Part shown: one piece after another, positions 1 through 64,000 of the stretch
How the letters are laid out: each line of letters opens with the position of its first letter
How positions within the stretch are numbered: the stretch's first letter is position 1
Assembly (NCBI RefSeq): GCF_000006565.2
Contig: NC_031473.1
Span: 1,619,903-1,683,902, forward strand
Direction: 5' to 3'
Length of the DNA: 64,000 nucleotides
Source of the DNA: Toxoplasma gondii ME49
Lineage: Eukaryota > Apicomplexa > Conoidasida > Eucoccidiorida > Sarcocystidae
Translations under genes and position numbers: made by a program
Notes under the pieces: generated by a model
What the model saw: only the letters and a program-made list of their open reading frames with translations
Told to the model about the DNA's origin: nothing
Database searches by the model: none

Positions 1-2137
1 GTGGTAGCCACGAACAGTAGTTGGAAAGACATTCCCACAAGACAGAACTGACTGACGGCTGTCAACGCAGCGAGGTAGCTATTATGAGGAGGACAGAGTG
101 TTTGCAGGCACAGAAAACCGCTCTCTAGTAAATGCTACATGCCTGAGAGCACGCGGCCACACTCGCGTGGGGCATGACAACCTCAGACCTGGAGAAATTC
201 CGTGGTAAGCGGCCCTCCGAAGCCAGCCATGTTTCTTTCTTCCGTCGCAGAGTGCCGAGTCTTAGCCGCGTTCAAGATGTGGCCGAAACAATGCACAGCT
301 CCAAAACACAACAAACCGGACAAAGAACGTGCAACTTTCGAGGACTTACGTTCCCGCGACAAGACATGCCACAGAAAGCCACGAAAGAGGCCTAGCCCAA
401 CAAAGGAAGCGACGGAGCTAGCTGACCCCCGATCGTAAGGCGGCTCTTGGAGTGCAATGTTTTGAGTCGATATAGCGACGGCAACCGTGGCACGAGCTTC
501 TTCCAGTCTCTCTGTATCAGGAAGTGCTGAGGATTGACTAAAAACGGCCAGGTCTTTGTCTCGTGTTTCTGGTTCATCTGGTGTCTAAAGTGTAGCGCGC
601 GAATACAACAGCGAGGGCGTTTCCGCAAAGTCGTCGGATGTGTCTGCGTAGCCTTGCGGAGCGAGCCTCGCGAAAACCGAGGAAAGCGCCGCATGGTGCG
701 TTGTTACGACGAACCCAAATACTTCAGGGGAGACATCGTCCGCCAAACGTACGGAGTGTCATGTCTGCTTCTAGGAAACAACCATAGAAAATGCACTTTT
801 CCCCACGTCTCTCTTATCTGATAAAGGAAATGGATTTTCCCACAAAGGAGCCGCCTGGTCGCAGATCCCTCGAAGTAAACGATGACGCTCCTTCCCTGCG
901 CTTCACTTTTGTGCTCAGTGTGCACTGAATCTAGGGGATTGCAGTTTTCAGGAGACAAGATTTTCACTCAAGGTGTCAATTGTGGCGCATGTAGCGCGAC
1001 TCAATCTTGTCTTCCATAGTCTTTGGTTGCCGGACGGCGTCGGAGTGGTGCGTATCCAGCCATTTGGCACTAGTGCTCAGTGTCAGTGCGAGGTGGGTGA
1101 CACTTTGACTCGGTGAGACCGGACTGCGAGAGCCCGTTGATCGTTTGAGAAAAGGCGCAGTGCATTTTTCTGGCTGCTTGCACTTTTTTGCCTTTCTTAC
1201 GACTAGGCTGTTTCCCTTCTTTTCGATATTTTTCCGAGGCATTGCTTTCCACTTTTTCCGGCCGTATCCCGCGAGTGCTGCGGCGACTTGCGGGTCCCAG
1301 ACTCCTCCACAATCCTCCAGTTGTCGGCCTGCTTCCGCTTCCCGTTCATTGAAATGGACTGAAGCAGATGCGCCACCTGTTTGCGTGGGTCTTGAACCAG
1401 CAAACACCACTGAGTGGCGGCTGAGAGACACTGCCGTTCCTCTGCCAGCAGTCGCAGCTCTGTACATCCCATGGACCACTACACCACCGGTGAAACTCAA
1501 TTGGTTTGCACACTTTCTCGCGGCGACAGCTTAAACGATACAGTTTTCCGGAGTTGTTGGAGCGTCAGAAGTCCCACTCTACCGAAAGAGATGAACAAAT
1601 GGCTGCTGGGAAAAACAGTGTCATCAAAGCAAGCTTCAGCGAGTGTTCTTGATTTGTGCGGTCTCAGGGAAATCGGTCGTCAGTGCACCTCAGATGCTGG
1701 AGTGTATGTACAGGCGAACTCAGTTAGCCAAATCTTCATAGAAAAGATAAATGCGTGTCCCGTGTACAGTTTTGAGCCGCCGTCGCAATGAGAGTTTTCG
1801 TCGTGTTTTGGTGAGTCCCTGTGTCTGTTGACTGTGAAAACCTCCGCCACCCAGTCAGTGCCTCGTCTGTACCATCCTGAGGTACCGTTTCCTAGTTCAG
1901 GCGCATCAGCCACGGAAAACGCGTGCGCCTCTCGGATGCAAAAACAGATATTTCTCCCGGTTTTCCCCCTCGGCAGAAACTTTCCGTCTTCCGAGTCCCT
2001 CTTCTGTTTTTTCCGTTCTGTTTCTCGGTTCAGAAACGTTTCTTCACCTCGTTTTCCCCGATTTTCGGCACTCGCTTGAGAACGTCGAGGATTCGTCCCC
2101 CAAAGCGGTCCTCAGTGCCCACGGAAACGCATGACCG
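1..2137. other. No gene recognised; upstream region of the T1/BTB gene
   Basis: No open segment here shows a recognisable domain or convincing splice signals. A 174-codon open stretch on the minus strand at 976-1500 has no detectable family and may be chance. The part nearest 2138 is pyrimidine-rich and presumably holds the promoter and 5' UTR of the following gene; that role is inferred from position only. Confidence 0.5.
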
Positions 2138-3929
2138 ATGGTGAAAGCGTGCGTTATCCCTTCAGCGTCGTCTCCCGCTTCCCTTCTCTTGTTGCGTTCT
2201 TCACCAATGTTGTGTGCCTCTTCGCTCGATCCACCCACTGACCCACGATCCCCTCAAGGGTCTCTACCGCGGATTGGCGCGCAGTCTGCGACAGGCGCGT
2301 CACGAGGTCAGTCGGCCGACCGGGTCGTATTAAATGTGGGAGGAAAGATCCACGAAACGACAGCTGAAACTTTGTTGAGTGTTCCAGACAGCTACTTCAC
2401 AGCGCTGTTGTCCTCTGGGTGGCGGGACTCGAGTCCAGGGTCTCGTGACCACGGCACAGAGGACAAACCCATATTTGTTGACAGAAATGGAGAACGCTTC
2501 ACTTATGTCTTGGATTTCCTCCGGGATGGGGTTCTGCTGTGCCCAAGGGAGAAAATTCTTCTTCAATGCCTTCGGCTGGAAGCGAAGTTCTTCGCTCTAG
2601 AGCCCCTCCTCGTCGAGGTAGAACGAGAGCTGGAACAGATTGAACTGGAGAATGCTGCTCGGGCGCTTCGCATCGTCGCCGCACGAGACAAGTGAGCACA
2701 AGGAAATGGTGTGATGAAAGGCCTAGTGGGGGTTCTCGTGGTAGAGGGGTGTATTTGTGCACAGTACTTGTGGGCTAAGCTATCACAGTAGAGCTTGCAT
2801 TCGGTGAACAAAGTTTTTCAGGATCTAAATCAGTAGTCCAACACGTGGTATATACTCCCCAGAAAATTCCGAGGGGTGGACGCGCTCCGAGCTGAGAGAA
2901 AACGGTCGCATAACCAGCACCACACGGTACACTTGGGGCTGTGGTCGAGTAAAGCGTTCCTCTTGATGTTTTTTTTTGTCGCGTCCTTGTTCATGTTGTA
3001 CGCGGTTTGATACGCTGCGGAAAGGCGTTAAAAACCAAAGTGATTTTGGGCTGACTCTGCTGAGGAATGAACATGGATCTCGCCTACTGGGGTGAAAGGC
3101 CGTATGTCCAGAGGGGCAGGCTTGACATAAACTTGGCACTTCTTTCGACACCTTCTCTGTCCATGACAGGGACAGTTCTCAGGGAAAAGACAACAAGTAT
3201 TCCTTTTGCCGTGGTCGCGTTTATCCGAAACACATGCCAGTTTGTCTTTTTCCTGCCAGATCCCTCGGGGGCGCTGCCCAGAGTTCAAGCGGAGCGGAGA
3301 GCTCGCCGTCGTCTGGCTTTTCGCCTGTCTATTCACCGCTTAGGTCCCGACGCATTCCTGGAGACGGAGTTAGCGAACCGAGTTCGCCGTCCGGCCGCCC
3401 TGCGTTCGTTCCATGTAGTCCTGGAATGGCTGGTTCCCCTCCGACAAGTCCTCTCATACGGCCGCCAAACGACTTTGTAAGATACCATCTGGGGTGGTGG
3501 TCGAGTCCCGGCATCGTTTGAGCACCTCTCCACCAAAACGGGCATTTCTTCTGTGTGTACGGTTTTGAGAATCGGGAGGAGTTTTCTATAACACCCCCTC
3601 GTCGCAGGGCTGAACTGTTGATGAAACGTGTCTGTAAGCCTGGGGAGTTCTTGCAGCGTGGGAGTACTATGTGTATGTTGTCTCTTCAGATGCCGCTCGA
3701 TAGCTCGTTGAGAAGTCCAGCCTGCAGCCGAGTTAGCAGCCCTACCGCCAAACGCAGCTTTCGCAGTTACTCTCCGAGTGAGAATCCGGATCGAAGTGAG
3801 GAGGCGCAGCGTCGAGCTCTCATTAATGACGATCCAGAGCCTCCGCCAATCTTAGGGTTGGCTGACATCAGTGGCGATGCCCGCCTCTGTCTCGGAGACA
3901 AGATCTTCAGGACGGATGCGGATTTCTAA
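2138..3929 (+). CDS. KCTD-like protein with potassium-channel-type T1/BTB domain
   Basis: Three exons join in phase: 2138-2691, 3260-3476 and 3690-3929, giving about 336 residues. Splice sites are GTGAGC/TGCCAG and GTAAGA/TTCAG. Residues about 61-150 form a T1 (BTB/POZ) tetramerisation domain: it opens with DRVVLNVGGKIHET, continues with a short Ser/Gly insertion, then PIFVDRNGERFTYVLDFLRDG and an LRLEAKFFALEPLL helix. No transmembrane segments follow, so this is a soluble KCTD-like adaptor and not an ion channel. In other eukaryotes such proteins often bring substrates to cullin-3 ubiquitin ligases; that role here is inference. The rest of the protein is Ser/Pro-rich and disordered. The start is the first ATG before the domain. 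Domain call is firm; the exact N-terminus is less so. Confidence 0.82.
2831..2866 (+). repeat. Dispersed ~40-bp element, copy 1 (intron 1 of T1/BTB gene)
   Basis: Core GTATATACTCCCCAGA. About 30 of 37 positions match copy 2 at 41131, with most differences being transitions. It lies about 140 bp inside an intron. Confidence 0.6.
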
Positions 3930-6009
3930 CTGGAGATCAGAAATGTACAGGTGGACAGTGAGGAGATATCCGTCTGATGTCAAACACGAAGGCGGGAATG
4001 CGAGTTGGGTGGTGGGTTGGAGTTTGCTAGGGCGTGTGTCATTATAAGGAGAAAACCTTTTTTGCGAGGCGGATGAGCAGATGTCATTTTGACCGATTTT
4101 TGTGTTACTCGGAGTCAAAGGGCAGACATTTTCCGGTTTAATTCTTTTTTTTCCGAGACATAAAGGAAACTGAATGGCAGGAGGGTCTCTTCAGAATGTG
4201 TCCACCCACAGTGCCACAGCTGCTGTGGCCAGTTGTCGTACAGATAGAGCCTCTTGTTAGAAGCAGCAGATCTCATCAACATCTTGAAGAGACCTGGAAG
4301 CCCAGTAAACCTCTCAACGCCGGCATAGCTCGTATCACTCCTGACTGAGCACCTCCGCCCCACTGACGAGGGGACACTGAATCCAGAGGACACCGTACCT
4401 TACGAAACTTCAGAAAGAACTAGAATGTTATCACCTCTCGAGCAGGCCAGTAGACGAAGGCTGCAGGTGTTGGCCACCTATATTTTTCTCTGTTCGAGCG
4501 TTGACGCGACGGCCACAGTTCACTCTTGCGGATGAAGGACTGAGGTCGCGCGAATTCGGGCGTTGTCTTCGAAGAACGGCGTAATGGTTACTTGCACTGT
4601 GTAGTGGTACCATGACCTTTTTCAGTAGCCTCGTGCGTAAAACGAGTTTGTCTACTCCGTGAGTCGACTTCGTCTCTAGCACGACTTCGGGAGTGGTTAC
4701 ATCAGATCAGTCTATTGGCGTTCAGCTTCCTTCCCAGTGGTTTTGCCTTTCAGAGTTGTCCATTGCGATCTCCGAGTGCTTGTCACCTCAACTTCATGGG
4801 GAGGAGCAGCTCGGTCCGCGGTGCACTTTAGGGAGCCTATGATTGTCGGGACTTACTGTGCTGCACTAGGGGATTACAGAAAACACCGAGACCTTTGTTG
4901 TAGGACAGATAACCGGACATGTTTGTTTGGACCATTCAACAGATCGTCCTCACTTACGTGTTACCACCCCAGCAAAATAATAGTTCTTTCAACGTGCTTG
5001 CTCTAGCTTGATTAACTGGCGAGGCTAACGTCTATGAAAGCGACATTGGCGGAAGGTTCTGTCTGCTTCTTCGTAGTCCAAACAAACATGTCCGGTTATC
5101 TGTCCTACAACAAAGGTCTCGGTGCTTTCTGTAATCCCCTAGTGCAGTTTCTCAGTACTTCCAGTCCGAAATTCCAGAAAATGACTTGCCGTTTTCTGTA
5201 GAGATTCAGCTAGGTAGTCGAGAACAAGGGACTCGGACGACGACGATTCGACGATCCCTCAGTATTCGTGGCAATCTTCTTCGTTTACAACAATGGTTGG
5301 ACACAGGGGGCTCCAAACAGTGGCAGACCGCAAGAGGGGCCCCCCGTTGCTCGCGATGCTGTAGATCGCAGCCTTTGGTTCCGTGACACAGTACTGCCGG
5401 ATCTGGTACAGTTTCGTTGCAAGCAGTCCAGTGTCACCTCCTACGGAGAAACCGAAATTCTTCATTAAAATGCCATCATTTGTCAAGCTTTCCGAAGCGT
5501 CGCATCTCTTTTCCGGATGTGGGGCCTGGCTGATGTTTCCGATGGGGAAGCTTGTCCGTCTCGTTTGAAATGCCGTGAATCAAACTGTTGCCTCCAGATG
5601 TCCCTTGATCAAGTAAGGTAACACACATCCGTTCAGCTAAAGCATCTTCATTCTCAGCATAAACGCTCGAAGATGTGTCGCACAAAACGGCAAACGAAAT
5701 GATCGATGGGAAGCGAAAAACAGCCCGAGTAACCCTTGAATTCAACCTAGGCAGTGTGTTGCCCAGTCAGACGTTGAACTATCCCGATGCCGATCATTTT
5801 TTTAAACGTGAGTTCGCATCGTGCAATTGTTAATTTGGTCTAGACCTAGGAAGACAACGTTTGGTAGTGGCTGTGGACTGATACGGACTTTCCACGACGA
5901 GCTATTTAAGTGCGTGTCGCCGGCGACACAACGGGAGAGCAGTGGTCCTGTTTGGCATTCAAACGACTCTGCCGTGTGGTTCAAATCGTTGGGAGGCAGT
6001 TTCCACAAG
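3930..6009. other. Intergenic region with an inverted repeat, no gene recognised
   Basis: Apart from the inverted repeat at 4861-5147, I see no domain-bearing open segment. The distal part probably holds the promoter and 5' UTR of the CKK-domain gene. Confidence 0.5.
4861..5147. repeat. 72-bp inverted repeat, one mismatch, 143-bp spacer
   Basis: The left arm (4861-4932) and right arm (5076-5147) are reverse complements over 72 bp, differing at one position (AAACACC against AAGCACC when both are read in the left-arm sense). The 143-bp spacer has no repeat that I can see. The arms show no TA duplication or transposase, so a classical MITE is not proven. The structure could fold into a long hairpin if transcribed. 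A duplicated mitochondrial fragment is an alternative, because coccidian nuclear genomes carry many of these. Confidence 0.9.
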
Positions 6010-6063
6010 ATGCGTTCTCCTCGATCCTTGGATCAGCTTCAAGCCCCTTGGAGGGTTTTTCTT
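6010..6063 (+). other. Possible alternative first coding exon of the CKK gene
   Basis: An ATG at 6010 opens 18 codons ending at a strong donor, CTT|GTGAGTA. An acceptor, TTTCTCTCAG, sits exactly before the ATG at 6295, and the join is in phase 0. This would add 18 residues to the N-terminus. It could equally be 5' UTR. Confidence 0.35.
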
Positions 6064-6294
6064 GTGAGTATAATTCGTCGTTACAGTGGCTAGATGTTAG
6101 CAACGCAAGCCCCCCCGTTTGACTATACCAAGGGTAGATATTGACTGCGGCTCAAAGAATTTTCGCTGAGTAGGCAAAAACGCTACATGCATATAACAGA
6201 CAAGAGTGTTTCTGGTTGCTGGTCACTTACTCTCCGCCGACTAGTTGAAAGATAACAGAAAGGGATCGGTAGCCAAACTCAGGGTTTCTCTCAG

Positions 6295-9200
6295 ATGGCA
6301 TCGCTAAAGTCCTTCTACGGTGCCAAGTCCTGTGCACGCGCCGGACGTCCGGTAGTGAGAACTTGTGGTTTTCAGCTTTATTCTCGGGATCGTTCTCTCG
6401 GTTCTGGAGGCGCCGGCAGCTGTGCAGGCGGCAGCCCTCCCCGCCCACTGGGGAACGGTTCACGTTTCATCCATGAACGGGGAGCGGAGAGTAAAGCTAC
6501 CTCTCCCGATTGTTCGCGAGCTAGAAGTTCGTCTTCGTCGTTTGCAAGCAACGGCGAGCAACAACAAATTGCGCACCGGGCGCGTGCAGAGTTCACAAAG
6601 GAGCTGTCAGATCGTGAGACCTGCGGGTTGCCACCGAACTATGAGGATGTAGAGGATTGGAATGACGCATTGTCGGCGTCTCGCTGGTCGACTCAAAGCA
6701 ATGGCGTTACGTCTGCCCGTGGCATCAATGGTGGTGACCGAAAAAAACTATTCGGGGTCGCTAGCAGCGAATGGAGAGATCACGCCCCTCTTTGTTCCGT
6801 TCTTGACTCGCCTTCACCGTTGGTCGCCGCACTTGAGGGCCACACGGCAGTGGCTGGTGGGTTCCCTGTAACACCGGAAAGCAGTACAGACTCAGTGGCA
6901 ACGGATAATGCTGAGTTTGAAGGACTCCGTTTCGTCAAACCATGCGAGAGTTTGAGCGGTCCGTTCTCTGCCACCGCTGAAATTGCGAATCTATCTCCCG
7001 ACTTCAACATCGATAAGTTTCTTGCTGGAACACCAAATATAATCGACGGAAACGGAACTAGTCGCCCTTCCTCCGACTCAGAATTGTTTGTGGGCAGCTA
7101 TTTAGAAGACGGCAAAACGTCGACTTTCATCGATGAACCAAAAGTTACGGCACAGCAGCAGACGAACGAGAAAAACTTGACTCTTCTGCAGCAAGATATT
7201 TCTGCTCTAGAGGACCTGGTGGAGCAGACAGATCGGAGACTGAAAGGACTGGGAGAACTCTCTCTCATAACGGAAGAGTCAAATTTTTCCGGTCCAACCA
7301 AGCAATCTCTCGAACGAACGCCTCAAAAGGATGCTGGAGAGCTTGAAGGCGTCACACGGCAGATGCCCAAATCTATTCAAGCGGATACGTCAGGAGTGGA
7401 GGTGTATCTGCCGCCTGCCAGCATACAAACTGACCAATCTTCACAAACGGATTTCGTTCCAGTTTGTCTTTCGCAAAAAAGAGACTCTCCGAGGAAGGAA
7501 GTGGGAGAGGAAGCCGAGGTAGGGCGTCAAGACAAACCTGTCACTGGAGGCGTTTTGACCAAGGGCAGAATGACACTGGCGAGCTTGAAAAGCGACCGCA
7601 ACCCAGGAGATGAAGGCAGATGTCACGGTGCATCCGGGGCACTCAACGGCGCTGGATATGAGCGGCATTGCCTCTCTAGGCCGGTTGTCAATGAAGGAAC
7701 GGGGACCATAAGATCTGATCCGCATGCGCGGATCGCCAATTTGAATGAGGCCCTTCACTACGGCGGCACAGCTTCCCGATTGCCAGGTGCGTCATTGCAG
7801 CATCCGTAGGAGGGCTATCCCCGTGACAAGGAAACATAGTCGTATTGCACCCGAACAAGCTGGACTACATAGCACCACAGACTCTCATCATAGAACACAG
7901 GCAACAACAAATATTATTGTCAGACTGTTTCACTGAACACACTGGAAACGGTGTTCAGAATCTCCGGTTGTCCTCAATTAAGCCGTGTCATAACTGTCTA
8001 ACTCGTCTGTCGTGTGCCGGCAGTGTTAACAGTCTTCATGAGACTGCAAAATTGGACGTGCACCATGCGGTTCTCTGTTGCTTGTTGCGAATGATCTGTA
8101 ACACCCCTCGATAAACTTTACTGCGTTTTTCTACAACAGAGGCACTTCGCAGAATAAATAAAGATCGACAAGGAACCAGATACGGCGAACTACTCATATC
8201 AGCCCCGTCCGGAGGCAGAGTCAACCTGAATCCTTGTTCTGTGTCCGCTCCCTCCGATCTGGCATTGCTTTCCGCCAGCCTTCAAAAACCGGACGTCGAG
8301 CAAGCCGAGCCTTCGGCTACCTACCCTCTCGAAAGGTCCAGGCAGGTCTATGCTGTGAGGTCTTCTCCGCGATCCCAGCCCCGGAGCTGTCCCGGTGGCT
8401 TCGTCCTACTAAACTCGAGGCCCAAGAGGAAATTTAAAAAAGTGGTATGGGTCGAGTCTGGCTCCACAGCGGAGAGCCGTGATGATGACGCGCAACATGG
8501 ATTGTGCTGCCACAGTGAAGATTCCTCGCATCGCTGTGCCTCGGGGTCCGACTACTCCTGTCATTGCCATTCCGGTGTCCCCCGCTGGCGGAGCAGCCGC
8601 GAAGAAATCCACCGGTGCCGTTCAGCGAGGGAAGGAACCTGTCGAGCTAGAACGGCGTTTCTTGACGTTGTCACAGGGGACTCAACGGACTATGCGCATC
8701 GCCTCCCTTCACTGTCAGTGAATGGCCGGATCAGTGAAGCAGTTGACAGGAGAAAAGCGGTTCTTCCTTTCCCGCAATCTCCTAGAAGATGGGATGAACT
8801 GGATTCGTTAGGATCCAGCTTCGCAGAGGCTGAAGCGCGTTGTGGTACTCAACAGAACGGACAGAATCGAAAGACAATACCCCTCAATGCCCCGTCAGAA
8901 ATGTGTGTCCTGTCAGGATACAACACTCGTCCTTCTGTCCGCGAAAAAGCACAGCGCATGCTCCAGCCATACCCATACGTCGAGGACTGGACAGACACAT
9001 CTTCGGCAGCTTCTGGATTTCCTCCAGACGGTCACTGGCAACCACACGGAACTCCGCTAGAAGATGGCATTGACTTGATCCAGGATCTTGTTGACAAAGA
9101 CCCTCGGTCTCGGTATTGCAGCAGAGAAGGCGTCCTGAACCAACCCGGAGGTACACACGCTGCGGGTGAGCAGCTTTACCACCACCGCGGACATCCATGG

Positions 9201-12200
9201 ACTGCACAACATTACGATTCTGAAAAGATCAAGGTAACCATCGATGCTTTATCCCCCCTCAGTCCTTGCGGATTATTTAGACCGTGGCAGATGCAAGGCA
9301 GTCGTCTGCGGTTTGAACGGGATCCAAGCGAGGATGAGCGTACCCGCTGCCGCCGCTGTGTGACAGGAACCCCTGGCGGTGATTTTCTGAAGCACAAAGC
9401 CCCACAGTGTGCCTCACCGGCAAAGGATGATTCACTGGACAAAGTGCCTTGGCTGCAGGTGTCCACCGGCACCTGCAGTGCAAGGGTCTGCCATGACACC
9501 ACACCGAAGCACAAGGAAGAAAACCAACGATCCGAAAGGGTCTCTCCAACCGTGAACATCACCGAACAAGGGATCCAGACTTCAGCACACAATGATCCAG
9601 ATCCCATCTGTTCCCCTTGTGATCACCATGGAAAGAAACAGGATGTCTCTAGTCAAGTGTCTCCGTCACGCAAGGATCTGGTGCCCAAAGGCACAGGCAG
9701 TGGAACGAGGGAGAATCCTGTCACGGCTGTGTGTGAGAGATCTAGCTCACAAGTTCAGAGTGTCCAGCCATCGCTTATGCACCTAACGAGCGAGACAGTG
9801 CACATGCCCAGGCCATTGTGTCACTCGCCTAAAGAAAAAGTCAGTCTGCTTCATCGCAACGATAATTCGGCCTTCGGACCTACATATCCGACCCAGCAAC
9901 CACGGAGGCTACGCCAATCGCCACGCCCGCTGCTCATGAACGACGCAGCCATCTGTACGTCCCCAGTTTTCCGCAGAGATATTGCTACAGGTGCTTCTCC
10001 AAGATCCATGGAACGGGATGGAAAGGACAGATCATCTGCCGGAGGAGTCGCCGCCACTCCCGCTCTGCGGCGGAATTCTACTCAGGCAGCGTTTGATTCT
10101 TCCCAAATCGAGGATCCATTTGACGTCCAGCAGATCTTAGCCCAAATTTCTCCATTGGGACGGGAGAAAACCCACTCAAACGGCAACTGTGAAAACGGGA
10201 ACACAAGTCAACCTTCAGGAGGCAACCTGGTGGAAAACAGTGGCAGCCATGTGCGTCAGCCAACTTCAGACGCGCAAGGAACCTTCAGTCTCCCAGCGAC
10301 AGAAGTTCTTGAAGTCGCTGAGGCATGCCATCAAACAGGTGAGACTGACTACAACTTTTTATAGAACTGGAAATGACTTACGGTAGGAAGTGAATTCTCC
10401 TAGCAGATAAAACAACAGAAGCTAATAATTCTCCCTTCTAGTAGTTGAGAACGAATAGGGATAGAGAAGCGCTAGTATATCTTTCAAAGCGTTGCTCGGC
10501 TTCAATGTACTCAGGGACAGGGAGAGGGGAAGAAGACCCACATGCGGTCCCGGTAGCTTTCGAAGCAACTTGTTACCATCTCAGTCCGCGCGCAAAATGG
10601 TACTAGCTGCCCCAGTGTCGTGCATGAGACTTGACTAAAGAGTGCGCTTTAGAGGATCCGCACCGGGACAGCATAAGACGTACCGAGAAAGAAACTCGAA
10701 GTGCAGAAAAACGAGTTTGATTCAGTGCACGGTATTTTTTCCTGTTGTCCTTCGCAGCAAGACTGCCTCGTAAACACTACTTTGTTTGCATACTTCAGGC
10801 AAGTCAAAGAGCAACGAAACGTGCGAAGAAATCATTAGCACACTGAACCAGACAATCAGGAGGATTGAAGGACGCACGCAGAGGCACGAGGACTCTCTAC
10901 CGTTGCCAGACAAGGTGACCAGGTAATTGTTATTTCTTGACTTCTCCAGGATTTCAAGGGATCCCATTAGTAGCTCGTGAAACACAGAAATACAAACGTA
11001 ACGCGCCCCATGCACACGGTGAAGAAGGCGGCTCAGGTAATTTTTACCGTTTGACATCTCAAGATAACCGACTTCCAGGTGTACATCTTGTTTCTCGTCG
11101 TTCGCACGATTGGGGGAGACAGTGGAAGACCGCAAAAGGTATACACACTTTTTGGCGTTTTCTGTGCCTGTATGTTCCTGAAAGGAAAGAGCCCGTCTGA
11201 TCCAGACGCAAATTCGAGAGTTCCAAAGCAAGAGTGTGGTTGTCAAGGCTGAGCACTCCAGTCTCTACGGTGGCTGCAGCTCCAGAAGTGTTCTGTGTTG
11301 TGCATCCTCATTTATTAACGCAGACAAGAGGACAGCGGCGGCATTTTCCTAAACAACTCCTCATGCTTGCGGGAGCTCTCAACTCCAGACAGATGTGGCT
11401 GTCTGGCTGTCTCCGAAGAGCCCCTGGGACTGGACACCCCGGCTTTGGCTGCACCGGAAGCCTCTTTGAGTCGCCACCACCTGAGTCTCGAGCTAAAGGA
11501 GGTCCATGAGATGCTGATAAAACTCATGGAGCCAGATGTTGAAACACCGGAGAACCTGTGCAGAAAGCATGCGCTTGATATGTCGTCTCCTCTAAACACT
11601 GCCGGCCACTTACCAACTTGCACAGAGCGACAGTGCGAATCGTTTCTGTTGCCGAATGCGGGACGCCGGCATAACTGTTTCTCTGCAGAAGACGTTCAGT
11701 TCTCGGGGCCTGCGGTGTGCACACATCCGTCGGCGAGGGCTTCACGACGCGCTGCTAGGCCAGCGGGCGCCGCGAAATCTGACGGGTGTGCAAGTCTGGC
11801 ATTCTTTGAAAGTCCTGTTCGAGTGGAAAGGGAGGCGCTAGGAGCGTGGGCACTAAACACTGCCCACAGCGACACAGAAGACGCTCTGAGGGCCTCGCTC
11901 GAGCGGCAACGCCATGGACGAGGGGGTCGGCCGTCACTCCTTTCGCGCGCGACAACGTGGGTTTTGGGAGAAAATCGAACGAAATCTCATGGGACCCATT
12001 CAAGTACGATCGTGTCGCAGAGATGCAGCGCCGCACGTTCCATAAAGAGAGCTCGTTCTATGCCAGTCCCCGCTGATCGAGGGGCGAGGCGAGGATGGAT
12101 ACATGAGCCTCGGCTGCAAAGAATGCGGCCTCCTGACGACATATGCGTTCGGCGAAAAGCTGGGGAGAGAAAACGAATTCCATCCCTAGAGGTGTTCTCA

Positions 12201-15200
12201 GCAGTTGCAGAGCAGCCAGAGATGGCTCGGCTGCGACCAGCAGAGAAAGCACTCGCGTGTAAAAGAGCGGTCCCGCCGATCCGACATAACAACAAAGGTA
12301 AGAGGAAACCCATCCAAACACAGTGCGTACAGGAACCTAAAAGGCGCCCAGTAGTAGGTAGGGTGATTGTTTACCAAAACAGGAAATGAAAATGGTCAGG
12401 GCGCGCCACCAGTTTCCCCTTTGCTGTAAGGAGGTGTTGCAAACTCTAGGACACTCGAATGTGCCTGTCCACCGAGGTGTCGCTTTCACTTTCAGAAGAG
12501 CTTCGAGTTTTCTTCCCCGAAGGTAGCATCTCGACTGCGAGTACTGCTTCGGATCCTGGAGATTCCGGCGTACTAACGGAAAAATCTCAGAGCTGGGACA
12601 GTGTCCAAGGCCTGGAGTCGCGATTCCCAGAAGAGAGGCAGGTTTTCTCGCCAGGATGTTATCCCGCGAAGTCGTCGTCACTGCGAAGCACTTCGAGGGG
12701 TCGTCTCGAAAGGCATGCGGGGCGACACAAGCCCCCCGACTTGGCTGATGTCGTGTGGCAAGAAGGTTCAGCGGCCGATCTAAGATACGACGAACGGAGA
12801 GGTCGTGGTAGTTTGAGTCTCTGTCGGGAGAAGCCTAAACACACTTGCTCGCGCAGTTCGTATTCTCGGACAGAGGAGCAAAAACTCCCCGGACAGACAG
12901 CTGGAGGATTAGGAAGACAGCGGCGCCAATTCACACCAAAAAGTGCCAGCTTGCGGCCATCCTTGGAACATGGACAGAATAGCGCAGAGGCATCCAGGAC
13001 AGCACAGTCCAAGTCTTGTTGTCTCTGCGGGGTCAGCAAAGAGTATTCGACTCCTCTGAAACCGATTCGATCGGAGGAAAGCGAGTTTCTACGGAAAGCC
13101 ATGTCTTGTGACGCCAGAAAACCCTCTGACGGCTTCGGCGCTCATTGCCGCCGACAAAGCCCCGAGGCAACATTACTGCGTGGCTCCTCGTCTACCGTTC
13201 GAATGCATGGTGTGCAGGGTAACCTGCGCCACGGCTCACTAAGGCCGCAGACACTAAATCGGGAAGGCAGAACACTTTCGCGGGGATTCTCGGGGCAGTA
13301 CTGCCGGCAAAACCTTTCGGGTGATCTGGCTGGCGTGCAGTCGACACGGCAAGCGCAGAAGAATGTTCAGGAGGAGGGAAACCACTCCTACCAAAACAGG
13401 CTTATTCCAGAAGGAGGGATGGAACCTAGAGAACTCCGTGGGTGTTCCCGGCCAGATGTGGCTACCATGCCGCGGAAGCCAAGCACACCATCGAGGAACT
13501 CGTCAAGATCGACAAGATCCATTTCGAATACAGGGAAAAGTCTACAGATGCTAAAACAGTCTTTACGTTATACATACACCAGGGACAGTACCGGTGAAAA
13601 GGTTCGTCTCTCACAGGCAAAGGAAAGGCCAATCGTCTGCAGCGTGTCCCATGCTGAGAGCCAGACGTCGCGTCCGCACACGATTATTTCCGGTTCGGCA
13701 ATAAGCATAGATTTGAACCCACGAGTCTCCCCTCAGCCCCCGCAGTCGTTTGATCAAAGTGAAGAAATGTCTAACCGCTGCGCGGACACTTTCCCTGAAA
13801 AACGTCCAAGCCACAGTGACCCTCATAGGGGAGACAAACACCCCACGTGTTGTTCCAGTTTACGAAACACAGAGCTTGCAAAAAAGGACGTCGAAGTTAA
13901 TGCTGGCTTTGAGCAGGAGCAGCCAAACGTGGGTCCGCAAGAAATCGCCTCCAGTATGCTTGCGGAAGGCGTCAGGAGTGCGTTGAGTGACCTTGACTCG
14001 TCAGCGGAGGGTCTGCATGCATCGGCTGCAGAAGTCTTGCCGCCAGAGGGCGACACCCTAGGAAGCTTTAGAAGCAGCTCTGGCGCAGAGAAACCAGCTT
14101 TAGCCCCCGAGCCCCGAGTTTATCCGGTGAGAAGTATGCGAGCACGGGTGCAGGCAAGTGTGAGGAAACGGAAGAGCCAAGAAAGAGTGCGACGATCTTT
14201 CCGATTCGAAGAAAGCGACAGCACACCGGGCGCAAACGGCGTTCTAACTGAAGAACATGTGTCGGGCGTCACAGGCGCTTCCTTCGAAAGCTCGGACGCG
14301 AGAATAATCCAAAGAAACGAAGACGAAACCCAGCAAAATAATGTGCTACGAGCTTCTCCTAAAAGAATTAGTGCGTGGGGTGTCCGAGAAACATCCGTGG
14401 AGTTGAAGAGCTCTCTTGTCGACGAAGAAAGCGATGTGGCAAACAAGAGACCCGCTGTGAACTACCGGCAGGATGTGGCTGTCGGTCGCAGTCCTCCGTC
14501 ATCGCTTACCCCGAGTTGGTGTTACGGCCAAGCCGTATCGCTGTCCGGAAAGACTCCTACTTCTGTCGAGTTGGACGCAACAGAAATCTCCTCATGCGAT
14601 TCAGAGAGCGACGGAAGTGTTGGCAGGGAGGCAGGTATCAGCCGTCAGTGCGTCACGGTGGAACCACGGAGAGGCATCCGGTTTAAAAAATGCAGTTCAT
14701 TCGGCCAGAGTGGTGAGGAAAAGTGCGAGGCAGAGCCCACTGAAGAGTCTAGCATGGGCGCTCTCTGGAAGGAGAGCTCGCGGTCGGCGAACTCCGTTCT
14801 CGAGATTGACATGCGGGAAACAGCCACAGAGGAGAAACAGTAAGGCATCCTCCTATAGCATTTCGTCAGTCAGGAGGGAAGAAACATTTTTCTGGAATTA
14901 AAGTGTTCTATTTTACGTGCAGGTGTACACAGAAGTTTGTGCGTGTGTCATAGTAGGTACAGCCTCCTGTTAACGGGCTGAAGAGTCTCTTGCCGTGGGG
15001 GGATGCGCAAACATGAGATACGAGTGTCTAGCAAGGCATGCACGTTACCGTAGATACACCTGGAAGAATGCAACCGCCAGCGTGCAAGGGTTTTCTCTGG
15101 TGAAGATAATGAGAAGACGCTTGCGCGCTTTTGCTGCCCAGAATGCCTGCCCGTCGTGTGCGGCTCTGGCCATCCGTAGGAAGCCGAAATACCTCCTCTG

Positions 15201-16746
15201 AGTGTCGTCCTGTTGTTCCATATTCAAAATGTAAGAAACGACAAAGCTGCAGTAGCAGGACGAAATCTCCAGTGCTGGAGTATTCGCAATGAGCATCACC
15301 GTCCTCTGCCGGTGATACCGGTGATACTCGGAAGAGGCTTCGACGTTTCTTTCTCTCCTTTCGCTGTGGGTTTCTATCGCCCTTGACATCTGAACGGTCA
15401 GAAAGCTGCGCGAAAGGCGGCAGAAGGACTTCTCCAACTACCTCTCCCGTAGATATGGAGAGTCTTACGGAAGCTTATCAGCGGAATCACCCGATGCGTC
15501 ACGCAGCCAGACACCGGCACCTGGCCATCTCGAGACCTGTACTTCCAGGACGAGCCCCGAGAGGACCAGAGTGCTTGGTGAATTCGAGGTCCCGTACCGC
15601 AGCTATCCGCTTTCCCCAGAAAAAACAAACAAGCGTTCAACGCACCCCCTCATGAGGTCGTTTGGCTGTGCATCCAATCGGGCAGTAATTCTCAACGCTC
15701 TACAACATGCTTGTCTTGCTGGTGAGACGTGCCAAGTTTCGTAGCACCACGCGACCAGTCTTGAGATCGGAAACACTGGCATTTTTCTCCATCACGGATC
15801 CGACTGGTGTTGGGGTCCTTTCATATCCGGCCAATGTCTAGAATCATAGACTGGCCACCGAACATCGCTTTTCTTTTGTTTTTCAAAGACGGCCGTGTGG
15901 CAAACTTCTTCCGATTTTTTTCAGGGGAAGTTAACCGGTCAAGACGTGAACGTCTGATTGCCTGTTTCAAGGACCAGTGGGCAGAGTGTCGGGTCTTTAT
16001 CATTCTGTTGAAAGGCCCTGGCCAACGTCATGAACTTCGTGCACTGTATGCTCTCGATGCGGAAAGAGGCTTTGTTAAAGTGAGAAATCACATCCTTTCC
16101 ATTAAAAATAACATCGGGTACATTTCGAGTGGTCGCTAATGCCCCGAAATCTCCCACGGTGGCTTGGCCCCAGTTGTTTCCAGCACCACGCCGCTCGTTC
16201 GGATTTTGCTAGAGAGCTGCTCCAGAAAATCGACCTCTTTGTGTCTCGTAACATTCTGATACCCTACTTGCGCAGTTATTGGCACATGCTCACAATTCTC
16301 CACGCATGTGAATTTCCCACCCTTCATCGCCCATTGAGCATATGCTCTTTTCAGGCGCTGTCGAATTCAAAACTTACTGTAGGATTTTTCTCCACTTCTC
16401 TGCGACGCCTGCGTCCTTTACTGTTGTACTTCGTTTGTCGCACCCTGATCGTTTACTGGGTTCCCCCAGATTTCTTTTCCTCAACTTCCAAGCTTCATCA
16501 ATGTCTAAGGGGTGTGTCCGCTCAGCTTTTTCTGTGTCTCTCTGCAAACTTCAGGTGGCTCAAGTGTATCCCGCCCCTCAAGTCCTCGAAGAAGCGATGA
16601 TCGAGAATGTGTTTCGCTACGACTGTGCGACAAAACGGTTTAGACGCATAGAAGGTGCAAAGAGTCTGAGCCCCCTGACTGCCGCAGTGACAGTTCAACG
16701 GGCTCTGCCACCGGTAGCCGCACCGCGCAAAGTCCTGTACATCTAG
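6295..16746 (+). CDS. Giant CKK-domain protein (CAMSAP/Patronin-like microtubule minus-end binder)
   Basis: Eight exons join with consistent phase: 6295-7786, 8140-10338, 10799-10922, 11324-12297, 12496-14839, 15402-15721, 15925-16079 and 16555-16746, giving about 2,599 residues. The last three exons build a CKK domain (about residues 2462-2580). Signature parts are SNRAVILNALQHACLAG, then FIILLKG and ELRALYAL, then MIENVFRYDCATKRFRRI. These match in order the CAMSAP/Patronin CKK fold, which binds microtubule minus ends. The remaining ~2,400 residues are Ser/Arg/Gln-rich and apparently disordered, with a predicted short coiled coil near residues 295-322 and several QT motifs. I see no N-terminal calponin-homology domain, which animal CAMSAPs have. 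The start could instead be the ATG at 6010. The CKK assignment is strong; its role at parasite microtubule-organising centres is inference. Confidence 0.85.
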
Positions 16747-18377
16747 GATTAGAAAGTCCTCTATTTTCCTTTCTAGTTCGCCTTCTGAAACAGTGGGGGC
16801 GTTACCCCAGTTACCGCACCAGTCTGAACGCTGTACACCGATGCTAGACACGGCAGAAACACCGTCTTTATTCGCACTCTTGAAAAGCCGCTGCGTTCTC
16901 CGCCTTTTGCAGACAGAACACACGTACCGAAAAACACATGAGGTTCCGGTGCCGTCCACTTTGAAGTCCCCAGCAGTTCCGATACGTCGCCGGTAAACGT
17001 TTGCCCGGCTCTCCCTGCCGGCATCGCAGATAACGCCATATAATATGTCTACGAGTCACTGCGGCTTTATCGTGGCAATTATTCGAGAAAGTTCTTCCTT
17101 GCTTGCACCAGATCGACCGACAAAGCACCCGCTGTTTCTCACATCCTGGTCTAGCCGCTGGGCGGGTCTTGCGTGAGACACGCATCATTAGCCCAGGAAC
17201 CTGAAAGTTAACAACCGCTTTGGAGTTGTCCGTACATATGTGTGACAAATATCACCCAATCTTGAGATTTTTCTAACGCTGTCGACGCGCTTCTGCTTCC
17301 TTTCTGAGGCTGAGAGAAACCCTGCCGGGAAAAAGTGACTCCCAGAAGCCCGGAAAACCGCGCACGCAATCGACTGCACGGACAAGCACCGTCGGACCAG
17401 TTAATTCAGTCCATGGACCTTCTTGATAGAGATGGAAGCGCTTATCTGTTTCGCTGCGTAACACGACTTTGTCAAAGTCTGTCAAAATCGAAACTTCGTT
17501 TGCCAAAAGAGGCTGGGAGGAGAAAGGAACCAGAGCGTCCAGTCTTGCCACGAAAGGCACACGAGGTGAACTGCGGTATTAGGTCCACTTCGCGCGTGTG
17601 CCTTCAACATGGCTGGTAGATGTTACCGCGAGAAGCTATTCGCGACACTCGAACTGGACACCTCCGAAAAGAAGCTGCACAATCAGTTATCCGAAAGAAG
17701 TGTCCGCAAGAGATTTTCTCGTAAAAAAGAGCCGTCACTTGTGCGATGAAACTGCGGGGTTTTGTTCAGTCGAAGTCCGCGCCTTGCAGGGCTGGACTCG
17801 CAGCCACTTCAGGGGGTACCTTTCGACGTTTATCGACATAAGCAACGACCCAATGAGATTTGTGGACCGATCTTTTGTTTTTAAGGAGATGAGAGAGGTT
17901 TCCGTCGATGTTGAAAGTTTGTTTCGCCTCCCGTGGGTAGAGAAACATCCATTGAGAGGCCGATTCAGATGCCGCGTTACAGAGTGCCAGCTTTTCTCGA
18001 CGTGCGCCGGTCCTGCCGTATTTTTAAGTTCCTTCTTCTTTCCCCTCGTTATCAGAGAATTCGTTCGCTTTCTCTCGTGACCTTCTGCCGTCTTCTTGTT
18101 TTCTGGACGACTCTCCCCACCACACGTTTGGCAGAGAATGCCGGACTCTCGTCTGTGTGTACAAGTGGGCATCAGCGACCGTGTAAACCTGTCACGTGTC
18201 TATGATGAGTCTATTTTCAGGTGGACCTGGTCTTTCATCTGTGTGTTCTGAATCGAAATTCATCTTATTCCGTTGGTGCGGCCACACTGGAGAGCGGACT
18301 TACCCAGGATCCGTTCCGCAGCTCAACTGCTTTTCCTGAGGATGTCGTGCTTCCGCGCAGATGGATGCAAGTGAAAG
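16747..18377. other. Intergenic, no gene recognised
   Basis: This holds the presumed 3' UTR of the CKK gene and the promoter/5' UTR of the helicase. Open segments on either strand lack domains and splice consistency. Confidence 0.5.
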
Positions 18378-20639
18378 ATGCGTTCGGCGGCGCTCCTGTC
18401 TCGCCTGCGGGTGCCCCTCCGGAGCATTTCGGTTGTGTTTCTTTTCTCTTTCGCTTCCCTCGCCGTTCAGACATCCTTCTGCGCAGTTGCCCGTCCCAAT
18501 GCCAGCCACGCGACACTTCGTGGCTTCGCGTCCACTTTCTCTTCTTTCTCGGTACCCTGGTCACCTGCACCGTGTTTGACGGATTTCCAAGCCGAGACGC
18601 CTCCTAGACAGTATGCTCCCTGGAGTGTTCCCGCATTTGGGGTTCTGGAAGTTCCTCAGAATTCCCTGTCTTCTTCTCGAGCCCGTTTCCGGCGAGTTTC
18701 GGCGTCCCCGGCTTCCATTCACAGCGAAGATAGTGAATCTGCAAAGACGGCTTTGAGGTTGAGATCCGCTTTTTCCCTCCCGCCAGGCGCACCCTCGCCG
18801 GTCGTAAGAAGTCCCGTCACGACGACACATGTGCACTCCCATTTCTCCAAGTCACGGCTTCCTCTCCATCCACCCACAGTCAACAGAGGTTGCTGTCTCG
18901 CCTCCTCCGTCTGCGGTTTGTCTTCTTTTCCATCTCGGGCCATCCCTCGCGCATCTGGTTGCAGCTGTTTATCGGGGTGCGCCACCCAGTGCGAACGCGC
19001 GGACTCACTGCTACGCGCCTCGAACTTCAACAAGAAAGCTCTTCACGGACATCCACTGCGGAGTGCGACGGGAGACCACTGCTCGGCCCAGGAGAGACTG
19101 GCCAAGAATGGTTGTTTGCCAGACCAAAAGCCGTCTGACGCGGTGGACGCGTTCGTGGAAGACAAAAAGCCCCGAATCCGCAGGTCAACAGAGAAAAGCG
19201 CCTCTCAGGCGTCCAGTTCTCTCCCCACTTCTCAACCCGTTGACTCGACAGCAACACCTTCTCCCCACTCTTGCCATTCGTCGCCGTGTCTCCCTGCCTC
19301 GAAACAGCCTTCTCGGCTGTCCTCTCTCCGCAGAAGCCCCGTCTCCTCTCCTCTGTCTCCTCAACACGTGACTCTCTCTCTCCTTCCCTCTCTCCCCACG
19401 TTCGCTGGGTTGCCTCTCCCCCCCTACCTGTCGGCAGCGCTCGACGCCCAGGAGATCTCTGCCCCAACGGGAATTCAGCAGACAGCGCTGGGGCCTCTTG
19501 CAGCCGGCGAAGACTTGCTTCTCCACTCCGAGACAGGCAGCGGCAAAACCTTCGCGTACCTCCTTCCTCTCCTCCACTGGCACCACCACGCCAACAATCC
19601 AGAACCCACCTCTGGGGGCAACGCGCATGCAGAGAGTCTGTTGCGAAACGTCTCGGGTGTATGTACACCCCAAGCAGCAGCCGGGGGGAGGGGCGGGCAG
19701 CGCGGGAAGGCGGCGCGGCCGCGTCGAGATGCCAGCAAAGGAAAGCGACATGACGCAGGTCGAGGAGCTGGAGATGCATGCGAAGAAGAAGCTCTCTTGT
19801 CGGAGAGATACTTGGCGCACGCAGCGTGTCTCGACGCTCCAGAAGTGGCGAGAGCTCTGAGACGAGCAACAGGCTGCTCTCTCATCGTTACACCGACTCG
19901 GGAGCTAGCGGTTCAAGTGGCCCACGAAATCTACATGCTTCTTCGCACGAACTTTTTCCTTTCAGAGAGCAACGGTCAAAACGAACGGGGCGAAGAGGAC
20001 GCTGGCCTTCTTGAAAAAGCTCTCTCAGCGTTTGAAGCGTGCAGACAACGCCTAGAGGCGGCAGAATGCTCTGCGAAGAACCTCAAAGACTCCGCTGCCG
20101 CTGCTGCTCGCAGGGGAGAGACAGGCGTTGCCCCTGCATTGCTGGCGCGCGCCAGTCGAGCAGAAACACAAGCTGAGGAAGCTCGAGCTCACCTCGTTAA
20201 CGCCCGCCTCGGCCTTGCACAGGTCAGGGGCGAAGGCAAGCGCCCTCGGCTTCTTCTCGTCTTGGGGGAGCCGCTAGCCAGTGCGTGCGACGGAGAAGAA
20301 AAATCGCAGACGGGGGAGAGGGAACCGGACAAAGGAGACGACGAAAGAAACGTGAACCTGCGACGGCATGGCGAAACAAGAAGATCTGAAGAACTGCATG
20401 CGCGAGGCGACAAAGGAAACGCCGCAGAATCGAACGAGGCGCGATTCTTTGACACAGAGACGAAGCACCTCCCATCTTGGGCGAAAGAAAAGTGGGCGCA
20501 GTGAAACAGACAAGAAGCAGACGGAGAATCGCAGAGAAGAAAACTGAAAGGAACGCAGAAGAAATAGCAACAGCCGAACGCTTTCCGAGACACATGCCAA
20601 CGCGCATATCGGTATTCAAATGCTCTGATTATAGTGCTG

Positions 20640-20699
<60 letters not shown>

Positions 20700-23586
20700 T
20701 ATGTCCGTAGATGCATCTACCCCTACATATATATATATATATATATTGTAGATTTAACTATATATACATAAATGTGTGCCTGTTGATTTTATCTGTACAG
20801 TATACTGTACAGTATATATATATATATATGTTTCTGTAGATGCTACTGTGTTTATGTGTTCTTTTCCGTGTAAGTCGATCATTCTATATATATCCGTATT
20901 GAAGGCTGGAGGTCTTCTGTTTGATGAACACGCAAGTATGGAAGGTGGGTGCGTTGTTGAACCCTTTGGTACAGACCCTTGGCGACGACGCCGTCGCGTC
21001 GAGGTTCTGAATATTTTCGTTGTTCAACATTTACCGGCTTTTCTGTTTTTCTCTAGGATCGGCTCCTCGCTGATCGTGGTTGGGAGTGCTCAAACTCTTC
21101 GGCGTCTTTTGCAGGTGAGGGAAGGGCGTGCTGAGAGGAGAGATGAGAGCCGCAGAAAGGAGCGAAGCAGATGGGATGGCGACAAAGTCCTTGGTGTTTT
21201 CGCTTCGACGAGGAACAGACTTTCTGAATCGAGAACGTTTTAGACCGGGGGTTCTGATTTTTTCAAAAGGATGGCAGTGAAGTATCATGACGGTGAAACG
21301 TAGTCGATCAACAGAACAGCCTAGAATATTAAGCCGCACACACGGACACAGCTCTTTAAGACAACTGTGATTGTTCGCCTCGCAGATTCTAGGTTTTTCA
21401 AGTGGTTATTTCCCTTTACGGCTAGTCGCAAAACTCCGCGATCTATATCTGCCTTCTGTTCGGTTCCTGCCTAGCAGTCTCTGAAGCTTCTTTCCCCTGC
21501 GTGTAGTAGAGATGTTCACCTCTTTGGTGTATTCTGTTTGCTTCCTTGGCTTTTCCCAGTCCTCGCTGTATTTTTCTGCATGCGTCGCTCTCCGTCTCTG
21601 CCTCATTCGGCGCCACTGACTCTGCAGCCGAAGCGTGTCGTCTTCCAGGGCACCTCCGAGAATCCTTTTTCACGCCTTCACTGGCAGCGCCGCAAAAACT
21701 CAAAATGAGGGCTCTTTGGGCTGTTGTTCGATTCCCCGTTTTCCCCCTCGCTCTCCTCTCTTCATATCCACCTTTTTTCTTCTTCCTTCGCTCTTCTCTT
21801 CCCTGTGCTTCTTGCTTGACTTCTCTCATCTCTTTCGTTTGTCGTTTCTCTCCTCCTCTCTCCCTTCTTCTTGTCTTTTCTTTTTTCTCATATCCCCTCT
21901 CCTCCCTTCCCTCTTTCCGCTCTTCTCTTCTTTTTGTTCTATTTTTCCTTCGTGTGTCTCTGTCTTTTTCCAGAGACTGGGAGCTGTGCAGCCGGACGCT
22001 TTGGAGACTTTTCTGAAGAGAGTGAAGCACGTTGTCTTCGACGAGGCCGACCGACTTCTTCAGCCCCTGAGTGCGTCGGGTTGCCTGTTCATTTCGTTCT
22101 CCACTGTGTTTTTTCTGACCGCTTGCTCTCTTTGTCGCTCGTCTGTCGCTGTCTCCTTTGGGAACCGTTTATCGGCTTTTTCCTCTCTGTCGAATCGCTC
22201 CTTCTGCCTCTCGTTTCGTGGCCTCGATCCCGTCTGTCGCTTTCTCTCCCTTCACCGCCACAGCCTTCTTCTGGCGCATGGCCGAGACTCTAGAACGCGT
22301 TTTTTTCTCTTCCTCTCGTGTCCTCCCAGCTCGCTATGCGCCTCTGAAGACGAAGAGCCTCCGAACGTCCCGCCCGCGTCCTGCCTCTCTTCTTTTCTCG
22401 TCTCTTCTGATCGCGAAGAAGCCTCTGCTTCAGCGACAGACAGAGCCAGCCCGGTGCCGTTCTTCTCTTCTTCTCGGCGGCAACTCCATCGCTCTAGCCT
22501 CGCCTGCACTCTGTGCTTCTGCGGACGGTCCTGCGAAGAAACGACGAGGAAAAGCCTCGTCTTCTTCTCTCAGTTCGTCTGACTTCCTGCGGCGCATCTT
22601 CATCGTGCCACACGGGTCGCTCTCTCCCTCTCCGCGTCCGTCTTCTGGGGACTTCCAAATCATCGCTGCGAGTGCAACCGTCGGTCGGCCTCTGAGGCGT
22701 CAGCTGGCCGAAATGCTGTTGATGCGAGATTCTCTGAAGAAAACAAAGTCTCTGCGCGCGAAAGAGAATGCCAAGGCAGCAGATGCCGGGGAAATCGAAT
22801 CAGCAAAAGACGACGAAGAGGACGAAGAAAAGGCGTTTGTGTCCGCAGAAGAAAGAAAGGAGATGACTCGTGTCTTGAAGAGGCTACAGTCTAGGGGACT
22901 CGTCGCGTGCGAAGACGCGATGGAGGGAGAAATTGGCAAGGCGGTTGATACAGAGAACGAGAGCGGAAAGCGCTTGATGAAAGTCGCCAGGTACGAGAGA
23001 TATGTGTTACGTTTTTGGTTCTCCGTTGCACAGAATATGCATCTTTTCAGTGCTCCAATCTTGGTCGTTGTCTGTGCCTCCCGATTGCATTTCTCGGTGT
23101 CTTCTGGCTGTCGCCGCGTGAGGATTTCTCTGTGGAGTCCACCTCCTACTCTCTTCTTCGTCCGTTTGTGGCGCAGTGCGTTACACATCAGCAGCTGGCC
23201 CCTGTCACCTTCCTGCTTCTCGCGAAGTCGTGGTTTCTCCCTCGATGCACGGACACAAGAGACACGGAGATCTTCTCTTCTTCCTTCTTATCCTCCATCT
23301 TCTTCCGTTCCCCCCTCTTACTGTCTCCGGCACTACATTTGCTTTTTCATTTCCTTCCGTCGCTTCCCAGGCCACCGGCTGCCTGGGGTTCCCGTTCGCC
23401 TCAAGGCCGTCGGAGTCTCCTTGTTGGACTACCAGCGACGCTCGAACATTTTTTGCATGCAACACCTCGGGGAAATCTTGGTAGGAAAGAACGGTAAAAA
23501 CAGAAACATGAGTCATCTCGTGCGAAACGGAGACTCGAGGCAGAATTCGCGCAGAAAGCCTATAACAGTTTGTATTCATTTATGCT

Positions 23587-23625
<39 letters not shown>

Positions 23626-23755
23626 ACACAAGCACGAGCATGTGGGTGTGTGTGCAAAGGTGCCTACATGTTCTCGCATATTTATTTCTGCTGTGTCTCG
23701 TTTACCTAAGCAAAGAGCGCAGATGTACCCTCCACCGTGTATGTTCATATGTCGG

Positions 23756-23786
<31 letters not shown>

Positions 23787-26700
23787 TTATGTATATATAT
23801 ATATATATGTATATGACCATCTATATCTGCATATGACTATTTACTTGATAGATACACACGCATTCGGAGTGTCCTTGCTTTCCTCTAAACGCTGCCATTG
23901 AGACCAGGGCTGATCACGGGACATTTGCACTGTATGGATTGAGCTTTTTCGTTCTTTTTCTTCTGTTCTCTTGAAGAAGTGTGGCTCTGTTTTTTGAGTT
24001 CGACCTGATTAGACGTTTTTTCCGCATCGACGTCTCCGAACGAACGTGTCTCTTCTGTCCCCGTGCAGCGACTCTCGTCTATGAAACGTCCCTTCTTCTC
24101 CACCGGCTTCGGCCTCACCGTGCCATCATTTTTCTCGACGCAAAACTATCTGTTGTCAGCTTCCTTCTCCACTTGAGACGCCTCGGCATCGAGGTAAGGC
24201 GAACAAGCAACAAGAGAGACACTCACATGCCCCAGACGAGAAATTCTGTGGACGTCAGGTTTCGACAAGAAGTTGAATTATGACTCATTGCCCTCACATA
24301 TTTTTTCTAGCTTTCTTCGTCTCTCGAGTGCAAGGAGATGCGTAGAAGCAGGCAGGGTTTAGGTTTTTTCTCGTTCGCGACTTTTTCTTTCGGAGTTTTT
24401 CTCTTCTCTCGCCTGCTGCCTCTTGTCTCTTCCGGCTCTCCGTCTGGCGCCTCTGTATGACGTTTGCTGTTCTTGTTTTCTCGGCGTGAGGAGAGAAAGA
24501 CACGTGTAGACACCGAGATGTTTTTTATCTTCAAAAGTGAAGATGTGATCGGTGAATACAATGCTGCTCGCTGTCTGCCCCATCTATGCTTCACCTTTCT
24601 GCTTTTCTTCTCCTCTTCGTCGTCTTGTCCACCTCTTTACTCTTCCTGTTGCTGCTGGCTTCTCTCCCCCGTGTTTCTGCAACTTCGAAAGAAATAGACT
24701 CTTGCCCGCAGAGCCGTTCGAGAGATCATGAAAGAGAATTGATAGAACAAGTGACCTGTGGCTGCCAGCAAGCAAAAACGTCAGTCCCCGCCGGAAAATC
24801 AACGTTGTGTGTGGCCGTCACCGAGTGGCTTGCGTGTGTGACGTGTGTGACATGGAACCTTTCTTCTCGCACAACGATTTGGAGACACTAGGATCTTTTC
24901 CGAGTCTTTACTCAAATGCCATTCACAGAGTGCAGAGACCCACTCGTTGAGAATCTGTCTCCGTGTGAAAGGTTATCGGTCGTTGCTTCCGTTCTCTTTC
25001 TTTTTCGCCAGCACACACAACTGCTCCACGAGGCCTTCGGATTCCATTCGCCGCGTCTGACAGCTCGTCTGACAGCCGATCGGGGCTTGCACAAAGTGTC
25101 GTCTGCCTCTTCTCCTCCCGCTTCTTCGTCTGCTTCTTCCCGTATCCACTTCCACTTTGCCAACAGAGAGAGGCTTGCACAAGACCCTTCTGGATCCTCA
25201 GCTTCCTCTTCTCCTCTCACTTCCATACCGCCGTCACCAGTGTCGCCTTTCACTTCTTCTCCGAACTCTGCTCTGTCTTCTGCTTCCTCTTCTTCTCCCT
25301 CGACAGAGACTGGAGGCGAGCAGGCGCTCCCGACGCTCGGGGGCGCTGGGTGGCCTTCAGAGTCTCTGGACAAGAGAGCGGACGAGGACGCGTTTGGTTC
25401 CTCCGCAGGCGCAATAGCGACAGAAGAGAGACAGACAGGCGACAGACGCGCGCTGCTTCTCACGTCGATGGCCACAGCACGAGGTCTACACTTTGACAAC
25501 GTAGGCGGGTCTGCAGTTGCATGCAGCAGCTGCCGGGCGCACACCCGTCTGAAAATTGATGAAGTGTGGGGTTGAGAGGGCATGAAACAACAGTTCTCTG
25601 CGAAACGCAATTCCAAGCAGACGCCACTGAAGACGTAAAACTACAAAGGCTTGAACGATATGTGTAGAAGTCTGAAAAAAGCGAGTGTGAAGCAGCAGGC
25701 GTTCCACGTTCGAAGCCAGGTGCATGAACTAGGATTTGGAGGTGCAAAAAACAACTAAGCAGTAGGGAAGGCTCAGACACTCGGGCTCTCGGGGATCCGT
25801 AGGCTTATACAATCGATTATGAACGAAGAGTCCGAGGCTCCTTGAGACACGTTTTGTAGGTTACAGTAAACTAACGACTCTCGATCGATTTCTCCGTTTT
25901 CAGCTCGACTTCATTTTCCTCGTCGGAGACATCGAAAACGCTCGGGAGTACCAGCATCTTGCAGGTTCGTTCGGTGGCCGGCAATAATGCAGAAAAATCT
26001 TCATCCGACTTTCAACACAGAATCGTCTTCTTCAAACAGAAATAGCCGCTTTTCTCTACTCTCTCGAGAGCGTCTCCTTCCTCGTCTCTTCACCAACCTA
26101 TCATTCTCCTTACATACATATGTATATGTATAAATGTATATATATATATATATATATATTATACGGATGGACAAACATATGTTTATATCCGCAGATGTGT
26201 ATAAATGTATGCGAATGTCTATTCGCAGCCTATATATACCTGAACATATGCAGGTACAAAGATGTACCTATTTATATGCTTATTCATAGCCCCAGATGCA
26301 TGTGTATCTAATCTTGCATATATATGCATACATATAGACAGATACGAATATGTACGCTTATAAGCCTGTGCGTGTCTTCTTATATAGAAGAATATATTGA
26401 TATATCTATTCGTTTGCTTAGATGCAACTAAATATATATATATATATAGATATATATACATGGGTGTGAGATTTGTTTCGCTGCAGGTCGTGCGGGCCGC
26501 AGAGGTCGTCCAGGAAAAGTCATATGTGTCAGCGAGTCTGCAACGCAGAAGTGAGTCCGCATTTTCAGCGTGAAAGTTCCAAAAAAATCAACAAGTCTCT
26601 AAACCCGGGTCCTCAGTTTCGGTTTTCCTCTCGACATCGGAGATGCTTGACTTTCTTACTTTCTCTGAATTTGATAGCGGAAGCGGAAAAGCTGCTGAAA

Positions 26701-26902
26701 TCCTTTCGTAATAAGAGAAAGACATCTTTATTCGTTCTGGTGTTTTGAGAAACGCCCGCTGTGTACCGAGGGAAAGACGCGTCTGTGAAAATCCTTCGAT
26801 GCAGAAAAGGAGGTGAAGTTCAATCGAAAATCTCGAGACAAAAACTGGTTCGTTTTTGCTACGTAGTTGCGCCACACGGCCACACAAATGTGGACCTCTC
26901 TG

Positions 26903-26941
<39 letters not shown>

Positions 26942-28067
26942 GTATGCATAAAAATATGAATATATATGTATATATATATACATATGAATATATTTGCAAG
27001 CACGTGCATATTTGTGCCTCCCTATTTACATGAACCTAGTTACTGATAGAAACTAGACACACTTGCATATACGTATTTGTGTGTGCGTGTATATTTGAAG
27101 ATACATAATTTATACGAAGAAACATCTATGCATATATATGTATAGATATGTGTGTATGAATCGGTGTCTGAACACAGGCACTCTTTAGAATCGACGGAAC
27201 AAGTGGAATCCGAAAGTGTTATCACTTGCGATCTCAAGCAGCAGTGAGGATCTATGACCTGGTGCTTGAATTTCTTGTTTAAAAGCATCCCACCGTGTCG
27301 GGGCGTCTGTGGTCATCGCGGCAGCCCGTCGCCTTTTGCAGCGATTTTTGTAGTGAGTCGGTCAGGTTCTTTCGTGTTTCAGGGCAAAGGTGAAGGTGAG
27401 CTCTTTTCCGGAATTCTACGTCTGTGAATGAGATGCCGAATTTTAAAGCTGTTGAAAGGCGTTGTGCTTGTTTGTTTGCAGATGTATTTCCTCGTGGGCG
27501 AAGAATCTCGGCGTGACTTTCCAGCCCTCTCAGCGACTCTTATTTCCCTGTAGCGAGGCGGAATCTGCGCATGCCGATGCATCGGAAGACGAACAACAGA
27601 CTGTCTCTTCCAACCCAGAGTCGAGGGGAGACGCAAGCCGCCGACGAACTGGAGGGAACTCAGAGGAAAGACAAAGACAGCTCGAGAGAGAAGAGGTGTA
27701 CGAGGAGGGAGAGTGGGAGACGCAGAGGGCGAGAGCGCACGAGGAAAGAGGCGGCAGCGAGAGACAGAGAGGTCAGGGAGGAAGAACAGAGCGGCACGAA
27801 GGAAACGCACCCAGAGCGTACGATGATGAAGAACAGCGGGAGGCATTCGCATCAAAAGGAAGAAGCGCGGATGGTGACGAAGAGGAAGAAAAAGACGAGA
27901 TGTCGGAGAATGCGGATGCGCGAACGGAAGGAAGGAAGAGCAGAGAAACAGATGCCGAAACAGACGAAACAAAGGAGAAACCAGGGGTCAACGATGACGC
28001 GTTCGCTTTTCTCGACGCGCTCTCCAACTTCACGCGACCCTCCTTTTCGTCTCTCCTGTCGATGTGA
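18378..28067 (+). CDS. Divergent DEAD-box RNA helicase, possibly organelle-targeted
   Basis: Ten exons fit: 18378-20500 (or 20491), 21057-21114, 21974-22070, 22264-22990, 23371-23480, 24069-24193, 25012-25500, 25904-25964, 26487-26550 and 27482-28067, about 1,479 residues. Motifs appear in order: Q motif ISAPTGIQQTAL (~360), I SETGSGKT (~385), Ia TPTRELA (~505), Ib-like IVVGS (~715), II VFDEADRLL (~750), III ASATVG (~892), IV AIIFLDA (~1058), V MATARGLHFDN (~1232), VI YQHLAGRAGR (~1260). Motifs V and VI are degenerate, with TS in place of TD and HLAGR in place of HRIGR. Long Ser- and charge-rich insertions lie between Ia and Ib and between IV and V. The N-terminus has Arg residues followed by a hydrophobic stretch (~17-37) and a Ser-rich region, as in apicoplast or mitochondrial leaders; location is inferred. 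The C-terminus is Glu/Arg-rich. The exon 1 donor is the least certain boundary. Confidence 0.88.
19655..19670. repeat. 16-bp near-palindrome GGGTGTATGTACACCC, copy 1
   Basis: Two perfect 7-bp arms (GGGTGTA/TACACCC) flank a TG centre. It lies inside coding sequence of the helicase low-complexity insertion. The identical 16-mer occurs at 34209-34224. Confidence 0.85.
20643..20746. repeat. (TA)n microsatellites in helicase intron 1
   Basis: An uninterrupted AT tract of 27 repeats (20643-20696) is followed by a second tract (20727-20746). A shorter tract follows near 20815. Peptides of alternating Tyr/Ile read from these are artefacts. Confidence 0.95.
21770..21972 (+). other. Long pyrimidine tract before helicase exon 3
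   Basis: About 200 bp of almost pure C/T leads into the acceptor CTTTTTCCAG at 21973. It is far longer than a branch-site pyrimidine tract needs to be and could adopt triplex DNA. Confidence 0.8.
23592..23808. repeat. (TA)n microsatellites in helicase intron 5
   Basis: TA tracts at 23592-23621, about 23759-23778 and about 23792-23808 are separated by unique sequence. Confidence 0.9.
26136..26159. repeat. (TA)n microsatellite in helicase intron 8
   Basis: A run of about 12 TA units lies in a wider A/T-rich stretch extending to about 26460, with another run near 26430-26457. Confidence 0.9.
26900..26942. repeat. Compound (TC)n(TA)n microsatellite in helicase intron 9
   Basis: A TCTC run passes directly into about 12 TA units. 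Further A/T-rich sequence follows to about 27160. Confidence 0.9.
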
Positions 28068-29948
28068 GCACAATGCTGATGCCCCCCTGTTTGTTTTGAG
28101 GAAAACGATTTTGTGTGTTTACACGCTGTTCGCTCGAGACCGGACTCGACCTCTGCGTTCGGGACGTTTCCGAGATTCTGACTCCCAAAATTCCTTCGTT
28201 TTTTCCTTCTTTCTGCGATACCTGAGGTGGACCATCCCCAGACGATGGGGCACATGGGTCTAGGCGTAAAAGCTCCCCTATTCGTCTAACACCTCAGGAT
28301 GAAATGTCCACCACCGCTTCCAGAGTAGAGGCTGGCGTTCCTACACGTTGTTTCCGGTCAAAATTTTTAAAAGGGGCTTTCGCGTGTGTGGCGCTCAGAG
28401 CGCTGTGCGCGGTGGTCTCTGTGTTGTTTCTCTCCGGGAAGAAAGTCCGTTTCTGGACGGCGGGATAAGCTTTTCCATATCGCTAGGAAAAGCGTTCTGA
28501 CGTGAAAGCTCGCTCTTCTGCGGAGCCGAAAAAAAGCTGCCTGTGGTTGTTCTCCTTCTGCAGCCACGGCCCTGAAACTGTCTCTGTATCTCTGAGCAGG
28601 GGCCTTCTGCTTGCTACTTCAAACCACACTGCTCTTCTCGCTGTTCCCACGGTCTCAGAGAACAGTACACCGAAAACCTGCGACACCTTTGCCTTATGCG
28701 TGTACACATCAATTGAACATGCGCGGACTCACAACGAGGAAACCAGGAAAAAGAAAACACGCCTAATTGTAATTTACCGTCGACCTTTCAGTCAAGCATC
28801 GCTGAACGAGAAACCGGAATGCATTCGAGGCGAGTACGACTCTGCTGCATGCCCTCGGAGTGCGTGTGCCGTTTTGTGGGAGGAGAGTGAAAGAAATTGA
28901 ACGAAAGACAGCGGGAGCCTCTGTCTTTGCAGAAGTGACTATTTTTGTGAGCACCGGGGAATGTGTGTTCAAGTCCAATCTTTTTCTTTCCCTGTCTCTC
29001 TGTAACTGTTCCAGGTTGTGAAATCTTCCTCGATTGCCTCCACGTCCACAGCCACAGGACATGAAAGTTACTGAAGCGTTCCTTATTTTCTACATGCACA
29101 CTGAAGGTGCAACAGGCACATCTCGCACTGGAGAGAGCCACCTGAACGCAAGACAGCTGAGTCTTCTGCGTTGCTACGTTAAATCGAAAAGTCCCGAGTC
29201 ATACGGTGTTCCAGGTATCAACGAACGCGCGCACCGCCTAACAACTACACCGCGAGGATGCGTTTCGGTCGCGGAATTGTCGGTGCGGTCTTGGGATTCT
29301 AGGAGAAGCTCAAAAACGAAGGAGGGAAGAAGGTGAACTGGACGCGAGCAAACGAATCTCTTTGAAGAGGCCGAGGGAAGCGGACGCTTTCAGCGAGATG
29401 GAAGGAACGCGAGAACTGGGAAGTCCACTGAGGGCGACGAACAGACGCTGTGATGGAGAGGAGACGCTAGGGAGCAACCCAGTCATATGCACCACTGCTG
29501 GTTTACATCCTGAAGGTCTTTGTTTACTGAATCCCAGGCCTATGGTGTTGGCGTACTTGCGACAACAGACTGGATTTCACAAGTCTTTCCTGAAGAGAAT
29601 ATGCTACAACGTGGACTGCTCATTCAGTTCTTGAACGTCTTTGTTTGTCAGGTATCCAGAACTTCTCACGCGCCTTCTCTTCGAAGGTGCACATCAACTT
29701 TGGTCTTTTTTCTTGGCATGCAGACACGCAAGGACCCTGCGGCCCTCCAAAAGGAAAGGAAAAGCCACGAAGAGAACGAAAGAAGACGCGGCCGGAGGAA
29801 GAGGGAGAGGGGATGAAGCAAAGAGAGAAAGGAAGCAAGAAAGAGAAAAGGCAGCAGAGCCACAGCGCGAGACAGAGACTGTGAGAGACGGACCCGGGAG
29901 TCGGCGACACTCGCCCTTCTCTCCACGTGAAAAAACGGTGCTTTTCGC
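28068..29948. other. Convergent intergenic region
   Basis: This is the gap between the helicase stop and the stop of the opposing methyltransferase gene. Both 3' UTRs should lie here. No domain or coherent exon set is visible on either strand. Confidence 0.5.
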
Positions 29949-32900
29949 TTAGCACGTCTCGGGCAGAGGCGTGAGAACCGGCGCCGGAGCCGAATTCCGA
30001 ATCGCCACAAAGTAGACGCAGTGGTACTGAACCTGCGAAAAAAACAAAGGGACAAAACGAACCAGTGCATGCGGATGCTCCGTGTGAGGCCCCGAAGCAC
30101 GAAACACCGCCAGGGAAGCGCAAAAAGTCGGCAAAGAGACGGTGACGAGACTGCGAACACAAGAAGAAAAGGAAGAAGAGTGCAGCGCGAAAGAAGAGAA
30201 AAAACGAGAAGCAGAACAGGAGACGGAAGAAAACGGAAAATTGGAAGACGAAGAAGAGACTACGGAGACACGATGAGCAAGAAGAATGCCAAATGGAGGA
30301 AAACAGCAAGTTGAAAAGAAGGCTGGACGGCCGAGAACGCGCCACAAAACGGGTGTCAGCTGAGGCAGAAATGCAAACAGAAGAGAAATGTGTACGTGCA
30401 CAGAAAGGCAAGGCCGATGACTTTTTCTCGTGTCCTCTTTGTTCGCGGCCCACTTGCATCATGGACTTTGGATTCGAGGTGTAGTACGCATCTCTCCATT
30501 CGATCCTTTCGATGTCGAACCAGCGCTTGATCACTGTATCAGACACACGGAAAGCGCATCACGACTCGAAGAGGCTTGTTGAGAAGATACAAGCGTCATG
30601 GTGGGACATGCAGAAACGCGAGAAAAGACACACTACTTGATGGTCAGATGGAGGCGTCGACACCAGAGCAAGCCGAAAGAACCCAGGTGCGCGCATTTTC
30701 CAGATGTAGAGTCACTTAAACTAGACCTCATAAAGACTAAATAGTATAAGAAACATATAGGTTTTATTTTCACAGAAAACCAATCAACTAAAAGTCCCTC
30801 GAAATACAAACAAATTAAAATCTTCACCGTTCGCGAAAAAGAAAATAATGGAGAAGAACACAAAAACAAGTTTCGCCGCAAAACGTACAAGAGACCGGAA
30901 AGTCTACGAAGGTCGCAGCCACACCTTGAGTCTGCACTTTTCTCTTCTGGCTGTCCTCTCATGTTTCTTTATCTCGTTCTGCTTTCCCTGAAAGCCTCCC
31001 TTCCGGAAGAACTGCACTCTCTCCTCTGTCTGCACTTCTCCGCCTGCATTTTCTTCCCGTCTTCTTTTTGATCTCTCGGCATCGTGCTCTCTCGGCTTCC
31101 TTCTCTCTCACTTCTTTTCTGCCCTTTCTCTGTCTTCCACCTCTTCTTCCTTCCTTCTCCCCTCCCTTCTCTTCTCTCGTCTCTCCTCCCTTCTCGCTTC
31201 GGTTATTTCGCCCTGTTCTCGCGCTCCTCTTCGCTGCTGTATTTGTCCGATCTCCCCCTCCAGCGTCTCACCGTCCTCGAGTTCATCCCAGGCCAGTTCG
31301 ATGGACATTTCGTAGGGCATCTCGGCATAGTGGTAGAGGAGAGGACCGACGTTTGCCCAGAGTCCCCCCGGCCGCAGAATCTTGGCAACTGTTCGAATGT
31401 AGAGGAGCACGTTCTTCGCAGTGTCCAGAAAATAAGAAGTTAACACCGCGTCGAAGTGGCGCGAGGCTCCCGGAATGTCGCTTGGAGTGCCTTCGCTGCC
31501 TCCGTACACCTGGACAGAAGAGAGAGGCGAACGCGCAGGCATGAGACGCTGCTGGCGACAAGGTGACACGGCGATTTCTGTCCATGACGTCTTTCAGGTG
31601 TATATCTCTTGCAGCTCCAAAGCGCGGCTTCGTCTCTTTCTCTGCCTCGTCGGCACACATCTTTGGAAGGGCGAGCGGAACCACGATGCTTCGGCGACAG
31701 ACTGACGCCTTCCAGCTTCCTCCCTCCTGTCCCTCAAGAGACAGCGGGACGTTCGCATAAATCAAACAACAAAGCTGCACGCTCACTCCGAAAGGAATGT
31801 CTCTTCACTTTTCTCTGCGAGAGGGTCCAACCTGACGGAACTTTCGAAAGAAACGAGACTTCAAAGTCACGGGCGGTGATACGGCTCCCTCGGACAGCTC
31901 TCCTGACAACACTGCAACACGGCTCCTATAAGAAGACTCGTAATTCGTGCTCTACTCCATGTCCAGTCCCTTCCTCGCGTTGATACGACTTTCTAGGCAG
32001 ACACCTGCCACCAACATGGCGCCTCCTCTCTCTCTCTGAAACGCGCAGAGTGTACGCGGGAGACGCATCCGGATTCGGAGTGTTCTTAAAAAAGCATAGT
32101 CCATGCCGTGGAACTAGCACTGTAGAATACGTCTCTCGCAGTCCACCGAGGTTGCAAAGTGACCGTTTCAGGCTTCTGGGTTTCTCCTGATGGCCAGGTG
32201 AACGTGGTACGTTTGCTACAGAGTCTAGGAGGCCAGGAGCGTTGTTCGTGCCGAGAAAAACGGCGTAGTTGAGTTTCAAAAAAGCTACCTCGCTTGTCCA
32301 GAAATCCTCTCTTCCCCCTCACCTCGACAAACTCTCCGGCACACATGGAGAAGTCGGTGTCGGGAGAAATGTGCTCATTCGGGGAGACATCGGGAATCCA
32401 TACGGTCTGGAGATGGTCGTGTCTGCCGCGGCTGTTGAGTGTACATACATCGGAGAGAACAGCACGAACAGAGTACACAGGAAGGGCGTTCCAACGCGAG
32501 ACACTGAGTCATCAAAGAGAAAGAAAACAGTGCGGAGATGCGGCATTGGCTTTCCATCGAGCCAATGGGAAAAAGTGAAGACCATCCTGTCGTGTTCTTG
32601 GACGCTTCCTGCGTCCGCAGCACGAGAAAAACCAATGCTCGGTGAATGACAGCACCGACGGCTGCTCGTCTCGATTGACATATGAGCTGACTACAGGAGA
32701 ATTTCATCGTCGCTTCTTCTCATCACGCGTCCGCAAAACAGTTTTTACACGCTGGGATTCCTCAAAAATGGGCCTCTACCGGCCTATTAGAGGATCCCAG
32801 GAAGAGGGCAAAGTGAAGGCTTCGGACGGAGGATTATTTGTAAGCTTCTTCTGGAGAAAGGATCCTTCTTAGCCTAGCGTTGAACCCTAATCGAAGAATT

Positions 32901-35900
32901 CGGTACCGTGAAACAGACACTGGCTTGTCGACAAGGAGAGAAGAACGAACATATCGGAAGCAAGAGGCGATCTTGCAGCTGTGAAGCCAGCGAAGGTGTG
33001 AAGAAGAATCCAGAGGTATCAACGACAGTACTGTAGGAAAGCTGGAAATGCGGGGAACGAAGAAGACGAAGACGTAAAAAAGCGCCGAGGAGACATCCAG
33101 AAAGGCACGCAAAGAGAAGAAATATCGGAGGTGTTTCTTCCCGATTCTCACCGGTTCGAGGTGGACAGACAGTACGGCTGGAGGGGAACAGAACGAACCT
33201 TCAGCGCGTGGTTTAAAATGAAATCAGAGCCTGAACAGGCAAGGACAGGAATCCCGTTTTGAAGAAATGTCTCCCCAAGCGCAACATTGAAACGTTCCTT
33301 CGTAGTACACTTCACCTTGTCTTTTATAGACTGTATCATGCTCGTTCTACATATAGTCTACTGGATTAAAACGATTCTTTGTCCTACAGTTTACCTCGCC
33401 CATCATTGGAAACTCCCCACTGTTGCTCCCATTTCATTTTTTGATTCGAAGGTTTTCTCTTAACATTAAATTGATGAAAGAGCGTGATGTCTTCTCCTCC
33501 TACAGGTGAAGTCGACGCTGGAGGAAGCGAGAAATTGCCTTTTCTCTAAGTCATGGTATCCAGGTTTCCTTGCCCCTGCGAGTGCAACCCGCAACCCACT
33601 AAAGTACGAAGGTCAGAACAACAGACAAGGCATGCAAGTCTATCACACCTGAGAGGTCGAAGAAGAGACCGAACACACGGAAGCATGTCAACCTGCTGAA
33701 ATGCAGGCGTCTCGCGTTCGCGTGTCTGTGGCCTCGAGAGTCGAGCACTTTCCTTTCCGAAATTTTGAAAATGGAACTTTTGAAAATCTGCAACGCAACG
33801 TAAACTGTCTACAAATGTCTGTTTAAAAAGAACATATTTTCATATTTTTGCTTAAACAAGACTTGCCCATTAGCATGAAGTAGGAAAACTCGTTGCCTTG
33901 ACACGCGTAGCCCCGCCGCGTCACTTCGAACGGGAGACGCCCCAATCCGGAACCCGGACAAAGAACCCTGAAAAAAAAACCGTGGCATGCTCCTCGACGA
34001 AATACAAACATATATATAAATATATATATAAATATGTATATACATATAAATACATCTATACATCTATCTACACATATACGTAAACATTGACTTGATGCGG
34101 GTATGCATACATGTACCTACTGAGCGTGGTCCAGGGGGACAAAGCATGCATAGCTTGTGGGGTGACACATCTCGTACAAAGGCAAATGGACGGAACAGCG
34201 CCAGCCGCGGGTGTATGTACACCCGACGACCTCCAGTGGTGTGTCTGCGCATGCAAAGTAAAACTGGCCGGGGCCGCACGGCAGAGCGATTCTCTATTTG
34301 ACTGACGAATCTTGACACTGTCTCAGATCCCCCTGATTATCTGTTGCGTTCTATTCAATTTGATGTCCACCACTGTGAGCGCCTTTGATCTTCGAACCTG
34401 ACGGGAGTCTCATGAAAAAGACGGGACAAGTTGAAAACAAACACTCCATGCTTCCCTCACGAGACAGACGCCAAGGTCACATCTTACAGGTTTCGTCGAA
34501 CTACGGGGAAGAAAAGACAGACACTCTTTCACGCTTTTGCTTCTAGGACAAGGACCCCAAGAGACACTGAAAGGCGAGTTCGCCTTCACATAACTCGTCG
34601 AGTTATCGACAGCAAGAGAGCCGCGAAAAGCATTGGAATACAGGGTTGTGCTTGAATTTAAATTCGTGTGCAGACGTAAATAGAACGCCAAAACTCCAAA
34701 ATAATAGGGTTATCTGTACCTCGTGGCTGGGATCCTTTTCAGTATCCTAGGGACTACAGTTTCTTCAGTTTTAGAGAACCGGGTTGTCTGAGAGATGAAG
34801 CGAGGGGGAAACACAAGTCTCTACAGAGAGATGTGAGACAGAAACCTACCTGGGAGGATTGGACTGGTCGCGGATCGGCAGCCGAGTCTCCAGCGCCTCC
34901 AGCAACGGTCCATAGGCCGCTTCGCGCTCTTCTCTTCCCTCGTCTGACCAGTCGCGAACAAATTGTCGCAGCGTGCTCCTCACCTGCACGCCGCCGTCCC
35001 ACACGAGAACGAACAGACGCAGAGAAAGAGAAAACAGCGAAGCGTAGATGTATATACACTCAGCGACTCAGCCGCAAGACCCGCCGGGGAACCACGCACC
35101 TGGAGCAGGAACGGCGTTTTCGGATGGCGTTTCTTCCCCAATGCCTCACAAGCGAGTCCGCAGACACGCCGAGTTTCGAAAGCTGTGACTGACAACAGTT
35201 CAGAACGCTTGCTTGACACCAGTCTGCAAAGACGGTTGACGTCTACCACGCACCGAAGCGCGTATCCGTACCTTAGACATGTTTCTGACGAGTTTTTCGT
35301 GGTCGACTTCGAAGGAGAAACAGTCGGTTGGATTCACGGAGCTTCGCTCCGAGGGCGCCTGGGCGCTGCCGCGGTGGGAGCCGCAACAGTCGGGTTTCTG
35401 TACAGACGGAAAGCCTGGACTGGGTGATTGGACCTCAGGCTTGAATTCACTGGTTTGTCCGCGTCGCTGGGTGGCACTCGACTTGCCTTTCCTCTTCTTC
35501 TTCTTTCCGGATCCGCCGCGCCCCGTCTCCTCTCTCTCCTTCGTTGGCCCATTCTTCTTCTCCCTCGCGGTGCCCTTCTTCTCTTCACTGGTCACGTCTC
35601 TCGCCTCCGTCGACGCCTCCTTCGCGTCGCAGTCCGCGTCTCCGCTTGCGTGCATGCAGGTTCCGTCTCGCGCTTCGCCCTCGCAGGTCCTTCCTGTTGC
35701 TCCTTCGAGGGCAACACTCGCGGCAGGGTGGCAGGTGCAGCCGCCCCGGCCCTCGTGTCCACTGCATGGCGCTCCACTCTTTGCGGTCTCCTCTCCATCT
35801 TCGTGCAAGCAGCCTGGTGGGCATGCGCCGGGCGGCTGCATGTTGCTGTTGTCGCTCGCAATGAGGAGCAGGTTGATGAAGGCCTGGTTGCAGGAGACGG

Positions 35901-36225
35901 CGTCCTTCAAACGGGCAATTCGCGAGTCGATTGACTCCTGAAGCAGTGCTTTGTCTTCGGGAGCGAGGCGCCGCAAATGCCTCTCGATTCGGTGCACCTC
36001 CATCAGCGCATCCTGTTCGTACAGCTCAAACGCCTGCCGCACACTCGCAAAGTGCTCGAGCTCCGCCTCGTCCTCCTCTTGTCTCCCCAGGGAGACGCCT
36101 TCTCCCATGTACCCCAGTTCATCGTCGTTCTTTCCGCTCGCAGCCAGTGCCGAGACCACGTCCGCAGAGGGAGAGACGCCGGAAGGCGAAGACACTTCAG
36201 ACCGACTCCCTTCGTTCAGGACCAT
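29949..36225 (-). CDS. Carnosine N-methyltransferase-like (N2227 family) SAM-dependent methyltransferase
   Basis: Eight exons on the minus strand join in phase: 36225-35272, 34983-34850, 33967-33867, 33230-33152, 32431-32323, 31509-31272, 30533-30454 and 30032-29949, about 592 residues. Family landmarks run in order: NMSKVRSTLRQFVRDW (~315-330), the SAM-binding loop PGSGLGRLPFE (~366), YACQGNEFSYFML (~382), NRR, FSMCAGEFVE (~450), FLDTAKNV, LRPGGLWANVGPLLYHY (~502) and SIELAWDELED, ending with YHCVYFVAIRN. Exon 1 also has a long Lys/Glu-rich insertion absent from animal enzymes. The animal enzyme methylates carnosine and related imidazole groups. Carnosine is not expected in this parasite, so the true substrate is unknown. 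The start is the first ATG in frame (36225). The third intron uses a GC donor. Confidence 0.9.
31084..31230. other. Pyrimidine tract (purine-rich in the methyltransferase transcript)
   Basis: About 145 bp of nearly pure C/T on the plus strand lies in intron 6 of the minus-strand methyltransferase gene. It is a mirror-type homopurine:homopyrimidine stretch, not coding. Confidence 0.7.
33231..33866 (-). other. GC-AG intron (intron 3 of the methyltransferase gene)
   Basis: The donor reads ATGG|GCAAGT and the acceptor TGTTCAG. Only this GC donor keeps phase and yields the conserved FMLMGSDFILN junction. The nearby GT (CAA|GTCTTG) leaves the wrong phase. The GCAAGT context is the usual one for rare GC-AG introns. 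Confidence 0.85.
34209..34224. repeat. 16-bp near-palindrome GGGTGTATGTACACCC, copy 2
   Basis: Identical to the copy at 19655-19670. Here it lies in intron 2 of the minus-strand methyltransferase gene. Confidence 0.85.
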
Positions 36226-39084
36226 TGTGAGAACATGGAACACTGAGGAAGAGAAGGAGCAAGGGGGAAATGCGGCACAGGGAGAAAAGAGAGAGAAGAG
36301 AGAGAAGAGAGAAAGTGAGAAGTGGGGTATAGAGTTAACCCAAGAAGAAAGCGACGTGGAACAGGCACAGAGAGGAGGGAAGAGCGCAGCAGTGGAAGGC
36401 GAAAGGTGAATGTAAAGGAGAGGTGAAACACACGCGATAAGCTGGCCGGCGGCTAGTGGATAACCAAAAGATAGCGAGAGCTACACCCAAAGACACGGAG
36501 AAGGAAAAGCGAGAGTTGAGGAACCTGAGGAAGCAAATGGAGGCGACTGAAATCCACTGGGCATAACCCCGAGGGAGTAACAGAAGAGACTTTTGTCCAC
36601 TTCGTCGCGACGGGGCCCTTGAATCTCGCAACCTAATCGGAAAGCCACTGAATCGACGTGAAGGGGAGAGACGTTGGAGGAAAGGAAGAAGCGGAAAAGA
36701 AATCAACGGGGAACGGATGCAGACCAGGACTTTCGCGCAGACGGAGAGAAGCGGCGCGTTTTCGCGACTAAGAGAGCGCCCTGCTAACCTCAAGGAAAGG
36801 CTGCATTCGTAAGAGGGAAAAGAGCGACGGAGAGAAATGGGAAATTTGAGAGAATAGCACACGGCAAAGAGTCCAGAAAGCACACGCCAAAGACGCAGAA
36901 GTGGGAGCCCGAAGCGAAGAACGCGCTTCGACACCCCGCACACCGGCGACCGCCTATACAGCACGAAGTCGCGAGTCTGTGAACAAATGGATGGGATCCT
37001 TTGTTGTCTTTTCAGATTTGGCTCTCAACGAGAACGAGTACGATCCAAGGTGAAGACCGGTCAGGTCTGTCTCCCTGCGAACGCCGCGAACCACCGTGGG
37101 TCTCTCCTCCCCTCGCCGGGCTTTTCCAGCGGTTTCCTGAGTTGTGTGACTGAATCAGAGGAAGAAACGTTCTCGAATCGGATCCAGAACTCGAAAATTC
37201 TTTCACCGTCAAAAAAAGTTTGGCGAAAAGCGGGCAACTCACACACCGGTCGAGTGGCGGAAATACGCCGCAACAGACCCCAAACGCCGGAGTGCAGACT
37301 GGGTCGCGAGGTGGAGAAACGCAGCAAACTGCAGCTGCGCCTCTGCTCTCAGTTCTCGGGCGGAATTCGAGCACGTGGCGAAACGCGCACACTTGACAGG
37401 TTTCGCCAGAGCCCGTACAAACGGAGCGGCCGCGATATGAGTCGCTTTTTTGCTCTGCTTCGAAAGTGTGCGCGAAGTCGACCCATTGGAGCTTTCCCCA
37501 AGGCGCGCAAGTCGAGCTTTCGCTCTGTCTAGGTTCGCAGGGATTCTTGGCGCCAGCTTCGATGCCAAAATCCGAAAGAAGTGCATTTTCTATTGAGACG
37601 CTAAGGTGAATTAACTCCCTTCACCGGGTGAAAAACGCCTCAGTTCTGCAGACGGAAGCGGCAAAGCTGCAGTTCGTTGCACGACAGACACTTCCGCGCT
37701 CGGCTGATGGTTGTCTCGGTCCCGCGAGCCGAAGTCTGTTAAACACGCAGCGCAGCTGGGAATCCAATCCGGCCCCTACCTAGAGGAAGCGTCGTTTCTA
37801 ACCACCTGAGAGTGACAGCTTGTATCAAATCCGGTGTTTCTTGGCAGTTTTGTTTTCTACTTAGGTTCGTATTGGGGGAACCCCCGTGCAAGATGTTCAT
37901 TAAGCCGCGGTCCCCGTGAAACCAGTGGCGTACCCGAGTGCGAGACACACACAACGCAGCTGACGGACCATTTTCGCCGGCGCTTGCTCGCTACACGTCT
38001 CTCCGCGACGATTCGAGATCTTCCACATTGGGACAATCAAAACACACGAGTTTAGGATTCTTAATATATGTATGTGGAGAACTCCTGAGATCAAGTGTAC
38101 CAGAAAGTGTGCTCGTACCGAAAATGTACAGCTGTCTTGCTGTACTGCTGAGCTACTTGACGCAAACAGCTTTCCTAACGCCACTTCTTTGTTAATATCG
38201 CATGTGGACTGCCGTCTCCGCGCGTCGCACGCGCGGGAAAATTACGGCAGTGTGTGTGTGCTCGCCAGATGATGGTGGTCCTCGCAGGCGACGATGCACT
38301 TCGGCCACCTAACCAAGTTGAGCTAGTTATCAACGAGGGAAAAACAAAGTCTGTGTGTATCGCGCGAAGGATGCTGCACGTTTGCTTCCAGCACTCCAGT
38401 GTAAATACACCCCGGCAGCAAAAAAAATCTGCTTGCGATCCGCGCCTTGCGTGTGAGAGCTAATCAGGCCGCTTCCGGTGTAGTTTTTCGGCACTCCTGC
38501 ATAAATTTTTTTTCTTTCTCCCCGAAGGGTGTGTGGGACGCAGAAAAGAGGAGAACGAATCGCTGGTGGATGCCGGTTTTTGGACACCGTGTCGCGGGAC
38601 AAGGTGCTGGTCGTGGTGTCAATGTGCAAGCGGACGTGGATTCCCGGACAACCTTTCAACTCAAGAGTGGTGTCCCTTCACAGTGATTCCCCTTGTTTTT
38701 CTGTGTCGTCTTATTGACAAGGCAGACTTCAGCTGGGCACGGGACGGGTGCATTTTCTGCAAGTTCATGTTTCGTCTCGAGCACCAGTCCTTTGTGAGGT
38801 CCAGCGAACCCACCGTCTTGTGGAATACTTCCCGGTGGACAGGCTTCTGTGTTTTGCCAGTTCTTCGTACTTTTGAGGCACGGCACCACTCAAGTCGGCC
38901 AACTGTAAGATGTGGTTTCTGTCTGGGTCAGTTTCTGCTTTCCGACACCCCAAACTGACCGAGTGAAACCCTCTTCATATACATCCTGTCCGCTGTGTGC
39001 CACGGCGTGTTGGTGGAAGCTGTCATCTTTCGCGTTGCGCTAATCGTGCACACCAGCGAGTCTTTTCAGGCATCGCTTCTCAGA
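36226..39084. other. Divergent intergenic region, no gene recognised
   Basis: This lies between the divergently transcribed methyltransferase and DPM2-like genes, so it should hold both promoters. A 181-codon open stretch at 36987-37532 shows no domain. AG dinucleotides after T-rich runs near 37014 and 39069 could be 5' UTR splice acceptors. Confidence 0.45.
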
Positions 39085-39648
39085 ATGAACCCTCAGACCA
39101 CTGGAAGGCTGCTGGCTGGCTGCACTATTGGAGTGTCCGCCTACTGCCTCTGTTGGCTCTTCCTTCCACCGTTCTATAAGGAGACTCGGGCGATCCAGCT
39201 GTTGTTCCCCTCCCCGTTCTACTTGCTTTACCTTGGAGCATCCGGCGTCCTGTTTCTGATTCTGGGTTCGCTTTGTGTAGGAGGCATTTTGATGCTGCGC
39301 TACGACGACCCACGTCTATCGAAGAAAACGAAAGAGTCGTCTTCCCGTTGCGTGTCCACTTCCCTCCCGCCTTCTCCTCACACAGGTGCGACGAAGTCGG
39401 AGTTTTTCTCGCACTGAGTACTTGTGTCAAGTGCGTTCCAGAGGAGAATCTGCAAAGGAGTGACGCGTCAGTTTCGCCGTGAGATTCCTTCTGCTTTTTC
39501 TCTCTCCAACTTAATTTTATGTTTTTTCGGCAGTTGTTCCCAAAGCACAGGTCCGATCTCGACTCCACACTGGTTTTTCTTCTCAGATATTCTGCGCTAT
39601 CTGGCCATTCAGCGTGGCTGGGTGCCCCCGGACATGATCCTTTTCTGA
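39085..39648 (+). CDS. Small membrane protein resembling DPM2 (dolichol-phosphate mannose synthase subunit)
   Basis: An ATG at 39085 opens a small protein with two hydrophobic helices (about residues 11-28 and 45-72) joined by FLPPFYKETRAIQLLFPSPF and ending ILMLRYDDPR. Length, helix spacing, the LP-F motif after helix 1 and the charged tail fit DPM2, the ER subunit that stabilises dolichol-phosphate mannose synthase for GPI and N-glycan assembly. PIG-P is an alternative with similar topology. Unspliced, it would stop at 39415-39417 (110 residues). A phase-matched intron (donor CACAG|GTGCGA at 39386, acceptor TTCTTCTCAG at 39586) would replace the tail with 20 residues ending at 39648 (120 residues). 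The neighbouring PAQR gene starts about 270 bp downstream on the same strand. Identity is tentative. Confidence 0.5.
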
Positions 39649-39915
39649 AAGCCAGCTTTGAAACTTGGCCGTCTTCTTCTCTCTTGTCCAGTGTGAGAGG
39701 GAGAGGAAAGGATGTGGAGAAGGGAGAAGGTGCTCTCTTTCAACTCGTTCAAATCTTTTTTCTTCTTTTAATTCGCATCTCTCCCCACATCGGAAAGAAC
39801 CTTCCTTCTGTGGAAGAGAACGCAGCTGACGATTCTAAGGAACGCGGAAAGAAGCGGAAGGTGCGGTGGCTTCTCCTTCTCTCATCTGTTTCTCAACGAA
39901 ACGGAGAAGAGAATA

Positions 39916-42072
39916 ATGGGGGGAAAGGGGGTTCAGGCCCGTGGCGATGCGTCGTCGGAAAAGACACAGGAGCCGTCACAGCTTCGAGCACGACAGACGC
40001 AGGAAGGGAAGGACGCGAAATTGTCTCGCACGGAAGAGAAGCAGACAAGCGAAGCTACGCCAAGTCTGTTGGGGAAACTCCAGCATCCTACACAGAGGTC
40101 CCTGACCGACAAGGTTCGTCTTCGCTCCCATTCTTCCGATGTCAAAGTCGAGGAAGGAGCCCTCGTCGTCCGTCCGGTTCTTCGTGGGAAAATCCACCTC
40201 ACTCTGCTGATCCTCTCGCCCGCGTGGATTTTTTTTATTTTGAGCGCATGCAGCAGTCCGAGTTCCTTCGTTGCCGCGGCGATCTCCTGCTTCACATTCG
40301 TCTGGAATTTCATGGCCAGCGCTCTCCTCCACTGCTTTGAGTGGACACACCGCCCGGGGATCTACCAGCTTCTTCACAAGCTCGACCATGCAGGTAGGCT
40401 GGCGCGTACACATGCCGGCTTTCTTTCGCGCGGGAGCTCGAAACGCAAGTAAACAGATCTTCCTCGGGCTCCAGTCGCTTGTGGTACACGCATGTGTTTG
40501 TAAAGCGGTTCACTGCACATCTGGAAAGGTCGGTCCAGTGTCGATGCGAAGAGGACACAGGAAAATCTTGCGAGAATTGATCACTCCGGGGGGTAACGAA
40601 ACACTTCGGGTGCAGAGACCTAAGGCTGTGCATGCTTTGGAGACGAACGAGACCGCAGAGATTCATGCGCGAAACCCCCCCACTCGCTGAGCCGTCGCAG
40701 ATAAGTGGTGATCTAGCCAGTTTTGCTTCAAAAGACTTTTAGGTGTCGACCCAACTCCGTCTAAAGTAGCCAATACAGTGCATGTGCCGTACGTAAACCT
40801 TAAAGAGCAGCCGCATTGTCGTTCACAAGCATCTGGGACGTGTTTGTATATGAGTCTAGGCCGCTCTGCGTAGATCTCTCTTCTCCAGCGTCTTCAGATT
40901 TAGGCGGTCAGACGGCTGACTGAAAAGTCGTGTGCAACGAGAGTGCTTCAATCGAGAGTGTCCTGCTGTCTCGAATCCGTGTAGGAATATTCATGGTGAT
41001 CAGTGGAAGCACAACTCCCATTCCCATGCTTCTTCTCGATGCCGGCTCTTCTTGCTGGCTTCTTCTCGTCCAACTTGCGGCGACCATCTACGGTAAGAAG
41101 CTGAAAAAGGCCTTAGAGATGTAATCCAGCAGTCCAGCTCGTAGTATATGCTCCCCAGAGAAAGCTTTTAAGTAATCGTTTCATAGAAAAGATTACTCAA
41201 AGTACGATGGTACTGATCATAGCATCTGAGTAGTAGTTTTGTTTCGCTGGTACTATGACTGGCAACAGTAACACATACGTTGCACCTAAAACGTAGCCGA
41301 TGTGGAATAACCATGTCGTGAGCGCTTCACAGACAAGCCAGGAACTATCCACAGAATCTCGCCAAGAGAATAGTGTCTCTAGAAGCTTCTCAGTTAAGGG
41401 ATGTGTGCGTCTAGATCTTTGTCAAACAACAGTCCATCCATGGGTTTTCCCCAGGACGTACAGAGGAGAGGTCATCGCTGCTGGTCAGCCTCTTGTTCCG
41501 CGTGCTGTGTTCTCCTCACAGTTTCTCGGTCACGTGCGGCAGCGGGGAGGAATTGCATCTGCGTGGGGCGAGTTTGTTTCCCAGCAGGGACCATGTTCCG
41601 CGTGTCTTCTTGAGGGTATCGCACCTGCTCACCCTTTGGCTTCCGTGTTCCTCTGAATGCGTTTCTTCTCGAGACTGGTTAGAAAGGCAAGACGCATCGA
41701 GCACTGAAGGGTGTAGTTGGGTTAATGGTGTGTGTTTTTTTGTTGTGATTCCCAGGTTTCTGCTCGATTATTTTCGGGGATCTGACTTCAACGGGGCGAG
41801 CCCGACGCGCGTACACGTACATTTTTGTGGGGCTTCTCCATGCGCTATTTCTCTCAGAGTACTACCGCGTTTTGAAGTCTAGCGAATTGATTGCTGTCTT
41901 TGCTCTGGCCTCACTCTATGTCGTGGGCGCCTTGGTCTACAGTTGCAAGCGCCCCGATCCGTTCCCTTTAGTGTACGGCTTCCACGAGGTGTTCCATTCC
42001 TTCTGTTTCCTAAGTTTTCTTCTCACATTGTGGCTTGACTACGTTGTCATCAAAAGGGTGGAGTGGGGATGA
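39916..42072 (+). CDS. Haemolysin-III/PAQR (CREST superfamily) membrane protein
   Basis: Three exons join in phase: 39916-40393, 40985-41092 and 41756-42072, about 300 residues. About 80 hydrophilic residues precede a multi-helix membrane domain starting RPVLRGKIH. The metal-ligand motifs of this superfamily are all visible: SxxxH (SALLH, ~135), DxxGI (DHAGI, ~158, spanning the first splice junction) and HxxxH (GFHEVFHS, ~270). ISGSTTPIPMLLL after the second motif also fits. The family includes adiponectin/progesterone receptors and bacterial YqfA-type proteins, thought to be zinc-dependent lipid hydrolases. The old name haemolysin III does not imply a secreted toxin, and nothing here suggests one. 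Introns have GTAGGC/GTGTAG and GTAAGA/TTCCCAG ends. The domain is confident; substrate is unknown. Confidence 0.85.
41131..41172 (+). repeat. Dispersed ~40-bp element, copy 2 (intron 2 of PAQR gene)
   Basis: Core GTATATGCTCCCCAGAG, starting about 38 bp after the exon. It is the best match to copies 1, 3 and 4. Confidence 0.6.
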
Positions 42073-44899
42073 AATCTGGCAAGTCGCATGCAGAGGAGGC
42101 GCGGCTGCGGGCCTCGAAGCAGCTCCCGTGCAGGAGCCTGTACAGTGAAGATGGAGGATGCGGGAAAACGAAAAGGATGTATACGAACAGAAGCGAAAAG
42201 TGACGCGTGACCCTGAGACTTCCGTCGGCAGCTTTTGAGTGATCTTCAGCAGGCACTGCTACAGCTTCCAGCGAATGTCGCCTGATCTATGATGCCATAC
42301 ACTCCCGTACGTAGTGCTTGCACTTATGCCTGCGTGCGCGCGTATGGCTTGTAACCATGTGCTCGACGTGAGTTTGTGGTCATTCTTATGTGAATCATCA
42401 CCCGTGTGGAAGTGTGAACGCGCACTGTGATGCTCCGAGTCGTACTAGGTTTCTTCGCAGCTAGTCGAGGCTGGGACAGGGGAAAAAATGTGAATGCGTA
42501 GAAGGAGACAAGGGAAAAGTGCAGCACTCGGATGCATGTTTGTTTGTCTTCGTGGATTTGCTTGGTGCACATGTGTAGTAGGCATTCACGTGACAGATTT
42601 GAAGGCAAGGTGCGCGGAAGCCAAGCCACGGGGGCAGAGGGTAAGGGAAGAAGAGCCAGAGTTGTACTAGAAACAAATCTCGGGAGCAAGAAAGCAACTC
42701 TCTTGTCTGTCTTGCGCGCAAGGAAAACCGGCTTTGTCTGCCAAGTACTCATGTTGTCTATTCCCTGGTCAGCACCCTGACTCTCGTCCATAAAGCGTTT
42801 GTTTCTTCCGAATTTCGCGGTCGCTGGGAAGGCACTGGAAGCCTTCAGTCTGAATGTGGCCCTTCTCTCGCAAAATCTGCGTTGCCCATCAGTCTATAGA
42901 AATATGAATGGGGCACTGCGCCACACACTCACGCACAAATCTCACTTGCCCAGGAGGACTCCCGTCTCCTTGACTATCCTGCCATTTAGCCGAAGTGTTT
43001 GCCACGCCCGAGTACCTAACAGTGCTCTCGTTGATTAAAGTGGCATGCTTCCACGCCTGGTTCAGAAGGTCAGAAGTCGGGCAGCGTGGTCGGCTGGAGA
43101 TCACATGCAACTGTGTTTCTCGCGCTACTGCCTTCGAGGGCATTCTGGACGGCGCCGAGGTGACTGCGTTCGTCAGCGGCGATGAATGGCTCCACTGCTG
43201 TGATTTTCGCAGCTAGAGTACGGCTGTCGATGTGCGAGGTGAAACGGATGCTAACGTGGTCGTAACATTAAATAATCACACTGTGGAACGGTGGGGGTGC
43301 GAACAGTTGCACCGATGGGGAACTTTCACTCCCGTTTCGCGCGACTCAGTGAATGGTCACATAGGATGACTAAAGAACACCTCGCAAAAGTCCTTCATGT
43401 CCGCCGTAAACCATAAGTTGTTCGCAGAGTTGTCGGTGTGTCCGAGTCACAGTAGCATGTGGCACTGTTTGTTCCGGCGCAAACACTTCAATATCGAGAC
43501 CCTTGGTTTGTCAATGAAGAACATCAGTAGGCTCGGATACCTGCTTGATCGTTCTGCTTGATTTACTCCGTTTCCCGAAAACAAATCCGGGTCGTGTGTT
43601 TCTCTGAGGTCCACGGACTGTCGGAGAGATGGTTGTTACTAGTAATGAAGTTTACAAAGTATATCCTAGCACGAAACCAGATGGTACCGCCCAACAAGCG
43701 ACTCAGGGAAGAAAAATCGTTTTATCACAGAAAGTCGACATACCTATGGACACCAATATTTTTTAAACGTTTGTGTTCATACACCTCTTCGGTGAAAGGC
43801 CAAGGCACCATGCATACGCTTTCGCGGTTCAGTTCTCTCGACACATCATTTTACCTGTGTGTATACGTGGCCCGTATGCGTACGCATCCCAAAGTGAGCA
43901 TATTGTGCAATCTGAGACGGCTCTCAAAAAAATGTTTTGGTAGGGCACGTTGGTGCTTCCTATCTTGCCTGTCTCCAATAAAAAGCCCACGGAGCGTCCC
44001 TTTTGGTACTGAAGTGTCGCAGTATGTATGCGTAGCTGCTTACTGAACATTAATCGGATACATGCTCGGGCAGAACCAAGCGTCACTTCTTTTTCTTGAA
44101 TGGCTGTCGATGTGCAGTCAAATCGCTTTCTTTGAAACGGTGAGGCTTCACGCCCATGGCAGTGCTGGTCGGGTAGACGGTATAATCTTTCCAACGAAAT
44201 TCATGGCGAGTGTCATCGCAGATGCCATCCACGTCATTTTCCTTCTCTGTCCTGTTACAGCTTCTCAAATTCGGGGCACTCTTCGACCCCGTCAGCAGCC
44301 TGTGGCCATCTTCGCGTTTCGGTGCCGCAGTCGCAGTTTGATATGTAGGTTTCAGCATCTGAGGGGAGCCAAGAATGTAAACGGAGACGCAACAGTCAGT
44401 GCATGTCTTCTAGTTCCGTCCGTATGTCCTTAGCCAACAGAATGTCGGTGGGTTACTGAGACGGATGCTTCTTCGCCAGCCTTGCAACCGGGTCTGTGGT
44501 TTGTCGGCTTGCGCCGAGTGTGCGGTGGTGGCTGGCTATCGCTGTCTTGCTCTGGTAACGCGCTTCCCTACTAGCTGCTAAGTCACTACAGTGCTTGAGA
44601 CGAGTGCTGCGACACGGATGTGATGTAAACGCCTGTGTGCGTTTCGTTCTTGTTCTGAGGAGAAACTAGAACAGAACGGTGAGTTGAAAAAAAGAGCGAT
44701 GTCGGTGAGGAACTCGTGTTTTGTGTTTAAATCTTTTGGGTCCACAGAGGATGTCTATTTTCGTCCTAGGCGAACAAATACTCCCCTGAGATCTTTCATG
44801 AACACCACGGCATCCACAAGATAGATACATGCAACAAAATTGGCGGTGTCGCGGTCGTGGATGGAAGGGAGCAGAAAACAGTATTCAGGATTTCCTATT
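42073..44899. other. Convergent intergenic region, nothing recognised
   Basis: This gap lies between the PAQR stop and the stop assigned to the CFAP97-like gene. Open segments are short and domainless on both strands. Confidence 0.5.
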
Positions 44900-46297
44900 T
44901 CAGAAATCATTTGGTGTACGACGTCTGTTGCTGACCACGAAACCTCTTGTCAGCGGACAACGCAGTCTACGCGAAGAATAGGGACGATAATGCAAGCTTA
45001 CAGCTGGGCACGCCAAGGGGGATCTCGTGCGTGCATGATTGTCGCTCTTCAGCTGAACTGTTCTGGGCTGAGAGGAAGTACACGGCCTCGCTGGAGACGT
45101 AGGGGATTTCCTGCCAGCTCGCTGGCGTAACCGCCGCGTCGAGTAGCTGCACAATGACACCCACCTCTCCTGCTCGAGAAATTCTCGCTCTGTCCGGTTC
45201 ATGACATACACAGGCTTCGTAGCCTCCAGTCGATGCAAAAGTAACTGCAGACGGACAGAAAGGACCGAAAGAACGATGCTTTACACCGCCATCCGTTATC
45301 TGATGCGCAGCGGTACTCCCTGTTACACATTATAAAGTGGGATTCCTAGGTTTATATAAACTACCTTTTTCTGGGGAGTACATACGACGAGATGGATCAG
45401 ATGAACGTAATTAATCCTTGTACGGTGTGTCGGGTACTGTCAGCGGCATTCCTTTCGCTCGCAGTCAACCCAGTCACCTGTGCTGGCAGTTGGAAGCGTG
45501 GAAAACAACACCCGAGGGCGGCCAGGGGTCCGCACCAGCTCAAATGCTTTTTTTTGTGCACACCCGAACGGAACGGACATTGTGGACAGATCAGGTCGCC
45601 TGTCAAACATGTCGAGGACCGAGGGTTGTGTCTCGGTCGTATCTGAACCTGTTAACGAACTCGCTAAACGATAGGTCCCTTGCACACTGAAGTTCATGGC
45701 ATAGTAGGTTGCAGTCGTCAAATGGGCGGTTTGGCCGTATCTGGTAGCAACATAAACTCCGAGGTGTAGCCGCAAGGCTTGTCTCTCCAGTGGCACCCGG
45801 TATTTTGACAAAACGGGTTTCTCTTGTCAGCTTTGCCCATGAATGTGCAACCCACCTGCTCGAGACAGCACCATGTTGGACATTCCTCATTCAGCCTTTG
45901 CTTTTTCCATTTAAGAACTGTGCGGACGATACGAGAAGCCCTACCGTACCTGATTCTGTTCGTATATGCGGAGGAGCTCCCTTCGCCTGGCTGCTTCGTT
46001 GAGGCTATGTTTCGTTGCTTCTTGTGGCCTCGAGAGTTCCGAAGACCTGTTCATGGTAGTCGCGATAGCGCGGAGCATTTTGAGGTTCTCAAAGGCATCG
46101 TTCGTCTTCTTTCTCTGTTCCGTGTAGAAATCTTTGCGAACTGCCCGATGGAAAGCATCACTAGCAGGGGCTCGCGTGTCGACTTGAGGTTTCATGTTCC
46201 TCAGCCGCTGCTGGTGCATCTCCAGCTCGTGTTTCCATGCCCGCTGCCCGATAACTGGGTTTCCATGTGTACAATCAGTTCGCCGATTAAAGGCCAT
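44900..46297 (-). CDS. CFAP97/hemingway-like protein (axonemal family)
   Basis: Exon 1 (46297-45950) encodes 116 residues from MAFNRRTD. Exon 2 starts at 45244 and stays open to a stop at 44900, giving up to 230 residues. Conserved parts are RAWKHELEMHQQRLRNMKPQVDT, then RRRELLRIYEQNQ, which the splice joins in phase 0 to LLLHRLEATKPVYVMNR. This reproduces the order seen in the CFAP97/hemingway (KIAA1430) family: a His-Arg helix, an ENQxLL helix and a [VT]KPxY motif. Members associate with cilia and flagella; in coccidia only male gametes have flagella, so stage-specific expression is expected but inferred. Beyond about 45165 the exon 2 reading is less protein-like, so a further splice is possible (GGAGAG|GTGGGT). 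The intron (705 bp) contains a dispersed repeat copy. Confidence 0.68.
45365..45396 (-). repeat. Dispersed ~40-bp element, copy 3 (intron of CFAP97-like gene)
   Basis: Read on the minus strand it has the core GTATGTACTCCCCAGA, with 27 of 32 positions matching copy 2. Confidence 0.55.
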
Positions 46298-49200
46298 GGT
46301 CTTCCCCTGCAAGACATAAACTCGGCAGCTGTTTCTGAAACAGAAGTTGCAGCAGATCACGCGTGCTAAAGATGTCTCATTTGCATGGCGGAAGAAGGTG
46401 GATAAGCGTGTCAGACCAAACTGTTCAAAAACTGAACAGCGCGACCTCCCATGATAGCTTGCACATAGTGTTCTGGATTCAGACCTCACACATGGCCCAC
46501 CCAGACCACAGACGAAGAATGCAAGAAAAGGATGCAGAGAAGGCCAACGTCAACATCTTGCACACCTCGAAAAAGAGGAGTTTCCTAAACCTGAGTATTC
46601 TACGAATTTAGTCATCGCATGTGCGCCATCAAGTAACGCTGTGCCATGTAGGCTACGAAATAGAGACGTCAGATGGATAAAGACAAGCTTCTTTAGTATA
46701 CCATTTACACATTTTCAAGGGGTCTAAGCCCTGACCTACACATCAGCACTAGGAGCTGACACGAAACCAAGAACATATTACTAAAGTGACAAGCGATATT
46801 CGTGTCGAAAATTACTGGAGGGCAGCGTCTCCAGGCTGCCAGTCCCCCCGCCACTGGCCCACGCTTGAACAGCAGTGACTCTGATAGGTTCCCTTTCGCC
46901 TCTCGCGGGTCCGTCCTCAACAAACTCTGTTTCTCGTTTTCCTTGCAGAACACGAAAATGCAGAGTGTTTTCTTCTCAAGCAGAATACTATGCGGGCAGA
47001 TGTACGGGGCTTGTTCTCTCAGGCCCCACGTGTTTTGCTGGCTGGGATGCTCACCCGCATTTTTGACAAATTCCTAGAACGCAGCCTGTTGCCGTCTCCT
47101 ATGCATCAAACTGTATCCTTTTCGTTCATTTGTAAAATCTGGTCTCCCCACTGGACTCGTATCCTCTGCTAGCATCCTGTAATGTGTGGCTTGTTTTATG
47201 TTCGGGAATCACCCTGCGGTTCACTTCCCAGGCAGAAGTCTGCTTTTTGCCTTGCAGATTTGTTTCTGTTTGACCGCGGTCGACTTTCTTATTATATATT
47301 TCTTTACGAGTGTGAGTAAGTGGAAGTTTCATGTCTCCGCGGGAAGCCGGTGCGGAGGACGTTGCAGCGGGTAGCTTGCAGTACATGAAAGCTTGCAACC
47401 ACGTGCTTGCGTTGTGATGCATTCGACAGAGCTGCGTGCCACGGGAGTGACAAGTGGCCTTTGGTTATAGAGAGCTACAGAAGAGGAAGTATTGCTAGGT
47501 GACACGGAGTTTCGCCCAAGGCTTGGGGAAACCACATTTTTGCCAGTAATTCTAGGCAGCAAAATGGCGATAGGTTTCCTCTGGCTGTGTACAGCCGTGA
47601 CGTACCACTTAAATACAGTCAAGGCGAGTCCTTGCATATGTCGAGAAAAGAACTAGAACGCAGATAATGAAGGAAACAAGATAAAAGCCTCATGAGAGAT
47701 GGCGGTAGTGGGAAGTGCGGTCGACGGCAGGGCCGCGGAAAGCTAGGCGGAATTGGAGGCGAACCGAGCTATTCCTTCAGACTAGGGGAACGCCCTCGTC
47801 CGTAGATATCTTGATGTTGATCAGTATCACACGGACGAATGTGACACGTCGAAGGAGTATGTGCAGAGTACTAGACAAAATGAACAGTCGGTAGGGTGAT
47901 CCACAACTGCATGGGTCACTTCGGTTGCCATGTTGCAGAATGAATCGGCCTACATACATTTCCCATCGCTTGCCGGAGGCATCCACTCCTTCTTCATGAC
48001 AAGGTGCTCTCTGAGCTATTTGTTTCTACACATAAGAACATTTTTTCCTTTCGTCGTTTGGCGCCTCGTGGATTAGAGACCGTCTGCCCGTGACGCTGGG
48101 CACGCACGCTAATGCTTGTAACTGTCTCGAGTTTCCTTCTTTCTTATGTGCCAGACGGAAAGTCAACACAAAGCGAAACGACGTATTTTGTTAGTTTGTC
48201 ATTCATTGAAAACGTCACCCTCTTCGAATTCATCCTCTGCTAGTCCTGTCGGTAGATCGAAACTTGGGTGGCACACTGCCGTAACAGCACCAGCCACTAT
48301 GAAACTGTGGACCTGATTTCTCATAATCAGAGCACCTGCAGAAAATAAGCACGGCCCACAAGAGTTTGAGGGCGTCAACTACCACTTTCGCGCTTTCCGT
48401 ATAGGCATTCTAAGAGTCAGCAGAGTGCTTTTTTGCTGTCCACGCTTTCCCAGGCCTTCAGTTCCTCTTCCGTACATTTTGGAGGTGACAAAATTTTAGC
48501 CTCTTCGTTTTAGAGTGAGATGCATTTTGCCGCCTGGCAGACTGTCTGTGTTCAGTGGACCGTGGTGGAACTCCATGTACCTGAAGGGGGCTGCGAAGGA
48601 TTACGCCGTCTGTTCCGTCCGAATTGTCAATGAGAGGGACTGAATCACAGAAAAAGCATTCGATATGGTGTTTAGGGAGAACCCACTGGTACAGCACGTT
48701 TACCCTGTCGTAACAATACACCTGCAAAACTGCATTTCGAAACCAGCTGGCTGCACCAGAAACAGCGCGTGTCGTGGGATCGTTCCCATGTAAAAGGGCT
48801 TCCCTTCTCCTTTATCACCAAGCAGAGAGACACAACTGGGGTTTACATTTCTGAATGAGCCACTTTCTTTGGTGAGAAAATAAAAAACAACCGGAAACTC
48901 CGCTTTGCGACTTCGTCTGTCCTCGGTTTAAACTGCTAAAAGTAGGACCCGCGACGCATGCCATAATCCCCTCTTTGTCGGGACCAATGTCGCAGCGTTG
49001 GGGAGGTGGTGTGGCCGCAGCCAAATCGAAAGCCCCATCTCTCGAATGACCTTTCATCTCTTTAATTTGTTTGACTGTGTTAAAGTAGTTTTTCTCCAGA
49101 CTGTTCCAGCCGCAATTCACGCGCCCTTGACTCTCTTCGGGGATCCACTGTTCCTTCTTTCCCCCTGTCGACACAGCCCACTTTGCCCAGACGGTCCGAC

Positions 49201-49301
49201 TCTTCTATCCGTGCCGGACGGCCCTTCAAAACCGGCGAGACGCCGGCAGGTGGATTTTCTCTTCACTTTTTCCCGGTTTGTAGACAGAAGCTCGCTTCAG
49301 C
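46298..49301. other. Divergent intergenic region, no gene recognised
   Basis: It lies upstream of both the CFAP97-like gene and the KH-domain gene and should hold both promoters. No domain or coherent exon chain is visible. Sequence just upstream of 49302 is C/T-rich, consistent with a 5' UTR. Confidence 0.5.
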
Positions 49302-52300
49302 ATGGCAGCAGCCGCCACTCTGCTCGCTGTTTCGCCACCCGGCGATTTCTCTCATTCTAAATACAGTTTTTGCTCTGTTTCACACTACCCACCCCAGCCC
49401 TGTCGGCCCCGCTCTTTGGACTGCTTCTCGCCGTGCCCCTCTCCGTCCTCTTTCGCTGCTGTTAAACAAGTTCGCCCCTGTCTTTCGCCGCAGTACGAAC
49501 AGGGGAAGTTCGACACGGAGCGTGCGTCGCGACTTCCGCGGACAGCTTTCCACGCGGGAACGGAGAAGTCTTGCTCGGTGAGACGCGCCTGCAGAGATTT
49601 CTTTTCGCTCGAATGCGAGACTCGCGAGGAATGCTCGCTTGCTCGCAGCACGCCCGCGATCCCCTCGTCTGATCTGGCGTCTTCGTCGCCGCCTGTCTTT
49701 CCCGGTGTCTGTACAGCTGCACGGTCTGGATGTCCCTGTTCTCTCGACAGCGGCGCAGTACCTCAGTTCGCCCTTTTTTTGTCTTCTCTTCGCATGCAAA
49801 GGGACTACAGGAGACCGTTGTTTTCCGACCCCGCTCCGGGTGCCAGCGACAGTTCGAGTGCATGCATCCAGGAGTCTTGTTTGAAGACGGAGAAGCGGCA
49901 GTCTTCGCTTCACCGTGGTCTTCCTCCACCTCAGCCTCTGCTCCCGAGACAGCGATGCGCGGCAGGACAGCACAAAGTAAGAGAGGCGAAGGAGACAGAG
50001 GATACGAAGGGTCGCGAAGAGAAAGACAGGAAAGACCGCCAGAGTGGAGGCGGTCAAGATCGAAGAAGAGATAGTGACAAGCATCGAGAACGAGGCCGAG
50101 GAAGTGACAGAGGCGACCGTGGACAGGCAAATCGCGACGACAGTCGAGGAGACGAGAAGGATCGCGACAAGAAGCAGGGCAGCAAGAAGAAGGAGAGCAA
50201 GAAGAGGGGGGAAAGCAAGAAAAGTCGACGCCGCGAGGAGTCGAAGAGCGATCGTGAATCGCGCTCGCGGAGCAGACACCGGTCCTCCAGTCGCCGGCGA
50301 GAGAAGCGCAAGCGGGAAGAGGCAAAGGGCGAGGTGAATGGCTCTACACAGAAGGAGGAATCTCGTCGCCGCTCTTCTGTGATGTCTGTGGAGTCCCTCG
50401 CATCGAAGAAAAAGTCTCGCGAGCGCTCCCAAGACAGGAGAGCGAAGAAGCATCGCCACTCGAGTCGAGACAGGAAGGCGAAGAAGCACAGACACCACAA
50501 CAGTAGCCGGCGTCATCGGTCTCGGTCTTCCTCAGACTCGGAAAGGCGTCGCTCGAGCAGCCGTAGCTCGTCCCCGCCGCGTCGCACCGCGAAGAACACA
50601 ACAGATCCTACACGTAACTCGGAAAACGATCCCTTCCCGGCAGATCTCCAGGGCCCCTGCTTTGTCAAGGTGTTGCCTCAGGCTCGAGACCCTCCCGTCG
50701 TCCTTGGTATCGACAACCGCGGCGTGTTGAACCTCGCGAAGGCCCACGGATGCAAGCTGAAGCTGTCGGCCGTCTCTGATCTGTACCCGCAGACTGAGCG
50801 TCGCTTTCTCCTCGTGTATGGTGCCGAGATCGGCGCGTGCGTCGCGGCTCTCAAAGGCTGGGTCGCAAAGACTGCAGACGCCTCGGATCCGAAGCGCAGT
50901 GCAGCCATTACCTTCCTGGTGCCCGACGCTGCGATGAGTTCCGTCGAGGTGCCTGATGGAGAGCGGAAGGCGCGCACAACGACACTCGAGGACCTTCGGA
51001 AACTGTGTGGCTCGCGTGTGAAGATCTCCTCCCGGCGCGAGATGAAGAAGGCCCACGGCCGCGAGCGCTTGGTCACGCTCCAAGGGTCCATTGAGAGCGT
51101 GCAGAGCGGTGTTGAGGCACTCGCGACTGCGCTTCAAAGCTTCCCCGAGTTGCGGGATTACATGAATGTGCAGTATGTGGCGTACTCGCAGGAGAGACAG
51201 AGACGGAAGCGGTCGCCGTCGCCGTTGCCGACGATTCCACGCGTGGTGATTCGCGAGCCGTCGATGCCGAGCGCAACGGTCCCCGGGCTTCAGTTCCAGC
51301 GGGCGCTGCAGGGCGTGAGCGTGCAGGACGAGCTTGTCAAGATCACGAATCTGCGAGGGATTCTGGACCCGACAACGCCCCATATGCACGGACCCGCGTA
51401 CGCGAAGATCGTGATTTCGGATCTCGTTACGACGCTGCTCCTCGGAACGACGACGAAGGAGCCGAACCACTCTTGTCCGCTGCGGCTGATTGAGGCGACC
51501 TTCAAAGTCGCCGCGAAGATCATGGACCCTGAGAGTCCAGGGATTCTCGAGCGCGTTCTGGTGCTCTCTGGAGAGCCGTCGGACGTGGACAAGGCCACGC
51601 TGGCGGTCCTCGAGCAGGTCTACGCTGCATGCATCATGGCGGGGCAGCCTTCCCAGGTGACTTGGCGAATGTGTGCGTCGAACAGTGCAGCCTCGCTCAT
51701 CATCGGCACGGGTGGACACCGCGTCAAGCAGCTCCGGACGCTGAGCAACACGCGTATCCAAATCAACACGCGAGACAACGTCCCGAACATCGACAGGTTC
51801 GAGCGCGTGATTGCCGTGACCGGCAGCTTCGACTCCGTCGTGAGCGTCACCAAGGCCATGCTTCCCTTCATGCATGCAGACACGAACCACGCGTCCCATG
51901 TCCACCAGTGCTACGGAACAGGTCGGAAGCTTGAGATGCCCGACTGGGTTGAGGGCGTCATTCACCGCGACGGGATGGACGAGGAGGCGTGCCGGCGGCC
52001 GCCGGTGCCGGACAAGCGGGAAGTCGTTCTCGAGGGTTCGTGCTTCATGAAGCTTCTGATCGACAACGGTCTTGCGAACGCGCTGATCGGCGAAGACAGC
52101 GCAAACATCCAGAAGCTCTCCGAGGCCACCCAATGCAACATGAAGTTTGCAGATCCAGACAACGTTTTCCCCGGCTGCCCCGGCGAACGCATTTTGATGC
52201 TCGCGGGCTCCGGCGATGCCATGAACGCCGCGACCATCGCTATCATCGAAAAGTGCAAGGAAGTCCACCCCAATCTCTCCTACGACCAAATGTACGGAAA

Positions 52301-53520
52301 AGTAATCATTCCCCAGAGCTGCTGCTCCGCTGTCGTCGGCCACGGGGGTCTGAAGATCAGAGAAATCCGCGACGCAACTCTCACGCGTGTCGAAATCTCG
52401 AAAAAGGGCCTTCTCACCTCCGAACGCCTCGTCACCATCTTCGGCATGCCCCAGGGTGTACATACAGCTCTCATCACGGTGTGCGGCCTTATCCAGTTCG
52501 ACCCTGCTGTCAAAGCCTTCCTCGAGGTCGTTTACCCGCCCGAGGTTCTCGAGCAGCAGCGGAAGCTTGAGGAAGAACGGCTGTCTGCAAATGTCATTGG
52601 AGCCGTCATGGAAGGCGTCAACGCGGTCATCAGCAAAGTCGGCGGAGACGAAGCTGCTCAAGCCGCTCTGAAGAAACTCCAGGAAATGCAGCGAGTGAGA
52701 TACTAGGGTCACCACACACAGGAGGTGCAGGTGCGCCGGTGGCTGCGTTGTTTTCCGTGTCAAAAACGAGTTTCTAGGTCTCATCCCCTTCTCGAGTCCA
52801 AATCACTGCCCTTGAATGCATGCTCGGCGAAGTTCATCCCCTCTTCCTCTGGTCTTACTTCCCGCCGTCTCACCCGCGAAGAGACCCCTGCGTAATCCGT
52901 ACCCGTCACGAAGTTTTCGTGCATGCGCCATTGTGTGGATGTCGACGAATGTTGTTTTCGACCTGCGCCTTCGCCCACCTTTCTCTCGTGCGTCTTTTTC
53001 GTTTTCTATCACCTCTTTGCACGCGTTTCGAGATTCACTGTTCTCTGTCTGTGTCTCTGTCCTGTTCCTCTATTATGTCGTTCAGGCCGCAGCACTTGCA
53101 GCTGGAGAAGCGCCTCCGGAAACTTACGACTTCCGGGGGCCTCTGGGGCCGATGGGGCAGATACGCCAAGACAACGCGGCGGGGCCGGACTACTCAGCTG
53201 GTATTTCCTTCGTGCCTGCTTCTGGGGCTTCCAGGCCCTCGCCTCCAGGCCAGAGTTTGTTTCCCCCGCCTCCTCCGCCCCCTGGGGCTCCGCCGGGGGC
53301 CTTGCCGAGCGACGGGTCTGCTTTCTTCCCGCCTCCAGAGCCACCTGTCCCTCCGTTGTCTCGCCAGGAGCTGAGACAGAAAATCCTTGATGCCTCACTG
53401 AACAGAGTGGCGACGGCAGCTGAGGCCATGCATGCGAACCCTGGGTATGCAAATGCGTATCCAGACGACGATTTAGAGGAAGATCCGTCGCTCGCGGGTC
53501 TCATGGACGAGAAATTCTAA
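49302..53520 (+). CDS. RS-rich multi-KH-domain RNA-binding protein
   Basis: Exon 1 (49302-52694) and exon 2 (53086-53520) join in phase 0, giving about 1,275 residues. If the intron were retained, the protein would end at 52706 with 1,134 residues. Residues about 240-430 are an Arg/Ser/Lys-rich domain like those of splicing factors. KH-type repeats follow: degenerate near 454 (VLGIDNRG) and 698 (LLLGTTTK), canonical near 785 (IIGTGGHRVKQL), degenerate near 912 (LIGEDSANIQKL), canonical near 996 (VVGHGGLKIREI). Only two repeats keep the GxxG loop that contacts RNA. Exon 2 adds an Ala-rich helix, a proline run and an acidic C-terminus ending in MDEKF. Splice signals (CGA|GTGAGA and TCTATTATGTCGTTCAG) and helix continuity support the join. 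Likely role: nuclear RNA processing, by inference. Confidence 0.88.
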
Positions 53521-53959
53521 CTCGCTATCCGTTCAGTAAACCCGCTATATCCATTTGTATGGGGGGTTCTCGGAAGTCGTTTTCCCAGGAACGAACGCTT
53601 TACCGGGAGAGAACAGAGAAGTTTGAGGGGAGAAGTCGACGAACTAGGGCCGAGGAAGCGAAGAACAGAGAAGAAGGCGCGGTGCAGCAGAAACGGTCTA
53701 CAGGGAAAGGAGGTGTAGAGCAGGAGAAAGGCAAAAAGGAGGACGGCCAGAAACGAAAAATCCTGGGTCAGAGAAAGGATGCAAAGATTCAGATCATGCT
53801 TACCTATATTTTCGTTGAAAACACATGGCATCCAATAGGAAAGGAGAACAAACAGAAGAAAACGCGAGAAACAACGACAAACTCGACGATGAAAAACGAT
53901 GAACAGCTTGGAGTGGAATAAAATAGAACCAGGTCTTAGTATACCGCGCGGTGTATGCG

Positions 53960-54040
53960 TGCATGCAAGCGTACGTCTATCATGTATACATATATATGTG
54001 CATGCTATATATATATATATATATATATATGGATGCATGC
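53960..54040. promoter_or_regulatory. Cluster of three TGCATGC heptamers
   Basis: TGCATGC occurs at 53960-53966, 53999-54005 and 54034-54040, around a TA microsatellite. TGCATGC is a known ApiAP2-type promoter motif in apicomplexans. The cluster lies about 355 bp before the ATG at 54395, so it may be that gene's promoter; this is inference. Confidence 0.4.
54006..54030. repeat. (TA)n microsatellite
   Basis: About 12 TA units sit between two TGCATGC heptamers. Confidence 0.9.
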
Positions 54041-54394
54041 AGGGCTGTATGTGTGGGGCGATGTCGAGCATCACTTTTTTGGCTGCCGTGTTGCTCGGGC
54101 GCATTCCGTGTTTCTGTGTGGGCAGCGCATAGCAACCTTTGACCGTTTTCTGCATCTGGAGAGGGAGAGCAAGAGTTCTCTGATGCCGCTGTCTCGCATG
54201 CGCGGCGTGCGTCTCTCGCATGTATGAGGGGATTTCTTCGTTCACAGACACCGTGGCTGCATTTCCATCCTGGTCGAAGTAGCCTGTTTGCTCTCTGTCT
54301 TTTGCTTTGTGTTGTCCCACTTTTTGAGGCACATTTCAGTCCGAGTGTCGTTCGTGTTTCACCCTGGGTCCGGGAGAGTCCTTGAAGGGAAGCA

Positions 54395-57300
54395 ATGGCT
54401 TTCAGCCGCGAGACGTCGAAGCGCCACCGGAAGGCTGCTGGCGATGTGGAGAGGAGAAAGTGTATTCTGATTTCGCCATGTTATGAATGTCTTGAAGTCT
54501 ACATGGTTTCTTTTGACTTCTTTTGCGAGAAAATGGAGGACGTGTGCCCATATTTTAGCAGGGTGAGACTGGGCGGGTGTGCTGTCTCCTTTTTTCCGTG
54601 GAGAAGCCTCCGAACGACCACAAGGGCTTCGTCGCGTCTGGCGGTTATCCTGGCATACGTGCCACTGTTTTTGATTATGAACAAGCAAAAATGTGTGTTT
54701 GTCAGTCTGCGTGCACGCGTCGATCTGCGGAGATGGACAAGAGCGTGGAGGGCATCTATGTCGTGTGTGGCTTTTCTTCCGAGTGCCTGTGTCCTGTCTG
54801 GAAAGGGCCGAGAGTGAGTGTGAGGCAAGAGGCTTTTCGCGGTTCTTGCTGTGTCTGGAACAAGGGGCTTGTCCCTTTTGCAGCCCGTCAGCAAGAGCTC
54901 CAGGACGGGTTTCTTGAACTGTTCTGAGTTCCAATTTCGGGCGTGTTCCTTCGGGGTCTGGAGTGATCGGCCGTGGTGTGGATACCGTCATCCTTCAGAG
55001 CGAGTAGGGCGAGAGAGACTGGGCGGCGCCCGCGCAGCTGTTCCATTTCTGTGTTTCCCTTATCTCCTTCCGACTCTCCTTGACTTTGATTTTTCTTCGC
55101 AGATCCAAGGTGAATGGACCAAGACAGAACGTAGATAATTCGTTAGCTCACCCACACGCTGCCCCTCAGCTTGTCACGCGGACAGTCTCGGATTATAAGC
55201 TTGTTCTCGGGAGCATATACTGCGAGGTGGTCTATTGGTTTAGATCTTGAAGGTGTTTGTTAACCGAATCTGGTTGAATTCTGCGGAAGTGTGGAGGTGA
55301 AAAGGCGGACTAGGAAAATGTTAACATGTGTGCATCTACAAGCCTGTATGTATTCCTGCGAAACGCGAGATGAGCGGGCAAAGGTGGCAATCAGGCATGC
55401 TTAGAATGGTGAATGGAGCTCGCGCCGAGGGTAGGAAATCTTGCATGCAAATTCACACGTATGAAGTAATGTCGACTTCAGGCGCTAGTGGTAGAGCAAG
55501 GAGAGACGGCGTCAGCGTTTGCTCTTGCGTTTGAATCATGTGTGGCATTCTTGCACAGCAGTTCTACCCGCATCAGATCAATGACTTGGACGGTGGATAG
55601 TAAGTTGTCGCTTTGCGGTGCCCACTTGTAGACAGCCAGGAGTTTCCACGGAGCCAAATTCAGCTCTTTCTGCTTCTCTTTGTCGCTTTCTGTCCCTGTT
55701 GTCTTCTCTCTTCCTCTGCAGCTTCTCACAGCTGGTTTCAACCCATAACCCTTGTTTTCCTGTCCATTTTTTCTGCCTAGTGATTCTGGCTTGGGTTTTT
55801 GTCTCATGTGTCGCCTTTTCCGTTGTCTGCCCTGTGTGCGCGTGTTTCTTTCCTCTCTAGAGAAGTGGCCTTCACCAGCCGTCCTTGGAGGTTTTGCATC
55901 CGATTGGTTGGGAAACGCAAATTTTCTCATTCGCGTTGCTCGTTCGGATTCAGCTGCCTTCTCTTGCCGCCTTTAGTGATTGACTTGCCGGAGTGAACCC
56001 CCGGGACGATAATTTTTTTGCGTGCATGCTCCAGCGTTGAGCATTGTTGGCTGCTTAGTAGTGTCGTGACTTCGAAGGATGCACATCGATTGTGAAAGAG
56101 AAGAATGCCTCGGACAGACGATTTCTCTCGGATCGGCTTGTTTCCACCTCTCCCAACCCAACAAGGCCTAGTATATACTTTTGTCTCTTTCTGTTAATGT
56201 ATGTTATATATATATGTATATATGGTGGCAGTGTTCGGGACAGTTGAAAGTGACTTTTATCGTTGTGGGTCAGGTAGACCGTGGGAGGTTTTCCACTGTC
56301 TAGACAGCTAAGACGTTCAGGCCAAGCACGGCACAGAGATGCAGCATTCTCTCCTCTGCTTGTCGTTTTCGCGCCCATGTGGTATCTGTCCTTTATCGCG
56401 CTTGACATTTTCCGTTTATCCTATTTGTGAGGACCCTGAGATAGACGCTCAAGAGAAACACAAGAGGGAGGGATGGAGAAGATGAGAGGGATGTTCCTCC
56501 CTGAGTTTTTGCGGAAAAATGAGACTTCACTGCTAGGTCCTCGTGGCGCGAGAGAAACATATCACGAAGTGGCCCGACTCAGAAGGCGCCATTTGCCTCC
56601 CCGCCACTCCTACCGTTATCGGGTCTGTTCTCTGTCACTTTCTGTCATGTAGATGTTTTCACCTTTATATTTTCTGCTTCGTGCGAAAAAACGAACTTAG
56701 GAGGCAACATTTGTAGGATGTGGCGTTCAGTCTCCCAGAGGGAGAAGGAAGGAGCAAGACGGAGCTTGTGGTCGAGAGCGAGATACAGCGACAGTTCATA
56801 CGAATCATATCGTCTCGATTCTAGAGACGAGAGTGCTTGAATAGACGCGGGGCTGGCAAAAATCTGTCACTCTCTTTTGTATGATGGTGTTAATTTCCCT
56901 TCCTAGGCAAGACAGCAGGTTTCTTCGTTGTTTTTGTACGAGGAACGCCGTTCCACATAGACCGGCGGAAGGTGTGCAAGGATGGCTGGAGATGGGTAGT
57001 CGCGTGCATGTGTGTTTGTTGCTCGTTTCCAGATTCGTTTTCCCAATCATTATTTGCTGTTTAAAGTGCTGATGCATGCATTTCTCGCTTGAGCGAGGGT
57101 AAACTAAGCGTATGACACCGGTTTCACCAATCCAGAAAACATGCGTAGGTGAGCTACTTTGGTGTGTCATGTGCTCTTTTGTTCGATGCGCTTTCTGCAC
57201 CTCTGCAGCCAGCCGCTTTAGTAGAGTTCTTGGTAGTTTCCTGCTAGAGTTTTAGAATTTTCCCAGAAGTCAAGGGAACTGCATTTCGAAACAGTGGAGT

Positions 57301-58969
57301 CTTCGATGCTCACCACTTCAGATGGCATCTTAGTCTTCATGACATGACGACATGGCTGAGATGAAAACATTGTTTTTATTTTTATCATCTGGGCGTCAGT
57401 GTCTGCTCAGGTCGACTATTTCCTTGGATTGAGCAGGGTGTAAGTGGAACGTTCTTGGCGCGTAGCTACAGATTGGCCGCCTCGCTCTGAAACTTGACAT
57501 TGCTGCCTTTCTTCTTATCCTGTTTCAGCATCTCGGCCAGACGCGAAGGTTGTTTGAACCAGATTCTAAAAGGCCTGTCTGTTTGTGCCTTTTTTTTCGC
57601 ACGACAGAACAGCTGCGTTTGCTGAGTCTTTTGTCTCTACTCTCGACTTTAAGCAAAAGGGCGTCGCCATGCGCGGCAGGAAACAGTCTGAAAAGGGAAC
57701 TCTGAGGTTTTTTTTCTGCTGATAACGTGTGTACAGAAGATGTGGAGGCACTGCCGACACAGAGCGATGAGGTGAACAGGCAGTGGTAGAGTCCACTGAA
57801 AAATCGACAAAGGACAGAAACGTGCTTCGCTCGTATGCGTCGAGGCTCGTGTGTATGCGCTCGTCCTTCCTTTCCTTTTTTGGGCTCGCACGCAAATTCC
57901 ACGTCGTATGAGCTACTTAGTCCCGAGAACGACGTGTACGAAGCTCTATGTGTCTTGCTGCTTCAGGCAAAACGCTCTGCTTGTTTTCTGTTGCGCGCGT
58001 GGCTCCATCCGTGGACAAGGACGGCCTGGCTAGTCAGTTTTAATCATGATGGCTTTTGCCGGTCTTTTGGCAGGTGCAGATCCCACTGGGATGCCTGTGC
58101 AGCAGAGTCAGTACAAGGTACTTTTTCAGACGCCCGGGCAACTGTAAAAGATCTCAAGGTTGTACCGTCGCCACCTGAAAAGGAGACGGACCACGAGAAA
58201 CTGTGGAGTTCTCTTTGAAGTATTTCCACGCGATGCGGCGACGAACTACAATAGTTAGGCTTTGGACAACATGCTTTAGGACAAGACTTTTTTGTTTTGA
58301 GAGGTGACCAGGAGTCAGGAAACACGTAGAAAACAACAGTGGAAATGATGGGTTCAGTTGCACCGAGCAGAGGCAGGCGGGCACAAACTTGGCTTTTTGC
58401 AGTCCTCTTCGTTCTTTCCGTATGTTCCCTTGTGTATATAGACTTTTTCCGCTAGTGTGTGTGTGTGTTACAGTAGCGTGTTTCTGCGAAGAGAGTTGCA
58501 GTGCTACGAGGGTGCCAGACTTTTCATGCAGGGAATCGGTGGCTAGCTTTAGGTAATTTAAGCTGTGACTGTCACCATTATTTTTCGCAGGGACAGGCCT
58601 AGCTTATAAAAAAACAGAGAACTGACTCTCAACTTTGCGCAGAAGACGGCATAAAACATTTTTCAGTTGCTGAAGGTCAAACGCACGATCCATTTGAACA
58701 GAAACGGAGAATGATCGCTCGAAACTCTGTCAAGGGACGAGCGACACAAACGCTGCATTTCAAGTAGCTGAACATTTTTGGCATCGTCGTACAGGCGAGA
58801 CCGCCCCGTAAGGAACACGAAGAATTCCTTCACTTGATAGTGTGGCGTCCAGAACAGGGCATATGTCTAGGAGTCTGTAAAGAGGCCGCCTTGTTTTCTT
58901 CAGTTTGGTCTGGAAGCACTGCGTCTATGTACCGATGCTGCGATGGCGCTGTCAGAATCCATCCTTTAA
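54395..58969 (+). CDS. Possible small multi-exon gene, unrecognised
   Basis: Several exon-like pieces on the plus strand suggest one gene, but the chain is not resolved. A first piece begins at an ATG in good context (AAGCAATGG, 54395) and reads MAFSRETSKRHRKAAGDVE, with donor options near 54460 and 54562. A strong acceptor (TTTTTCTTCGCAG) near 55101 and another (TTATCCTGTTTCAG) near 57530 open short segments. The last two pieces are the best: 58074-58117 (ADPTGMPVQQSQYK) and 58904-58969 (FGLEALRLCTDAAMALSES, then a stop) join in phase 0 with GTACTT/TTCTTCAG sites. The peptide resembles no family I can name. It may be a real short conserved protein or a chance assembly. Intervening sequence shows nothing else except the repeat at 55192. 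Confidence 0.27.
55192..55233 (-). repeat. Dispersed ~40-bp element, copy 4
   Basis: On the minus strand the core is GTATATGCTCCCGAGA, and flanking AAGCTT also matches copy 2. About 34 of 42 positions agree. Confidence 0.5.
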
Positions 58970-59337
58970 TTTGTCAGAGGCTACCCTGGTAGCAACATGC
59001 GAAAACCTTTTACCTGGCGAGAAATTTCCGGACGCAATTGGCCTCCTGACGTCAGGAAAAAGAGCCCACGGCAGACAGATTTACCAGCCAGGCATGTCAC
59101 TGTAACAGTTCCACTTCCGACACATATTCAGGGTCATCTACATCGGAATGCGATTCTTGCCTTTGCCATACCGTTTCGATATGAAGCGGGGTCATTTTCC
59201 CGTCGGTTTACTTAGGGTCCTGTGTATATAACTGTCACAGCTTCTAGCTGGCCGACTGGTTGAATGAAACCTATGTAAGAGATCTCCCGGTGTGCACAAA
59301 CGGGCTTCCGAACTACAGTCATGAAGTCTAGCCTTCT

Positions 59338-60119
59338 TTATCTCTGGGCATTCGGTGGGGCATTTCGGTTTGACACTCGAGAATCACACACCAGTGACGG
59401 GGATGCAGAGAGAGCTGCAATCGAACCCCAGCCGACAGGTTCTGGGGGTGTCTGTTTCTTGGTCACATTGAACCGATTGTATATCACAGGGCCTTCATTC
59501 GATTTTACCGAATGATTCGCCTTTGGCATTTGCACCTTATCTCGGGGGCTTTTTGACGCTTCCGCGTCTCTCGACAAGTGAGCCTTGAAAATTCCCACTG
59601 GTTGAAGAGTCTGGAGTTCGTCAAGCACGTTTGCACAGCCTTTGCGGCTCTGTGCGACGGCCAAGAGCCGAGCCCCACCTTGTTTTCTTGAAGCACACTT
59701 GCTCGCATCGAAGCATCTTTGCTCTCCGAAAAAGCGGTACAGACCACGATGGTCACGCTGGCAAATTTGAGCTGCCCTCAACTTGCCGGCTACGCGGGAG
59801 TCTTCCAGCATACCTGTTTGAAAAAAATCTTGTCACGATCGAGATACACATATTCTCGATCTGGCACGAATTCGCTGTCTAACATATGAGACCACTCGCC
59901 GAAAACAAAGACATTCCGCTGAGTTCCTCTTTTGTGGAAACGGTGCATCAACGTTTTCGGGAGCAGTGACAGCACATTTTGGGTGCACTTAACATACTCC
60001 GGGCACGTGCATGAACACTGAGCTCCCTTTTTCGGAGGGCTGGTACCCCAACACCTTATCGTGATACCCCATACCAAAACACATAAACTGATCGAGAATG
60101 ATATATGGTTGTACCATGC
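59338..60119 (-). CDS. Weak coding signal, unrecognised
   Basis: Three adjacent minus-strand segments read like protein but in different frames: MVQPYIILDQFMCFGMGYHD (60119-60003), RNVFVFGEWSHMLDSEFVP (within 60077-59790) and a 157-codon stretch (59811-59338). In-phase joins exist but need introns of only about 79 and 56 bp, unusually short for this genome. It could be a decayed gene, a gene with very small introns, or chance. No family is recognised. It lies downstream of, and on the same strand as, the Orai-like gene. Confidence 0.22.
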
Positions 60120-60793
60120 GGTTTTTGTTGTCCCTTAGACTCGTAGTGTTTGTTTCCCTTCTCTTGTTCCCTTGTTTTTCTTTCCTAGAGGGAGACAATG
60201 GCGGAAAGCCATCTCAAAGTTGGTACAGTTCTTGTTTTCCCCCTGTTTCTGCCTCTAGTCGTTTCTTCGTACTCAGCGTCGGCATGCACTCCCTATATTG
60301 TTTACCGCCACCTTGGTGGTAACTCGTCTCGTTCATTTCCGTCGTTCTTTGCCCTTTTGCGCTTTGCTCACTCAGCAAATGCGCTTGCTGTCGGTCGATG
60401 TAGTTGAAGTGTCTGCTCTTCATCTAGACCACACCGGCTGTCACGTTCATCTGAAAAGACCCCGGGATCGAGTTCATTGCCTCGTCTCCCACGGTGCCAA
60501 CAGCGGCTCGCTGTTCCCTCCTTTTGTTCGCATTTTGCATCTGTGAACGCCGTCCTGCCGGGGCATCCAGAAATGTGAGAGGCAGATGCACAGGCGGGAG
60601 AGTCAGTGGGAGATTCACCAGCAATTTTGCCGAAGAGCGAAGGCAACCAGTCAAGCAAAGCGTTACCTGCACGGGGAAGCGAGGAGTTTTCAAATACAGG
60701 CAACACGACCCGTGATGCCTCTGCTTCACCAACGCAAAAAATCGGCCCATTTACCGAAGACCTGCCGAATTCCCTTGTATCGTTGCATGCACC
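60120..60793. other. Intergenic, nothing recognised
   Basis: Presumed 3' UTR of the Orai-like gene. Short open segments show no domain. Confidence 0.45.
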
Positions 60794-63441
60794 CTAGCCT
60801 CTGCGTAGGCTTGCGCGAGGCAGAAGCAGAGGGGAGGGTTGCGAGGGTCCTTGTGTCTCGCTCCCTTCCCCGATGCTCCTCTCATCCCGTTCGCATCTTG
60901 GGGCAATACTATCCCAAGAACTACGCGAAAGAAGCGAAATCGTGTCCCGGAAAGGTCTGCCAGATAACCTATTTCCCACAGAAGTATGGCGCACCAGCAC
61001 CGCTGGCGCCGTAAGGTCTCGTAGGTGCAAACCGCTGGCGTCAAGCTGTTGCGAATCTTCCAGATTTGGCTCGTGCAACACCGATGGATTCTGGGGAGGG
61101 TAATAGAGACAACCCGTTTCCATATGGCAGAGCTTGACGTATGGCGACGCCGGAGGAAGTGCAGATCCTGATCCCTCCATTTCAGCTGTCTTCTCGGTTT
61201 CCACTCGACGGGAAGCAAATAACAGGGGGTCCCCGCAGATAGTAGCTGGCGTCACATACTTTGGCGACAATTGCTCGACAACGTGCAAGCCAGCACGGCA
61301 GATGAACACCCCGCCCACAGAGATGATCGTGACAGACACCAAGCTCGATAGGGTCGGTTGAAGGAGAACCATCGAGAGAATGGAGGAAAGCATGTAACAC
61401 GCCAAGCCAATGCTGAAGAGCCTAGGCAGAGAGGAAGGCAACAACACACAAAGAACATGGAAGGAGTGGCAAAACCGTTTCCGAGAATCAAGCCCCAAGC
61501 ACCGGGCGAACCTCCAGAACTGGAAGATCGCCTCGAAAAGATGCAGAACGAAAAAGGGCGCTAACTGCTGTACTCGGTGGGAACTTGCTTTTATCTCTTC
61601 TGCTGTGCGGCAAAGATTTCTTCCTGATTTGTCTTTACCAGACGCACGCAGTTCCGTTCCGTCGCGATTTGGAGCACCGGTCTCTCCCTGGAGACTGCGT
61701 TTCACGCGACAGAAAAAGAACTGCAGTACGCAAAATGTCTTTGACTCACGATGCGACAGCTCCCGCGTACAGATTAGAAACAGGGAGACGACAGGGAGCA
61801 TGTCATCATAGTCAGGTACAAAAGGCCCAATAGGATTACCACTGACACAGATTTACATGAGCTATCAGTATACGCTGCTTACTGCACCCATATGTGACAT
61901 GTGGCTTTTTAAGTTCCTTACCGAAATGTAGCTTGAACTGAAGAATCCATAATGTTCACAGCCGTCTGCAGGGATTCATCTTTCGAGCCGCGAAGAGCAA
62001 GACCAGGTCCCCACATTGTACAGAGTGTGCAGATCAGAAGAACCAGAAGCATAAAACCCAGGGCGCTCGATGTGAAAAGGACGTAGATGAGTTTGATCCA
62101 GGACTCCCCTCTCTGAAGACCTGTAAAATTACCACAGAAGCGAGAATCACAAGACTTTATGGCGGACACATCCGTCCAGGGATTGAGCAGAGGAATATGC
62201 TTTAGCACATATATGCGCGAAGGAATCAAAAACAACGCGCTGCATCAGCCGCTTAGAAAGAAACATGGGACCGGCGAGAATGTCCTTCGACAGTCGCAAC
62301 GGCGACGGGCTGAACAAGCGACGCCATACAGGAGACAAGGAACATTCAAGTTAAATGTACCGACACCGAACAATGCATGAAAGCCACTTATGAAACATCG
62401 GTGACCTTTGCAAAGAAACAGAGACTTCTTACAGGGCAGACGCATGTGTCATCACCGAGGACCTCCTGTTGATACTCCACCAAGAACGGAAGATTTTACT
62501 CTGGTACCAGTTCTAATTGCTTGTAAGAAATACCTCAATAGCTAAAAAGCATAAAGTCAAGTGAGCCATTGAACATGGGAATAGTTCGATGTAATTAAAC
62601 TATAGATTAAACGGAGATGATAATGAAGGTCTGTGAAGACATAAATTCCTGGAAGGAGAAACACGATTAGACGCTCTACCAGACGAGGAGGACAACGACA
62701 GGCACAAGACCAGAATGACCACGTTCTAAGATCTGTGAGGCATGCACCGATAAAAGGCACATCGTCTACTGTTAGATTGTAACAGAAGATAGACCGAGAT
62801 GCAGGTGAACAAGATGGTAGCGCCAACAAGGCAACTCGCAAGAGGAAGAAGAAAATCTCCATGAAAAATGGAAGCCGGAGAGAGACAAGGGCAAACAATT
62901 GTGGGCGATCTTACTGTCATCCCCTCTGCATACATCCATATATAGATGTATCTACCTACACCTATCCATCTATTTATACACACATATACATATACACACA
63001 TACAATATATATATATATATATAACACAATATACATATATATACACAGAGAGACATATCTACAGGTGAGTACAGAAGCATCCAGACGTGCGTCGTTTTTC
63101 TTTGTCACGGTCCTTCCTTTGTCGATTTCTCGTTCTTCTCACTGCGAGAGGCGGCGACTCACAGAGGCAGGCGAGCGGCACCTGTGCCACAGCCAGCCAA
63201 TTCCTCCGGTTCTTTTCTCTTGGTTTCGTAACTTCCGTAGACTCTCTGTTACCTGTGGCTTGCAAGAAGCTCGAAGCAGCAAAGCCAGACAGAAGCGAGG
63301 CGAGAGACGTGATTTTGTTCATGACCATAACAAGGTACTCGACTTCCATGTGCTGAACGTTCATGCTTCCCATGTGAAAGCCCGTCAAAACGGAGGCCTT
63401 GTTGGCCTGCAACATCTTGCCAAAGCGCGAGATGAGGAAAC
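60794..63441 (-). CDS. Four-helix membrane protein resembling Orai calcium channels
   Basis: Minus-strand exons join in phase: 63441-63253, 62913-62748, 62239-61922 and 61421-60794, about 430 residues from the first visible residue; the true start lies further upstream. Helix 1 reads KITSLASLLSGFAASSFLQ, close to Orai helix 1 (SALLSGFA core). Helix 2 is LLPLASCLVGATILFTCISV, followed by IPLLNPW, like the ILPN turn after Orai helix 2. Helix 3 is in the third exon (LIYVLFTSSALGFMLLVLL). Helix 4 is in the last exon (SLVSVTIISVGGVFICRAG, then LHVVEQL). A soluble tail of about 130 residues follows. The position of the Orai selectivity-filter glutamate appears to be glutamine here. Donor GTAAGG and acceptor TCTCTGCCTAG support the last junction strongly; the exon 2 boundaries are weaker. 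Channel function is inference. Confidence 0.55.
63005..63022. repeat. (TA)n microsatellite in intron of Orai-like gene
   Basis: About 9 TA units lie within A/T-rich sequence between the first two recognised exons. Confidence 0.85.
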
Positions 63442-64000
63442 CTGGAGATAATTCAATGCGTGAAACGTACTCAAGGCAGGCTTAGCTGAGCACAAATTGT
63501 GAGAAGAGGAAGAACAACGCAGGGGCATATCGAAAGGCAGTACAAGCCGTCCTTGAAAAAAACACCAGAAAACCGACGGATGTGGAGTGGCACTGAAAAA
63601 CGCAAGGGAGCCGGCGAGGCACTGAGAAGAGAATCCTATGATAGTGGGGGAAACAGAAGATAATGTGGATCCGAACGAACAGGAGAGGAGACAGGCGTGA
63701 GGGGAGGAGAAAGAACATGTGAGAGAAGACGTCATACACGCGAGTGCGGGGACAAAGAGATCTCATCGTAAAGGTGGCACTTGCGTGCCCCTGTGAAAAC
63801 CGAAAGAGTTACAACGGTATGCCCCCGAATGCAGCGGTCGCTGCAAGTCGTCTTGGACCTTTCAGCAGCGCCTCTAGATGAGGCAGAGAAAATGGTAAAG
63901 AACGTAGCGGCAGACAAAAGGAAGCTTTGGGAAGGGTTGGGGGAGGGGGGCGGTAAATTAATTCTCGGACGGTGACAGAAAAATAAAGACGAGGGTCCCT
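63442..64000. other. Unresolved upstream part of the Orai-like gene
   Basis: The first recognised exon is open upstream to about 63480, so its 5' end and any further exons are not fixed. ATG codons on the minus strand at 63766 and elsewhere have no clear link to it. A plus-strand segment at 63781-63975 reads helix-like (DEAEKMVKNVAADKRKLW) but has no other support. Confidence 0.4.

What the first reader, a model, noticed from the sequence alone, without database searches (positions are those of the whole stretch)
15402..16746. A CKK (CAMSAP/Patronin) minus-end-binding domain in an apicomplexan giant protein
Three small exons, joined in phase, rebuild the whole order of the CKK fold: SNRxxIxNALxxxCLAG, a strand FIILLKG, ELRALYAL and ENVFRYDCATKRF. 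CKK domains decorate microtubule minus ends in animals. Coccidia organise microtubules at the apical polar ring, conoid and spindle poles, where minus-end factors are poorly known. The protein has about 2,400 disordered residues and no visible CH domain, so its architecture differs from animal CAMSAPs.
Basis: partly seen in the sequence, partly recalled or inferred. Interest (0 to 1): 0.85.

Follow-up and report, generated by a model that had tools for sequence, protein, structure and literature searches.

The report
Toxoplasma-type CKK microtubule-end protein
A very large, mostly disordered protein of a Toxoplasma-type parasite ends in the domain that in animals grips the minus ends of microtubules, which makes it a testable candidate for holding the ends of the parasite's own microtubules.

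Summary
Exons 15402-15721, 15925-16079 and 16555-16746 (+) join in phase to a CAMSAP_CKK domain (Pfam PF08683, E 1.3e-21, 77.3 bits, cut-off 27). A 2,645-aa Besnoitia besnoiti protein matches my 8-exon, 2,599-aa model from about residue 160 to the end. A deposited 145-aa T. gondii fragment already bears the Pfam name but lacks the first part of the domain. The CKK is far better kept than the rest: 99 of 125 residues identical, against 681 of 2,250 aligned. No CH or CC1 domain was reported.

So it is a CKK-domain protein without animal CAMSAP architecture. Microtubule binding is very likely; minus-end preference is open: the human selectivity residue N1492 is kept, but loop 3 is two residues longer than human, and the lattice-binding Naegleria CKK also has a longer loop 3. 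Best guess: a scaffold that caps or tethers minus ends, perhaps at the apical polar ring. Transcript, location and function are untested.

The parts
6295..7786 (+). Exon 1 of my model (residues 1-497). The start codon and the first ~160 residues are uncertain; the B. besnoiti relative matches significantly only from 6778 on
   Evidence: model; tblastn with P0001: 6778-7794, E 1.4e-24
7135..7269 (+). Conserved helical-looking island, residues 281-325 (NEKNLTLLQQDISALEDLVEQTDRRLKGLGEL), possible coiled coil (by eye, no predictor run)
   Evidence: 50-53% identical to B. besnoiti per 30 residues, against 30% overall
8140..10338 (+). Exon 2 (residues 498-1230)
   Evidence: (8238-10154, E 6.5e-15)
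8940..9092 (+). Conserved short island, residues 765-815, DWTDT.SAAS..PPDG.WQP..TPLE; candidate partner-docking motif (inference)
   Evidence: up to 63% per 30 residues
10799..10922 (+). Exon 3 (residues 1231-1271), short helical-looking segment
   Evidence: B. besnoiti counterpart in the alignment; not found by tblastn
11324..12297 (+). Exon 4 (residues 1272-1596)
   Evidence: (one gapped match over 11421-14840, E 2.8e-37)
11436..11558 (+). Best-conserved island before the CKK, residues 1310-1350 (SRHHLSLELKEVHEMLIKLMEPDVETP), amphipathic-helix-like by eye
   Evidence: up to 77% identity per 30 residues
12496..14839 (+). Exon 5 (residues 1597-2377)
14079..14201 (+). Basic conserved island, residues 2125-2165 (PVRSMRARVQASVRKRKS); possible second microtubule contact (inference)
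   Evidence: up to 63% per 30 residues
15402..15721 (+). Exon 6: linker with conserved RRQKDFSNYLSRRYGE, then start of the CKK (SNRAVILNALQHACLAG). The residue matching human CAMSAP1 N1492 is the Asn codon 15694-15696 (counted by hand)
15925..16079 (+). Exon 7: core of the CKK. R1528 equivalent is Lys (codon 16011-16013), R1535 equivalent is Arg (codon 16038-16040), with 8 residues between them (counted by hand)
16555..16746 (+). Exon 8: end of the CKK (ENVFRYDCATKRF) and C-terminus, stop 16744-16746
   Evidence: 25.5 bits, 28.1 with its frame, in the whole-genome scan
15667..16695 (+). CKK domain span by Pfam (model residues 2467-2583), interrupted by introns 15722-15924 and 16080-16554
15834..15924 (+). 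Intron stretch read as coding in the deposited T. gondii MAS model P0002 (starts at the ATG at 15834), which therefore lacks the first part of the CKK

Best explanation
An apparently single-copy gene of a Toxoplasma-type coccidian encodes a protein of about 2,600 residues whose C-terminal CKK domain wedges between two protofilaments, at the tubulin intradimer interface. The ~2,460 mostly disordered residues before it act as a long tether and scaffold, with short conserved motifs that recruit partners. Its most likely work is to hold and stabilise microtubule minus ends not capped by gamma-tubulin complexes, at a parasite organising centre; the apical polar ring is the first place to look. Shown here: domain identity, gene structure, a near full-length relative, no recognisable CH or CC1 domain. 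Inferred from homology: microtubule binding. Inferred with less support: minus-end preference. Guess: the apical polar ring.
For: CKK at E 1.3e-21 over nearly the full profile and PDB CKK chains down to 3.8e-13. CKK strongly kept between two genera while the rest drifts: 99 of 125 against 681 of 2,250 aligned residues identical. The asparagine matching CAMSAP1 N1492, whose change to Ala raises affinity and lowers minus-end selectivity (PMC6868217, passages), is kept in both coccidian proteins, and so is the arginine matching R1535. Residues 2462-2599 are strongly basic, pI 9.9. [quoted passage not shown]
Against: Loop 3 holds 8 residues between the R1528 and R1535 equivalents, against 6 in human and 7 in Naegleria by the paper's numbering, and R1528 is Lys. 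Loop 3 is among the parts displaced in NgCKK, which lacks minus-end preference. No CC1 or CH domain of animal CAMSAPs was reported. Other apical polar ring proteins already have an anchoring role: loss of KinesinA with APR1 detaches cortical microtubules. No location, expression or phenotype data were seen. The words CKK, CAMSAP, patronin or spectrin-associated, as far as asked, do not occur in four papers on parasite organising centres or apical structures. I do not know this gene's ToxoDB number, so it could have been localised or screened under a number I would not recognise.
Confidence: 0.5

Rival explanations
1. The CKK binds the microtubule lattice without end preference, as NgCKK does, and the protein is a lattice-binding MAP or linker (for instance between subpellicular or spindle microtubules and the cortex).
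For: NgCKK shares the fold, has a loop 3 one residue longer than human and binds along the lattice (PMC6868217). Loop 3 here is longer still, and R1528 is Lys. The basic conserved island at residues 2125-2165 could add lattice affinity (inference).
Against: The N1492 and R1535 equivalents are kept. By sequence the domain scores nearer to CAMSAP3 (3.8e-13) than to NgCKK (7.7e-5), though the 34-residue loop 4 insert of NgCKK may lower that score: only about 60 residues of it were aligned. I could not check the NgCKK residue at N1492 because its letters were not printed.
Confidence: 0.35
2. The protein works chiefly in the flagellated male gamete, stabilising minus ends of axonemal central microtubules, and has little role in dividing asexual stages.
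For: Mammalian Camsaps with Wdr47 and Katanin stabilise minus ends of central-pair seeds (PMC8490363, start of abstract in a listing). Apicomplexan microgametes bear flagella (PMC8705618, passage).
Against: No stage-expression data either way. Katanin p80 con80 (PF13925) gave no match in the genome, but no control genome rang, so that is uninformative.
Confidence: 0.1
3. The real product is the short 145-aa reading deposited for T. gondii MAS, starting at the ATG at 15834; the long gene upstream is a separate gene.
For: That model is in the public databases.
Against: It lacks the first part of the CKK and scores 30.6 against 54.7 bits with the animal-only profile, and 50.7 against 77.3 bits in Pfam. 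In B. besnoiti one 2,645-aa protein carries both parts, and the residues around the 15721/15925 junction (FGCASNRAVILNALQHACLAGEVNR) are identical there.
Confidence: 0.04

Closest known systems
B. besnoiti BESB_045710 (P0001), 'CKK domain-containing protein' in UniRef
   Same: 2,645 aa, C-terminal CKK, same conserved islands; 59% identity over the last 230 residues
   Different: Its first ~210 residues have no significant match in the window; about 30% identity before the CKK
T. [quoted passage not shown]
   Same: 113 of 114 residues identical from exon 7 on, same 16079/16555 join
   Different: Starts in intron 6 and so misses the first CKK segment
Animal CAMSAP1/2/3 and Patronin
   Same: C-terminal CKK; 34% (CAMSAP3) and 28% (CAMSAP1) identity in the domain
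   Different: No CAMSAP_CH (PF11971, PF25532) and no CC1 (PF17095) reported here; loop 3 longer by two; roughly 2,460 residues of other sequence instead
Naegleria gruberi CKK (PDB 6quy, 6qve)
   Same: CKK outside animals, with a loop 3 longer than human (PMC6868217)
   Different: Weaker sequence match (7.7e-5); NgCKK loop 4 is 34 residues longer than human; parent protein not compared

Membership tests
CKK-domain proteins (PF08683) | CKK domain above the curated cut-off | tested here: met
   77.3 bits, cut-off 27, E 1.3e-21; B. besnoiti relative 64.7 bits
CKK-domain proteins (PF08683) | Microtubule binding | not testable with these tools
   Inferred from family and basic charge only
Animal CAMSAP/Patronin | CKK at the C-terminus | tested here: met
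   Pfam match ends 16 residues before the C-terminus
Animal CAMSAP/Patronin | N-terminal CH domain (PF11971 / PF25532) | tested here: not met
   None reported at E up to 10 in P0001 whole, nor in window exons 1, 2, 4 and 5 scanned one by one (exon 3, 41 residues, not scanned; the first exon is uncertain). PF11971 0 of 1 in the whole genome, but no control genome rang
Animal CAMSAP/Patronin | CAMSAP_CC1 coiled coil (PF17095) | tested here: not met
   Not reported in P0001 or the scanned exons; many of the 120 animal-type hits listed carry it, not all
Animal CAMSAP/Patronin | Minus-end selectivity residue N1492 | tested here: met
   Asn kept, codon 15694-15696. Position fixed by the N-to-A difference of chain 5m5c from 5m54, with the mutant described
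Animal CAMSAP/Patronin | Loop 3 contacts R1528 and R1535 with human spacing | tested here: inconclusive
   R1535 kept, R1528 is Lys, 8 residues between instead of 6
Animal CAMSAP/Patronin | Minus-end preference on dynamic microtubules | not testable with these tools
   Needs TIRF
Animal CAMSAP/Patronin | Calmodulin, spectrin, katanin, WDR47 partners | not tested
   Katanin con80 scan uninformative
NgCKK-type lattice binder | CKK fold without minus-end preference | tested here: inconclusive
   Lengthened loop 3 fits; kept N1492 and the nearer match to CAMSAP3 speak the other way

The most novel reading that the evidence does not exclude
This is the missing minus-end factor of the coccidian cortex: a CKK scaffold that takes over the minus ends of the subpellicular microtubules at the apical polar ring once gamma-tubulin leaves, with a rebuilt loop 3 tuned to parasite tubulin.
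Probability: 0.2. Interest if true: 0.85.

Novelty: new member of a known kind. Interest (0 to 1): 0.5.

Why it matters
How apicomplexan subpellicular microtubules are held by their minus ends is only partly understood: in 2022 the mechanism was called largely unknown for Plasmodium (PMC9719560, abstract), and in T. gondii gamma-tubulin is reported at the ring only transiently (PMC13387612, introduction). A CKK protein gives a single-gene candidate that can be tagged, depleted and assayed in vitro. [quoted passage not shown]

Tried and rejected
Short 145-aa gene model: rejected as the main product. CH or CC1 domain hidden in the long part: none reported in P0001 at E up to 10, nor in exons 1, 2, 4 and 5 (exon 3 not scanned). 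Upstream first exon: tblastn of the B. besnoiti protein, run without low-complexity filter or composition correction, found no significant match before 6778 (its query file also held P0002), so the N-terminus stays open. Second CKK gene: one match in the whole genome, of 2 candidates scored, but exons 6 and 7 of this very gene were not reported there, so a paralog cut by introns could be missed. Distribution in other alveolates: the third protein search scored 7,996 candidates and gave 2,058 proteins, of which 120 were listed; those named are mammals, birds and an alligator, others are unnamed metagenome entries, and no alveolate is among the 120. So presence in Eimeria, Cryptosporidium, Plasmodium or chromerids was not tested. 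Katanin con80: uninformative. Structure prediction: not obtained (below). Literature: the 2017 CKK paper PMC6134180 is not held; its content I only recall. Searches for print on a Toxoplasma or apicomplexan CKK or CAMSAP listed no title or abstract that describes this protein. I looked at passages of PMC6678760, PMC8795688 and PMC13373224, which hold both a CKK/CAMSAP term and Toxoplasma: none speaks of a parasite CKK. Other listed papers were not opened for this, and most subscription papers and preprints are not in the library.

Full report
WHAT WAS CHECKED. The three exons (15402-15721, 15925-16079, 16555-16746, + strand) have AG and GT borders and join to one open frame ending in TAG at 16744-16746. 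The joined 221 residues hit CAMSAP_CKK, PF08683, at E 1.3e-21 and 77.3 bits against a curated cut-off of 27, covering profile positions 9-119 of 119. The three unspliced frames reach 18.9, 18.8 and 28.0 bits. Against the Protein Data Bank all 7 sequences matched at E up to 10 are CKK chains: CAMSAP3 (best 3.8e-13), CAMSAP1, and the Naegleria CKK at 7.7e-5.

IS IT MORE THAN CHANCE. I built a profile from the CAMSAP1 and CAMSAP3 CKK alone and scored GT-AG joins within set ranges around each intron, one junction varied at a time. The second was best of 215, with a donor six bases earlier at 54.6, so score alone does not settle that donor. Of 1,000 shuffles of the last 222 residues, 628 gave a score, at most 6.3 bits, and 372 gave none.

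GENE MODEL. Walking upstream by eye along in-phase GT-AG introns gives eight exons and 2,599 residues: 6295-7786, 8140-10338, 10799-10922, 11324-12297, 12496-14839 and the three above. Support comes from Besnoitia besnoiti BESB_045710, 2,645 aa, the only protein found at E up to 0.001 with the last 230 residues of the model (E 4.0e-75). By tblastn, without filters, it matches the window from 6778 to 16743, with significant pieces in exons 1, 2, 4/5, 6, 7 and 8 and none for exon 3. In the pairwise alignment the junctions at residues 2377, 2484 and 2536 lie in well-matched sequence, those at 1230 and 1271 have recognisable counterparts, and those at 497 and 1596 lie in poorly conserved, gapped sequence. 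The first ~160 residues and the start codon are not supported by this relative.

A second entry, a 145-aa T. gondii MAS protein named for the Pfam family, is the only one found with the bare domain at E up to 0.01. It is identical at 113 of 114 residues from exon 7 on and uses the same 16079/16555 join, but begins at an ATG inside intron 6 (15834) and so lacks the first CKK segment. Hence the window is T. gondii or a very close relative (inference; the held genome is 65.28 Mb), and the public model of that strain looks cut short.

ANATOMY. The CKK is the only Pfam family reported for the B. besnoiti protein at E up to 10. In window exons 1, 2, 4 and 5 nothing is reported except a chance-level DUF5320 (E 3.3) in exon 1 (exon 3, 41 residues, was not scanned). 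CH domains, present in most of the 120 animal-type relatives listed, and CC1, present in many of them, were not reported. A whole-genome scan for CAMSAP_CH gave 0 of 1, but no control genome rang, so it says nothing about other genes. The CKK scan of the genome gave one place, exon 8 of this gene. Residues 2461-2585 are 99 of 125 identical between the two genera, against 681 of 2,250 aligned residues before them. That long part is above a TOP-IDP disorder threshold over 79% of its length, the CKK over 17%. Short islands stand out: residues 281-325, 765-815, 1310-1350, 2125-2165 and 2378-2400. They are what one expects of docking motifs; no partner is known.

MICROTUBULE CONTACTS. In human CAMSAP1 the change N1492A raises affinity and lowers minus-end selectivity (PMC6868217, passages). 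Crystal chain 5m5c differs from 5m54 by one N-to-A in the aligned stretch, which fixes the position. Both coccidian proteins keep that Asn. R1535 is kept and R1528 is Lys. Between them lie 8 residues, against 6 in human and 7 in Naegleria by the published numbering (R678, R686). NgCKK binds the whole lattice, and its loop 3, loop 8 and C-terminus are displaced relative to human. So the domain very probably binds microtubules, but sequence alone cannot say whether it prefers minus ends.

HOW IT PROBABLY WORKS. The C-terminal CKK grips the groove between protofilaments. The long flexible part reaches to an anchoring structure through its short motifs. In T. gondii 22 subpellicular microtubules have their minus ends at the apical polar ring (PMC12819142, passage; PMC13387612, introduction), and gamma-tubulin is reported there transiently in early daughters. 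A CKK protein would suit that vacancy. Against it, KinesinA and APR1 already have an anchoring role there. Spindle poles and the male gamete's axoneme are other minus-end sites. None of this has been tested.

WHAT IS KNOWN. Database entries already name the domain. In the open-access library, searches for CKK, CAMSAP or spectrin-associated with Toxoplasma or Apicomplexa listed no title or abstract on this protein. Three papers with both kinds of term do not speak of a parasite CKK in the passages seen, and four papers on parasite organising centres or apical structures lack the CKK/CAMSAP words asked for. I do not have its ToxoDB number, so work under that number would have escaped me. A 2019 review says that CAMSAP proteins occur only in animals (PMC6678760, passage). 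The Naegleria work already shows a CKK outside animals (PMC6868217, passages and sections 6, 7 and 9). From memory, the 2017 structural paper also surveyed CKK across eukaryotes; I could not open it.

VERDICT. A real, well-supported CKK domain in a giant coccidian protein with non-animal architecture. It is a new member of the CKK kind, already labelled in part by automatic annotation, with no function described in what I could search. The interest lies in the direct test that it offers for minus-end control at the apical complex.

Noticed in passing
window 4861-4932 and 5076-5147: Inverted repeat with 72-nt arms, 99% complementary, 143 nt apart, upstream of exon 1; a DNA search of the held genome with 4850-5150 found only this place and its own two arms. 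Unexplained: a hairpin-forming stretch or the relic of a small element.
   Followed up: partly
window 18375-20501 (+): Open frame of 709 codons with part of a DEAD-box helicase domain (E 1.6e-10), downstream on the same strand.
   Followed up: no
window 49284-52703 (+): Open frame of 1,140 codons with three KH-domain stretches (E 2e-36), so probably an RNA-binding protein; a 756-codon open frame without a Pfam match lies antisense to it at 50535-52802.
   Followed up: no
window 15834-16079: The deposited T. gondii MAS protein P0002 reads intron 6 sequence as coding: a gene-model error or an alternative start in public data.
   Followed up: yes
window 8940-9092 and 11436-11558: Two short islands (DWTDT.SAAS..PPDG.WQP..TPLE and SRHHLSLELKEVHEMLIKLMEPD) are far better conserved with Besnoitia than their surroundings; candidate docking motifs of unknown partner.
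   Followed up: partly
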